Of a stretch of DNA of 41,750 nucleotides, positions 1-41,750 are shown in pieces. Each line of letters opens with the position of its first letter. Position 1 is the stretch's first letter. Source of the stretch: Clostridia bacterium (GTDB lineage Bacteria > Bacillota > Clostridia > Christensenellales > CAG-138); NCBI GenBank assembly GCA_017525875.1, contig JAFXSG010000024.1:1-41750 (forward strand), in the 5' to 3' direction. Position numbers and translations under genes: made by a program. The notes beneath the pieces were generated by a model. That model was not told the origin of the DNA. It ran no database searches and saw only the letters and a list, made by a program, of their open reading frames with translations.

Positions 1-281
1 AAATGGAACACGTCAAACGCTACCTGTTCGCCCGCTCCGGCGAAATTGTAGACGGTCTGCAGGAACACCTTGTCGCCGTCCTCGAAAGCGCGGATGTTGT
101 TGACCGTCGTCTTTACAGGCGCCTGCTGAAGCCCCGCGACCGCCGCCACGAATGCGTCGGCACCGGTGCCGAAAGCGAGGTTGTGCTGCTTGTACTCGGG
201 GGCGAGCAGAGACTTCGCCAGATCCAGATCACCGGATACGAATGTGCCGATCAGAGCCAGAGCTTTTTCTTTGTTTGTCAT
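1..281 (-). CDS. SnoaL/NTF2-like fold protein, C-terminus beyond left edge
   Basis: Reading leftwards from ATG at 281, the first 93 codons are open to the window edge. The protein begins MTNKEKALALIGTFVSGDLD and continues with a stretch typical of SnoaL-like (NTF2-fold) proteins: an N-terminal helix, a conserved Y-K-Q-H-N segment and a strand reading KVFLQTVYNF. Family members are small cone-shaped proteins, some with aldol-type or isomerase activity, but no specific substrate can be named. The start has a GGAGGT ribosome site 10 bases upstream. A near-consensus promoter with two operator-like repeats lies directly upstream, so the gene is probably monocistronic or first in an operon and controlled by a repressor that is not in the window. 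Confidence 0.75.
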   Translation of the reverse strand, partial: MTNKEKALALIGTFVSGDLDLAKSLLAPEYKQHNLAFGTGADAFVAAVAGLQQAPVKTTVNNIRAFEDGDKVFLQTVYNFAGAGEQVAFDVFH

Positions 282-306
282 AGTAGGATACCTCCGAAAA
301 TTATTC

Positions 307-376
307 GATGTAACCTCCGTGGTTTCATCTTGACCACAGTATAGCACGCCGAAGATGTAATGTCAATAGTTACATC
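307..376. promoter_or_regulatory. Pair of 23-bp inverted-repeat operators around the promoter
   Basis: Two inverted repeats of equal total length flank the promoter. One (354-376) has arms GATGTAA and TTACATC with a 9-base centre and overlaps the -35 box. The other (307-329) has arms GATGTAACC and GGTTTCATC (one mismatch) and lies just after the predicted start of transcription. The shared outer arm GATGWAA/TTACATC suggests one dimeric repressor binding at both sites. The regulator is unknown. Confidence 0.6.
338..366 (-). promoter_or_regulatory. Sigma-A promoter of the SnoaL-like gene
   Basis: On the minus strand TTGACA (366-361) is followed after exactly 17 bases by TATACT (343-338). The transcript would start near 331 and run into the ribosome site and ATG at 281. 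Confidence 0.85.
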
Positions 377-603
377 AAAAATATTTTCGGAATTTTTTGT
401 GTCATGACTATATAATTAAGAATGCCTCCGAGAAATATGAATTTGGAAAGCAGAATGGTTCAATGAGTTATAATCAAAATGTGTGAAATCGGGTTCCGGA
501 CAACGATTTTGAAGAGCTGAAATGGACGAAAATAGAACGGATTTTATGAGGATGTCGCGGTTTTTTGAACAAGAGTGTGTGATATATAATCCGCTAAAAC
601 AGA

Positions 604-639
604 CAAAACGAACCCCGAAAAACTCAATGTTTTTCGGGG
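604..639 (-). terminator. Rho-independent terminator after the outer tRNA scar
   Basis: A 10-bp perfect stem CCCCGAAAAA (613-622) / TTTTTCGGGG (630-639) is followed on the minus strand by TTCGTTTTG. It sits immediately 3' of the 20-base tRNA-Arg remnant at 645-664, as expected for the original tRNA terminator. Confidence 0.7.
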
Positions 640-644
640 ATTTC

Positions 645-664
645 TGGCACACTTGCCGGGATTC
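645..664 (-). pseudogene. 20-base remnant of a tRNA-Arg 3' end
   Basis: The plus-strand string TGGCACACTTGCCGGGATTC equals the last 20 bases (CCA end, discriminator, acceptor strand, start of the T arm) of the tRNA-Arg gene family seen at 831-876 and 16639-16715. The match stops inside the T loop. It is followed on the minus strand by its own terminator. It is probably a scar of an earlier integration or rearrangement at the same tRNA locus. Confidence 0.6.
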
Positions 665-795
665 CTTTTGCAAAAGATGCGTCTCGTGCTCACTCCATTG
701 CGCACTCGCGCCTTTTGACAAAAGCCGGCCTTGCGCCGTCTGGTTCGTCCACAGGACGGACGGCCCAAGGCTTCGAATCCCTTTGAATTATCAGG

Positions 796-834
796 CCGCA
801 ACAAAAGCCCTGCGACGCAGGGCTTTTGTTGCGG
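796..834 (-). terminator. Strong hairpin terminator after the displaced tRNA 3' half
   Basis: A near-perfect 39-base hairpin: CCGCAACAAAAGCCCTGCG pairs with the mirror sequence ending at 834. Within it, AAAAGCCCTGC/GCAGGGCTTTT gives a T-rich 3' arm on the minus strand. It directly follows the tRNA-Arg 3' half at 831-876. Confidence 0.75.
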
Positions 835-876
835 CACACTTGCCGGGATTCGAACCCGGGACCTTCCGCTTAGGAG
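831..876 (-). pseudogene. Displaced 3' half of tRNA-Arg(CCT), left attachment site (attL)
   Basis: From the 3' acceptor strand to the anticodon loop (ending TAGGAG at 871-876 on the plus strand) this matches the full tRNA-Arg at 16639-16715. It then stops abruptly and is followed by unrelated sequence starting CACTGAAAAATG. The T stem is CCGGG/CCCGG here but TCGGG/CCCGA in the complete copy, a compensated change, so this half comes from a different, once functional gene. The 3' end reads GCC then G instead of an encoded CCA. It is best explained as the native 3' half displaced by integration in the anticodon loop. Confidence 0.8.
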
Positions 877-884
877 CACTGAAA

Positions 885-1145
885 AATGCGTTCCAATGCA
901 ATGTGGATTAGATGAAATCGTCTCAAAAAACCTAAGAAACGTATTGCTTTTTTAGGGATCGGTTTCCAATCGAAGGAGAAAACGTTAAGTTCATATCAAT
1001 ATTTCCCAAAAATTTGTGTAGTAAAATTGTAGTAATCTCCCCTTGGTGAACGGAATGCCATGTTTTCCAATGCCGTCGACAGAGTTGGTTAAAAAGCTAA
1101 TACTGTACTCGATTTTTTGCACACATACATCGTTCCAATGCCGTC
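885..1145 (+). repeat. Left cluster of TTCCAATGC arm-type repeats
   Basis: Copies: 891-899 (inside AATGCGTTCCAATGCA, 885-900), 1065-1078 (TTCCAATGCCGTCG) and 1133-1145 (TTCCAATGCCGTC), with a weaker TTCCAATCG at 964-972. They match the cluster at the right end (16470-16737) and probably bind the tyrosine recombinase. No gene is seen between 877 and 1297. Confidence 0.65.
1017..1035 (+). repeat. Left copy of 19-bp direct repeat
   Basis: TGTAGTAAAATTGTAGTAA, itself two GTAGTAA units, recurs exactly at 16438-16456, near the other end of the element. Confidence 0.8.
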
Positions 1146-1297
1146 AAAACCGCCTGTATTTGAACGAAAAATTAGAACCAACGTCGAATTTTCCATGTTG
1201 CATATAGCTTTTTAGCGAACCGGCGAGGTCGTTTCAATGTTATGAAAAGAAGAAACGTATGACTATCCTACCGTGCAGTCTTTCTTTTCCGGCATTC

Positions 1298-2005
1298 TTA
1301 ATCCAGTATCCTGCCGTCCCGTGAGATCGTAACGACCTGCCAGGGGATGAACTTGCCGCTTGCTTTAAGTGCGGCTTCCGCCGCCCTCTGCAGGCCTCCG
1401 CAGCAGGGGACCTCCATGCGGACGATGGTGACGCTCTTTATATCGTTGTCGCGGATGATCGCCGTGAGCTTCTCGCTGTAATCCACCGCGTCGAGCTTGG
1501 GGCAGCCAATCAAGGTAACCTTACCCTTCATGAACTCCTCGTGCAAATTGGCGTATGCGTACGCCGTGCAGTCGGCGGCAATCAAGAGTTTCGCGCCTTC
1601 AAAGAAGGGAGCCTGCGTCGGGACCAGTTTTATCTGGCAGGGCCACTGACCGAGGCGGGAAATGGGTTTACCGGTCATGACAGGCGCTTCTTCGGCATTC
1701 TGCTCAAACTGCATCAGCCTCGAGCCGGGGCAGCCGCCGTGTGCGTGTTTCATCTCTTCCATCTTTTTTCCCTCCTTTGCCGCTTTCACTGCGGCTTCGT
1801 CATATTCAGGAGCCTCGCGTTCCTCAAATGTTATTGCTCCCGTGGGGCAGTTCGGCAGGCAGTCGCCGAAGCCGTCGCAGAAGTTCTCGCGCACGAGCTT
1901 CGCCTTGCCGTCCTCCATCTCTATGGCGCCCTCGTGGCACGCCTCAGCGCAGAGGCCGCAGCCATTGCATTTTTCTTCGTCGATATGGATTATCTTGCGG
2001 ATCAT
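1298..2005 (-). CDS. Hcp-associated 4Fe-4S ferredoxin-domain protein
   Basis: 235 aa. The N-terminal 60 residues form a two-cluster ferredoxin module: C13-x2-C16-x2-C19-x3-C23 and a second set C43, C49, C53-P in the pattern CDGFGDCLPNCP. The remaining 170 residues hold a conserved C-terminal domain with a CCGG motif (EVPCCGGLQRA) and further cysteines (ADCTAYA, LIGCPKL). Proteins of this layout often sit next to hcp in anaerobes and are presumed to deliver electrons to the hybrid-cluster protein. It starts at ATG 2005 with GGAGG upstream and follows hcp by 15 bases, so the two are co-transcribed. The redox partner role is inferred from position. Confidence 0.85.
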   Translation of the reverse strand: MIRKIIHIDEEKCNGCGLCAEACHEGAIEMEDGKAKLVRENFCDGFGDCLPNCPTGAITFEEREAPEYDEAAVKAAKEGKKMEEMKHAHGGCPGSRLMQFEQNAEEAPVMTGKPISRLGQWPCQIKLVPTQAPFFEGAKLLIAADCTAYAYANLHEEFMKGKVTLIGCPKLDAVDYSEKLTAIIRDNDIKSVTIVRMEVPCCGGLQRAAEAALKASGKFIPWQVVTISRDGRILD

Positions 2006-2020
2006 AGCCGGTTCCTCCGA

Positions 2021-3619
2021 TCAATCAAGCAGCTTTTTCAGATCCTCCTCAGGAGTACCGGTAGGAGCGATGCTGAATGTGTCAACGAGTATCTTAAGTA
2101 CGTTAGGAGAAACGAACGCAGGAAGCGTCGGCCCCAAAAGGATGTTCCTGATGCCGAGGTGAAGGAGCGTCAGCAGCACGCATACTGCCTTCTGCTCATA
2201 CCATGAGAGCACGATGGAGAGGGGCAGATCGTTCACGCCGCATTTGAACGCTTCGGAAAGCGCCACGGCAACACGGATCGCGCTATAAGCGTCGTTACAC
2301 TGGCCCATGTCCATGATTCGGGGCAGCCCTGCGACCGTGCCAAGATCGAGATCGTTGAAACGGTATTTACCGCAGGCGAGGGTCAAAACGACGCTGTCCT
2401 TCGGTGTGTTCTTCACGAACTCGGTGTAGTAATTTCGGCCTGGCCTTGCGCCGTCGCAGCCGCCGACGAGGAAGAAGTGCGTGATCTCGCCGCTCTTGAC
2501 TGCCTCGACCACCTTATCCGCAACGCCGAGCACCGTGCCGTGCGCGAAGCCGGTCACGACCTTTTCTCCGCCGTTGACGCCGGTGAAATGCTTATCCTCT
2601 TCGTAGCCGCCAAGCTCCAGCGCCTTTTCGATGACGGGAGTGAAATCCTTGTCCTCACCGATGTGGACGAGGCCCGGGAATGAGACGACCTCAGTCGTGA
2701 ACACGCGGTCCATATAGCTCGCCTTGGGCGGCATCAGGCAGTTGGTGGTGAAGAGCACCGGCGCGGGTATCGCGTCAAACTCCTTCTGCTGATTCTGCCA
2801 TGCCGTGCCGAAATTGCCCTTCAAATGCTTGTACTTTTTAAGCTCCGGATAGCCGTGCGCGGGAAGCATCTCGCCATGGGTGTAGATATTTATTCCCTTG
2901 CCCTCGGTCTGCTCGAGGAGCTTCTTGAGGTCGTAAAGATCGTGGCCGGTGATGACGATGAACGGCCCCTTTTCGACGGTAAGGCTTACCTCAGTGGGAA
3001 CGGGATCGCCGAAGGAAACGGTGTTCGCCTTGTCTAAAAGAGCCATGCACTTTAAGTTCACCTCGCCGACCTCGAGTACGATAGGAAGAAGGGTTTCGGC
3101 CGTCCATCCGTCGGAGCCGATCGCGCCGAGCGCCTTATAGAAGAACTTATTGACCTCGTTATCATGATAGCCGAGCACCGCCGCGTGATAGGCGTAGGCA
3201 GCCATGCCGCGAATGCCGAAGAGAATGAGGGACTTCAATGAACGGATATCCTCGTTGTCCGTCCAGAGTTTTTCCATATCATAGCCGTCCGTCCTGCCGC
3301 AGTGTGAAACGCAGAGCGCACAGTTGGGGACGAGACGGTTCTTCTCGTTTCTGACCCTCTCGATAAGCGCCATAATGGTCTCGTCGTTGAAATTGACGTT
3401 GGTGATGGTGGTAAAGAGCCCCTCGATGACGAGCGCATCGGTCGCCTCGTTCACATTGGTGTTCTCATACGCCGCCTTGGCAAGGCCTATGAGCTCGCCG
3501 GTGAGGCGATCCTGCAGCTTCGCGGTGTCCGCCTTCTTGCCGCAGACGCCAGCCATACCCATACAGCCTTTCCCACCCGCGGTCTGTTCGCACTGGTAGC
3601 AAAACATCTTGGTATCCAT
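2021..3619 (-). CDS. hcp: Hybrid-cluster protein (hydroxylamine / NO reductase)
   Basis: 532 aa, the usual length for Hcp. The N-terminal proximal cluster ligands are C7-x2-C10-x8-C19-x6-C26 (CYQCEQTAGGKGC), as in forms from strict anaerobes. Further on are the hybrid-cluster motifs HGEMLPAHGYP, FTTNCLMPP, GGCDGARPGRNYY and LACGKYRF. Hcp proteins reduce NO to N2O and also hydroxylamine, and act in nitrosative stress defence in the cytoplasm. An in-frame upstream start exists at 3676, but ATG 3619 has the GGAGA site and gives the normal N-terminus MDTKMFCYQC. It lies between a small TIGR04076-like gene and the ferredoxin gene, probably as one operon controlled by the divergent Crp/Fnr regulator. 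Confidence 0.96.
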   Translation of the reverse strand: MDTKMFCYQCEQTAGGKGCMGMAGVCGKKADTAKLQDRLTGELIGLAKAAYENTNVNEATDALVIEGLFTTITNVNFNDETIMALIERVRNEKNRLVPNCALCVSHCGRTDGYDMEKLWTDNEDIRSLKSLILFGIRGMAAYAYHAAVLGYHDNEVNKFFYKALGAIGSDGWTAETLLPIVLEVGEVNLKCMALLDKANTVSFGDPVPTEVSLTVEKGPFIVITGHDLYDLKKLLEQTEGKGINIYTHGEMLPAHGYPELKKYKHLKGNFGTAWQNQQKEFDAIPAPVLFTTNCLMPPKASYMDRVFTTEVVSFPGLVHIGEDKDFTPVIEKALELGGYEEDKHFTGVNGGEKVVTGFAHGTVLGVADKVVEAVKSGEITHFFLVGGCDGARPGRNYYTEFVKNTPKDSVVLTLACGKYRFNDLDLGTVAGLPRIMDMGQCNDAYSAIRVAVALSEAFKCGVNDLPLSIVLSWYEQKAVCVLLTLLHLGIRNILLGPTLPAFVSPNVLKILVDTFSIAPTGTPEEDLKKLLD

Positions 3620-3641
3620 TTTTTCGTTCTCCTTTTCGGTT

Positions 3642-3896
3642 TTATTCTTTTTCGATTCTGAAAACGTTGATAACATCGCTGTCGGGGCAGCAGAAGCGAA
3701 CCTCTCCGTTTTTTGCCCTGGGAGGCTCGCCGCCGTAGCGCAGAATGTCCACGTATGGGAACGCTACGTGGCATGCCATGGGGCAGAGCTTTCCGCGCTC
3801 GGTGTCGAAATCAAAGCTGTCGCCCACCTTATGCCCGCGGTGGCAGGCGTATTCGCCGCGCCTCTCCACGAGGGTGATCCTGATCTTCGGTCTCAT
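3642..3896 (-). CDS. Small cysteine-rich TIGR04076-like protein
   Basis: 84 aa starting MRPKIRITLVERRGEYACHR. Conserved features are GHKVGDSFDF, an LCPMACHVAFPY core and RFCCPDSD near the C-terminus, resembling the TIGR04076 family of small anaerobe proteins of unknown function. Its cysteines and histidines could bind metal. A longer in-frame ORF exists (to 4166), but it would overlap the divergent promoter and the regulator gene. ATG 3896 is the only start matching the family N-terminus. It is the first gene of the hcp operon, 22 bases upstream of hcp. Confidence 0.75.
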   Translation of the reverse strand: MRPKIRITLVERRGEYACHRGHKVGDSFDFDTERGKLCPMACHVAFPYVDILRYGGEPPRAKNGEVRFCCPDSDVINVFRIEKE

Positions 3897-3911
3897 ATTC
3901 CGCCGCCTTTC

Positions 3912-3940
3912 TTGACTTTCTGAGCGTATTATAGTATCAT
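3912..3940 (+). promoter_or_regulatory. Promoter of the Crp/Fnr-family regulator
   Basis: TTGACT (3912-3917), 17-base spacer, TATCAT (3935-3940). It overlaps the divergent hcp -10. The GTTG-N6-CAAC box at 3956-3969 would lie just downstream of its transcription start, which would fit autorepression. Confidence 0.6.
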
Positions 3941-3969
3941 TCAACCGGGAAGTATGTTGTATTTCCAAC
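3928..3969 (-). promoter_or_regulatory. Activator-type hcp promoter with a candidate Crp/Fnr box
   Basis: On the minus strand TATAAT (3933-3928) has no recognisable -35 box. A 14-bp inverted repeat, GTTG-N6-CAAC (3956-3969), is centred about 41.5 bases upstream of the start of transcription predicted from this -10. That is the classic spacing for class II activation by Crp/Fnr proteins. The operator identity is inferred. Confidence 0.55.
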
Positions 3970-3983
3970 GAAACGGGGTTTTT

Positions 3984-4637
3984 ATGAAAAAATATTTGAG
4001 CGTTTTGAAGGGAACAAAGCTCTTCGCGGGAGTTGACGAAGCCGAGATAGAGACGATGCTCGGGTGCTTGAACGCATCCCTTAGGCATTTTGATAAAGGC
4101 GAAACGTTGTACCTGCAGGGCGATCGCGTTGACCGCATTTCGGTGCTTGCCGAGGGCAGGCTGCACGTGCAGAGCGACGATTACTGGGGCAACCGAAGCA
4201 TCATAACCGCCGTATCTCCCGGCGAGATGTTCGGTCAGGCTTATCTTGCGGGCGAGACGATAATGAACGACGTCATAGCCGTAGAACCATCGGCTGTGAT
4301 CACGTTCGACGCGAACCGTGTGCTGACCACCTGCTCATCGGCGTGCAGATTCCATACCATGGTCGTGCAGAATCTTTTTCACGCGCTTTCCGAAAACAAT
4401 CTTCGCCTCGTCACCAAGCTCGGACATATGTCGAAGCGCACGACGAGGGAGAAGCTGATGGACTACCTCTCCGTCATGGCAAAGAAGGCGGGCGGTCCGA
4501 CCTTCACAATACCGTTCGACCGCCAGCAGCTTGCGGATTTCCTCTCCGTGGACAGAAGCGCTATGAGCACCGAGCTCGGCAAAATGCAAAAGGAAGGGCT
4601 CCTCGAGTATTCGAGGAGCCGGTTTAAGCTGCTCTGA
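3984..4637 (+). CDS. Crp/Fnr-family regulator, probably HcpR-like
   Basis: 217 aa. Residues about 10-130 form a cyclic-nucleotide-binding-type sensor barrel (FDKGETLYLQGDRVDRISVL, VSPGEMFGQAYLAGE). The C-terminal 75 residues form a winged helix with recognition helix region RQQLADFLSVDRSAMSTELG. There is no N-terminal Fnr-type cysteine cluster. Divergent placement next to hcp is the standard arrangement for HcpR, the NO/nitrite-responsive activator of hcp in anaerobes. ATG 3984 was chosen over ATG 3954 because it has a GGGG site at the right distance and the earlier start would put coding sequence over the candidate operator. The specific name is inferred from context. Confidence 0.85.
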   Translation: MKKYLSVLKGTKLFAGVDEAEIETMLGCLNASLRHFDKGETLYLQGDRVDRISVLAEGRLHVQSDDYWGNRSIITAVSPGEMFGQAYLAGETIMNDVIAVEPSAVITFDANRVLTTCSSACRFHTMVVQNLFHALSENNLRLVTKLGHMSKRTTREKLMDYLSVMAKKAGGPTFTIPFDRQQLADFLSVDRSAMSTELGKMQKEGLLEYSRSRFKLL

Positions 4638-4653
4638 TACCGACTGAAAATGA

Positions 4654-5595
4654 TTATGCCTTATTGAACTTACCCTTGCCCTGTTTGCATCTAGGGCATT
4701 TCCAATCATCCGGCAGATCCTCAAAGGCGACGCCGTCATGCTCGGCGGGATCATAGACATAGCCGCAGATGGAGCAGACGTATTTGCCGGTTGCTTCCTT
4801 CTTGGAGAAATCCAGTTCAGGCCAAATCGTAGGTACGGGATTGTCCAGATCCATAACACGCTTGGCTTCGAGATTCTCATAGCCCTGCGGGGTGTGGGTG
4901 CCGCAGTAAACCGTCGGGTGATTCCGAACAAACTCACGCACACGGTCTAAGGTCTCCCGATCCGCAGCCAGATCGTCAAACACGACGGACAGCTTGTTTT
5001 CGTACAGGGCTTCGTCCACATATGTGATGTCACCATGGATCATGAAGAATAAGCCGTCATTCTCCACGACAACGATGCTGTTCCCGTTGGTGTGGCCTTT
5101 TGCCTTAATGAAGAAGATCCCATCCTGAATCTTCTGACATGCAGGGAAGTTATAATACGCACCATCCGTGAATTTCACAGGCACGAGATTGGGGATTCCC
5201 TGCAGCTCAGGCACACCTATTTCATCCTCGTTCACGAAGATCTGGGCATTGGGGAATGATTTCAGCTCTCCAGAGTGATCTCCGTGCTTGTGTGTTAGCA
5301 GGATCTTCGTCACCTGCTCCGGCTTATACCCAAGAGCCGCAAAAGCTTCCATATAGTTGCAGATGTCTTTTCCTGTATAGAGAACGCTGTTCTCATCCAC
5401 CACTTCTTCCGGAGTCCCTGCAGGAAGGCCGGTATCTACCAGGATCACTTCATCGCCAGTATCGATCAGGTAATTCTGCAGGCTGCCGCGATAGCGGACC
5501 TTGGGATCAAACTTATCCTGTCCTTCTTCTCCACCAAAGACGAAGGGCTGGGAATAGAATCCTTCTGTTCTGAATTTGACTGCTTTGATTTCCAT
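4654..5595 (-). CDS. MBL-fold hydrolase fused to C-terminal rubredoxin
   Basis: 313 aa. The metallo-beta-lactamase fold has its metal motif THKHGDHSG (H102, H104, D106, H107) and a later IHGD and CGTHTP. The last 43 residues are a complete rubredoxin with paired ligands C274/C277 (CSICGY) and C300/C303 (CPRC). The rubredoxin tail recalls flavo-diiron proteins, but the flavodoxin domain is absent and the MBL part looks closer to the hydrolase branch. A redox role in oxygen or peroxide handling is therefore inferred rather than shown. GGAGG lies before ATG 5595. It is the last gene of the OhrR-Bcp-EFR1-flavodoxin run. Confidence 0.88.
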
Positions 5596-5640
5596 AAAGC
5601 GCCTCCTTAAAGTAATGATTTAATGCAGGCATTTACCTGT

Positions 5641-6282
5641 TTAGTTCTTATTTGTCAGCGCAGCTCCCATTTCGCAGACCTTCTGACACTCCTGCGGGAA
5701 GACCGTCTCGTGGTGTATCCGCTTTGCCTCCGGGTCAAATATCGACCATTCCCAATCCAGCTTGGAAAAGTCCTTCAGCTGCAGGGTGTCTCCGCTGACG
5801 AATACCTCCGTTGGCCCGACAAATCTGTTCAGCGTCTGCTGATAATTCCTCAATAGCCCGCGGTACCCGTAGTCCGGAGCATTGCTTGTCATGATCAGCA
5901 GTACGGGCAGCACATTTTGGCTGCAGCACGGGTTCTCGGCGTTATAAGTCAGGTTCTGAAAGATCAGCCGCTCATACAGTGCCCGAAAGGATGCCGTCAT
6001 CTCGCCGAGATAATTCGGTGATCCGATGATCAGCCCATCTGCCTCCCGGATTGCGTCGAGCACCGGTGTAAGGCCATCCCTGCAAATGCAATGGCCTTTG
6101 TTCTTTTCTCTTTTGCACCCGAAGCAGGAAATACATCCCGTATACTTATCCAGCCGGAAAAGGTCAAACTTCTGAACCTCGGCTCCGGCAGATTCCGCGC
6201 CCTTGATGGCTTCCTCTATCAGCGTGTCCGTATTCCAGCCCTTGCGCGGACCTGCGTTGACGGCTATGATCCTTTTGCTCAT
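5641..6282 (-). CDS. Flavodoxin-family NAD(P)H-dependent FMN reductase-like protein
   Basis: 213 aa. It begins with the FMN-phosphate loop region IIAVNAGPRKGWNTDTLIEE. It has the cysteine segment CISCFGCKREKNKGHC typical of iron-sulfur flavoprotein-type members, and a GSPNYLGEMTASFRALYERL substrate/FMN segment. Such proteins are small cytoplasmic electron carriers or reductases. The GGAGGG site fits ATG 6282 (spacing 7) better than ATG 6288 (spacing 1). It lies 16 bases after the EFR1 gene in the same operon. Substrate unknown. Confidence 0.88.
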   Translation of the reverse strand: MSKRIIAVNAGPRKGWNTDTLIEEAIKGAESAGAEVQKFDLFRLDKYTGCISCFGCKREKNKGHCICRDGLTPVLDAIREADGLIIGSPNYLGEMTASFRALYERLIFQNLTYNAENPCCSQNVLPVLLIMTSNAPDYGYRGLLRNYQQTLNRFVGPTEVFVSGDTLQLKDFSKLDWEWSIFDPEAKRIHHETVFPQECQKVCEMGAALTNKN

Positions 6283-6298
6283 GGTCATTCCCTCCGTG

Positions 6299-7060
6299 TC
6301 ATTCGTTTGCTTCTATGATATCGCTCAAGCTGATATGCTCGTTGCGGAAGCGCACCGTGCTCCTTTCTTCACGCATGTGTATGGCATTTTGCGGGCAGTT
6401 GTGCAGGCAGGCGTAGCAGACCTCGCAGTGATCCGAAAATGTTACTCCGTTATCCGTAACAGTGATGTTATTCGCAGGGCAGACCTTTGCACAGACCCCG
6501 CATCGAATGCACTGATCGGTCACGATATAGCTCTGCGCCGTATCTCCGCGGAGTATCCGATTCGCCAGCATCTTCCGGAACATAGCCATTTTCGCCTTGA
6601 CTGCCGGTGTAATCTTAACAGGCACTTCTGCCCGGGCTTCAATATCGCGGATGATCCGATCGATCTGTCCCTCCACGTCCTTCTGCGGCAGTGTGTCGAT
6701 CTGCTTTTGCATCTCAAAACCGGGAAGGTAATTGTCCACCATCTGAACGGAGTTGATATAGGAAAGCTTCAAGCCCTTTTCATCACATATCTGCTTCACG
6801 TGGGCAAACGCTTCTCCGCAGGCCATTCCGTAGGTATAGAGGAAAAAGAAATAATCTGTTTTGATGTTGGCCTTTGCGAGAAAGTCCCGCACCATCATGG
6901 GCATCTCACCGGCATAGACCGGAGCGACAATACCAACAGCATCGTCGCTTATTTCGATCAGGTCCTGCCGCATCAGCTGCGGAATGGACAACAGGGTGCC
7001 GCCGATCCTTCCGGCAACATACAGGCAGTTGCCCGTTGCAGTAAAATAACAAATCGTCAT
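6299..7060 (-). CDS. EFR1-family ferredoxin with flavodoxin-like N-terminus
   Basis: 253 aa. The N-terminus MTICYFTATGNCLYVAGRI is a flavodoxin-type phosphate loop. The C-terminal third carries two 4Fe-4S motifs, CIRCGVCAKVCP and CEVCYACLHNCP. This is the architecture of EFR1 ferredoxins, frequent in Clostridia, of undefined physiological partner. Ribosome site GGGAG precedes ATG 7060, which lies 12 bases after the bcp stop. In this operon it could transfer electrons among the flavodoxin, rubredoxin and peroxiredoxin partners. Confidence 0.92.
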   Translation of the reverse strand: MTICYFTATGNCLYVAGRIGGTLLSIPQLMRQDLIEISDDAVGIVAPVYAGEMPMMVRDFLAKANIKTDYFFFLYTYGMACGEAFAHVKQICDEKGLKLSYINSVQMVDNYLPGFEMQKQIDTLPQKDVEGQIDRIIRDIEARAEVPVKITPAVKAKMAMFRKMLANRILRGDTAQSYIVTDQCIRCGVCAKVCPANNITVTDNGVTFSDHCEVCYACLHNCPQNAIHMREERSTVRFRNEHISLSDIIEANE

Positions 7061-7072
7061 GCCGCGTCTCCC

Positions 7073-7525
7073 TTAATCCAACAGTTCCAGCATCTGTTCG
7101 GCGTTATCCTTCGGCTTTACACCGCCGATCGCCTGTAATATCACTCCATCTTCATCGATCAGGTAGGTTGACCGGATCAGGCTCTTAGTGGGTTTTCCGT
7201 CCTTTCCGGGCTCCAGAACATCATAGGCCGCAATGACTTCCAATGTTTCATCCGCCAGCAGCGGGAAGGGGAGCCCATGCTTTTCTTCAAACTTTTTATG
7301 GGATCCAACGCTGTCCTTGCTCACGCCGAGTACGACTGCGCCCTTCTCCTGTATCTGCGGATAACGGTCGCGGAAATTGCATGCCTGCGCTGTGCAGCCT
7401 CCGGTCATATCCTTCGGGTAGAAGTACAGAATGACCTTCCGACCCTTATAATCCGATAGATTGTGAATCGTCCCATTTTGATCGGGAAGAGAAAACTCCG
7501 GCGCCTTTGTGCCGATATCCAGCAT
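7073..7525 (-). CDS. bcp: Bcp-type thiol peroxidase (peroxiredoxin)
   Basis: 150 aa, full length. The peroxidatic site is in YPKDMTGGCTAQACNFRD, with peroxidatic C44 and, five residues on, resolving C49, the atypical 2-Cys arrangement of Bcp/PrxQ. C-terminal motifs RSTYLIDEDGVI and GGVKPKDNAEQM agree. It reduces peroxides and organic hydroperoxides using thioredoxin. Where most relatives have TPGC, this protein has TGGC. A GGAGG site precedes ATG 7525. It follows the OhrR-type regulator by 5 bases, so it is probably repressed by it. Confidence 0.94.
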   Translation of the reverse strand: MLDIGTKAPEFSLPDQNGTIHNLSDYKGRKVILYFYPKDMTGGCTAQACNFRDRYPQIQEKGAVVLGVSKDSVGSHKKFEEKHGLPFPLLADETLEVIAAYDVLEPGKDGKPTKSLIRSTYLIDEDGVILQAIGGVKPKDNAEQMLELLD

Positions 7526-7530
7526 ATTGC

Positions 7531-7998
7531 TTACCTCCTTTGATTACTGCTCATGCATGTCAGGGCCCGGTTTAAAAGATCCCGAAGCAGGATCAGGTCA
7601 TCCTCTGAAAGAGGAATACAGCCTTGCATTTGAGGAGGGATATCAAGCGCCCTTTCTTTCAAATTTTCGCCTTCATCGGTAAGGGAAAGAAAGAGTTTGT
7701 TCTCGTTGCTCTCAGGTCTTACCCGGTTGATATATCCCGCCTTCTCCAGACGCTTCAGGAGCGGAGCCAGCGTGCCGGAATCAAGATGCACCTTCTTTCC
7801 AAGCTCACCCTCCGTCATTTCTCCATGCTCCCAGAGAACCATCATGACGATATACTGAGTATACGTCAGATTAAGCGCCTCCAGCGGCCCCCGGTACTGA
7901 CGCACCACCTCTTTGGCACAGGCATACAGAGGAAAACAGAGCTGGTTTTCAAGACGCAGGCTTTCTTCACTTGTCTGTGTCTGCAGCATCTTTTTCAT
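7531..7998 (-). CDS. MarR-family regulator of the OhrR type
   Basis: 155 aa winged-helix protein. The N-terminal stretch ENQLCFPLYACAKEVVRQY is the OhrR signature. Its cysteine (C21 in this numbering) is the residue that organic hydroperoxides oxidise to release DNA. The tyrosine-rich LTYTQYIVMMVLWEHGE and wing region HLDSGTLAPLLKRLEKAGY follow. Two starts are possible, ATG 8013 and ATG 7998; the latter has AAAGGAAGG directly upstream. It is the first gene of a redox operon (bcp, EFR1, flavodoxin, MBL-rubredoxin). A TTCAC-N9-GTGAA inverted repeat at 8013-8031 just upstream may be its operator. Confidence 0.9.
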   Translation of the reverse strand: MKKMLQTQTSEESLRLENQLCFPLYACAKEVVRQYRGPLEALNLTYTQYIVMMVLWEHGEMTEGELGKKVHLDSGTLAPLLKRLEKAGYINRVRPESNENKLFLSLTDEGENLKERALDIPPQMQGCIPLSEDDLILLRDLLNRALTCMSSNQRR

Positions 7999-8012
7999 TT
8001 GCCTTCCTTTCA

Positions 8013-8031
8013 TTCACCTGTTGTTTGTGAA
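8013..8031. promoter_or_regulatory. Candidate operator of the OhrR-type regulator
   Basis: Inverted repeat TTCAC (8013-8017) and GTGAA (8027-8031) immediately upstream of the regulator's start, in a 32-base gap after a terminator. No clear -10/-35 is visible in the gap, so function is uncertain. Confidence 0.35.
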
Positions 8032-8065
8032 AAAGGCCGACGCAGCGCATGTATGCAGCGTCAGC
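8031..8065 (-). terminator. Terminator after the winged-helix gene
   Basis: On the minus strand GCTGACGC pairs with GCGTCGGC (one G-U), with an inner GCAT/ATGC stem, followed by CTTTTTC. It separates the ferritin-flavoprotein transcript from the OhrR operon. Confidence 0.65.
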
Positions 8066-8076
8066 CTCTGCGAACT

Positions 8077-8259
8077 TTATTTCTCGGCAGGTTCCCATTT
8101 GCATCTCACAGGAGAAACAATGGCGCCCTCTTTCTTCATTGCGGCAAATGCCTTGTCAACGATCTTGCGGTCAAGCCCGGTCAGCTCGGCGACCTTGCCC
8201 GCGTTCAAAGGCTCGCCGGCCTTTTTCATCGCTTCAAGGATGATTTCTTTTTCGTTCAT
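8077..8259 (-). CDS. Small winged-helix DNA-binding protein
   Basis: 60 aa starting MNEKEIILEAMKKAGEPLNA. The whole chain fits a single winged helix: helix-turn-helix AGKVAELTGLDRKIVDKAFA, then a wing AIVSPVRCKWEPAEK. It could regulate its neighbour or act as a small accessory protein. AAAGGA lies 10 bases before ATG 8259, and the stop of the flavoprotein gene is 4 bases upstream, so the two are translated together. A longer frame to 8355 overlaps that gene and is rejected. Function unknown. Confidence 0.75.
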   Translation of the reverse strand: MNEKEIILEAMKKAGEPLNAGKVAELTGLDRKIVDKAFAAMKKEGAIVSPVRCKWEPAEK

Positions 8260-8263
8260 ATGT

Positions 8264-8776
8264 TTACAGTCCTTTCGCAAAGGTCCGGATCTCCGCGAGC
8301 TTTTCTTCGGATGCACAGTCGGCGGCTGACACAGAGCAGACGCCGGCATCCTCAATGCCCATGGCGGAGATCATATCACGGTATGTAGCGATGGGGCCTT
8401 TGTATTCCTTGCCAAGACCCGAATTGAGAAGAAGCGCGGCTTTCGACGCCTTAGCGGGCTTGCCGACGGCGTACATTCTCTGAATGGCGGCGGTAAGCTG
8501 AGCCGTCATGCTGCCGTAGTAGATGGGCGAAGCAAAGACGAGCATCTCCGCCTCCGCATACGCGGGATAGACCTTGTCCATGTCGTCCTTCTGTACGCAC
8601 TTGCCTTCGCCCTTCATGTGACAATACTCACAGGCGAGGCATCCGTTTATTTTCTTCTTTCCGACGTGCAGTATTTCAACCTCATGACCGGCTTCCTTAG
8701 CACCATCGGCAAAGGCATTGACAGTCGCTGAAGTATTGCCAACGCGGGGACTTCCGTTCAAAACAACAATTTTCAT
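8264..8776 (-). CDS. Flavodoxin-family NAD(P)H-dependent oxidoreductase
   Basis: 170 aa. N-terminal FMN loop VVLNGSPRVGNTSATVNAF, cysteine segment NGCLACEYCHMKGEGKC and FASPIYYGSMTAQLTAAIQR are typical of iron-sulfur flavoprotein/FMN-reductase relatives in anaerobes. It is probably a cytoplasmic electron-transfer flavoprotein; its partner is unknown. It lies between the ferritin-like gene and the small winged-helix gene on one predicted transcript starting near 9263. Confidence 0.9.
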   Translation of the reverse strand: MKIVVLNGSPRVGNTSATVNAFADGAKEAGHEVEILHVGKKKINGCLACEYCHMKGEGKCVQKDDMDKVYPAYAEAEMLVFASPIYYGSMTAQLTAAIQRMYAVGKPAKASKAALLLNSGLGKEYKGPIATYRDMISAMGIEDAGVCSVSAADCASEEKLAEIRTFAKGL

Positions 8777-8800
8777 GTTAAGCTTTCTCCCCTTCGTAAA

Positions 8801-9250
8801 TCAGTCGCCGAGCTGCTCGATCAGATAGTTCTCGTAGCCGATTTCATTGATCAGGTTGAGGTGCTGACGTACCCAGTTGTAATGCTCCTGCTCGTCCACG
8901 ATGAACTGCTGGATCATGTTTTTGGAAACATAGTCGTCATCGAACATCGAAAGAGACTTGCTCATCATGGGGAGAGCCTCGGAGCTGTCCTTGCAGTCGT
9001 ATTCGAGCATTTCCCTGATATCGGTGATAACGGGATATTCCTGAATGGCAACGACGGGAGTCTCGCCGAGCTCGATCAGGCGGGCATTGACCTTCTTGGC
9101 CTCTTCCCACTCTTCGTCGGACTCAGCCATGATCTTATCGCCGAGCTTGCCGAAGCCGCGCTGCTTGAGCATCTGCGCGTGAATGGAGTGCTGCTGGGAA
9201 TTGCCGAACCAGCCCTTTGCGAATTCCTTTAAAAGTTCAATCTTTGTCAT
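8801..9250 (-). CDS. Ferritin-like diiron protein
   Basis: 149 aa, all-helical. Carboxylate and histidine ligands are placed as in the ferritin-like four-helix bundle: HAQMLKQRG near the N-terminus, EEWEEAKKVNARLIELGE, and VDEQEHYNWVRQHLNLI near the C-terminus. It could store iron or scavenge peroxide, like bacterioferritin, Dps or rubrerythrin relatives; there is no rubredoxin tail. ATG 9250 with GGAGGT is chosen. A longer in-frame ORF to 9304 would start inside the promoter. Confidence 0.8.
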   Translation of the reverse strand: MTKIELLKEFAKGWFGNSQQHSIHAQMLKQRGFGKLGDKIMAESDEEWEEAKKVNARLIELGETPVVAIQEYPVITDIREMLEYDCKDSSEALPMMSKSLSMFDDDYVSKNMIQQFIVDEQEHYNWVRQHLNLINEIGYENYLIEQLGD

Positions 9251-9269
9251 CGTAGATACCTCCGTTGTT

Positions 9270-9305
9270 ATTATAGGTATTGTGTGCTGTTCTGTTGTGC
9301 ACAAC
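9270..9305 (-). promoter_or_regulatory. Promoter -10 and 12-bp palindrome of the ferritin-like gene
   Basis: TATAAT on the minus strand (9275-9270) lies 20 bases before the ATG. A perfect palindrome GTTGTGCACAAC (9294-9305) covers the place of the -35 box, whose sequence is weak. This layout suits a dimeric regulator, perhaps the TetR protein encoded just upstream. Confidence 0.5.
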
Positions 9306-9397
9306 CACTATTATTTTACACGAAACGGAGGAGCTATCAATTCAGAATGCCTTTGCTGTTTCTCATTATAAGAAAACAAGAGGCATTTCTCTCATTT

Positions 9398-9946
9398 TCA
9401 AAAGAGATATTGATGCAGGGGTTCCGGCAGGCACTTTTCGTAAATATCCATCAGATCTTCCTTTTGAACAGCGTATTTTCCCAGGATCCATTCACAGGTC
9501 AGGTTTACTGTCCCAAGGCAGTAGCCCCGAATAAACATCTCGGTTTTTTCGTCCAGCTCATCAAGGCCTGAAGCAAGCAGTATCCTTTCTTTCAGACTGT
9601 CGTGATTGATCTCGTTCATGTATCTCAGGAAAGAATCGTAGCCGGTCGTATGAAGGAGCAGGTTCTGCAGGTAACTTTTATGGCATTCATAATAGGCTGC
9701 GGCATTCGAAAGCGCCTGACGCCACGTCGTCTGATCTTTACCGACCCGGTCAAGGATCTTCTCGATATCCCTGGTATAATCCCATGCGATCAGGTCGTAT
9801 TTATCCTTGAAATGGCGATAGAAGGTCGCCGTGGAGTAGCCACAGTTTTCCACCACGTCCCGCACAGTGATCTTATCGATGTTTTTGTCTGCGGCAAGTT
9901 CCCTGAAGGAATCGGCAAGCAGCTCTTTTGCGGTCTTTCGTTTCAT
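9398..9946 (-). CDS. TetR/AcrR-family regulator
   Basis: 182 aa. The N-terminal helix-turn-helix reads ITVRDVVENCGYSTATFYRHF followed by KDKYDLIAWDY, as in the TetR subgroup that includes DhaS-like regulators. The C-terminal ligand-binding part is helical with several cysteines. Its ATG overlaps the stop of a 17-codon leader ORF (ATGA). It follows the glutaredoxin-fusion gene on the same strand and lies upstream of the ferritin gene. Ligand unknown. Confidence 0.88.
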   Translation of the reverse strand: MKRKTAKELLADSFRELAADKNIDKITVRDVVENCGYSTATFYRHFKDKYDLIAWDYTRDIEKILDRVGKDQTTWRQALSNAAAYYECHKSYLQNLLLHTTGYDSFLRYMNEINHDSLKERILLASGLDELDEKTEMFIRGYCLGTVNLTCEWILGKYAVQKEDLMDIYEKCLPEPLHQYLF

Positions 9947-9996
9947 CTTGATCTGCTCCTGTCCCGGTTCAATCTATGGTAGAATATCATTTTCAC
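9943..9996 (-). CDS. 17-residue leader peptide coupled to the TetR gene
   Basis: Starting at GTG 9996 (or ATG 9990), the frame encodes VKMIFYHRLNRDRSRSR and stops with a TGA that overlaps the ATG of the TetR gene. An excellent AAGGAGGA site (10008-10001) precedes it. The TetR gene has its own weaker site (GGAG at the end of the leader). It may work as a translational-coupling leader or be a remnant of a longer N-terminus. The peptide is arginine-rich. Confidence 0.45.
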   Translation of the reverse strand: MKMIFYHRLNRDRSRSR

Positions 9997-10032
9997 GGTC
10001 TCCTCCTTAATCACCGTTTCTGCACGTGCCCA

Positions 10033-10974
10033 TCAGCAGCCCTTTCCGTCGATACTGCAAACTTGTCCGCTTTCCTTATAAACGACGGGCAGTCCACGCT
10101 CGGCAAGCCAGCCCTCCCAATCCAGGGTGACGGCTCCGTCCTCCTCAAGTATCGCGGGGATTCCTACCGCACCCGCCTCCTTTGCAGGGATGAACTCGGG
10201 AAGCTTGTCCCTTAGAGCGAGGAACTCCTTGAGCGCCTTCATGGATGCGGTGATATCAATGTACTTGTATTTGACTCCGTTTATATCGAAATTCGCTCTG
10301 CATTCCCGGCAGTCAGGACAGAGAGGGCTTCCATAGACCTTCGGCAAAGTCCTTCTATTTGCGTTCGTATCGAATCTCCTCTGGTTTTCTTTCCTTTCAA
10401 ACCTTACTATATAGCTTCCAAGTACCTGCAGGCACGGGATTGAGGCAGCATTCTCAGCTGTCAGCTCCTGTTGTGCATAAGATGTAGTTTCAGGCTCGGA
10501 GACTGCAGGTATTGTCTTCCCGATGCTCACTCCATGCGCGTCGCCGTCATGGAAGTGCCATGAGAATTCGCAGTCGCAAAACTCCTTCTTTACGGTGATT
10601 TTTTCGGAGGTCAAAAAGTACCCATCTTCAAAGGGATAGAAGCATCCTCTGTGAGCCTCTTCCGCAGGACAACCTCCCTCGATGCCGACGCCCGTGTATG
10701 TTATAGAAAGGAACGGCGCGGTGATGTGAACGGTTTTTCCATCACGAGTGAAGGACAATCCGTCCTTTTCACTGCTCCAATTTGCGATATTCACCCATCC
10801 GCACACGTCGGTATACTTAACGGGCGTATTGAACTCAACATAAACAGAGCTGTCATCAATGATCTCTGCATTGATGCGAAGCACCGGTCTCAACGAAACG
10901 AAGCCGGGTGAAAGCATCGCACGAATGCGATCCTGCTCCACGCGGTATGCCATCACGAATTGCTCGACCTTCAT
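10033..10974 (-). CDS. Fusion of an uncharacterised domain with a glutaredoxin-like domain
   Basis: 313 aa. Residues 1-195 form a domain not recognised by name (MKVEQFVMAYRVEQDRIRAM, VYVEFNTPV, YTGVGIEGGCPAEEAHRGC) that recalls acetoacetate-decarboxylase-like ligand-binding folds. From about residue 213 comes a glutaredoxin-type domain starting KVYGSPLCPDCRECRANF, with redox pair C219-P-D-C222 and the cis-proline region GAVGIPAIL. A thiol-disulfide role is therefore likely for the C-terminus. GGAGGT precedes ATG 10974. It lies 28 bases after the NYN-domain gene, so the two may share a transcript. Confidence 0.75.
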   Translation of the reverse strand: MKVEQFVMAYRVEQDRIRAMLSPGFVSLRPVLRINAEIIDDSSVYVEFNTPVKYTDVCGWVNIANWSSEKDGLSFTRDGKTVHITAPFLSITYTGVGIEGGCPAEEAHRGCFYPFEDGYFLTSEKITVKKEFCDCEFSWHFHDGDAHGVSIGKTIPAVSEPETTSYAQQELTAENAASIPCLQVLGSYIVRFERKENQRRFDTNANRRTLPKVYGSPLCPDCRECRANFDINGVKYKYIDITASMKALKEFLALRDKLPEFIPAKEAGAVGIPAILEEDGAVTLDWEGWLAERGLPVVYKESGQVCSIDGKGC

Positions 10975-11002
10975 GGTAAACACCTCCTAATGTGCTCTGA
11001 TA

Positions 11003-12475
11003 TCATCGTCCGAATTCGATCTGCACGTCGCCGTTATCGTCTATCACGAGGCTCATCGGCTTTATGAATTTGCGATAGAAGCGTTTGCGCTCATCCTCCG
11101 TGAAGGGGGCTCGGGTGCTTCGAAGAGCCTCTTCAAACATATCGTTGACGTTCAGCCTCACTGTATTTTCGATATAAGCGCGCATCTCCGCAAGGACGGC
11201 CTTGTGCTTGACGTCCTCACTACCGCCTCCGTAGAAATCATCGAGATAGCAATAGAAGATATGCTGATCCTCAAGCGCCTGCTTCAGGTTCGGGCTGCAC
11301 TTGGCATGTTCTATCATGACAAGAAACTTTGCCTGCGGCAGGTTGGAAACGAGAGGCCAATAGTCCGAGTCGCTCGAAACGAGCACGAAGGAATCGGTCT
11401 TGTTCTCATAGAACTCGCGGAATACACGCGCATACAGCGCTTGATCCACAAGAGATTTGTTCCCCATCAGACGCTCTACCGTCAGATGCTCCACAGGGAT
11501 GTTTCCGGTGCTGTCCGCAAGAAGCTTCCACGCGGTGGATGAGTGTATGTCATCAAAGAGTATGATTCGGGAGATCTTTTCCGTGTACTTCCTTTCAAGG
11601 TTCCGAAACGCCGCGCTCAGGTTGAAGGGATCGGAGTTCTCGCAATCCACCACGAGCACGGTGCTCCCGCTCGATGAGATGAAGTCATAGATATTCCCCG
11701 TGACGTAACTGCCGACGTTAGTGACCATGTTGCGGGCCTTGAACTCATCGTTGTGGAGCTGATAAAGCCATGTGCAGAACCTGTAGTCGGAGGAAATAAT
11801 CAGCCCTTCGTCCCGACCTTCCCAATTCAGATAAGCATGGAAAGGCAGGAAGTTATAGCTGCTGCGGTAGACCATGAGCGCAGCCATCACGCCGCTGTCC
11901 GTGAGGCCGTCCTTCATTATGAACAGGTCCTTTACGTACTCCCAATTCAGCCACATCGGGAAAAGGCTTCGGCAGTTGTTTATCCTGTCATTGATAAGGC
12001 GGTTTATCTCGACTACATGATTGCTCAAATACCTGCTTGTCTTTTTTACAAAATCTATTCCGTCTTCAGATAGCTGCCGGACGCTTTCATCGGGGATGAA
12101 TTCTCCGACCGTTCTGATACCTCTGTGTTCAAACTTAAAAGCATTATTGATCTTGTTGAAGTTAATGAATATTGATGTCCTTACCGTGCACAGGTGCCGT
12201 ATTATTCGGGCGATTTTATCGGCGTCAAGCTTATTGAATATGTCTAAATCGAATGATGAATGCTCTTTTTCAAATATTCCCTTTTTGACTCCGATAAGAT
12301 ACGCTATCTTTGATGTGATCGAATGAGTGGATTCGCGGTAGTCCCTGTAATCGATCCCAGATGATCCAGAATCATCCCGAGCTTCTGTGGAATCATTATT
12401 GTTGGGAGATAAAGTTTGTGTTTCGTTGATCCCCGGCCCATCCGCCGGATGAAGGTTCATGTTTTCATTGTTCAT
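11003..12475 (-). CDS. NYN-domain (PIN-like RNase) protein
   Basis: 490 aa. Residues about 1-60 are a low-complexity Asn/Asp/Ser-rich start. About 60-270 is an unrecognised domain. From about 272 comes a NYN/LabA-type nuclease fold: VLVVDCENSDP (acidic residues D276, E278), KSLVDQALYARVFREF with D344, and VLVSSDSDYWPLVSNL with D369 and D371. NYN domains are metal-dependent ribonucleases. The C-terminal 110 residues are helical. ATG 12475 has a strong GGAGG; an in-frame extension to 12598 lacks one. It has its own promoter at 12612-12641. Its place beside the integrase suggests element-borne RNA cleavage, regulation or defence, which is inference. Confidence 0.8.
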   Translation of the reverse strand: MNNENMNLHPADGPGINETQTLSPNNNDSTEARDDSGSSGIDYRDYRESTHSITSKIAYLIGVKKGIFEKEHSSFDLDIFNKLDADKIARIIRHLCTVRTSIFINFNKINNAFKFEHRGIRTVGEFIPDESVRQLSEDGIDFVKKTSRYLSNHVVEINRLINDRINNCRSLFPMWLNWEYVKDLFIMKDGLTDSGVMAALMVYRSSYNFLPFHAYLNWEGRDEGLIISSDYRFCTWLYQLHNDEFKARNMVTNVGSYVTGNIYDFISSSGSTVLVVDCENSDPFNLSAAFRNLERKYTEKISRIILFDDIHSSTAWKLLADSTGNIPVEHLTVERLMGNKSLVDQALYARVFREFYENKTDSFVLVSSDSDYWPLVSNLPQAKFLVMIEHAKCSPNLKQALEDQHIFYCYLDDFYGGGSEDVKHKAVLAEMRAYIENTVRLNVNDMFEEALRSTRAPFTEDERKRFYRKFIKPMSLVIDDNGDVQIEFGR

Positions 12476-12611
12476 TTTGTTATCCTCCTTACTGAATAAT
12501 TGAGTGTGTTTTGTGTTTGCGGTGCAGCCTCCGGCACCTGCGTGATCGTGATATATGCTTACCCCCCTCACGAGATATTGCAGAACACCGAAAGTCACTC
12601 ACTGTAGTTTC

Positions 12612-12641
12612 ATTATAAGGTAATTCTGGCTTTCAAGTCAA
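12612..12641 (-). promoter_or_regulatory. Promoter of the NYN-domain gene
   Basis: TTGACT (12641-12636), 18-base spacer, TATAAT (12617-12612) on the minus strand. The leader before ATG 12475 would be about 130 bases. Confidence 0.7.
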
Positions 12642-12699
12642 GAATGCGGGACCGTGTAACGTTTGGACGAGGAAGAGTATCTTCACGTGTTGGAGATAA

Positions 12700-12760
12700 A
12701 AAAGAATCGGCGTACAGGGCTCCGAAGCTGCCTTAGCAGACTTGACGAAGCCTGTACGCC
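12700..12760 (-). terminator. Long structured terminator after the integrase
   Basis: Arms AGCCTGTACGCC (12749-12760) and GGCGTACAGGGCT (12709-12721) pair over 12 bp with one bulge. The interval between them folds again (AAG-CTGC/GCAG-CTT). On the minus strand the hairpin is followed by GATTCTTTTTT. It isolates the recombination operon from the NYN gene. The gap 12761-12842 shows nothing else. Confidence 0.65.
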
Positions 12761-12842
12761 CCAAAACGACTTCAACTCTTTTTCAAGCTATTTACACATA
12801 CACAGATTACAAGAAAGCGAGCTGTGTTTTCGAAAGAACACA

Positions 12843-13997
12843 TCATAATGTCTTCTTCATTAGCTCACCGCCATATCCCATTTCTGCAATATGCGTGTTA
12901 AGGCTGTCAATAGCTCCATCGACCTTGAACTTGGTCAGGTGAGTATAGACAGCAAGAGTCATCTCAACGCTCGCGTGCCCGAGGAACTTCTGCGCGGACT
13001 TTATATCGACGCCGGCGTCATAAAGCATGGTCGCATACGTATGACGGAGCATATGTGCGGTGAACGGCTTTATCACCTGTACCTTGGGCTTGCTTCGTGA
13101 TGCATTCTTTCCCCCGTAGTAAATATTCAGGTGGTTCATATAGGAATGCCAAGCGCTGTCATATGCTGCGTAGGACATATACCCTCCGGAGGAGTTCGGG
13201 CATACAATATCCTTGGGTGAGCCCTTGACCTCCATAAGCGCATTATGAAGGAGCAGAGGAATCGGTACTTCTCTTGTACCCGATTTGGATTTCGGTTTCT
13301 TGATCGCAGGCTGGTTCTTTATGATCGTGACGGACTTGTTGACCGTGATAATATCCCTTTTAAGGTCTATATCACGCCACTGCAGAGCAAGCATTTCGCC
13401 TCTGCGAAGTCCGCAATACAGCATGATCAGAGCGGGATAGCCCATGAAATGAGTATCCCATGTTTCGTTTACCATACGGATCTGGTCATCGTCAAGCGCC
13501 TGCCTTTCCTTTGGCTCCTTTTTAGGCACCTTTACGCGCTCAAACACATTCCTTGGGAGCATTTCGGAATCGACGGCAACATTCAAGATTCGGACCGCCG
13601 TTTGCTTGATCTGCTTCATCGTTGAAGTTGCCAGTCCTTCGCGCGCTTTTTCGCCGATCAGGGTCTGAAGATGAATGGTTTTCAGATCCTTGATCTTCAT
13701 ATAACCGAAGGATGGAAGAAGATGCTTTTCAATGAGCTTCCGCATCTTGTACATCCACTTTTCGGTCATACCCGCCCCCTGATTGGTGAACCAAACCTCT
13801 GTCAGGGCAGCAAAGGTGGTATTGCCGGCATTAAAGCCGAAGCCCATTTTAATACCCTCGGTGGCCTCAGTGACCTTCTCATCCAATTCCTTCTTGGTTT
13901 TGGCGTATACGGTCTTGCGGATGTATGTGCCGTCCGCTTTCTTCCCTGTCGTGATCTGTTTCTGATACAGACCGTTGTCGCGTCTCTTTTTAGGCAT
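12843..13997 (-). CDS. int: Tyrosine recombinase (integrase)
   Basis: 384 aa. It has an N-terminal arm-binding AP2-like segment (about 1-55), a core-binding SAM-like segment (about 60-165) and a catalytic domain. Catalytic residues are visible in order: R in CGLRRGEMLAL, K in the beta-hairpin region, HMLRHTYATML (H-x-x-R), LGHASVEMT (H) and the nucleophile Y in AVYTHL. This is the Tn916/ICE-like integrase group. Its ATG overlaps the stop of the upstream excisionase-like gene by 8 bases. It is the last gene of a six-gene overlapping operon and presumably recombines the tRNA-Arg att sites. Confidence 0.96.
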   Translation of the reverse strand: MPKKRRDNGLYQKQITTGKKADGTYIRKTVYAKTKKELDEKVTEATEGIKMGFGFNAGNTTFAALTEVWFTNQGAGMTEKWMYKMRKLIEKHLLPSFGYMKIKDLKTIHLQTLIGEKAREGLATSTMKQIKQTAVRILNVAVDSEMLPRNVFERVKVPKKEPKERQALDDDQIRMVNETWDTHFMGYPALIMLYCGLRRGEMLALQWRDIDLKRDIITVNKSVTIIKNQPAIKKPKSKSGTREVPIPLLLHNALMEVKGSPKDIVCPNSSGGYMSYAAYDSAWHSYMNHLNIYYGGKNASRSKPKVQVIKPFTAHMLRHTYATMLYDAGVDIKSAQKFLGHASVEMTLAVYTHLTKFKVDGAIDSLNTHIAEMGYGGELMKKTL

Positions 13998-14232
13998 TTG
14001 GCTTTCTCTCCCTTCCTTTCAGCCATTCGATAAAGCTCTCTTTCTTCACCCGCCTCTGGCAGTTTAACAGCAGAAGTGGGAAGCCCTCCTGTTCCGTGAG
14101 CGTATATGCGGAAGCCACAGAGATACGCAGCACGTCCGCTACGTCATTGACGGTCATGAACTCCGGGAGCTCATCATAGCTCAGGAACTCTCTTGGGACC
14201 CGTTTTTCGCGAATGCGTTCTTTAGTCGCCAT
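13990..14232 (-). CDS. Excisionase-like HTH protein 1
   Basis: 80 aa. The core LPEFMTVNDVADVLRISVASAY followed by GFPLLLLNCQRRVKKESFIEWLKG is the winged-helix/excisionase-type DNA-binding domain. ATG 14232 is preceded by GGAGG at 9 bases and overlaps the preceding stop by 11 bases, so translation is coupled. An earlier in-frame start at 14253 lacks a site. It is one of four tandem paralogues and could be the directionality factor for the adjacent integrase. Confidence 0.82.
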   Translation of the reverse strand: MATKERIREKRVPREFLSYDELPEFMTVNDVADVLRISVASAYTLTEQEGFPLLLLNCQRRVKKESFIEWLKGRERKPNA

Positions 14233-14431
14233 CCTTTGAATCCTCCTGCTCAAGCCATTTGAAAAAGCTGTCCTTAAGGACCAGGTTGCGCTTCATAACT
14301 TCCAACCTCGGAAAATCCTCCCGAGCGAACAAGCCCTTTGCCGTTGTTTCACCTATCCTCAGCACATACATTATGTCCCTAACATCAAGCACGAGAGGCA
14401 GTCTCTTGGGACTTACCCTTCTCCGTTTCAT
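14222..14431 (-). CDS. Excisionase-like HTH protein 2
   Basis: 69 aa starting MKRRRVSPKRLPLVLDVRDI, with the same fold as its neighbours: VRDIMYVLRIGETTAKGLFA, DFPRLEVMKRNLVLKDSFFKWLEQ. ATG 14431 lies 9 bases after GGAGG, while ATG 14440 would have no spacing. It overlaps the next upstream gene by 47 bases in another frame. Confidence 0.8.
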   Translation of the reverse strand: MKRRRVSPKRLPLVLDVRDIMYVLRIGETTAKGLFAREDFPRLEVMKRNLVLKDSFFKWLEQEDSKDGD

Positions 14432-14621
14432 TATCTGCATCCTCCTTCAAATGATTTTCCATCCAGGAAAAGAACTTGTCCTTCCTGACCAAATACCGGT
14501 TTCCGATCTTCATTCCCGGGAAATCGGGCTCTGCAAATAGATTATAAGCATAGGGCTTGCAGATGTTGAGGATGTCGGCAACTTCTGAAACCGTTAATAC
14601 GATCTTTTTCTCAGGAATCAT
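14385..14621 (-). CDS. Excisionase-like HTH protein 3
   Basis: 78 aa. This is the copy closest to the standard excisionase-family domain: VLTVSEVADILNICKPYAYNLF, DFPGMKIGNRYLVRKDKFFSWMENHL, then a charged tail. GGAGGT precedes ATG 14621, which overlaps the stop of paralogue 4 by four bases (ATGA). Confidence 0.85.
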   Translation of the reverse strand: MIPEKKIVLTVSEVADILNICKPYAYNLFAEPDFPGMKIGNRYLVRKDKFFSWMENHLKEDADNETEKGKSQETASRA

Positions 14622-14830
14622 TTCTGCACCTCCTCAAGCGAGTCAAGCCATTTCAGAAAGTTGGTCCTCGTGACACACTTGCGAGTGCCGAGAGTTTTGA
14701 TTCCGGGGATAACCTTTGCGTTGAAAAGCTTCCTTGACGCAACAATGGATATTCCGAGCGCTTCTGCCGCATCCGATGGCTTGAGCAGAAGAGGCAGAGC
14801 GTTTAATACTTCTTCATATGTCTGCAACAT
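14618..14830 (-). CDS. Excisionase-like HTH protein 4
   Basis: 70 aa and the most diverged of the four: LLLKPSDAAEALGISIVASRKLF, VIPGIKTLGTRKCVTRTNFLKWLDSL. It keeps the helix-turn-helix, the arginine wing and the FLKWL ending. Its start lies inside the end of the sigma-like gene (17-base overlap), so it belongs to the same coupled operon. Confidence 0.78.
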   Translation of the reverse strand: MLQTYEEVLNALPLLLKPSDAAEALGISIVASRKLFNAKVIPGIKTLGTRKCVTRTNFLKWLDSLEEVQK

Positions 14831-15404
14831 TGTAGCCTGCCTCTCTGAACCTCTTTCTGATCCTCTTTATTGCATTTGCAATGGATTCTGAAACCGTCTG
14901 GCTGGAAGTGCCCTCTTTCTCTGCGATCTGGTCAATGCTTTTTCCATCATAGAAGAACAGCTTGATGCGCTGCGCGACTTTTTTAGAAGTTTCTTCTCTG
15001 ATAAACCTGTAAAGCAATCGGATGCATTCATCCTCGATAATACCATCCTCCGGAGAGGGAGAAGACGGCAGCACGCTCTGCATATCGAGAGTTATTGATG
15101 AAGCAATCAGTTCATCCCAAATCTCGGCACTTTCGGTTTCATTCACATTTGCCTCGATAAACATCTCGTCGAGCGCCTCGTCATACGGAGCCTTTTTAAG
15201 ATATTTCCCGTACATGCGCTGGTCTTCCTCGCTGTACAGTTTGGCACGATAGCCGCCTTTCTTCGCGGAGCCCTCACAGCGAGCACCATCATCGGCTTCA
15301 ATGCGTCCTTTCTCACGTTCTGATTCGTTGGAAAACTTGCTGTCCGGAACCTTGCCTGATTTTTTCTTGTCTGCTCCCAACATTAGAAGATCATACTCTT
15401 GCAT
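14814..15404 (-). CDS. Sigma-70 region-4-like regulator
   Basis: 196 aa. The N-terminal half is charged, with no known fold. The C-terminal 75 residues are a sigma-70 region 4-type helix-turn-helix: IKLFFYDGKSIDQIAEKEGT followed by SSQTVSESIANAIKRIRKRF. No region 2 is visible, so it is probably a phage- or ICE-type transcriptional activator rather than a full sigma factor. ATG 15404 is preferred over GTG 15413; neither has a strong ribosome site. It is the first gene of the sigma-like, four HTH, integrase operon and may control it. Confidence 0.75.
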   Translation of the reverse strand: MQEYDLLMLGADKKKSGKVPDSKFSNESEREKGRIEADDGARCEGSAKKGGYRAKLYSEEDQRMYGKYLKKAPYDEALDEMFIEANVNETESAEIWDELIASSITLDMQSVLPSSPSPEDGIIEDECIRLLYRFIREETSKKVAQRIKLFFYDGKSIDQIAEKEGTSSQTVSESIANAIKRIRKRFREAGYNVADI

Positions 15405-15559
15405 ATAAAACACTTTCTATAAGCCTATTGCCTTTGGTCGAGGGGTCAACCGCTCAATGATTGAACCTCGGATGTCCTATTCCCCTGAAAGCCGTTGAGC
15501 CATCGATGATCAGTCGATGCGGTTCCCGCGGTGCTTCGATGGCGCTATCATACACGATT

Positions 15560-15592
15560 CTAATTAAAAAATCCGCAACCCACGGGGTTGCG
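15560..15592 (-). terminator. Terminator A (CGCAACCC hairpin)
   Basis: CGCAACCC (15574-15581) and GGGTTGCG (15585-15592) form an 8-bp stem followed on the minus strand by GATTTTTTAATT. The same stem recurs at 15685-15702. Confidence 0.7.
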
Positions 15593-15667
15593 AGAATTTG
15601 AGGTTAGGATCGCAAGATATAGATAAGTAATGAGTACATAACACTACATGTTGATTCTTAGGGTCAA
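15566..15667 (-). ncRNA. Candidate small RNA between two twin terminators
   Basis: On the minus strand TTGACC (15667-15662), an 18-base spacer and TGTTAT (15643-15638) precede about 65 bases that end in terminator A. No reading frame is seen. The unit lies between terminators A and B, so a short independent transcript is plausible. The promoter is only moderate. Confidence 0.3.
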
Positions 15668-15671
15668 AATG

Positions 15672-15702
15672 TGATAAAAAACTCGCAACCCCCGTGGGTT
15701 GC
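15672..15702 (-). terminator. Terminator B (GCAACCC hairpin)
   Basis: GCAACCC (15685-15691) and GGGTTGC (15696-15702), followed on the minus strand by GAGTTTTTTATC. It is a near copy of terminator A. Confidence 0.65.
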
Positions 15703-15736
15703 ACAAATGAAAAAATATATTTTACGTGAGCTGCTA

Positions 15737-15787
15737 ACAGAACAAAAGAAGTCCCGCCCATGTACAGTGGGAAGGACTTCGTTTTTT
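15737..15787. terminator. Bidirectional terminator
   Basis: GAAGTCC (15748-15754) / GGACTTC (15774-15780) with an inner CCC/GGG pair. It has GTTTTTT on the plus side and TTTTGTT on the minus side. It ends transcription from the small minus-strand ORF at 15844-16050. Confidence 0.65.
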
Positions 15788-15843
15788 GGAGAAGAGCGAT
15801 GGTATTGAATAGCGTTTATCATCATTTGGACCTTCGCATTAGT

Positions 15844-16050
15844 CTAATTGAACATTTCATCCAACACTCTGTGAACTTCCTCCTCGGTTGTCTCGTCGGA
15901 GTAACGTAACTTCTTCGTGGAAAAGTTTGTCCGCCACTCCCAATTGTCCTTCTTGGGATACTTATTTGAATATGTTCGAGCAATTCTATCAACAACTGAC
16001 GTTACTTTCATTTCTATTTTCACTCTAAGCATATCGCATGCATTTACCAA
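15844..16050 (-). CDS. Hypothetical protein or gene remnant
   Basis: 68 codons from TTG 16050 (alternatively ATG 16032), ending DETTEEEVHRVLDEMFN. There is no clear ribosome site. The frame extends only six more codons upstream before a stop, and the sequence enters as if in the middle of a protein (RKDWLVNACDMLRVK). It is probably the C-terminal remnant of a larger element gene. A terminator follows. Family not recognised. Confidence 0.35.
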   Translation of the reverse strand: MVNACDMLRVKIEMKVTSVVDRIARTYSNKYPKKDNWEWRTNFSTKKLRYSDETTEEEVHRVLDEMFN

Positions 16051-16437
16051 CCAATCTTTTCGGAATAGCTATCCTGTTTCAGATCCCCGCATGCCTGTGC
16101 CGAGCCGTCCAATGCTGTGAAGCGTTCAAAACGGAAGTATCATTATGCTGTTGCCCGAGTTGGCTATTCAGTTGTCAAAGAACTCAGAGAGCCTTGAGCA
16201 TTGCCCTCTAATAACTAGCTTGAAAAATGAGCCAAAATCAGGATGGACGAAATAATATATTTCTTGCAGGAAATGGTTAACCTCAAAAAATGCTTATGAA
16301 TGCTATAAAAATTGAACAAGCTGAGAAATGTTCTCGAACGACAAAAAAGCTCCAAATCGACGATTTGGAGCTGAAAAGTCAGGCCGAGAAGCCAAAACGT
16401 ATAATGCGGGTTTCAAATACGGTCAAAATGAAGCGAT
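16051..16437. other. Gene-free stretch inside the right end of the element
   Basis: No supported gene. A plus-strand open stretch around 16097-16188 reads like a protein fragment (AVKRSKRKYHYAVARVGYSV) but has no start signal, so it is at most a relic. A 12-bp perfect hairpin terminator lies at 16348-16372. Confidence 0.4.
16338..16372 (-). terminator. Terminator in the right arm
   Basis: AGCTCCAAATCG (16348-16359) and CGATTTGGAGCT (16361-16372) form a perfect 12-bp stem followed by TTTTTTGTCG on the minus strand. It stops transcripts entering from the tRNA side. Confidence 0.75.
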
Positions 16438-16456
16438 TGTAGTAAAATTGTAGTAA
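16438..16456 (+). repeat. Right copy of 19-bp direct repeat
   Basis: Exact copy of 1017-1035 (TGTAGTAAAATTGTAGTAA). Confidence 0.8.
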
Positions 16457-16599
16457 AGTAGGTTTTGCCCGACCGCATTGGAATCGGATAAATGCGTTCT
16501 AATGCGGTCGCCATAAGGGGGCCTTTAAGTTGATATGAGTAGTGAAGGATAGGAGAATTGGTTCTAATGCGGTCGTTTTAAGGTCAAAAAGAGCAAAAG

Positions 16600-16636
16600 A
16601 AAAAGTCTTAAAAACCCAATGCTTTTAAGACTTTTT
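16600..16636 (-). terminator. Terminator of the complete tRNA-Arg
   Basis: AAAAAGTCTTAAAA (16600-16613) pairs perfectly with TTTTAAGACTTTTT (16623-16636), directly 3' of the tRNA. Confidence 0.75.
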
Positions 16637-16638
16637 CG

Positions 16639-16715
16639 TGGCACACTTGTCGGGATTCGAACCCGAGACCTTCCGCTTAGGAGGCGGACGCTCTATCCTG
16701 CTGAGCTACAAGTGC
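16639..16715 (-). tRNA. tRNA-Arg (anticodon CCT)
   Basis: 77 bases with encoded CCA. Acceptor GCACTTG/CAAGTGT (one G-U), D arm GCTC/GAGC, anticodon stem TCCGC/GCGGA with loop CTCCTAA (anticodon CCT), T arm TCGGG-TTCGAAT-CCCGA. All arms pair. The gene has its own terminator but no clear promoter immediately upstream; the native promoter lies 136 bases away, beyond a duplicated 5' half. It therefore looks like an element-borne replacement copy read from the host promoter. Confidence 0.95.
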
Positions 16716-16772
16716 ATTTCATTTTCTAATGCGGTCGCACTTTGACCTTATTTGACACAAGCACATTCCCCA

Positions 16773-16810
16773 TAGGAGGCGGACGCTCTATCCTGCTGAG
16801 CTACAAGTGC
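16773..16810 (-). pseudogene. 5' half of tRNA-Arg(CCT), right attachment site (attR)
   Basis: 42 bp (16773-16814) are identical to 16678-16719: the 5' acceptor strand, D arm, 5' anticodon stem and loop down to TAGGAG, plus 4 bases of leader. Then it breaks into unrelated sequence (CACATTCCCCA). The native promoter is directly upstream. It is read as the original tRNA's 5' half, with its other half at 831-876. Confidence 0.8.
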
Positions 16811-16850
16811 ATTTTGTATTTGTATGCTGAGTCAAACGCTCAACAGAAGT

Positions 16851-16879
16851 ATTATACCCAGTTGTTGCGGCAATGTCAA
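16851..16879 (-). promoter_or_regulatory. Consensus promoter of the tRNA-Arg locus
   Basis: Minus strand TTGACA (16879-16874), 17-base spacer, TATAAT (16856-16851): a perfect match at both boxes. It drives the 5' half and, by read-through, the complete tRNA. Confidence 0.9.
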
Positions 16880-16995
16880 TGACAAAATCAAGGAAGGCAT
16901 AAATATATCAACCTTTGTCCGGTTTCGGCAAGGGTTGACAGGTTATTGACTTAGAATGCAGCGCCGGAGCGAGGTTTTCGATTGACGCTGCGTTT

Positions 16996-17469
16996 TCACA
17001 GCAGCGGGGAGAGCTGACAGGAAATGGTCCCGGCAAGCAGTTCTATGCCGGCTTTGTCGTCATCCGTGAAGCGGTCGAAAACCGGGCTGTCGATATCGAG
17101 CACGCCGAATACGCTCCCGTCGGTGCGGCGGAGAGGAACGACGATCTCGGAATTCGAGTCGCAGTCACAGGCAATATGGCCCGGGAATTCGTGGACGTCC
17201 TTAACGACAAGCGTGCGGTTTTCAGCCGCGGCAGTGCCGCAGACTCCCCTGCCAAGCGGTATCTCAATGCATGCGGGTTTGCCCTGGAACGGCGCGAGGA
17301 CAAGCTTCTCCTCCCCCGCTTTGCCTTCGATCATGTAAAACCCTGCCCAGTTCAGGTTGTCAATGTTCTGCCAGATAAGCGCGGAAGCATTGGCAAGGCT
17401 CGCAGTTATGTGCGGAACGCCCGAAAGCAGTGCTTCGAGCTGTGAATTCAGTTCACGGTAGTCGATCAT
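16996..17469 (-). CDS. msrC: Free methionine-(R)-sulfoxide reductase (GAF domain)
   Basis: 157 aa, a single GAF domain. Three cysteines C67, C77 and C101 (PACIEIPLGRGVCGTAAAE, HIACDCDSN) have the 10 and 24 residue spacings of the catalytic cysteines known in fRMsr enzymes. The enzyme reduces free L-methionine-R-sulfoxide with thioredoxin. ATG 17469 is 8 bases after AAAGGA; ATG 17478 would have no spacing. A much longer in-frame ORF to 18033 is antisense to the TauE gene and rejected. It has its own promoter at 17498-17526. Confidence 0.92.
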   Translation of the reverse strand: MIDYRELNSQLEALLSGVPHITASLANASALIWQNIDNLNWAGFYMIEGKAGEEKLVLAPFQGKPACIEIPLGRGVCGTAAAENRTLVVKDVHEFPGHIACDCDSNSEIVVPLRRTDGSVFGVLDIDSPVFDRFTDDDKAGIELLAGTISCQLSPLL

Positions 17470-17497
17470 TTCAATCATCCTTTCTTCTTTTGCCCAT

Positions 17498-17526
17498 ATC
17501 ATAACACAGCGTTGGATCGCATTCAA
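17498..17526 (-). promoter_or_regulatory. Promoter of the fRMsr gene
   Basis: TTGAAT (17526-17521), 17-base spacer, TATGAT (17503-17498), minus strand. A TATAAT at 17560-17565 on the plus strand probably serves the divergent TauE gene. Confidence 0.75.
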
Positions 17527-17596
17527 TAGCTGCGTCTGTTCACAGAGCAAAAACGATGTTATAATATGGAAAACATTCTTCAAAGGAGCAAGGCGG

Positions 17597-18370
17597 ATGA
17601 CACCCACGGTATGGACGTATCTGATCGTTTGCCCGCTCGTTCTGCTTGCCGGGTTCGTTGACTCCGTTGCAGGCGGCGGCGGGATCATTTCGCTGCCCGC
17701 GTATCTGCTTGCGGGAATACCTGTCAAGCTTGCCGCAGGCACGAACAAGCTGGCGAACGGCTGCGGCACGGCGCTTGCGGCTTTCAAATACGCAAAGAGC
17801 GGCAACGTTGACTGGAGCTGCGCCATTCCCGCAGCAGTGTTTTCGCTCGCAGGCTCGACGCTTGGGACCTCTCTTGCGGTGTATTTGCGCGATGAAGTGT
17901 TGAAGTTCATCATCCTTGCAGCGCTGCCGATCGCCGCACTGATCCTGTTTTTCATTCGCAAGACCGAGAGCGGCAAGCCCGAAAAGCCGAGAAACAAGGT
18001 CATTCTGTACTCCGCGCTCATCGGCTTCGGCATAGGCTGCTACGACGGGCTTATCGGTCCCGGTACAGGTACTTTCCTTACGATGGCCTTTGCTCTCGTG
18101 CTCAATTTCACGCTGCTCAAGTCCTCCGGCTGTGCACGCATGGCGAACCTTGCCTCCAACATCGCTTCGCTCGTCGTCTATCTTTCCCACGGGGACGTGA
18201 TGTTTTCCGTCGGTATTCCCGCCATCGCCTGCTCGATGCTCGGGAACTGGCTCGGTTCGCGCTTCGCAATCCGCGGCGGGAGTCCCAAGATCCGGCTCGT
18301 GATGTTCGCCGTACTCGGCCTGCTGTTCGTCAAGACCGCGCTCGAGCTGTTCGGCGTTATCGATTTTTAA
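17597..18370 (+). CDS. TauE/SafE-family membrane transporter
   Basis: 257 aa with about eight hydrophobic segments. The conserved N-terminal FVDSVAGGGGIISLPAYLLAG and the mid-protein GCYDGLIGPGTGTFLTMAF are the twin signature repeats of the TauE/SafE sulfite/organosulfonate exporter family in the cytoplasmic membrane. Substrate cannot be told from sequence. AAAGGAG precedes ATG 17597. It is divergent from the fRMsr gene and followed by a 83-base gap before the sigma factor gene. Confidence 0.93.
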   Translation: MTPTVWTYLIVCPLVLLAGFVDSVAGGGGIISLPAYLLAGIPVKLAAGTNKLANGCGTALAAFKYAKSGNVDWSCAIPAAVFSLAGSTLGTSLAVYLRDEVLKFIILAALPIAALILFFIRKTESGKPEKPRNKVILYSALIGFGIGCYDGLIGPGTGTFLTMAFALVLNFTLLKSSGCARMANLASNIASLVVYLSHGDVMFSVGIPAIACSMLGNWLGSRFAIRGGSPKIRLVMFAVLGLLFVKTALELFGVIDF

Positions 18371-18453
18371 TTTTTTCCCTATTTTAGTTTTATAACTGTA
18401 AGATTTCATCTCTTCCGTTGAATTGATAAGTGTAAACCGATGCGGAGGAAATA

Positions 18454-19011
18454 ATGGACGATCGATCTTTGATGGAACTGCTCCGGCACGACCCGGAGCG
18501 CGGCTTCTGCGAGCTGACGCGCCTCTATTCGGGGCTCGTCTGCGCGGTCGTGCGCGGAAAGCTTGCGGGTGTATGTCCGGAGGCCGACATCGAGGATTGC
18601 GCCGCAGAAGCTTTTTCTGAGTTCTATCGAATGAGTGATTCATTTGACGCGCAGCGCGGCAGCATTCGTGCACTGCTTGCGGCGATCGCGCGGCGGCGGG
18701 CGGTCAATCTTTATCGCAAGACCATACGCGAAAAAGCGATCCGCTCGTATTCGGAAGCGGATGACAGGGCGGATGACTCGCCATCCCCTGCCGAGAATGC
18801 GGAGCAAGCTGAGGAAAGGCGGACGCTGCTTGAAGAAGTGAAAGCGCTGGGCGAGCCCGACCGCGAGATCATCATCCGCAAGTATTACCTGGCGGAGAGC
18901 ACGAAGTCCATTGCCAAACGGCTTGGGATGAAGCCGTCGGCGGTTGACACGCGGGCACACCGCGCTGTTTTGAGGCTTAAAAACAAGCTTGGAGGAAACG
19001 ATGAAAACTGA
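18454..19011 (+). CDS. ECF-like RNA polymerase sigma factor
   Basis: 185 aa. Region 2 includes IEDCAAEAFSEFYRM and an arginine-rich helix AIARRRAVNLYRKTIREKA. Region 4 (residues about 125-180) has LLEEVKALGEPDREIIIRKYYL and the recognition helix STKSIAKRLGMKPSAVDTRAHRA. Start GGAGGAAATA-ATG. It overlaps the next gene by 11 bases. Together they form a sigma/anti-sigma pair that probably controls the lipoprotein-ABC run downstream. Confidence 0.93.
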   Translation: MDDRSLMELLRHDPERGFCELTRLYSGLVCAVVRGKLAGVCPEADIEDCAAEAFSEFYRMSDSFDAQRGSIRALLAAIARRRAVNLYRKTIREKAIRSYSEADDRADDSPSPAENAEQAEERRTLLEEVKALGEPDREIIIRKYYLAESTKSIAKRLGMKPSAVDTRAHRAVLRLKNKLGGNDEN

Positions 19012-20731
19012 GGATAGGATAATTGCCGCATTTGACGCGGCGGAACCCGCGGAGCTTGACGAACTGCTCGACGGGATCAAAACACAGGCCGATGCTTTTC
19101 AGTCCCGGCGGATAAAGCGGGCGGCGCTTGCAAAGAGCGGCCTTTGCAAAACCGGCAGGGCACGGCCCCTGTCAGGGATGGCAAAGCGGTTCATCGCCGC
19201 AGCTGCTGTGCTTCTGATCGTGTTCGGTGTGTCGTTCGGCGTGACGGCCTATGCAAAAGAAGCGAAGGAGTATAACGAAGCCGTGCAGTTTTTCAAAGAA
19301 AATGACCTGCCCTTAGAAGGGCTGACGAGAAGCGAGGTCAAGAGCGTGTATCGCGACGTCACCATCTACCTCTATCCGCTTTCGGAGATGCGCGCGGCGC
19401 TTGAGAACGGAGAATACGATTTCAGCGGATCGAAGGCCGAATACCACGTGTCCGGAGTCGAATTCCATTTCGGCACGGCGTCGCCCGACGATTATTCCGT
19501 GCTCTGGTCCGGCAAGAGCTTCGACAGCCTGCGCGAGAGCGAGAACGTATACGCCGCGAGCCTTTGCGGCGGTCTGGTCTCGCTCGACGATGGCGGGGTG
19601 CATTATGAAATCGGCCATGAATACTCGGAAGAGGCCGGAGTTGACGGCGTCGGCAGCGCGACGCTCACCAAGTTCGAGCGCGGCGAAGAGGTTTGGAAGG
19701 ACAGATTCGATTATTCGACGATAGACGTCTTCGAGGTATTCGACGACTGCGTCGTCATCGCCGGAATGCGCGGCAAAGATCCCGCCCGCGGCATCGGCTT
19801 TATCGCAAGGCATGACGACGAAGGGCTCCGGATCCAGCATACCGGCAGTTCCTTCGATTCCCGCAGAGTCGTCGCGATCGCGGAAAACGGGGACGGCAGT
19901 TTCACGCTTTTCACCCGCGAGTTCGACGGGAAAGCGTATTCGATCCGGATGCTCCGTTACTCGCACGAGCTCGAGCCGCTTTCCGAGGCGGAGGTCTTCT
20001 GTCCCGAAGGTTATTACGCGGTCCGCGCGGTGCGCTACGGCGAAGGCTATGCGCTGCTGCTGCAGGCTTCATTTTGGGATTGGAGCGAGCAGAACGGCGA
20101 AATGGTGCGACAGCTCGTTGAATTCACGGATGCGGACGGCAATGTGACGAATTCCCTGCCGGCGGCGCTCGACACGGTCGCAAGGGAAGCGCTTGAAGCG
20201 CGCGATACGGAAGGCGCGTCCCCTGACAGCCCCGCTGCGATGCTTTCGATCGACCTTGAGGACAGCTGCTTCGTCATCACGGATATGGCCGAATACGGCG
20301 GCAAGCTGTTCTTCTCCGGCTACGCGCTTCCTAAGGGCGGCTACACGTACGGCGACGAACCGAACCCGAGCAGCCACCACGACGAGATAACGCCGCTCAT
20401 CACGGGCTTCTCCGTGTTCGGCATGACGGATGCGGAGTTTACCGAGCTCGTTCGGGCAAATTACACGGCGCTGCTCATCGAGTTCGATCCCATACGGCAG
20501 AAGCCTACCGCTCTCTATCTTGAAGCCGGGGCGCTCGGCAACGCGCTTCGCGTCGACGTCCTGGGGCGGCTCACGTGGAACGTGTGCTCGATTCGCAGCG
20601 CGGTCTTCTCCCCCGCCACGAGCTCATTCAGCGTCAAGGCGGACACAGCGGTCGCGGAATACAAATTCAACAGATTCACCGACTCCGTCCACGCCTCCGA
20701 TACCGGTGCAAGGACGACGATCCTCAGATAA
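19001..20731 (+). CDS. Membrane anti-sigma-like protein with large extracellular domain
   Basis: 576 aa. The N-terminal 60 residues are cytoplasmic and charged (MKTEDRIIAAFDAAEPAELD), placed like an anti-sigma domain. One transmembrane helix follows (about 63-85, FIAAAAVLLIVFGVSFGVTAYA). About 490 extracellular residues rich in beta-strand patterns, aromatic residues and acidic turns follow, suggestive of a beta-propeller sensor. ATG 19001 (GGAGG site) lies inside the sigma gene end, a coupling usual for sigma/anti-sigma pairs. The anti-sigma role is inferred from position and topology; no zinc HCC motif is present. Confidence 0.7.
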   Translation: MKTEDRIIAAFDAAEPAELDELLDGIKTQADAFQSRRIKRAALAKSGLCKTGRARPLSGMAKRFIAAAAVLLIVFGVSFGVTAYAKEAKEYNEAVQFFKENDLPLEGLTRSEVKSVYRDVTIYLYPLSEMRAALENGEYDFSGSKAEYHVSGVEFHFGTASPDDYSVLWSGKSFDSLRESENVYAASLCGGLVSLDDGGVHYEIGHEYSEEAGVDGVGSATLTKFERGEEVWKDRFDYSTIDVFEVFDDCVVIAGMRGKDPARGIGFIARHDDEGLRIQHTGSSFDSRRVVAIAENGDGSFTLFTREFDGKAYSIRMLRYSHELEPLSEAEVFCPEGYYAVRAVRYGEGYALLLQASFWDWSEQNGEMVRQLVEFTDADGNVTNSLPAALDTVAREALEARDTEGASPDSPAAMLSIDLEDSCFVITDMAEYGGKLFFSGYALPKGGYTYGDEPNPSSHHDEITPLITGFSVFGMTDAEFTELVRANYTALLIEFDPIRQKPTALYLEAGALGNALRVDVLGRLTWNVCSIRSAVFSPATSSFSVKADTAVAEYKFNRFTDSVHASDTGARTTILR

Positions 20732-20788
20732 ACGCACAACTGCATTATCGGCACCTTTCGACTTCGGGAAAAAGACGCGAGGTTTATT

Positions 20789-22144
20789 ATGAATACCAAA
20801 AAAACGATCATTCTTGTTTTATGCGCGCTTTTGCTGCTCCCGCTCGCATGCACGCACGGTGAAAGCGGCCTTCCCGCAAACCCTTCCCCCGCCCCGACCG
20901 AAACGGCGAACGGCGAAACGAGCGCCGCGCCCGCTGTGAGCGAGCCTCCCGCGGGAAAACAGTACGTTTACGATCTGCGCCTCACGACGCTGAACGAGCT
21001 GGCGATCCATAACGACATCGTCGAGACGAACGACTCGATCTTTCTCATCTGCGGAGGCTACCTGTATTTCAGCGATAAGGAATACAAGGATTTCATGCCG
21101 CTGTGCTCAAAACCGAACTGCTTTCACAACGATGACGAGTGCGACGCGAGGCTCGATACGAAGAACGGCATCTGGCTCTACGGAAGCTATATCTGGTACG
21201 TAAGCAGCGAACGCGGGATATTCGACGACGCGAACAGGGATCAGCTCTGGCTTTGCCGCATGCGCGTCGACGGTACGAAGCACGAGCGCGTGCTCAAGTT
21301 TTACGAGGAGGATCACGATTTCATCGTCAAGATGAACAGCTGGACTTTTTACAGCTCGAACAAGTATCTCTATGCGAATCATACGGTGTGTGACCACGCA
21401 TACGTCTTCGCCGAAGACGCAAAGACCGAGACAGAGCTGTACATCATCGATCTGGAGACGCTTGAGGTAAAGAACGCAAAGCAACACGAGCTCAACGTCT
21501 CGGCGATAGCGTGGGGCGACGGCGACCTCGTTTACTGCATCGGCGTCAAGGATGTCGGGGATCCGGACTACGACGGCGAGCAAACCCTGGCGACCGGCAG
21601 TCAAAAGACGCTGCTGGTGTATGATTTTCGTAACGACGAGCTTGAATTCATCGGCTTCCTTGAGGGACGCGGGCGTTTTGATCCGTGGAACGGCAGCTGC
21701 GGCGTGGTCGGAAACGATTTCCTGTATTTGAGATGGGATATCGAGGCGGATACGAACAATCTTTGGGCGATGGACGTCGTGACCGGCGAATGCAGACTCA
21801 TCGTGTCCAAACCAAGAACGGAGTTCCTCGCATTGATTTACGACTGGACTAACGGTATTTTCTTCGGTTCAAGCAAGGTCCCGGGCTGCGAGGGCTTCTT
21901 TGCCTATGACCTCGTCGGTGAGGAGATCGCGCATATCCCCTATGAAGGCATGCCCGAGGATTTCCTCGACGGACAGGTGAATTTCCATACAGACAGCTAT
22001 ATCTTCAACTGCCCGAAGTACGTGCCGTCCGGAGAAGAGGGAGAAGAGAGCGGATTCGATACCTTCTATACCGTTCCGACGTGGTTCCTCGATAAACATG
22101 ATATCGGTACGGACGAGCTCATGTGGAGACGGTGGGAGCCGTAA
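20789..22144 (+). CDS. Lipoprotein 1 of a tandem family (C-x4-C-x-H-x4-C)
   Basis: 451 aa. A lipoprotein signal ends in LPLAC (C21), then comes a Pro/Ala/Glu-rich linker. The rest is repetitive beta-rich sequence (YLYFSDKEYKDF, LYIIDLETLEV), likely a beta-propeller on the outer face of the membrane. It carries MPLCSKPNCFHNDDEC, with C106, C111, H113 and C118 spaced exactly as in the two downstream paralogues. All three end in a nearly identical DE-LMWRRWEP. Function unknown; a metal-binding or disulfide-stabilised knuckle is possible. GAGG precedes ATG 20789. Confidence 0.75.
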   Translation: MNTKKTIILVLCALLLLPLACTHGESGLPANPSPAPTETANGETSAAPAVSEPPAGKQYVYDLRLTTLNELAIHNDIVETNDSIFLICGGYLYFSDKEYKDFMPLCSKPNCFHNDDECDARLDTKNGIWLYGSYIWYVSSERGIFDDANRDQLWLCRMRVDGTKHERVLKFYEEDHDFIVKMNSWTFYSSNKYLYANHTVCDHAYVFAEDAKTETELYIIDLETLEVKNAKQHELNVSAIAWGDGDLVYCIGVKDVGDPDYDGEQTLATGSQKTLLVYDFRNDELEFIGFLEGRGRFDPWNGSCGVVGNDFLYLRWDIEADTNNLWAMDVVTGECRLIVSKPRTEFLALIYDWTNGIFFGSSKVPGCEGFFAYDLVGEEIAHIPYEGMPEDFLDGQVNFHTDSYIFNCPKYVPSGEEGEESGFDTFYTVPTWFLDKHDIGTDELMWRRWEP

Positions 22145-22154
22145 AGAATGCGGA

Positions 22155-23357
22155 ATGAGTAATATGGGACTTATTCATAAAAAACATGCCATCATTGCCC
22201 TCTGCCTTGCCATAGCGATCATTTTCTCAGCCTGTGCTTGTTCAGGCGCCAAGCCTTCGGATAATGACGGAGCCGATGACGGAGCCAAAGAGTACGTCAA
22301 CGCTCTGAATCTCACGGCGGACAGCCGTTTGTTCGAGACCGACGAAGCGGTGTATTGCTTAACGGGCGATGCTCAAAGCGGAGAAGTGCTGTATTTCAGC
22401 GATAAGGAGTACAAGTGCTGGATGCCTCTTTGCAGCAAGCCGAATTGCTCGCACAGAACACAGGACTGCAACGCCCGTTTTGAAGGTCAGCTCCTCGGAG
22501 GCGTTTGGCTTTGGGGTCAAAATATCTATTACACCATTGCCGATACGGCTGACGTTGTTCACCCTCAGCTTTGGCGCATGGAGCTTGACGGATCGAAGCA
22601 TCAAATGGTTCTAAAATTCGACCTGACGCCAAAAGAGGGGCGTTTGCCGTCTGAGAGCAGCGATTGCTTCTTTCACGATCGATACGCAGTTCTTTCGTAT
22701 ACGGGTACCGATGCGGAGGTTACGAAGCAGTATCACTGGATCGCAGACCTGAGCGTCGATCCGCCTGAGCTGAAAGAGCTTGTTTTGCAGGATGAACGGG
22801 GAGAAGCATACCCGTATTTCCTGAACCCCGTTCTGGGCAAGGACGATATGCTTATCCTGTCACATTTGGACAAAGAGCTTTACATAGTCGACCTTGCAGG
22901 CGGAACGATAAAGCATCTCTGCGAGCTGCCGTTTTACCTTAGCAGGAAGCATTGTACGATCAGCGGAAACGATCTTATCCTTTGTGACGGTTTTAACGAA
23001 GGGCTGATCGCTTCGGTAGATGTAGAAACAGGCACGCTTACAACAGTCAACTGTGCGGAGCCCCAGACGAAGCAGTGGTATTACCCATATAAACAATACA
23101 TATTCGGTTCAAACGGAAGTACCGTTCCAAGCTTATGGCAGACTGAGATATATGACCTCAATGGGGAATTGATAGTCCATATTCCGCATGAGGATTATGA
23201 GGACAAGAGCCTGTGGATCGTTACGATGGTCGGCGATTACGTTTTCGGTTATGAACCAAGAAACGGGATCCTCAACACAGGTGACCTCCCCTTATGGTAT
23301 TTGGATATCTGCGATATCGGCACGGATAAACTGGCGTGGAGACGGTGGGAGCCGTGA
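22155..23357 (+). CDS. Lipoprotein 2 of a tandem family
   Basis: 400 aa from ATG 22155 (MSNMGLIHKKHAIIALCLAI; ATG 22164 also possible, both with weak sites). The signal ends in a lipobox around FSAC (C27). The conserved MPLCSKPNCSHRTQDC has C93, C98, H100 and C105. Propeller-like repeats and the ending DKLAWRRWEP match the paralogues. Only 10 bases separate it from lipoprotein 1, so it may depend on coupled translation. Confidence 0.72.
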   Translation: MSNMGLIHKKHAIIALCLAIAIIFSACACSGAKPSDNDGADDGAKEYVNALNLTADSRLFETDEAVYCLTGDAQSGEVLYFSDKEYKCWMPLCSKPNCSHRTQDCNARFEGQLLGGVWLWGQNIYYTIADTADVVHPQLWRMELDGSKHQMVLKFDLTPKEGRLPSESSDCFFHDRYAVLSYTGTDAEVTKQYHWIADLSVDPPELKELVLQDERGEAYPYFLNPVLGKDDMLILSHLDKELYIVDLAGGTIKHLCELPFYLSRKHCTISGNDLILCDGFNEGLIASVDVETGTLTTVNCAEPQTKQWYYPYKQYIFGSNGSTVPSLWQTEIYDLNGELIVHIPHEDYEDKSLWIVTMVGDYVFGYEPRNGILNTGDLPLWYLDICDIGTDKLAWRRWEP

Positions 23358-23475
23358 GGAATGAGGAATGCGGAATGCGGAATCGGGAATGAACGATCGG
23401 CACCCGCGGATCCGCGATCACGGTGTATCAAATAAGGCTTTTTCAAGGCTTTATGAGTGTTTTTCACCGCCTTGA

Positions 23476-23504
23476 TTGTTTTGATCCGAGCCCCGATGTA
23501 TAAT
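23476..23504 (+). promoter_or_regulatory. Promoter of lipoprotein 3 and the ABC genes
   Basis: TTGTTT (23476-23481), 17-base spacer, TATAAT (23499-23504). It gives a short leader to ATG 23526. Confidence 0.6.
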
Positions 23505-23525
23505 AAAGTCATCAGGAGGTGCGGC

Positions 23526-24812
23526 ATGAAAAGTATCGTTTTTGTTTCCGTTTTACTGGTTTTGATGCTTGGACTGGCGGCGTGCGCAGCGGGCATTGGA
23601 GGCGCCGATCCTGCCGGCGCTCCGGAAGCGTCCGCGCCCGCAGACGACGTCACCGAAACGGCCGCGCCCGCCGGGCCCGAAAGCCGAAGCTACAGCGACG
23701 CCGCCGGCATGCAGTTCTTCGAGGTCGGCGGAACGATCTACTGCATCACCAATCCGACCGGATCCGGCACGGCGAAGATAATGTTCACCGACGAGGAATA
23801 CCGTGACTGGATGCCCCTCTGCGGCCGTCCCGACTGCGCACACCGCGACAGGAGCTGCAATTCATATCTTGAGGGAAATTCATCGCCTTCGATGTGCGTG
23901 ATCGGCGAATACATCTATTACATCATCACCCCTGTTTTCTCCGTTGGCGAGCAGGCTGCGGTCGAGGACATGCTGCCGCAGCTTTGGCGCATGAGGCCGG
24001 ACGGAACGGAGCACGAGCTCGTTCTTGTTTTTAAACCGGAATCCCTGGAATTCCTGAACGCAGGCGGGTTTGAAACCAAATTCATCGGGACCTATGCCGT
24101 TTTCAGTTATTATGAGACGCAATACGCTGACAGCATGGGCGAAGCGCAGGATCGTCGGCATATTGCGGTTGATCTGCGCGAAAGCAAGCCCGTGCAGAGG
24201 ACCGTCGATATCGAAGAGACGCACCCCATCGCGGGCGTCGGCAATCTTCTTTACGGCTTCAGCCTTGACGGAAAGAGCGACGAAACGCGGATCGTGCGGC
24301 TCGATATGGACATAGGCGCGACGGAGGAGATCTGCATACTGCCCATGGAGCCAGGCCCCGTGGGCGAGCTGATCGGCGATACGCTCCATCTGTTCTTTGC
24401 AGACACCGGCACGATTGTCAACGTAAACGTGACGACGGGCGAGTTCACCGTGCGGGAGAAGGTTATACCGGTCAACAATCTCTATGTCGAATACGGCGAA
24501 ACGACAGTGACGTATGCGCAGTTCTTTCTTGAGCACGGAGGATGGATATTCACCGACGAGCTTAACGACGAGCGCGAGCCGACCGGAACGCTTATCTACG
24601 ACCTTGACGGGAACCTCTTCGCAAGGCTCGATCATCCCGAGGGCGAAAAACCGATTATGGTCCGCGCGATGATCGGAGACTGCGTATTCGGCTATACGTT
24701 CACAACGAAAAACCTGTTTTACTCAGCCCGCACGATGCAGACCCCGGAATGGTATTTTAAGCTCGGCGATATCGGAACGGATGAGCTGACGTGGAGACGG
24801 TGGGAGCCGTGA
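23526..24812 (+). CDS. Lipoprotein 3 of a tandem family
   Basis: 428 aa. The signal MKSIVFVSVLLVLMLGLAAC has its lipidated cysteine at C20, followed by an Ala/Pro/Glu linker. MPLCGRPDCAHRDRSC keeps the C-x4-C-x-H-x4-C spacing (C99, C104, H106, C111). It ends DELTWRRWEP. AGGAGGT precedes ATG 23526; an in-frame upstream extension to 23457 runs through the promoter. It is followed by the ABC transporter genes after 44 bases, which suggests that this lipoprotein works with the exporter or is under the same control. Confidence 0.75.
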   Translation: MKSIVFVSVLLVLMLGLAACAAGIGGADPAGAPEASAPADDVTETAAPAGPESRSYSDAAGMQFFEVGGTIYCITNPTGSGTAKIMFTDEEYRDWMPLCGRPDCAHRDRSCNSYLEGNSSPSMCVIGEYIYYIITPVFSVGEQAAVEDMLPQLWRMRPDGTEHELVLVFKPESLEFLNAGGFETKFIGTYAVFSYYETQYADSMGEAQDRRHIAVDLRESKPVQRTVDIEETHPIAGVGNLLYGFSLDGKSDETRIVRLDMDIGATEEICILPMEPGPVGELIGDTLHLFFADTGTIVNVNVTTGEFTVREKVIPVNNLYVEYGETTVTYAQFFLEHGGWIFTDELNDEREPTGTLIYDLDGNLFARLDHPEGEKPIMVRAMIGDCVFGYTFTTKNLFYSARTMQTPEWYFKLGDIGTDELTWRRWEP

Positions 24813-24856
24813 GGAATGAGGAATGCGGAATGAGTTGCAAAAGGTCGGAGGCATAA

Positions 24857-25585
24857 ATGGAATTATCGCTTAAAAACCTTACCAAGCGCTACGGGCAGAA
24901 GGTCGCTCTGGATGATTTCAGCTACGTTTTTCCGCGCGGGATCTGCGGCATACTCGGCGCGAACGGTGCGGGCAAATCGACTATGATGAACCTCATCACG
25001 GACAACGTCTCGCGCGATGCCGGAGAGATACTTTTCGACGGAAAGGACGTGCTCGAGCTCGGCAGGGAGTTTCGCAAAAAGCTCGGATACATGCCGCAGC
25101 AGCAGGGCATGTACGACGAGATGAGCGCGTACTCGTTCCTGCTCTATGTTGCGAAGCTCAAGGGCATGCGCACGCGGGACGCCAAAAAGCAGGCCGCAAG
25201 GCTTCTTGAGCTTGTGAACCTTCGAGACGCCGCGCACAGGAAGCTTGCCGGGTTCTCCGGCGGCATGCGCCAAAGGGTCCTGCTTTGCCAGGCGCTTTTG
25301 GGCGACCCCGAGGTGATCATCCTCGACGAGCCGACTGCGGGCCTCGATCCCAAGGAGCGCATACGCATAAGGAACTACGTCCGCGACCTTGCGAAGGACA
25401 ACATCGTGCTGTGGACGACGCATATAGTCAGCGATATCGAGACGATCGCCGACGACGTGATCCTCATGAAGCACGGCAGGCTCGTGGCGCACGGCAGGCC
25501 GCAGGAGCTTATCGAGACGGCCGGCGGGCACGACCTCGAGGACGTTTATATGCATTATCTCGGAGGGGACGATAAGGATGCGTGA
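24857..25585 (+). CDS. ABC transporter ATP-binding protein
   Basis: 242 aa. Walker A GANGAGKST (34-42), signature FSGGMRQRVLL, Walker B VIILDEPTAGLDP and switch histidine in WTTHIVSDIE are all intact. It is an ABC-2-type exporter ATPase of the drug/peptide/lantibiotic class; its substrate cannot be deduced. GGAGG before ATG 24857. Overlaps the permease gene by 8 bases. Confidence 0.95.
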   Translation: MELSLKNLTKRYGQKVALDDFSYVFPRGICGILGANGAGKSTMMNLITDNVSRDAGEILFDGKDVLELGREFRKKLGYMPQQQGMYDEMSAYSFLLYVAKLKGMRTRDAKKQAARLLELVNLRDAAHRKLAGFSGGMRQRVLLCQALLGDPEVIILDEPTAGLDPKERIRIRNYVRDLAKDNIVLWTTHIVSDIETIADDVILMKHGRLVAHGRPQELIETAGGHDLEDVYMHYLGGDDKDA

Positions 25586-27929
25586 GCTGCGCAGAGTGAT
25601 ATTCAGCCGAGCCGCGGCGTTCATGCTGCTGCTTCTGACCGCGATCGGAGCGGCGCTGTTCTGGCTGCACACGGGAGCGAGTGAAAAGGACGCGCGCTAT
25701 CCTAAGGTGTTCACCGCGCGGTATCACTCGCTTTTGGAGGAATACAGGGATCTCGACACGCAGCAGATAACGGCGGATGAGCTTGACCGCAGCTCGAAAG
25801 AGCTGAACGTGATAAACAATATCGTTTTTCATCTTCGCGTGTTCGGCGAGGACGAAACCTTTTACGAGCTGCTGCAGGAACGCCCGGAGATCGCCGAAAA
25901 GCTTCAAAACGGCGAATTGCGGGAGTATCTCGACGAGCCGCTTTTGGCCGAAGCCGAAGCGGAGGCTTATGAAACGCTCAAAAGGCAGATCGCGTATCTT
26001 TCCGGATTCAACCGCTATTACCCCGAGATCAAAAAGCAGGCCGAGCGCTTGCAGCACACGAGCATTTTCGGCGATCCGAACAGCTTTGCATACAGGAATA
26101 CGATAAAAACAGTCCGGGACTTTGCCGCCATCGACGGCGCGGTCGGGACTCTCGGCGACGACCGTGCGGTGACGAGCGTGTTCGACGATCCGACGGCGGA
26201 TCACCTGATGCTGCTGTTCATGGCGGCCGTTTCGATACTTATGCTCAGGGAGCGGCGCAGCGGGCTTTGGCAGCTCGTCCGTGCGTCCGAAAAGGGCCGC
26301 GCGCACCTTGCGCTTTCAAGGATACTTACCCTCTTCGTCGGCGCGTTGCTTGCGACACAGTTCATTTTCGGCTCAAGGCTTGTTATTTCATATCTCACCT
26401 ATGACGGCCTTGAATACGGGGATCGTCTTATTCAGTCCGTGCAGGGTTTCAGCGGGATCACGGTCCCGATGAGCGTAAACGCATTCATCCTGCTTTACTG
26501 CGGCGTAAAGGTCGTCTGCACCTTCTTTGCCGGGCTTCTGCTGTTCCTGCTGCTGTCATCGGTCAAAAACATCAATATCGCCATAGCGGTAACGGGCGCC
26601 GTGCTCGTGCTCGAATACGCGCTTTTCTCGGCGGTGCGGGACAGCAGCATACTCGTTCCGCTGAAATACGTGAACGTATTCCAGCTCATCATCCCGCGCG
26701 GATTTGTTGTGAACTACCTCAATCTCAACGTGTTCGAGCGTCCGCTGAATACGCGCACGGCGGTCACGGCCGCAATGAGCGCGGTTTCCGTTCTCGCCGC
26801 AGTCGGGATCGTTCTCGTGCACGTTCTGAAACGCCCCTTCGGCAAAACGAGCCCCATCGAAAAGCTGATCGACGCGGTCAGGAAACGGACTTATAAATGC
26901 GTATTCCTGCAGGAGACGGGCAAGGTGCTCTTCGCGCAAAGGGGCATATTCGTCGTGATCGTGCTCGTTATCACAGGCATCTCGTTCGGCGCTCTGCCGC
27001 GCCCGACCGTGACCGACGAGCAGCGCTCCGCGCTCGGTTATTATAAAAAGTACGCGGGTCCGGTCTCGAATGAGACGCTCGCGCTTATCAGCGAGGACGC
27101 CGAGCTTATCCGTGAGAGCCTGGCGACTGCCGACAGCTTCACGGCATTAAGCCTTCAAAACACGCTTCGGGGCCTTGCAGGTCTTGCAAACGAAGTGTGC
27201 GATATCATCGAAATGAACGCCTCCGGCGAATACCCGCGCGAGATCAAGCTTCTGCCGCCGTTCACGTATATGACCGTGTTCGGGAAGGATTCGCGTTCGT
27301 TCGAGATCGGTCAGGGGCTCAAAGCCCTGCTTTGCATCGCGCTTTTCACCGCCGGGATGTACGCATATGAGCGGCAGTCGGGCATGACGAAGCTTTTGAG
27401 GGCTCTTCCGGGCGGCAGGCGGAAGCTGTTTCTGAAAAAGGAGCTGTTGACGCTCGTTTTCAGCCTATTGACCTTCGCCGCGGTGTATCTGCCTGAGATC
27501 GCCGCCCTTGCAAAAAACGAGATCTACGGCGGTTTCGCGTACTTCGATTATCCGATGCAGGGGCTTGAGCTGCTGCGCGGATCGAAGCTGCCGCTCTCTG
27601 TCGGCACAGTGACCGTGCTGCTCTATATCATGCGGCTGATCGTGATATTCCTCGTCGGGAGCGCCGCGGGGCTGCTGAGCGGCCTTACCGACCGGGTGAA
27701 CGCCGCGCTCGTGCTGAACTGCGCCGTGTTCGCGGCGCCGGCGTGCATCGTAGCCATGGGCGCGGAAGCGCTCTATCCCTTCACTCCGCTGCCGCTTATT
27801 TGGGGCTCCGGCGTGCTCTTTTGCGGCGAGAAGGCGTATGCGCCGGTCTGGTTCGTGCTGCTCGCGGCGATGACTGCCGTAAACTGCTTTATCGTCTGCG
27901 CGCGCAGGACCGCCGCCGTCGAAGCCTGA
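25578..27929 (+). CDS. ABC-2-type permease, two halves fused
   Basis: 783 aa. Residues 1-30 contain a membrane segment (VIFSRAAAFMLLLLTAIGAA) followed by about 190 extracellular residues and five to six membrane segments. From about residue 445 the same layout restarts: FAQRGIFVVIVLVITGISFG, a shorter extracellular loop, then membrane segments from about 580. Thus one chain seems to supply both permease halves of the exporter. GGAGG lies at the end of the ATPase gene. It is the last gene of the run, followed by the terminator at 27955-27984. Confidence 0.85.
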   Translation: MRELRRVIFSRAAAFMLLLLTAIGAALFWLHTGASEKDARYPKVFTARYHSLLEEYRDLDTQQITADELDRSSKELNVINNIVFHLRVFGEDETFYELLQERPEIAEKLQNGELREYLDEPLLAEAEAEAYETLKRQIAYLSGFNRYYPEIKKQAERLQHTSIFGDPNSFAYRNTIKTVRDFAAIDGAVGTLGDDRAVTSVFDDPTADHLMLLFMAAVSILMLRERRSGLWQLVRASEKGRAHLALSRILTLFVGALLATQFIFGSRLVISYLTYDGLEYGDRLIQSVQGFSGITVPMSVNAFILLYCGVKVVCTFFAGLLLFLLLSSVKNINIAIAVTGAVLVLEYALFSAVRDSSILVPLKYVNVFQLIIPRGFVVNYLNLNVFERPLNTRTAVTAAMSAVSVLAAVGIVLVHVLKRPFGKTSPIEKLIDAVRKRTYKCVFLQETGKVLFAQRGIFVVIVLVITGISFGALPRPTVTDEQRSALGYYKKYAGPVSNETLALISEDAELIRESLATADSFTALSLQNTLRGLAGLANEVCDIIEMNASGEYPREIKLLPPFTYMTVFGKDSRSFEIGQGLKALLCIALFTAGMYAYERQSGMTKLLRALPGGRRKLFLKKELLTLVFSLLTFAAVYLPEIAALAKNEIYGGFAYFDYPMQGLELLRGSKLPLSVGTVTVLLYIMRLIVIFLVGSAAGLLSGLTDRVNAALVLNCAVFAAPACIVAMGAEALYPFTPLPLIWGSGVLFCGEKAYAPVWFVLLAAMTAVNCFIVCARRTAAVEA

Positions 27930-27954
27930 GTCGGGAGCGACTTTATATTACGCA

Positions 27955-27984
27955 TAAAAAAAGACCGGGCCCGGTCTTTTTTTG
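27955..27984. terminator. Bidirectional terminator
   Basis: AAGACCGGG/CCCGGTCTT perfect stem flanked by A and T runs on both sides. It ends the ABC operon and, on the other strand, the metallopeptidase gene. Confidence 0.9.
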
Positions 27985-27994
27985 TTTTCTTTAT

Positions 27995-28576
27995 TCAGTC
28001 TTCATCGTCCTCGTTGGGCCCGACGGAGGTCATGCGCTTCAGCAGCACTCCCCCGTTCTTTTTGAGCCAGCCGTGCCATTTCTTATACTCCGGAAAGACG
28101 CTCAGCACATGGGTGTAAAAGCGCTCTGAGTGGTTCATTTCCCTGCGGTGGCAGAGCTCGTGCACGACGACGCTGTCGATAACTTCGGGCGGGGTGAGCA
28201 TCAGCAGGCAGTTGAAATTGAGGTTGCCTTTTGATGAGCAGCTGCCCCATTTCGTGCGCTGGTTTCGGATCGTGATCCTGCCGTAGGTCACGCCGACCTT
28301 CGGGGCGTAATAAGCGACGCGCTGCGGGATGTATTTTTTCGCCCTTTCGGCAAGCTCACCGAGTTCCTTTTCCGTCAAGGCGCCCTGCTGCTCCGCTTTG
28401 TCCTGCTGATTTTCGGCCTTTTTCATATTGCGCTCTATCCATGCAGTGTTTTCACTCACAAAGGCGTCGATCTGCTTTTGCGGTGCGCGAAGCGGGGCGC
28501 GGACGATAAGTTCCGTGCCCTTTATCTGCATGCCGAGCGTTTTTCTGTTGCTTCTGATCAGGGTGTATTTGATCAT
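27995..28576 (-). CDS. YgjP/SprT-type zinc metallopeptidase-domain protein
   Basis: 193 aa. The zinc motif is VVVHELCHRREMNHSERFY: H139-E140-x-x-H143 plus H149. It is preceded by the family hallmark TKWGSCSSKGNLNFN. Known as DUF45/YgjP-like; proteolytic activity is presumed from the fold, but few members have been studied. Its ATG 28576 overlaps the barstar stop (ATGA), so it is co-translated with barstar. Confidence 0.9.
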   Translation of the reverse strand: MIKYTLIRSNRKTLGMQIKGTELIVRAPLRAPQKQIDAFVSENTAWIERNMKKAENQQDKAEQQGALTEKELGELAERAKKYIPQRVAYYAPKVGVTYGRITIRNQRTKWGSCSSKGNLNFNCLLMLTPPEVIDSVVVHELCHRREMNHSERFYTHVLSVFPEYKKWHGWLKKNGGVLLKRMTSVGPNEDDED

Positions 28577-28866
28577 TGATAGTCTTCAATACCGAAAGGA
28601 TCGAGCGTGACGTAGAAGTTTTTCCGCTCACGCTTGACGTCAACGAGCAGGCGGAGCAGCATCTCCCAGCGCCAGCCGAGCGTTTCCGCAAGTTTATCTG
28701 CGTTTGCTATGATGACTCCGAGAGGAGCGGTGCTCTCGCTGAGGACGTCGTGCAGCGCGTCGAGGTTGCCGCCGTACCATTCGGGCAGATCCAGCGCCTT
28801 CTTGAAACAGGCGTGCATTTCCTTGTTGTTTTTTATCTTTTCGCCGTCAAGCAATACTATCTTCAT
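28573..28866 (-). CDS. Barstar-family ribonuclease inhibitor
   Basis: 97 aa, the family's normal length. MKIVLLDGEKIKNNKEMHAC, then the barstar hallmark LPEWYGGNLDALHDVL, where the aspartate and neighbours plug the barnase active site. It protects the cytoplasm from barnase that fails to be exported. ATG 28866 was chosen as it gives the family N-terminus; a longer frame to 28965 is unlikely. The barnase gene lies 129 bases upstream on the same strand, with a hairpin in between. Confidence 0.9.
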   Translation of the reverse strand: MKIVLLDGEKIKNNKEMHACFKKALDLPEWYGGNLDALHDVLSESTAPLGVIIANADKLAETLGWRWEMLLRLLVDVKRERKNFYVTLDPFGIEDYQ

Positions 28867-28878
28867 TTTCCGACCAAA

Positions 28879-28897
28879 GCCTTTGCTGTGCAAAGGC
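28879..28897 (-). promoter_or_regulatory. Hairpin between barnase and barstar genes
   Basis: GCCTTTGC (28879-28886) and GCAAAGGC (28890-28897), a perfect 8-bp stem with a 3-base loop, 12 bases before barstar's ATG. A second stem TTGCCGC/GCGGCAA lies at 28937-28957. They may set the relative expression of toxin and inhibitor. Confidence 0.45.
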
Positions 28898-28995
28898 AAC
28901 CTTTCTCGGCAGTTTTTGCCGGTTTTGCTTGCATAATTGCCGCGCAGCCTGCGGCAAAGGCACAAAAGCGCCCTGTGAAAAACCTGTTTTTTACA

Positions 28996-29634
28996 TTATC
29001 CTCCGTAAAGCAGAGTAAAGTGTTCGTAGTGGTCTCCGGTGTAATAGATCAGCCCGTCGTTCGAGTAAACTATACGCTTTGCGCCGCGGCTCGAACGGCC
29101 GAGCGTACCGATGTCGCACTCATGATAGGTCCTTCCGCTCTTGGTCGGAAGCTGGCGCTCGTAGTTGCCGAAATAGTCGCCTCCGATGCATTTGCCGGGG
29201 GCATAGGGCTCGAGGCTGCCGCCCGTCCAACCGAGCTCCTGGGCTTCTTTCTTGGTAATGTAGTTGGAAGGGAGATGCCCGTAAAGGTGAATATAGAGGG
29301 CGACCTCGTCCTTTGAGTCGTAGATCCCGTCCTCGGCTACCGGCGCTTCCGTCGGCGGAACGGCAGTGGGCTTGGGCGTTGCAGTGGGCTTGGGCGTTGC
29401 CGTCGGCTTAGGTGTTGCCGTCGGGACAGCCGTCGGCAGTTCGATCGGAGCTGAGGTATCCTCCGAGGGGGCTTTGGTGTCCTCCGGGATCGCTGTGGGC
29501 AAAAGGATGAGCCCCTGCGTTTCGGCCGGATCATCGCCTTGATCTATCGGCTGCTTCGGCCTGCACGCGCCAAGCGCGAGCACGGTCAGCAGCACGAGAA
29601 GCAATGCAAAAATGCGTTTCAACCTGATCTGCAT
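28996..29634 (-). CDS. Lipoprotein-anchored barnase-type ribonuclease
   Basis: 212 aa. The lipoprotein signal ends in LGAC (C24). A Pro/Thr linker with TPKPTA repeats (about 71-95) follows. Residues 103-212 are a complete guanyl-specific RNase of the barnase family: LPSNYITKKEAQELGW, GKCIGGDYFGNYERQLP, and catalytic E172 (YHECDI), R187 (KRIVYSND) and H202 (GDHYEHFTLLY), matching barnase E73, R87 and H102. Usual barnases are secreted free; this one should be tethered to the outer membrane face. ATG 29634 has AGGAG upstream. It was probably retained for nutrient RNA use or competition with neighbours. Confidence 0.92.
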   Translation of the reverse strand: MQIRLKRIFALLLVLLTVLALGACRPKQPIDQGDDPAETQGLILLPTAIPEDTKAPSEDTSAPIELPTAVPTATPKPTATPKPTATPKPTAVPPTEAPVAEDGIYDSKDEVALYIHLYGHLPSNYITKKEAQELGWTGGSLEPYAPGKCIGGDYFGNYERQLPTKSGRTYHECDIGTLGRSSRGAKRIVYSNDGLIYYTGDHYEHFTLLYGG

Positions 29635-29760
29635 TTGTCTTTTCTCCTGTAGAGTCGTTCGGAAAAGCGTAACCGCCTTGCGGCTGTTCGCAAACTTCCA
29701 CAATTAAATTATACAGAAGATCCGAGGTGTTGTCAATTCGGGGCGCGTGAGTGTGAATAT

Positions 29761-29789
29761 TTGCGAATGGCGGTGAAATATGCTACAAT
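29761..29789 (+). promoter_or_regulatory. Promoter of the VanZ-family gene
   Basis: TTGCGA (29761-29766), 17-base spacer, TACAAT (29784-29789), 28 bases before ATG 29818. Confidence 0.65.
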
Positions 29790-29817
29790 GATCAGGTAAA
29801 AACGGGAGGAGCAAGCG

Positions 29818-30285
29818 ATGCGGGCAAAACGGATCCGGACAGTACATATCGTGTTTTTCATCTACTGCGCGGTCATGCTGATGCTGCTCTTTTTCCGCGA
29901 TCCGTACGACCGGGCTATCCCCTATTGGGAACAGATCAAGAGCAATCACAATCTGATCCCTTTTGCGACGATCCGGGTGCAGCTGCGCTGCCTGTCGTCT
30001 GAAAGCGCGGTGCTGAGGCGGTACGGTTATTCCAACTTTTTCGGGAACATCATTCTTTTCATCCCGCTCGGGTTTTTGCTGCCGTGGGTTTTCCCCAAGC
30101 TGCGCAGATCGTGGAAAACGCTTTTGGCGACCGCTGCCGTGATAACGCTCGTGGAGATCCTTCAGCTTTTCACGCTTCGGGGTTACGCGGATATCGACGA
30201 CCTTATGCTGAACCTTTCAGGCGCCGCGATCGGATATTGTCTGTACTGGATCTGTCATAAGAAACGCAAGAAAGCTAAGCAATAA
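29818..30285 (+). CDS. VanZ-family membrane protein
   Basis: 155 aa with an N-terminal membrane segment (VHIVFFIYCAVMLMLLFF) and three more. Conserved VanZ features are HNLIPFATI, NFFGNIILFIPLGFLLPWVF and GYADIDDLMLNLSGAAIGY. The family is named for teicoplanin resistance, but most members have unknown roles in the membrane. GGGAGGAG precedes ATG. Monocistronic, with a terminator at 30289-30316. Confidence 0.93.
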   Translation: MRAKRIRTVHIVFFIYCAVMLMLLFFRDPYDRAIPYWEQIKSNHNLIPFATIRVQLRCLSSESAVLRRYGYSNFFGNIILFIPLGFLLPWVFPKLRRSWKTLLATAAVITLVEILQLFTLRGYADIDDLMLNLSGAAIGYCLYWICHKKRKKAKQ

Positions 30286-30288
30286 AAG

Positions 30289-30320
30289 AACTGCCGCTCC
30301 GCTTGGAACGGCAGTTTTGT
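30289..30320. terminator. Bidirectional terminator between VanZ and glutamine synthetase
   Basis: AACTGCCG (30289-30296) and CGGCAGTT (30309-30316) with T runs outside on both strands. It serves the two convergent genes. Confidence 0.8.
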
Positions 30321-30331
30321 TATTCGGTAGA

Positions 30332-31759
30332 TTACAGATCGTAGTACTGTTCGAATTCTGCGGGATGCGGGATCTTGTTGATGCGGGATGCTTCCTTGCG
30401 CTTGCGGTCGATCCAGATCTTGATGAGCCTTTCGGGGAATACGCCACCGCGGGTCAGATACTCATGATCCGCCTCGAGCGCGTCGAGCGCTTCGTCGAGC
30501 GTGGTGGGCAGGCTGTCGATCTTTTTCTTTTCTTCCTCAGGGAGGTCGAAGAGGTTGAAGTCGTAGGGGCCCCAGCCGCAGACGGAAGGATCGATCTCGT
30601 TGATGACGCCGTCGAGACCCGCCATCAGGATCGCCGCGTAGGCGTAGTACGGGTTGCAGGTCGCGTCGGGGTTGCGCAGTTCGAAACGCTTTGCCATCGG
30701 GCTCTTCGCATATGCGGGGATACGGATGACGGCGGAGCGGTTCGCTGTGGCGTAACCGATCGTTACGGGCGCTTCAAAGCCGGGAACAAGACGCTTGAAG
30801 CTGTTGGTGGAGGGGTTGGTGATGCCGCAGAGGGATTTTGCGTGCTTGAGCAGACCGCCCATAAAGTTATGAGCGAGCTTGGAAAGCTGCGCATAGCCGT
30901 TTTCGTCGTAGAAGAGGGGCTTGCCGTCCTTGGTGAGCAGCATATGTACGTGCATGCCGTTGCCCGCCTCGCCGTAGAGAGGCTTGGGCATGAAGGTGGC
31001 GGTGCAGCCGTCTTCGATAGCTGCATTATGGATGATATGCTTGGTGACCATGGTATTGTCCGCCATCTTAACGACGTCGTCGAGCTCGACCTCGATCTCG
31101 AGCTGGCCGGGGCCGCCGACTTCGTGATGATGATACTTGACCTTGACGCCCCAATCATCCATCAGCAGGCACATGCGGCTGCGGAGATTGTAATACCTGT
31201 CCTGAGGAACTTCGATGTGGTAGCCGCCGTGATGACGATTGGAGAAGCCGTCGCCGGTGGTCTCAGTGCTCCAATCCGCCTCTTCGGTGTCGATCTCGCA
31301 GGTGACGCGGTCGGGCCTTGTGATAAAGCGGACATCGTCGAACACGTTGAACTCGAACTCCGGCCCGATGATCATTTCATCGGCAATGCCGCTTTCCCTC
31401 ATGAATTCCACAGCGCGCTTGATGACGTTGCGCGGGTACTGGTCAAAGGGACGGTTCTCGGGGCGGGCGATGATCATTGCGTCGCCGCTCATGGTGAGGG
31501 TGGGTACGTCGGAGAACGGATCGACCGCAGCAGTGGTAAGATCGGGGATGAAGACCATGTCGCTGTTTTCAACGGGTGCGTAACCGTAGTTGGAGCCATC
31601 GAAGCCGATGCCGTACTTCATGGTGTCCTCGGTGAAGCGCTCCGCGGGGATGGTGATGTGGCGCCAGCGCCCGTCGATATCGGTCATTTTGAAATCGACC
31701 ATTTCGATGTCGTTGTCAAGGATGAATTCCTTGGCCTGTTCAATGGTTTCAAACAGCAT
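30332..31759 (-). CDS. glnA: Glutamine synthetase, type I
   Basis: 475 aa. It has the beta-grasp N-terminus with the typical MVDFKMTDIDGRWRHI and the metal/ATP site segments IIGPEFEFNVFDD, HHEVGGPGQLEIE, GNGMHVHMLLTKDGK, and SFKRLVPGFEAPVTIGYATANRSAVIRIP with the catalytic arginines. It makes glutamine from glutamate, ammonia and ATP in a dodecamer. GGAGG before ATG 31759 rejects the longer in-frame start (31858), which lies in the promoter. No adenylylation-type tyrosine was looked for in detail. Its leader holds a GGTATT/AATACC inverted repeat (31796-31810) that may be regulatory. Confidence 0.97.
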   Translation of the reverse strand: MLFETIEQAKEFILDNDIEMVDFKMTDIDGRWRHITIPAERFTEDTMKYGIGFDGSNYGYAPVENSDMVFIPDLTTAAVDPFSDVPTLTMSGDAMIIARPENRPFDQYPRNVIKRAVEFMRESGIADEMIIGPEFEFNVFDDVRFITRPDRVTCEIDTEEADWSTETTGDGFSNRHHGGYHIEVPQDRYYNLRSRMCLLMDDWGVKVKYHHHEVGGPGQLEIEVELDDVVKMADNTMVTKHIIHNAAIEDGCTATFMPKPLYGEAGNGMHVHMLLTKDGKPLFYDENGYAQLSKLAHNFMGGLLKHAKSLCGITNPSTNSFKRLVPGFEAPVTIGYATANRSAVIRIPAYAKSPMAKRFELRNPDATCNPYYAYAAILMAGLDGVINEIDPSVCGWGPYDFNLFDLPEEEKKKIDSLPTTLDEALDALEADHEYLTRGGVFPERLIKIWIDRKRKEASRINKIPHPAEFEQYYDL

Positions 31760-31825
31760 GAATTGCCTCCTGAGCATAAAATTGCAGAAAAACCCGGTAT
31801 TAACAATACCTTTTTGTGCAGGTTT

Positions 31826-31854
31826 ATTTTGGCATATTCTTTCAGTGAAGTCAA
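31826..31854 (-). promoter_or_regulatory. Promoter of glnA
   Basis: TTGACT (31854-31849), 17-base spacer, CAAAAT (31831-31826). Just downstream, the leader contains GGTATT-AAC-AATACC (31796-31810). Confidence 0.6.
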
Positions 31855-31883
31855 GCAAAAACTAATATATATTTAATTGCATA

Positions 31884-31909
31884 CAAAAACCAGGCCCTAA
31901 CGGACCCGG
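31884..31909 (-). terminator. Terminator after the aquaporin gene
   Basis: CCGGGTCC pairs with GGGCCTGG (two G-U pairs, loop GTTA) on the minus strand, followed by TTTTTGT. Confidence 0.65.
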
Positions 31910-31927
31910 CTGTGTTTTTCAGGATGA

Positions 31928-32635
31928 TCAGTCTTCCTTCTTGCCTTCGAGGAACTTGTAGACGAGGGCAGCGATCAGTGCGCCGACGAAGGGACCAACG
32001 ATGAAGACCCAGAGGGCACCCATGGGCTCTGCATTGCCGTTGATGAGGCACATAAGGGCGGGGCCGAAGCTCCTCGCGGGGTTGACGGAGGTGCCGGTGA
32101 GACCGATGCCGAAGATGTGCACGAAGGTGAGGGTCAGGCCGATGATGAGGCCGCCGAAGGAGCCGTGGGGATGCTTCTTGGAGGTTACGCCGAGAATGGT
32201 GAATACGAAGATTGCGGTGAGCGCGATCTCTACGCCGAGGCCGGCGAGGATATTGCCGTTGACGCCCGCAAGACCATTGGTGCCGAGGGCGCCGGTCATA
32301 TCTTTAACTTCACCGAGATGGAAGATGAGGGAGAGAAGCGCGGAGCCGGCAAATGCGCCGAGGCACTGGGAAATGATGTAGCCGATGAATTCGCCGAAGC
32401 TCATGCCGCCGCTGACGAGAACGCCGAGGGAGACCGCGGGGTTGATGTGGCAGCCGGAGATATTGCCCACGCAATACGCCATTGCAACGATGGTGAGGCC
32501 GAATGCAAGAGCGGTCAGGAGATAGCCGCAGCCGGAAGCAGCGTCACAGCCGACGAGCATCGCGGTGCCGCAGCCCATGAAAACGAGCACTAAGGTGCCG
32601 ATGAATTCGGCAATGTACTTTTTGAATGAGTTCAT
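31928..32635 (-). CDS. Aquaporin-family channel (MIP)
   Basis: 235 aa with six membrane segments and two half-helix NPA motifs, HINPAVSLG and SVNPARSFGPA. The arginine after the second NPA and the flanking residues fit the water-selective AqpZ branch more than GlpF, although this is a judgement from the motif alone. GGAGGT precedes ATG 32635. It has its own promoter and terminator. Confidence 0.95.
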   Translation of the reverse strand: MNSFKKYIAEFIGTLVLVFMGCGTAMLVGCDAASGCGYLLTALAFGLTIVAMAYCVGNISGCHINPAVSLGVLVSGGMSFGEFIGYIISQCLGAFAGSALLSLIFHLGEVKDMTGALGTNGLAGVNGNILAGLGVEIALTAIFVFTILGVTSKKHPHGSFGGLIIGLTLTFVHIFGIGLTGTSVNPARSFGPALMCLINGNAEPMGALWVFIVGPFVGALIAALVYKFLEGKKED

Positions 32636-32689
32636 AATGAAACCTCCTTAAAATTTGGAGCAGAGGCGAATCGATCTCCGCTCCTATAG

Positions 32690-32718
32690 ATTATATCATA
32701 TCGAGCGCCCGATTTCAA
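32690..32718 (-). promoter_or_regulatory. Promoter of the aquaporin gene
   Basis: TTGAAA (32718-32713), 17-base spacer, TATAAT (32695-32690), minus strand. Confidence 0.8.
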
Positions 32719-32906
32719 CCTTTTAACATAAAAAGCCGGAATCCATGTGCGTTCGGCAAGTTGGAGCTAATGTTTTGCGCCCCATCGGGCTGCAAATGCA
32801 TCGGCACCCGCCGGTTTATGGTACGAAGTAGATCAAAGCCGTCGGCGACGCTGTCTTTTCCGCTCTTTTTCGATATGATTTTCGATATAAATTTTTTCAA
32901 AATAGA
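32719..32906. other. Gene-free stretch between aquaporin and surface locus
   Basis: No supported gene. Short frames lack ribosome sites. The sequence becomes AT-rich towards the promoter at 32907. Confidence 0.4.
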
Positions 32907-32935
32907 TTGACTATTAATTTGTTGCGTGATATACT
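32907..32935 (+). promoter_or_regulatory. Promoter of the SipW/TasA surface locus
   Basis: TTGACT (32907-32912), 17-base spacer, TATACT (32930-32935). It gives a leader of about 100 bases to ATG 33043. Confidence 0.8.
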
Positions 32936-33042
32936 GTAATAGTAAAAATATCCCAGTGCGGTCCGTCCGCTCTGCATATCGTTTCAATTACTTCCGGGAG
33001 GAGCTGCAAAGCCCGCTTCCGGATCATGGAGAATTAAATCGT

Positions 33043-33930
33043 ATGAATAATCACAGCAGTGTTCTGAATAAAATCGTTTCCGCGATCGGTCTTATTCTTT
33101 GTGTCGTTTTCGGCCTCATGCTCATCTTCAATCTGCTGATAATCGCCAAAGGTCTTATCCAGCCCGACGTTCCCCCGTCCGTCTTCGGCCTTACGCCCAT
33201 GGTCGTCAAATCCGGATCTATGAGCAGCGACGTTCAGCACAAGCTCATGCGTACCGAGATCATCGATATGACCGATGAGCAGCTCGATGCGATCAAGGTC
33301 GGCGACGTCGTTTATTCAATGGTCGGCGACTACAAGCTCGAAAACCACATCGTCAGCGTAAACAATATGGATGACGATGAGTCGTCATTCTACCTTGTCG
33401 AGCGTCCCGCGGCGGACCATATCGAGGTCGGAGATCTGATCTTTTCAAAAAAGACCGACGCGGGCGACGTCAAGGTCGGCGACGTGATCTCCTTTATGGA
33501 GAACAAATCCGTAGTTACGCATAGGGTCATCGGCATCAAAGACGAAAACGGCAGCCGTTCCTTCGTTACGAAGGGCGACGCGAACAACGGAGAAGACGTT
33601 GGCGATCCCGTGCCGGAATCCGCTCTGGTAGGCGTCTACAAGGCCCGCGTTCCGATGCTCGGTGATTTCATTTACTTCCTGCAGAAGCCCCTCGGAATGG
33701 CGATCTTCATCGGTGTTCCCGTGCTTGCGTTCATAATCTTCGACATTATCCGCCGCAGCCGCAGCGGAAAGAAGGACGACGACAAGAAAAAGGAGCTTGA
33801 AAAAGAGCTGGAGCGCCTGCGTGCCCTTGCGAAGGAGCAGGAAGCAAGGCTCAACGCCGAAAAAACAAATTCCGACGTATCCGCTCAGCCCATCGAGAGC
33901 GAAAAGGTCGATCCGCCGGTACAGTCCTGA
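33043..33930 (+). CDS. SipW-type signal peptidase I (copy 1)
   Basis: 295 aa. There is an N-terminal membrane segment (about 8-36), then the catalytic serine in VKSGSMSSD (S59), the catalytic histidine in VTHRVIGI (H160) and TKGDANN (D179). A histidine base instead of lysine is the ER/SipW-type arrangement. An unusual insert of about 60 residues with KVGDVV and KVGDVIS repeats lies between serine and histidine. A second membrane segment (about 210-232) is followed by a Lys/Glu-rich coiled coil and Pro tail. It should process the TasA-like precursors encoded next. ATG 33043 has GGAGA upstream at 11 bases; a frame to 32926 starts inside the promoter. Confidence 0.87.
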   Translation: MNNHSSVLNKIVSAIGLILCVVFGLMLIFNLLIIAKGLIQPDVPPSVFGLTPMVVKSGSMSSDVQHKLMRTEIIDMTDEQLDAIKVGDVVYSMVGDYKLENHIVSVNNMDDDESSFYLVERPAADHIEVGDLIFSKKTDAGDVKVGDVISFMENKSVVTHRVIGIKDENGSRSFVTKGDANNGEDVGDPVPESALVGVYKARVPMLGDFIYFLQKPLGMAIFIGVPVLAFIIFDIIRRSRSGKKDDDKKKELEKELERLRALAKEQEARLNAEKTNSDVSAQPIESEKVDPPVQS

Positions 33931-34199
33931 CCGTTTCCCGTCCCCCCCGTAATTCCGGACCGGCGGCATAAGCCGACAAAACCCTCGCATTTATTTATTA
34001 AGGTATATTTCCGGCTGAACGACGCCACGGTCGTGCAGTCGGCAGTATAATTGTGGATCCAACCTAAGGGGAGCACGCCGCGCCACGGCAGCGCCGCTTC
34101 CGCAAGGGTTAAATTCACCGTTGGGACAACGCTTTGTCCCGATTATCCCTCAGGGCAAATCGTTGCCCCAACACACAATATTATAGGAGGAAAAATTCT
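33931..34199 (+). promoter_or_regulatory. Leader of the TasA-like gene
   Basis: 269 bases without a gene. It holds a TATAAT (34046-34051) with a poor -35 box, the inverted repeat at 34120-34172 and the AGGAGG ribosome site. An independent, stronger start for the TasA-like gene is probable, as its codon use suggests high expression. Confidence 0.45.
34120..34172. repeat. Imperfect inverted repeat (REP/MITE-like)
   Basis: GTTGGGACAACGCTTTGTCCC is followed at 34150-34172 by the near reverse complement (CAGGGCAAATCGTTGCCCCAAC). Each arm is itself a small hairpin (GGGACAA/TTGTCCC). It lies in the leader of the TasA-like gene. Confidence 0.6.
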
Positions 34200-35234
34200 A
34201 TGAAGAAGAATTGGACCACGAGAGTTGCAGTCGCACTGCTCGCTCTCACCATGATCACCAGCTGCTTCGTCGGCAGCACCTTCGCAAAGTACGTCACCCG
34301 TGCTGAAGGCGAAGACAATGCCCGCGTTGCAAAGTGGGGCATCCTGCTCGGCATGGAAGGCGACGACATGTTCGCTCCCGAGTATGAAGCGGATGACGAG
34401 AGCTTCACCGGCTCCGATGACAATGACGATCCCATCCTGAGCGTTCGCGTGGATCCCGACTATGACGGCGACATCACCGACCTCGTAGCTCCCGGCACCA
34501 CCAACGACGGCTTCAAGGCGACCATCGTCGGCAAGCCCGAAGTTGCAGTTCGCTACACCCTCCACATCGATCCCGATTGGTCCGACGTAGTTCTGCCCGC
34601 CGGCGAGTACACCGACTTCACCAAGCTCGTGAAGAAGGGCAATGAGCAGAGTGCAGACGATCCCGAGTACGGCTATTACGACACGTTCACCCTTGACGAG
34701 GACTACGCTCCCGTCAAGTGGGACATCAAGGTCTCCAAGAACGGCGGCACCCCCATCGGCCTTGTTGAATACGCATTCGCTTTCAATGAGCAGCTCGCAC
34801 TGGCAATGGGCATGACCAGGGACGGCGTTTCCGCGACCAATGCCGCGAACATCGTTAAGACCTATAGCACGCAGCTTGCCAACCTGCTTCTCAGCATGCT
34901 GAATGATCAGGGCGAAGCCGGTGCATCCAACGCAGTGTTCACCGTTGCGGATGACGGCACCATCGACCTCTCCATCGACTTCGATCCCAACAGGTCCCTC
35001 GACTTCGAGTTCAGCCTTGCCTGGAAGTGGCCCTTCGAGCAGGGTGAGAAGATCGAAGAGAATCCCGACATCTACGAGTTCGACGCAGCTGACACCTGGC
35101 TCGGCAACTTCGTTGCATACAAAGAGTTCGGCGAATGCGAGGACTACGCAGAAGAGTTCGACGCAGCTGAGCAGAATGGCGCAGCCTACACTATCGGCTT
35201 CAAATTCACCGCTACCGCGACCCAGATCGACTAA
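34200..35234 (+). CDS. TasA-like secreted surface/fibre protein (SipW-type signal)
   Basis: 344 aa. The signal peptide runs to about A29, with the SipW-cognate context CFVGSTFAKYVTRAEGEDNARVAKWG. The mature part is very acidic, beta-rich and free of lysine-rich repeats, with no cysteine except in the signal region. It ends in a beta-strand YTIGFKFTATATQID. The layout corresponds to TasA/CotN/camelysin-family matrix proteins, which polymerise into fibres in Bacillus. Codon use is strikingly restricted (C-ending codons), unlike its neighbours, suggesting a highly expressed product. AGGAGG precedes ATG 34200. Confidence 0.8.
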   Translation: MKKNWTTRVAVALLALTMITSCFVGSTFAKYVTRAEGEDNARVAKWGILLGMEGDDMFAPEYEADDESFTGSDDNDDPILSVRVDPDYDGDITDLVAPGTTNDGFKATIVGKPEVAVRYTLHIDPDWSDVVLPAGEYTDFTKLVKKGNEQSADDPEYGYYDTFTLDEDYAPVKWDIKVSKNGGTPIGLVEYAFAFNEQLALAMGMTRDGVSATNAANIVKTYSTQLANLLLSMLNDQGEAGASNAVFTVADDGTIDLSIDFDPNRSLDFEFSLAWKWPFEQGEKIEENPDIYEFDAADTWLGNFVAYKEFGECEDYAEEFDAAEQNGAAYTIGFKFTATATQID

Positions 35235-35457
35235 TTTCGATCAGCTAAGCATCTGACGTCAATTAAATGCTATTCCGACCCGCTCTCGTGGCGGGCGGGT
35301 CGGATCCCATGATGAGGACGTCCCCCGTTCCCCGTTCGGAACGGATCAATGTGCCCGGATACGGGCCTATTGATCTGCACCGAGATGCTCGATCCATCAG
35401 CCCGGCGGAGCGCCGGGAGAGCGGCGCTGACCGCTCATTGAGAAGGGAGTTCAGCTT
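35235..35457 (+). promoter_or_regulatory. Highly folded spacer between the two TasA-like genes
   Basis: 223 bases with several strong stems: TCCGACCCGC/GCGGGTCGGA (35274-35304), ATCAAT-GT-GCCCG/CGGGC-CT-ATTGAT (35345-35374), and CCCGGCG/CGCCGGG with AGCGG/CCGCT further on. There is no T run after the first stem, so it may be a processing or attenuation region lowering downstream expression. Confidence 0.5.
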
Positions 35458-36264
35458 ATGGCAAACAGCAAAAAAAGAAGAAATTGGCTTCTGCCGACGA
35501 CGCTTATTCTGTTCATTCTGTCGGTCATCACGCTTTCGCTGATGGCTGTGGTGACATATGCCTGGCGCAGCGAAGACCCCACCCATCTGCTCACCTTCGA
35601 AAACGAAAAGCTGACCTGGGACGAGAACACCGAGGTCGGTGAAAACGGCGTTGCGCACCTCTCCTTCTTCAACACTTATTATCAGAACGTCAACTCCGAG
35701 AACGGCGATAATGTTTTCGCGCCGGGCACGGAGCAGGATACGCTGATCCGTCTTAAGAACAACAGCGACGACGAGATCACCTACACCGCTATCGCATGGA
35801 CGATCAAGGAATGCGATATTCTTGAGCTCACCGGCGATTTCCGGGCCGAGGGTGCTACCCCGACCAATAACTACGAAGGCCTGCTGCCTCCCAACGTCAC
35901 TCCCGATGATCTTCTCGGCGTTGGAGCCGTCACCGGTACTGTCAGCGCAAAGGGTATTCAGGACTTTGATATCGGCTGGGAATGGATCTTCGAGCGCGGC
36001 GACGAAGTCGAGCCCGGCATCTATGAATCCGATTTCCCGGATACCTACCTCGGCAACAAAGCGGCATGGGATACCGCCGATGACTCAACGATCGGCTTTG
36101 CGATCATCGTTGAAGGCGAGACGCCTGTTCCTACCCCGCCCACCGGCCAGGGCTCGATGATCTACTGGGGCATCGGCCTCGTTGCTGTCGCGGGCATTAT
36201 CTTTGTTGCAGAACTGATCTTCTATCGCAGGCAGAAGAAGAAAGAAGAGCAGGAAGAAGCCTGA
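35458..36264 (+). CDS. Membrane-anchored TasA-like protein
   Basis: 268 aa. N-terminal signal/membrane segment (NWLLPTTLILFILSVITLSL) and a beta-rich acidic ectodomain whose WEWIFERGDEVEPGIYESD and TYLGN echo WKWPFEQGEKIEENPDIYEF and TWLGN in the protein before it. It then has a PTPPTGQGS stretch, a C-terminal membrane helix and a positively charged tail RRQKKKEE. The sorting-like end lacks a true LPxTG, so it is either a membrane-anchored base for the fibre or an unusual sortase substrate. GAAGGGAG upstream of ATG 35458. Confidence 0.75.
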   Translation: MANSKKRRNWLLPTTLILFILSVITLSLMAVVTYAWRSEDPTHLLTFENEKLTWDENTEVGENGVAHLSFFNTYYQNVNSENGDNVFAPGTEQDTLIRLKNNSDDEITYTAIAWTIKECDILELTGDFRAEGATPTNNYEGLLPPNVTPDDLLGVGAVTGTVSAKGIQDFDIGWEWIFERGDEVEPGIYESDFPDTYLGNKAAWDTADDSTIGFAIIVEGETPVPTPPTGQGSMIYWGIGLVAVAGIIFVAELIFYRRQKKKEEQEEA

Positions 36265-36306
36265 TACAGCAAACCGCTGATCGTGCGAAAGGAGCAACCG
36301 GAACCG

Positions 36307-37014
36307 ATGCCGGAAAAGGTTGATAACAGCCAATTGAAGAAGCCGACCGTTGGCAGGATCGTTCTGATCATCTTCGTGTTGCTTGTCGTCTACTGCTGTG
36401 TGTTCAGCCTCATCGCAAGATTCGTCAAGTCCGAATCGATACCGATGCCGCTCGGGTTCGGCGCAGCAACCGTGCTGACCGGCAGCATGGAGCCGACGCT
36501 GCACGTGAACTCGGTTGTCGTTGTCACAAAAGCCTCGCATTATGAGGTCGGCGATATCGTCGTTTACCAGACCGGAGGGACGCCGACTATCCACCGGATA
36601 ATCGAGCTTGACGAAGCTTCCGGGATCGTTGTCACACAGGGCGATGCGAACAACGCGCCCGATGAACCATTCACGACTTCACGGTTAAAAGGCAAGCTTG
36701 CTTTCTCCATCCCATTCGTTGGGATCGTGTTCCGGTTCATAAAGACCGTTCCGGGCATTATAATGATCCTCGTTTTGGTCTTCACGCTGTTCTACCTTTC
36801 CGTCCGGGCAAAGGAACAGGATGCGGCTGCTGAAAAAAAGGCCGGCGAGATGAGGGATGAGATCGAGAAGCTCCGTCACGATCTTTCGATTTGCGATGAT
36901 GGGTCTTATAAAGCGCTGATTGCTCGTGAAGAGCAGGAGATCGACAGCAAGAAGGAAGAGATCAAGCGGCTTCGTGCGAAGCTTGGGCTTGATGATCAGC
37001 CAAAAGACAATTAA
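36307..37014 (+). CDS. SipW-type signal peptidase I (copy 2)
   Basis: 235 aa. N-terminal membrane helix about 16-40, catalytic S60 in VLTGSMEPTL, H96 in PTIHRIIEL and D113 in TQGDANNAPD, then a second membrane helix (about 146-168) and a 65-residue coiled coil rich in Glu/Lys. Serine-histidine catalysis marks the SipW/ER type. It lacks the insert of copy 1. Start ATG 36307 has AGGAG 12 bases before it; GTG 36283 is in frame but lacks a site. It probably processes the small TasA-like protein and the cohesin protein behind it. Confidence 0.9.
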   Translation: MPEKVDNSQLKKPTVGRIVLIIFVLLVVYCCVFSLIARFVKSESIPMPLGFGAATVLTGSMEPTLHVNSVVVVTKASHYEVGDIVVYQTGGTPTIHRIIELDEASGIVVTQGDANNAPDEPFTTSRLKGKLAFSIPFVGIVFRFIKTVPGIIMILVLVFTLFYLSVRAKEQDAAAEKKAGEMRDEIEKLRHDLSICDDGSYKALIAREEQEIDSKKEEIKRLRAKLGLDDQPKDN

Positions 37015-37068
37015 GATGGATGATGGTTTTTCTGCCTGATGGCAGTTTCAAAGGTTAGGAGGGATCGT

Positions 37069-37563
37069 ATGAAGAACAAGAAAGCGTCAAGAGGCATTCT
37101 GATCGACATTGCGCTTTTGCTTGTTTGCCTCGTATGTATTACAACATGCCTATCGTCCGGCATTATGGCGCGTTTCGTTTCACGCACGGATAGCGCTGAT
37201 AAGGCACGTGCCGCAAAGTTTGACGTCAGCGTTAGTGCCAGCGATACTACTGCCACGCTTTCGCTCGACCAGAATACGGCTGAATACAGCATGAAGATCA
37301 GCAACCATTCCGAAACTGCGGTCTCCTACTCTCTGATCATAACCTTCGAGAACGACGTCACCGATCTCATCACGGCAAAAGTCGGCGACAGGGAATTCCA
37401 TCCCGACAGCAGCGGCAAGATCATCTGCATTGACGATATCGGCGTAATACAGGCCGGCAAAGATGTGGATGCGGTGTTCAGCTTGATCGTTAACAATGCA
37501 TTTATCAACGGCCTTACCGAGATCGTTTTCAGTACCGACGTTCGGTTCGTCCAGGTGGATTAA
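37069..37563 (+). CDS. Small TasA/camelysin-like secreted protein
   Basis: 164 aa. The signal peptide (ILIDIALLLVCLVCITTCL) ends in SGIMARFVSRTDSADKARAAKFD, clearly parallel to AKYVTRAEGEDNARVAKW of the large TasA-like protein. The rest is a short beta-sandwich (YSMKISNHSETAVSYSLII). It could be a minor fibre subunit. AGGAGGG precedes ATG 37069. Lies between signal peptidase copy 2 and the cohesin protein, 12 bases from the latter. Confidence 0.8.
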   Translation: MKNKKASRGILIDIALLLVCLVCITTCLSSGIMARFVSRTDSADKARAAKFDVSVSASDTTATLSLDQNTAEYSMKISNHSETAVSYSLIITFENDVTDLITAKVGDREFHPDSSGKIICIDDIGVIQAGKDVDAVFSLIVNNAFINGLTEIVFSTDVRFVQVD

Positions 37564-37575
37564 GGAGGAGCAAAT

Positions 37576-38436
37576 ATGACGCAGACGTTCAAAGACCTCT
37601 CTCCAAAGCGCCGTTCTCTCCGAATCGGATTGTTGATACTTGCACTCGTTCTTTTGACGGCCACCATCGGAGTTTCGGCCAAGTACGTTTCCGATAAGCG
37701 GGCTTTTAAAGGGACTTTGATACTCCCCCCTTCCGATCTGGTCATCTTTACGGTTGGTCCGGAAGTGGAAACAGCAGCCGCCGGTGAGGATATCACCGTT
37801 GACATCAGTCTTTCCGGTACGTATGCGGCTCATTCGATGCAGCTCAGATTGTCGTATGATATGGATAAGCTGGAGCTTGATCTCAGCAATATCGTAAAGG
37901 AGTCCGTGCTCAACGCTATTACCGGCAACGGCGGTTGGGTCGAGATCAAGGAGAACCCCCAACACGAGGTAATCATCATGGCGATCTCCACCAGCGAGAG
38001 CTTTTCCGTTGAAGGCAAGATCGTTTCCTTAAAGTTCCATGTTAAGGATACTGCTCCCGCAGGAGAAGCAAAGGTCAAGCTTACTGTTGACGAACTGAAG
38101 TACGTTCCTGTGGATTCCACCCTCGCTTCTGAGCAGATCGACATCCCGCACAAAGTTCAGCCCGAGGAATTCATCATTCCCATCGCTGCAGGCGAAACCG
38201 GCGAGCCCGGCAACACCGCCAAAGCACAGCCTGCTACGACGGCTACTCCGGAGCCCGAAGATCCCGTCACTGAGGAGACCGACGAGCCTATGGATCCAAC
38301 TGATCCGGTCGATCCCACCGATGATCCCGATGATTCGACTGAACCGGTGATTACGCCAGAGAATCCCGATGATTCTATCGATCCGATAATCCCGACCGAT
38401 AATCCCGATCCCGAGGATCCCGGAGTCGGCGAGTGA
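37576..38436 (+). CDS. Secreted protein with SipW-type signal and cohesin-like domain
   Basis: 286 aa. The N-terminal membrane segment leads into GVSAKYVSDKRAFKG, the same signal context as the TasA-like proteins. Residues about 52-190 look like a cohesin: ETAAAGEDITVDISLSG, MQLRLSYDMDKLELD, SVEGKIVSLKFHVKDTAPAG and KVKLTVDEL. The C-terminal 90 residues are an acidic Pro/Asp/Glu/Thr tail of cell-wall-spacer type with no anchor. Cohesins bind dockerins, and a dockerin ends the large neighbouring protein. Thus the protein may attach dockerin-bearing partners to the fibre. GGAGG before ATG 37576. Confidence 0.72.
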   Translation: MTQTFKDLSPKRRSLRIGLLILALVLLTATIGVSAKYVSDKRAFKGTLILPPSDLVIFTVGPEVETAAAGEDITVDISLSGTYAAHSMQLRLSYDMDKLELDLSNIVKESVLNAITGNGGWVEIKENPQHEVIIMAISTSESFSVEGKIVSLKFHVKDTAPAGEAKVKLTVDELKYVPVDSTLASEQIDIPHKVQPEEFIIPIAAGETGEPGNTAKAQPATTATPEPEDPVTEETDEPMDPTDPVDPTDDPDDSTEPVITPENPDDSIDPIIPTDNPDPEDPGVGE

Positions 38437-38454
38437 TAAACAAATACAATCATG

Positions 38455-38487
38455 AAGACCTATGCAAGACTGCATAGGTCTTGTTTT
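38455..38487 (+). terminator. Terminator of the SipW/TasA locus
   Basis: AAGACCTATGCA (38455-38466) and TGCATAGGTCTT (38471-38482), a perfect 12-bp stem followed by GTTTT. Confidence 0.85.
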
Positions 38488-38853
38488 ATGCTCATCGTAC
38501 CGTGCCGCATTTGTCCGGGCTGCCTTCAGCGCACACCTGCGTCTTCCTGCGGATGGATCCGCCGGTTGTACGGTTAACCTCCACTCAAGCATTATGCATT
38601 CAGATTCCGTTTGTACCGTTGGTTTTGCAGTTGAAGCCTTATCCGTTGTTTATCCCCTTCCATCGGCCTTTGATGTGTTGTAAATCCGGTCTATAAGAGA
38701 AAATTGTTCTTCCGTTACAGGCCCAATATGAGCCTTTTATCGCATGGCATTATCGGTTCAGAGCTATGTACCGAATAACGTTCGCCAAACATGCAGTAAA
38801 GTACAAACAATAGTTGTAAAGGCTCATTAGTTTTGCCGGACGCCGTTAAACAA
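38488..38853. other. Gene-free stretch between convergent operons
   Basis: No supported gene; frames have no ribosome site or known product. No clear repeat or promoter seen. Confidence 0.4.
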
Positions 38854-38885
38854 ACAAGCCGATTCCAAACATGGGATCGGCTTGT
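38854..38885 (-). terminator. Terminator of the dockerin protein gene
   Basis: ACAAGCCGAT (38854-38863) and ATCGGCTTGT (38876-38885), a perfect 10-bp stem followed on the minus strand by TTGTTTAACGG. Confidence 0.75.
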
Positions 38886-38930
38886 CTCGATCAGTTATTC
38901 GGTTTTAGCCGTACTTGTTCGGCCGTTATG

Positions 38931-41750
38931 TCACTGAAGAGTCCATTTCCCAATTATCCTTACCAGATTGCGCATGATCAATATCGCGTCGTTTGCAGTG
39001 ACTTCGCCGTCGCCGTCAATATCGGCATTGATGAATTGCTGGCCTGTGAGGGTAATGATGCTCATCGCATGCCTCATTGCAAGCAGTGCGTCGACTGCTG
39101 TCACTGTTCCGCTCAGGTCGACGTCGCCAAGCAGATACTCTGTGTAAGTCGCGGTGTAGGTCGCGTCGCCGGTTACCGTTGCGATCTCGGGATCCCAGCC
39201 TTTGAAAATGTACCTATGCAGCCCATCCGAAGCCTTGGTCGGAGTCTCGCCGGTGTAGACGGGAGTGTCGCCGTATGCGACATCGATGACCTGCAGCTCT
39301 GTGCCGTCCTCGTTCACGAACTTTATCGTGTACAGCCTTACAGCTTCATTGTAAATCGCTGTATAGGTCGCTTCACCTGTAACAGCCGCGATCTCGGGAT
39401 CCCAGCCAGCAAAGGTGTAAGTATGATCGACGGTCGGAGCCTTGGTCGGGGTCTCGCCTGCATAGGCGGGAGTGTCGCCGTATGCAATCTCGGAACTCTG
39501 CAGCACGGTGCCGTCATAGTTCACGAACTTGATCGTGTACTTGTTGACGGTCGCAGTGTAGGTCGCTGTGTAAGTCGCGTCGCAGGTTACGGACACTATC
39601 GCGGGAGTCCAGCAATCGAAGGTGTAGGTGTACTGCGCGGTTGCTTCCTTGGCCGGAGTCACACCGTTGTACTCGGGCATCTCGCCATAGGCCACTTTGC
39701 TGCTCTGCAGCACTGAGCCGTCCTCGTTCACGAACGTGATCGTGTATTCGTTGACGGTCGCGGTGAACGTTGCGGTGTAGGTTGTGTTGCCTTCAACAGC
39801 GGCGACTTCCGGAGTCCAGCCCGCGAAGGTGTAGGTGTACTGCGCGTCAGCGGGCTTGGTCGGAGTCTCGCCGTTGTATTCGGGCACGGTGCCGTATGCA
39901 ACGTTCTCGTCCTTTTCAAGCTCCGTGCCGTCGTAGTTGTTCCAGGTCACGGTGTAGGTGTTCGTTGCGGTGGTAAAGGTTGCGGTGTAGGTCGCGTCGT
40001 CGGTCACTTCTGCCACAGCAGGGGTCCACTTATCGAAGATGTAGCTGAACTGCGCATCGCCGGGCTTTACGGGAGTTGCGCCGTCATAGGTGGGAACAGT
40101 GCCGTAGGGTACGTTCTCATCGGTTTCAAGCACCGTGCCGTCTTCGTTCTTCCAAATAACGGTATAGGTGTTGACTGTCGCGGTATAGGTCGCGGTATAG
40201 GTCGCGTCTCCGGTGACAGATGCGATCTCGGGAGTCCAGCCGGAGAAGGTGTAGGTAAACTCGGCGGTCGCTGCCTTGGTCGGGGTCTCGCCGGTGTAGG
40301 CGGGAGTCGCGCCATAGGCTACTTCACTGCTCTGCAGCTCGGTGCCGTCCTCGTTCACGAACTTGATCGTGTACTTGTTGACGGTGGAGCTGTAGGTCGC
40401 GGTGTAGGTCGTTTCGCCGGTGACCTCCGTGATCTCGGGAGTCCAGCCCGCGAAGGTGTAGGTGTACTGTGCGGTCGCTTCCTTGGTCGGGGTCTCGCCG
40501 TTGTAGACGGGAGTCTGACCGTACTCGACTTCGCCGCTCTGCAACTCGGTGCCGTCCTCGTTCACGAACTTGATCGTGTACTCGTTTAAGGTTGAGGCGT
40601 AGGTCGCGGTGTAGGTTGCATCGCCGGTGACGGCTGTGATCTCCGGAGTCCAGCCTGTGAAGGTGTAGGTGTACTGCGCGTCAGCGGGCTTGGTCGGGGC
40701 CTCGCCGTTGTAGGCAGGCATTGCACCATACTCGACTTCGCTGCTCTGCAGCTCGATGCCGTCGTAGTTCACGAACTTGATCGTGTACTTGTTGACGGTC
40801 GCGGTGTAGGTCGCGGTGTAGGTCGCTTCGCCTGTGACTGCAGCAATCTCGGGAGTCCAGCCCTTGAAGGTGTAGGTGAATTCAGCAGTCGCTGCCTTGG
40901 TCGGGGTCTCGCCGGTGTATTCGGGCGTTGCGCCGTATGCCACCTCGCTGCTCTGCAGCTCGGTGCCGTCCTCATCCACGAACGTGATCATGTACTTGTT
41001 GACGGTCTCGGTATAGGTCGCGGTATAGGTCGCTTCGCCGGTGACTGCAACGACTGTCGGCGTCCAGCCTGCGAAGGTGTAGGTGTACTGCGCGGTCGCC
41101 GCCTTGGAAGGATCCGCGTGAGTGGGGACTGTGCCGTACTCGACCGAGGTGGTGTTGATCACGGTACCGTCGTCGTCCTTCCAGGTGATGGTGTAGCTTC
41201 TCTTGGTAGCGGTGAAGTTCGCTGTGTAAGACGCATCACCGGTGACAGTGGTGATCTCTGGCGTCCAGCCGGAGAACGTATATGTGAACTCTGCCGTCGC
41301 CTCTTTGACGGGATCGGCATGGCTCGGAGTTGCACCGTACGCGTATTCCTCAAGCTCCACCATGTCGCCGATGATCCAGGTGATGGTGTACCTCTTGAGC
41401 GTCATGTTCCAGGTCGCGGTGTAGGTCGCATCCGCGGTCGCGGGAACGATCTCGGGATCCCAGCCCGCGAAGGTGTAGGTGTACTGAGCGGTCGCCGCCT
41501 TGGAAGGATCCGCGTGAATGGGGACAGTGCCGTATTCGACTGTGGTGGTGTCGATCACGGTACCGTCGTCGTCCTTCCAGGTGATGGTGTAACTGTTGAC
41601 CGTTTGAGTGTATGTCGCGGTATAGGTCGCATCCGCGGTCGCGGGAACGATCTCGGGATCCCAGCCCGCGAAGGTGTAGGTGTACTGAGCGGTCGCCGCC
41701 TTGGAAGGATCCGCGTGAATGGGGACAGTGCCGTATTCGACTGTGGTGGT
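38931..41750 (-). CDS. Large B-repeat (Flg_new-type) surface protein with C-terminal dockerin, 5' end beyond window
   Basis: About 940 residues are visible, and the frame is open through the right edge, so the N-terminus is missing. They comprise twelve complete and one partial repeat of 66-70 residues, each with Y-T-I-x-F/W-x-x-x-D-G-T, YG-x-x-P, YTFAGWTPEI and ATYTATY. This is the InlB B-repeat/Listeria-Bacteroides repeat type. The C-terminal 68 residues are a type I dockerin with two calcium loops: DVDLSGTVTAVDALLAMRHAM and DIDGDGEVTANDAILIMRNL. The long stretch of repeats would make an extended rod outside the cell. No cell-wall anchor is visible, so attachment via the dockerin to a cohesin, such as the one at 37576-38436, is likely. 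Confidence 0.9.
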   Translation of the reverse strand, partial: TTTVEYGTVPIHADPSKAATAQYTYTFAGWDPEIVPATADATYTATYTQTVNSYTITWKDDDGTVIDTTTVEYGTVPIHADPSKAATAQYTYTFAGWDPEIVPATADATYTATWNMTLKRYTITWIIGDMVELEEYAYGATPSHADPVKEATAEFTYTFSGWTPEITTVTGDASYTANFTATKRSYTITWKDDDGTVINTTSVEYGTVPTHADPSKAATAQYTYTFAGWTPTVVAVTGEATYTATYTETVNKYMITFVDEDGTELQSSEVAYGATPEYTGETPTKAATAEFTYTFKGWTPEIAAVTGEATYTATYTATVNKYTIKFVNYDGIELQSSEVEYGAMPAYNGEAPTKPADAQYTYTFTGWTPEITAVTGDATYTATYASTLNEYTIKFVNEDGTELQSGEVEYGQTPVYNGETPTKEATAQYTYTFAGWTPEITEVTGETTYTATYSSTVNKYTIKFVNEDGTELQSSEVAYGATPAYTGETPTKAATAEFTYTFSGWTPEIASVTGDATYTATYTATVNTYTVIWKNEDGTVLETDENVPYGTVPTYDGATPVKPGDAQFSYIFDKWTPAVAEVTDDATYTATFTTATNTYTVTWNNYDGTELEKDENVAYGTVPEYNGETPTKPADAQYTYTFAGWTPEVAAVEGNTTYTATFTATVNEYTITFVNEDGSVLQSSKVAYGEMPEYNGVTPAKEATAQYTYTFDCWTPAIVSVTCDATYTATYTATVNKYTIKFVNYDGTVLQSSEIAYGDTPAYAGETPTKAPTVDHTYTFAGWDPEIAAVTGEATYTAIYNEAVRLYTIKFVNEDGTELQVIDVAYGDTPVYTGETPTKASDGLHRYIFKGWDPEIATVTGDATYTATYTEYLLGDVDLSGTVTAVDALLAMRHAMSIITLTGQQFINADIDGDGEVTANDAILIMRNLVRIIGKWTLQ
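38931..41750 (-). repeat. Tandem ~205-bp coding repeats of the B-repeat protein
   Basis: Near-identical units of about 66-70 codons run from about 39140 to the right edge. The repeats at 41450-41600 and 41640-41750 are almost identical over long stretches, a sign of recent duplication and a place where assembly could miscount. Confidence 0.85.

Follow-up and report, generated by a model that had tools for sequence, protein, structure and literature searches.

The question raised by this locus is whether a SipW-type fibre system has acquired a cohesin that can hold a dockerin-tagged neighbour at the cell surface. SipW fibres are known for the biofilm matrix, and cohesin-dockerin pairs are mainly known for arranging enzymes on scaffoldins. 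The window analysed here is a stretch of 41,750 nucleotides from a Clostridia bacterium, and its main features are listed in Table 1. The first-pass annotation regarded TasA systems with cohesin-dockerin pairs as seemingly undescribed. In agreement with this, our literature searches, which combined either TasA or SipW with either cohesin or dockerin, showed no work linking the two systems among the results covered. It should be noted that all sequences compared are MAGs, and the window genome is a single MAG in 53 contigs.

Table 1. Features of the fibre cassette and its dockerin-tagged neighbour in the window
Feature	Position	Strand	Evidence or remark
SipW-type signal peptidase 1	33043..33930	+	TIGR02228 89.2 bits, cut-off 51.85
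TasA1, 344-aa subunit-like protein, AKYVT signal context	34200..35234	+	orthologues 46-78% identical in 6 loci
G+C-rich RNA hairpin between TasA1 and TasA2, conserved	35275..35303	+	7 loci, 11 pairs
TasA2, subunit-like, C-terminal PPTG, hydrophobic stretch and basic tail	35458..36264	+	possible sortase anchor
SipW-type signal peptidase 2	36283..37014	+	TIGR02228 82.6 bits, cut-off 51.85
TasA3, 164-aa subunit-like, ARFVS signal context, TasA1-related	37069..37563	+	relatives' starts, profile comparison
Accessory protein: AKYVS signal context, short kept segment, cohesin, acidic T/P-rich tail	37576..38436	+	profile, comparison with relatives
Cohesin domain	37765..38085	+	PF00963 34.5 bits, cut-off 24.1
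Terminator-like hairpin after cassette	38455..38482	+	12 pairs
B-repeat-type protein, C-terminal 939 residues, cut by contig end	38931..41750	-	open at 5' end
Type I dockerin	38964..39131	-	PF00404 36.1 bits, cut-off 22.9

Two SipW-type peptidases had been proposed among fibre-subunit-like genes, and both indeed exceeded the TIGR02228 cut-off. Against the Bacillus SipW equivalog NF046067 they scored 77.7 and 64.8 bits, below its cut-off of 190 bits. The gene of peptidase 1 was kept in all eight cassette loci. According to the starts of the relatives, the first subunit gene begins at 34200 and the third at 37069, in place of the earlier 34134 and 37039, respectively. The proposed A-K/R-Y/F-V-S/T signal context was found in TasA1, TasA3 and the accessory protein, whereas TasA2 reads YAWRS. 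In seven of seven cases, the tail of TasA2 has TG followed by a hydrophobic stretch, and PPTG-type tails also occur in relatives. TasA2 of the window ends in a PTPPTG motif, as do two of the three cohesin proteins from elsewhere in the genome whose C-terminus was read. None of the NCBIfam anchor models matched TasA2, and the window genome contains one sortase. In addition, 3 of the 11 pairs of the hairpin between TasA1 and TasA2 were changed on both sides among the seven loci. Terminator-like sites numbered 10 in the region, compared with 6.9 +/- 2.5 in shuffles.

The description of the subunits as TasA-like by sequence was not sustained, as Pfam, NCBIfam and PDB gave no significant match to TasA or CalY. 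PF12389 (TasA/CalY/camelysin) matched neither the window products nor 20 members of the TasA1 type, and it does match three reference proteins from plasmid SipW loci. The best score in these searches was that of the TapA model TIGR04087 on the 37039-37563 product (14.4 bits, cut-off 80), and the accessory protein was unmatched by this model. Set against annotated members of the TasA family and the proteins encoded next to them, the subunits reached profile-comparison probabilities of 12-27%, with the alignment mostly in the signal region. By the same method, the TasA1 and TasA3 families were related to each other (97.9% probability). The TasA1 structure model, built from a three-row alignment, had a mean pLDDT of 46, too low to be usable, and gave no significant match. 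Relatives of TasA1 were absent from viral contigs. The homology tests being negative or inconclusive, the label "TasA-like" rests on gene context.

The cohesin-like domain reported in the protein with a SipW-type signal was recovered by Pfam above cut-off (residues 64-169, E 2.9e-8), and the genome-wide search placed it likewise. It is 21-30% identical to the other 12 cohesins of the genome. A tree of 94 cohesin domains left it unplaced, on a long branch and with unusual composition; the tree and the cohesin frames cover a subset of family cohesins, from retrieved loci only. With this cohesin alone, phmmer found no solved cohesin. When it was combined with seven further cohesins of the genome in one profile, 15 solved sequences were matched at E <=0.01, a result that supports the eight-member group and not the window row alone; of these sequences, eleven bear scaffoldin, cohesin, anchoring or cellulase names, and the remaining four are NagJ. 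With the accessory protein as query, the genome-contig search was empty and the plasmid search gave no relative. The protein carries no sorting tail, in contrast to three further cohesin proteins from this genome that were read to the C-terminus; thus, something else should hold it.

The dockerin on the opposite strand corresponds to residues 874-929 of its product (E 7.4e-9, profile positions 1-56 of 57). The protein was predicted to be a B-repeat protein of more than 900 residues with a C-terminal type I dockerin, which fits the 939 residues seen and the match above the PF00404 cut-off. It shows 13 repeat marks with a spacing of 65-71 residues. Since the contig ends at 41750 and the gene is broken there, the protein is longer than its visible part, and it would exceed 3,000 residues if the fragment on contig C5 is its front end. 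Dockerins were compared over 36 segments, which came from the loci around the 30 top-scoring places (of 61) and from a few further loci. In this set, the window dockerin falls into a group that shares a single spacer pattern, mostly behind B-repeats. Similar repeats were also seen by eye before some dockerins outside this group (L008, L028 and L040).

Judged from its gene content, the organism is of the cellulosome type, with multi-cohesin scaffoldins, many dockerin proteins and a full cohesin-dockerin system. The genome has 13 cohesin matches and 61 dockerin matches above cut-off, so the window cohesin and dockerin have many alternative partners. When the cohesin matches were grouped by us into six genes, a dockerin lay within 3.5 kb of five (chance 0.19 per gene, P 0.001). 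The clustering of cohesin and dockerin genes is real, yet genome-wide, and we therefore rejected adjacency as evidence for pairing.

Besides the window, the six-gene cassette occurs in the sister species, in MAG UBA3851 and in a second genus (g40). The loci in Tb.RUG.61, UBA3851 and g40 (L080 and L095-L099) share the order SipW1, TasA1, TasA2, SipW2, TasA3 and accessory gene, which is kept in seven loci. The cassette survey covered 11 genus genomes and 103 family genomes, and the cassette was present in 2 and 7 of them, respectively, one of the seven being recognised by the TasA1 front alone. TasA1-type subunits occurred in 19 of the 396 order genomes surveyed. In 17 loci from other families, some on short contigs, our own cohesin and dockerin profiles had no match at E 1e-4.

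A dockerin-tagged repeat protein follows the cassette in all six loci with a long enough contig, the window included, and thus in five of the six loci of the relatives. L100 and L095 stop short of a possible dockerin, and the repeat gene of L095 includes a run of N. In L095-L099 the repeat gene is co-directional with the cassette, whereas it is convergent in the window. The accessory genes keep the signal and a short segment just after it (AKY, a few residues, then V-x-G-T/K-L/I), and the rest differs: a tail only, another domain, or a cohesin. The cohesin occurs in one of the seven accessory genes, that of the window, and is lacking in all six of L080 and L095-L099. In the related genomes, the association of cassette and dockerin neighbour recurs, but the version with a cohesin was seen in the window only. 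This comes close to the outcome that the first-pass annotation named as refuting its idea, namely relatives in which the two genes are never together. Against the idea of cohesin and dockerin as one unit, the dockerin protein stands beside cohesin-free accessory genes in the sister species and four loci of the other genus. A specific co-evolved pair was not borne out by these counts (one of seven accessory genes, six of six readable neighbours). The conserved feature is the predicted fibre cassette with its dockerin-tagged repeat protein, in two genera, whereas the cohesin seems to have been inserted into the accessory protein in a single lineage.

In the available accounts of the Bacillus TasA/TapA/SipW and CalY/TasA/CapP filaments (PMC9674648, PMC10151520, PMC13082335), a dedicated SipW peptidase is encoded together with an accessory protein and several small proteins that are exported, as in the window cassette. 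However, no sequence homology of the subunits was found, and the window differs in its second peptidase, its member with a PPTG tail, its accessory protein of variable make-up and its repeat protein tagged with a dockerin. Cellulosomes whose scaffoldins are anchored by sortase, ScaE of Ruminococcus flavefaciens being one such scaffoldin (PMC12484212), share with the window genome the cohesin and dockerin modules and scaffoldins with wall-sorting-like tails. In contrast to them, the window cohesin lies in a fibre-cassette protein that has a SipW-type signal but lacks a sorting tail, and the dockerin close by is carried by a repeat protein instead of an enzyme.

The reading to which we incline, though with less than even confidence, is a SipW-dependent surface-fibre cassette whose accessory protein received a cohesin, which would enable the fibre to hold proteins with a dockerin tag, the giant neighbour first of all. 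The two peptidases would process the AKY/ARF-type signals. TasA1 and TasA3 would then polymerise by strand donation, like Bacillus TasA, and the PPTG tail of TasA2 may tie the fibre to the wall. The accessory protein could enter the fibre through its short kept segment and display its variable part, here the cohesin identified by profile. The cohesin most likely makes it a docking point and would bind dockerins, probably including that of the neighbour, and the fibre may thereby hold the giant protein. The most specific form of this reading, a strand-donation-type extracellular fibre whose accessory-subunit cohesin fastens a giant dockerin-tagged adhesin by cellulosome-style docking, we consider rather unlikely as a whole.

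It is also possible, though somewhat less likely, that the repeat protein docks on ordinary sortase-anchored scaffoldins, that the cassette cohesin binds different dockerin proteins or contributes little, and that fibre and repeat protein adjoin because they act jointly in adhesion. The window genome has scaffoldins with four and two cohesins and wall-sorting-like tails, and the relatives keep the dockerin protein without a cassette cohesin in genomes with 4-15 cohesin matches each; the repeat protein therefore has to have another docking place as well, probably scaffoldins. In addition, the g40 dockerins lack the spacer pattern of the window dockerin. Nevertheless, this explanation does not account for the entry of a cohesin into exactly the accessory gene beside the dockerin gene.

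Less probably, the inserted module is a cohesin fold that binds no dockerin and serves as a spacer or another binding domain. Its low identity, long branch and unusual composition are consistent with this, and cohesin-like folds have other roles, as the NagJ module among the PDB profile matches indicates. However, the module passes the Pfam cut-off, it is also matched in cohesin searches against the scaffoldins of the genome, and the organism is rich in dockerins. Much less probable still is that the neighbourhood arose by chance or through misassembly of one fragmented MAG. Although the repeat gene is broken at the contig end and cohesin-dockerin adjacency is common in this genome, the order and the dockerin neighbour recur in an independent MAG of the genus and at four loci from a second one. 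Furthermore, the accessory reading frame is unbroken, and its signal and T/P-rich tail match the relatives on either side of the cohesin.

At this locus, a single domain separates the window from the sister species, and the idea of a fibre that holds dockerin-tagged proteins is thus directly testable with two small domains. That the SipW cassette and the dockerin-tagged repeat protein stay linked in two genera suggests a further role of the docking code, in the organisation of surface fibres and adhesins. If this is true, the sister species would represent the cohesin-free state, a natural before-and-after pair for the spread of cohesin-dockerin docking from enzymes to fibres.

The window comprises the entire contig C35 (41,750 bases) in a genome of 2.49 Mb, 53 contigs and 92% completeness. 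Its cassette consists of six plus-strand genes spanning 33043-38436, with a terminator-like hairpin on the 3′ side. The names TasA1, TasA2 and TasA3 are labels only. No homology of the cassette subunits to TasA, CalY or camelysin was found in any search, and profile comparison with the proteins of plasmid SipW loci gave probabilities of 12-27%, mostly over the signal region. In addition, profile comparison indicated that TasA1 and TasA3 are related (97.9% probability). It is the dedicated SipW-type peptidases and the AKY/ARF signal context, the latter absent from TasA2, that tie the cassette to the Bacillus system. The C-terminus of TasA2 suggests that this protein would be sorted. An unannotated SipW locus was seen in a plasmid record of Acetoanaerobium noterae (L200:4890-7759); it encodes two TasA-like proteins and a third protein whose LPRTG-type tail, judged by eye, recalls TasA2.

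Genes of the window cassette, and LGT-family (prolipoprotein diacylglyceryl transferase) genes lying between accessory and giant genes in relatives
Gene	Position	Strand	Features
SipW-type peptidase 1	window, first cassette gene	+	TIGR02228 passed
TasA1	window, second cassette gene	+	344 aa, subunit-like
TasA2	window, third cassette gene	+	268 aa; C-terminal PPTG, hydrophobic stretch, basic tail
SipW-type peptidase 2	window, fourth cassette gene	+	TIGR02228 passed
TasA3	window, fifth cassette gene	+	164 aa
Accessory protein	window, sixth cassette gene	+	286 aa with cohesin over Pfam cut-off
LGT-family gene	L096:10727-11431		Pfam LGT
LGT-family gene	L097:8131-8823		Pfam LGT
LGT-family gene	L099:5305-5994		by eye
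LGT-family gene	L095, ahead of giant gene		by eye

The cassette was found in 2 of 11 genomes of the genus and 7 of 103 genomes of the family, and also in the MAG UBA3851. The gene order (SipW1, TasA1, TasA2, SipW2, TasA3, accessory gene) is identical across seven loci; in an eighth, L100, the contig stops within TasA1. A G+C-rich hairpin lies in the gap between TasA1 and TasA2 (35275-35303 in the window) and at the same place in L080 of the sister species and in L095-L099 of other relatives (7/7 loci). It has 11 pairs, three of which are changed on both sides among the seven loci, and it perhaps sets the dose of TasA1 relative to the downstream genes. Genome G004 of the genus lacks the cassette and carries a lone SipW-type peptidase with one adjoining exported protein (L081:9104-10723).

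In the accessory genes, the conserved parts are the signal and a short segment that follows AKY. The remainder is a T/P/E-rich tail in L080, L095, L097 and L098, this tail and a further stretch in L096, another sequence in L099, and a cohesin plus the tail in the window; only one of the seven genes (the window's) has a Pfam cohesin. The simplest history appears to be that the accessory protein gained a cohesin by insertion, because the signal and tail flanking the domain match those of relatives on both sides and the frame is unbroken; loss in all the other loci would be costlier. The cohesin shares 21-30% identity with the twelve others of the genome, and a tree of 94 domains left its position unassigned. 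A sorting tail is absent from the protein, and an AKY-type signal is seen in this frame alone among the 47 cohesin frames of the loci examined. Thirty of the other 46 have a visible N-terminal signal, ordinary by eye, and the rest are fragments.

The genome contains 13 cohesin matches, which we grouped into six genes, and 61 dockerin matches over the cut-off. Furthermore, the three cohesin proteins whose ends were read (1490, 1249 and 283 aa) finish with PTPPTG or PPETG, a hydrophobic stretch and RKKED, and the genome has one sortase. Given these matches, tails and sortase, the organism already uses cohesin-dockerin assembly. Of the six cohesin genes, five lie within 3.5 kb of a dockerin (P = 0.001 relative to random placement); such proximity is a habit of the whole genome, not peculiar to the window locus.

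The convergent gene of the window encodes the C-terminal 939 residues of a repeat protein; these contain 13 repeat marks at intervals of 65-71 residues and a type I dockerin. A Pfam-level dockerin ends the cassette-adjoining protein in all six loci whose contig reaches far enough (the window, L080, L096 with its end read in L176, L097, L098 and L099). The repeat gene is convergent to the cassette in the window and L080 and co-directional with it in L096-L099, and likewise in L095, where a similar gene is unfinished. Four of these five same-direction loci carry an LGT-family gene between the accessory and giant genes; none lies there in L098. At the extreme end of C5, another contig of the window's genome, there are an LGT-family gene and the front of a giant protein (together L185:8036-16677); the open frame of this protein, 2,630 residues, runs off the contig within the same kind of repeats. 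Thus, the window's repeat gene is probably the C-terminal end of the C5 protein, and the repeat-gene block would have been inverted in this genus. Similar repeats are present on contig C44 as well. There, repeats like those of the window adjoin a cohesin protein frame (L104, about 85.9-91.4 kb) with a TAG within one cohesin, which reflects either a broken gene or a MAG error. Directly upstream of SipW1, the sister species encodes a dockerin-tagged protein that looks subtilisin-like by eye (L080:1571-4183), so dockerin genes flank that cassette on both sides. In other families, SipW-type loci (L164, L168, L169, L171) have frames of 1,200-1,330 residues with their own SipW-like signals in place of the dockerin-tagged neighbour.

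Among the segments compared, the spacer pattern of the window dockerin is common to eight others, whose identity to it is 63-73%; among segments with a different pattern the best identity is 63%, apart from a 29-residue fragment at 66%. Five of the eight stand behind B-type repeats, one does not stand behind a repeat, and two are fragments showing only the last residues of a repeat. The L080 neighbour shares the pattern, and the neighbours in genus g40 do not. These features point to a group of repeat proteins that may share a single docking specificity. Similar repeats before some dockerins outside the group (L008, L028 and L040, by eye) argue against an exclusive link of repeats and group.

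Broader queries included, we found no report joining TasA or SipW with cohesin or dockerin in a literature that mostly excluded subscription journals. Passages of PMC12484212 and PMC5817068 do not join the two systems; the only "TasA" match in PMC12484212 is an author's name.

In Bacillus, according to two papers (PMC9674648, PMC10151520), each TasA subunit donates a strand to the next and the N-terminus of TapA starts the fibre. If the cassette subunits form a fibre by such strand donation, the kept segment after AKY could plug the accessory protein into it and leave the variable part exposed. In the window, the exposed part would be a cohesin holding dockerin proteins, the neighbour first. 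Relatives with cohesin-free accessory genes must hold their dockerin protein otherwise, probably on scaffoldins (4-15 cohesin matches per relative genome).
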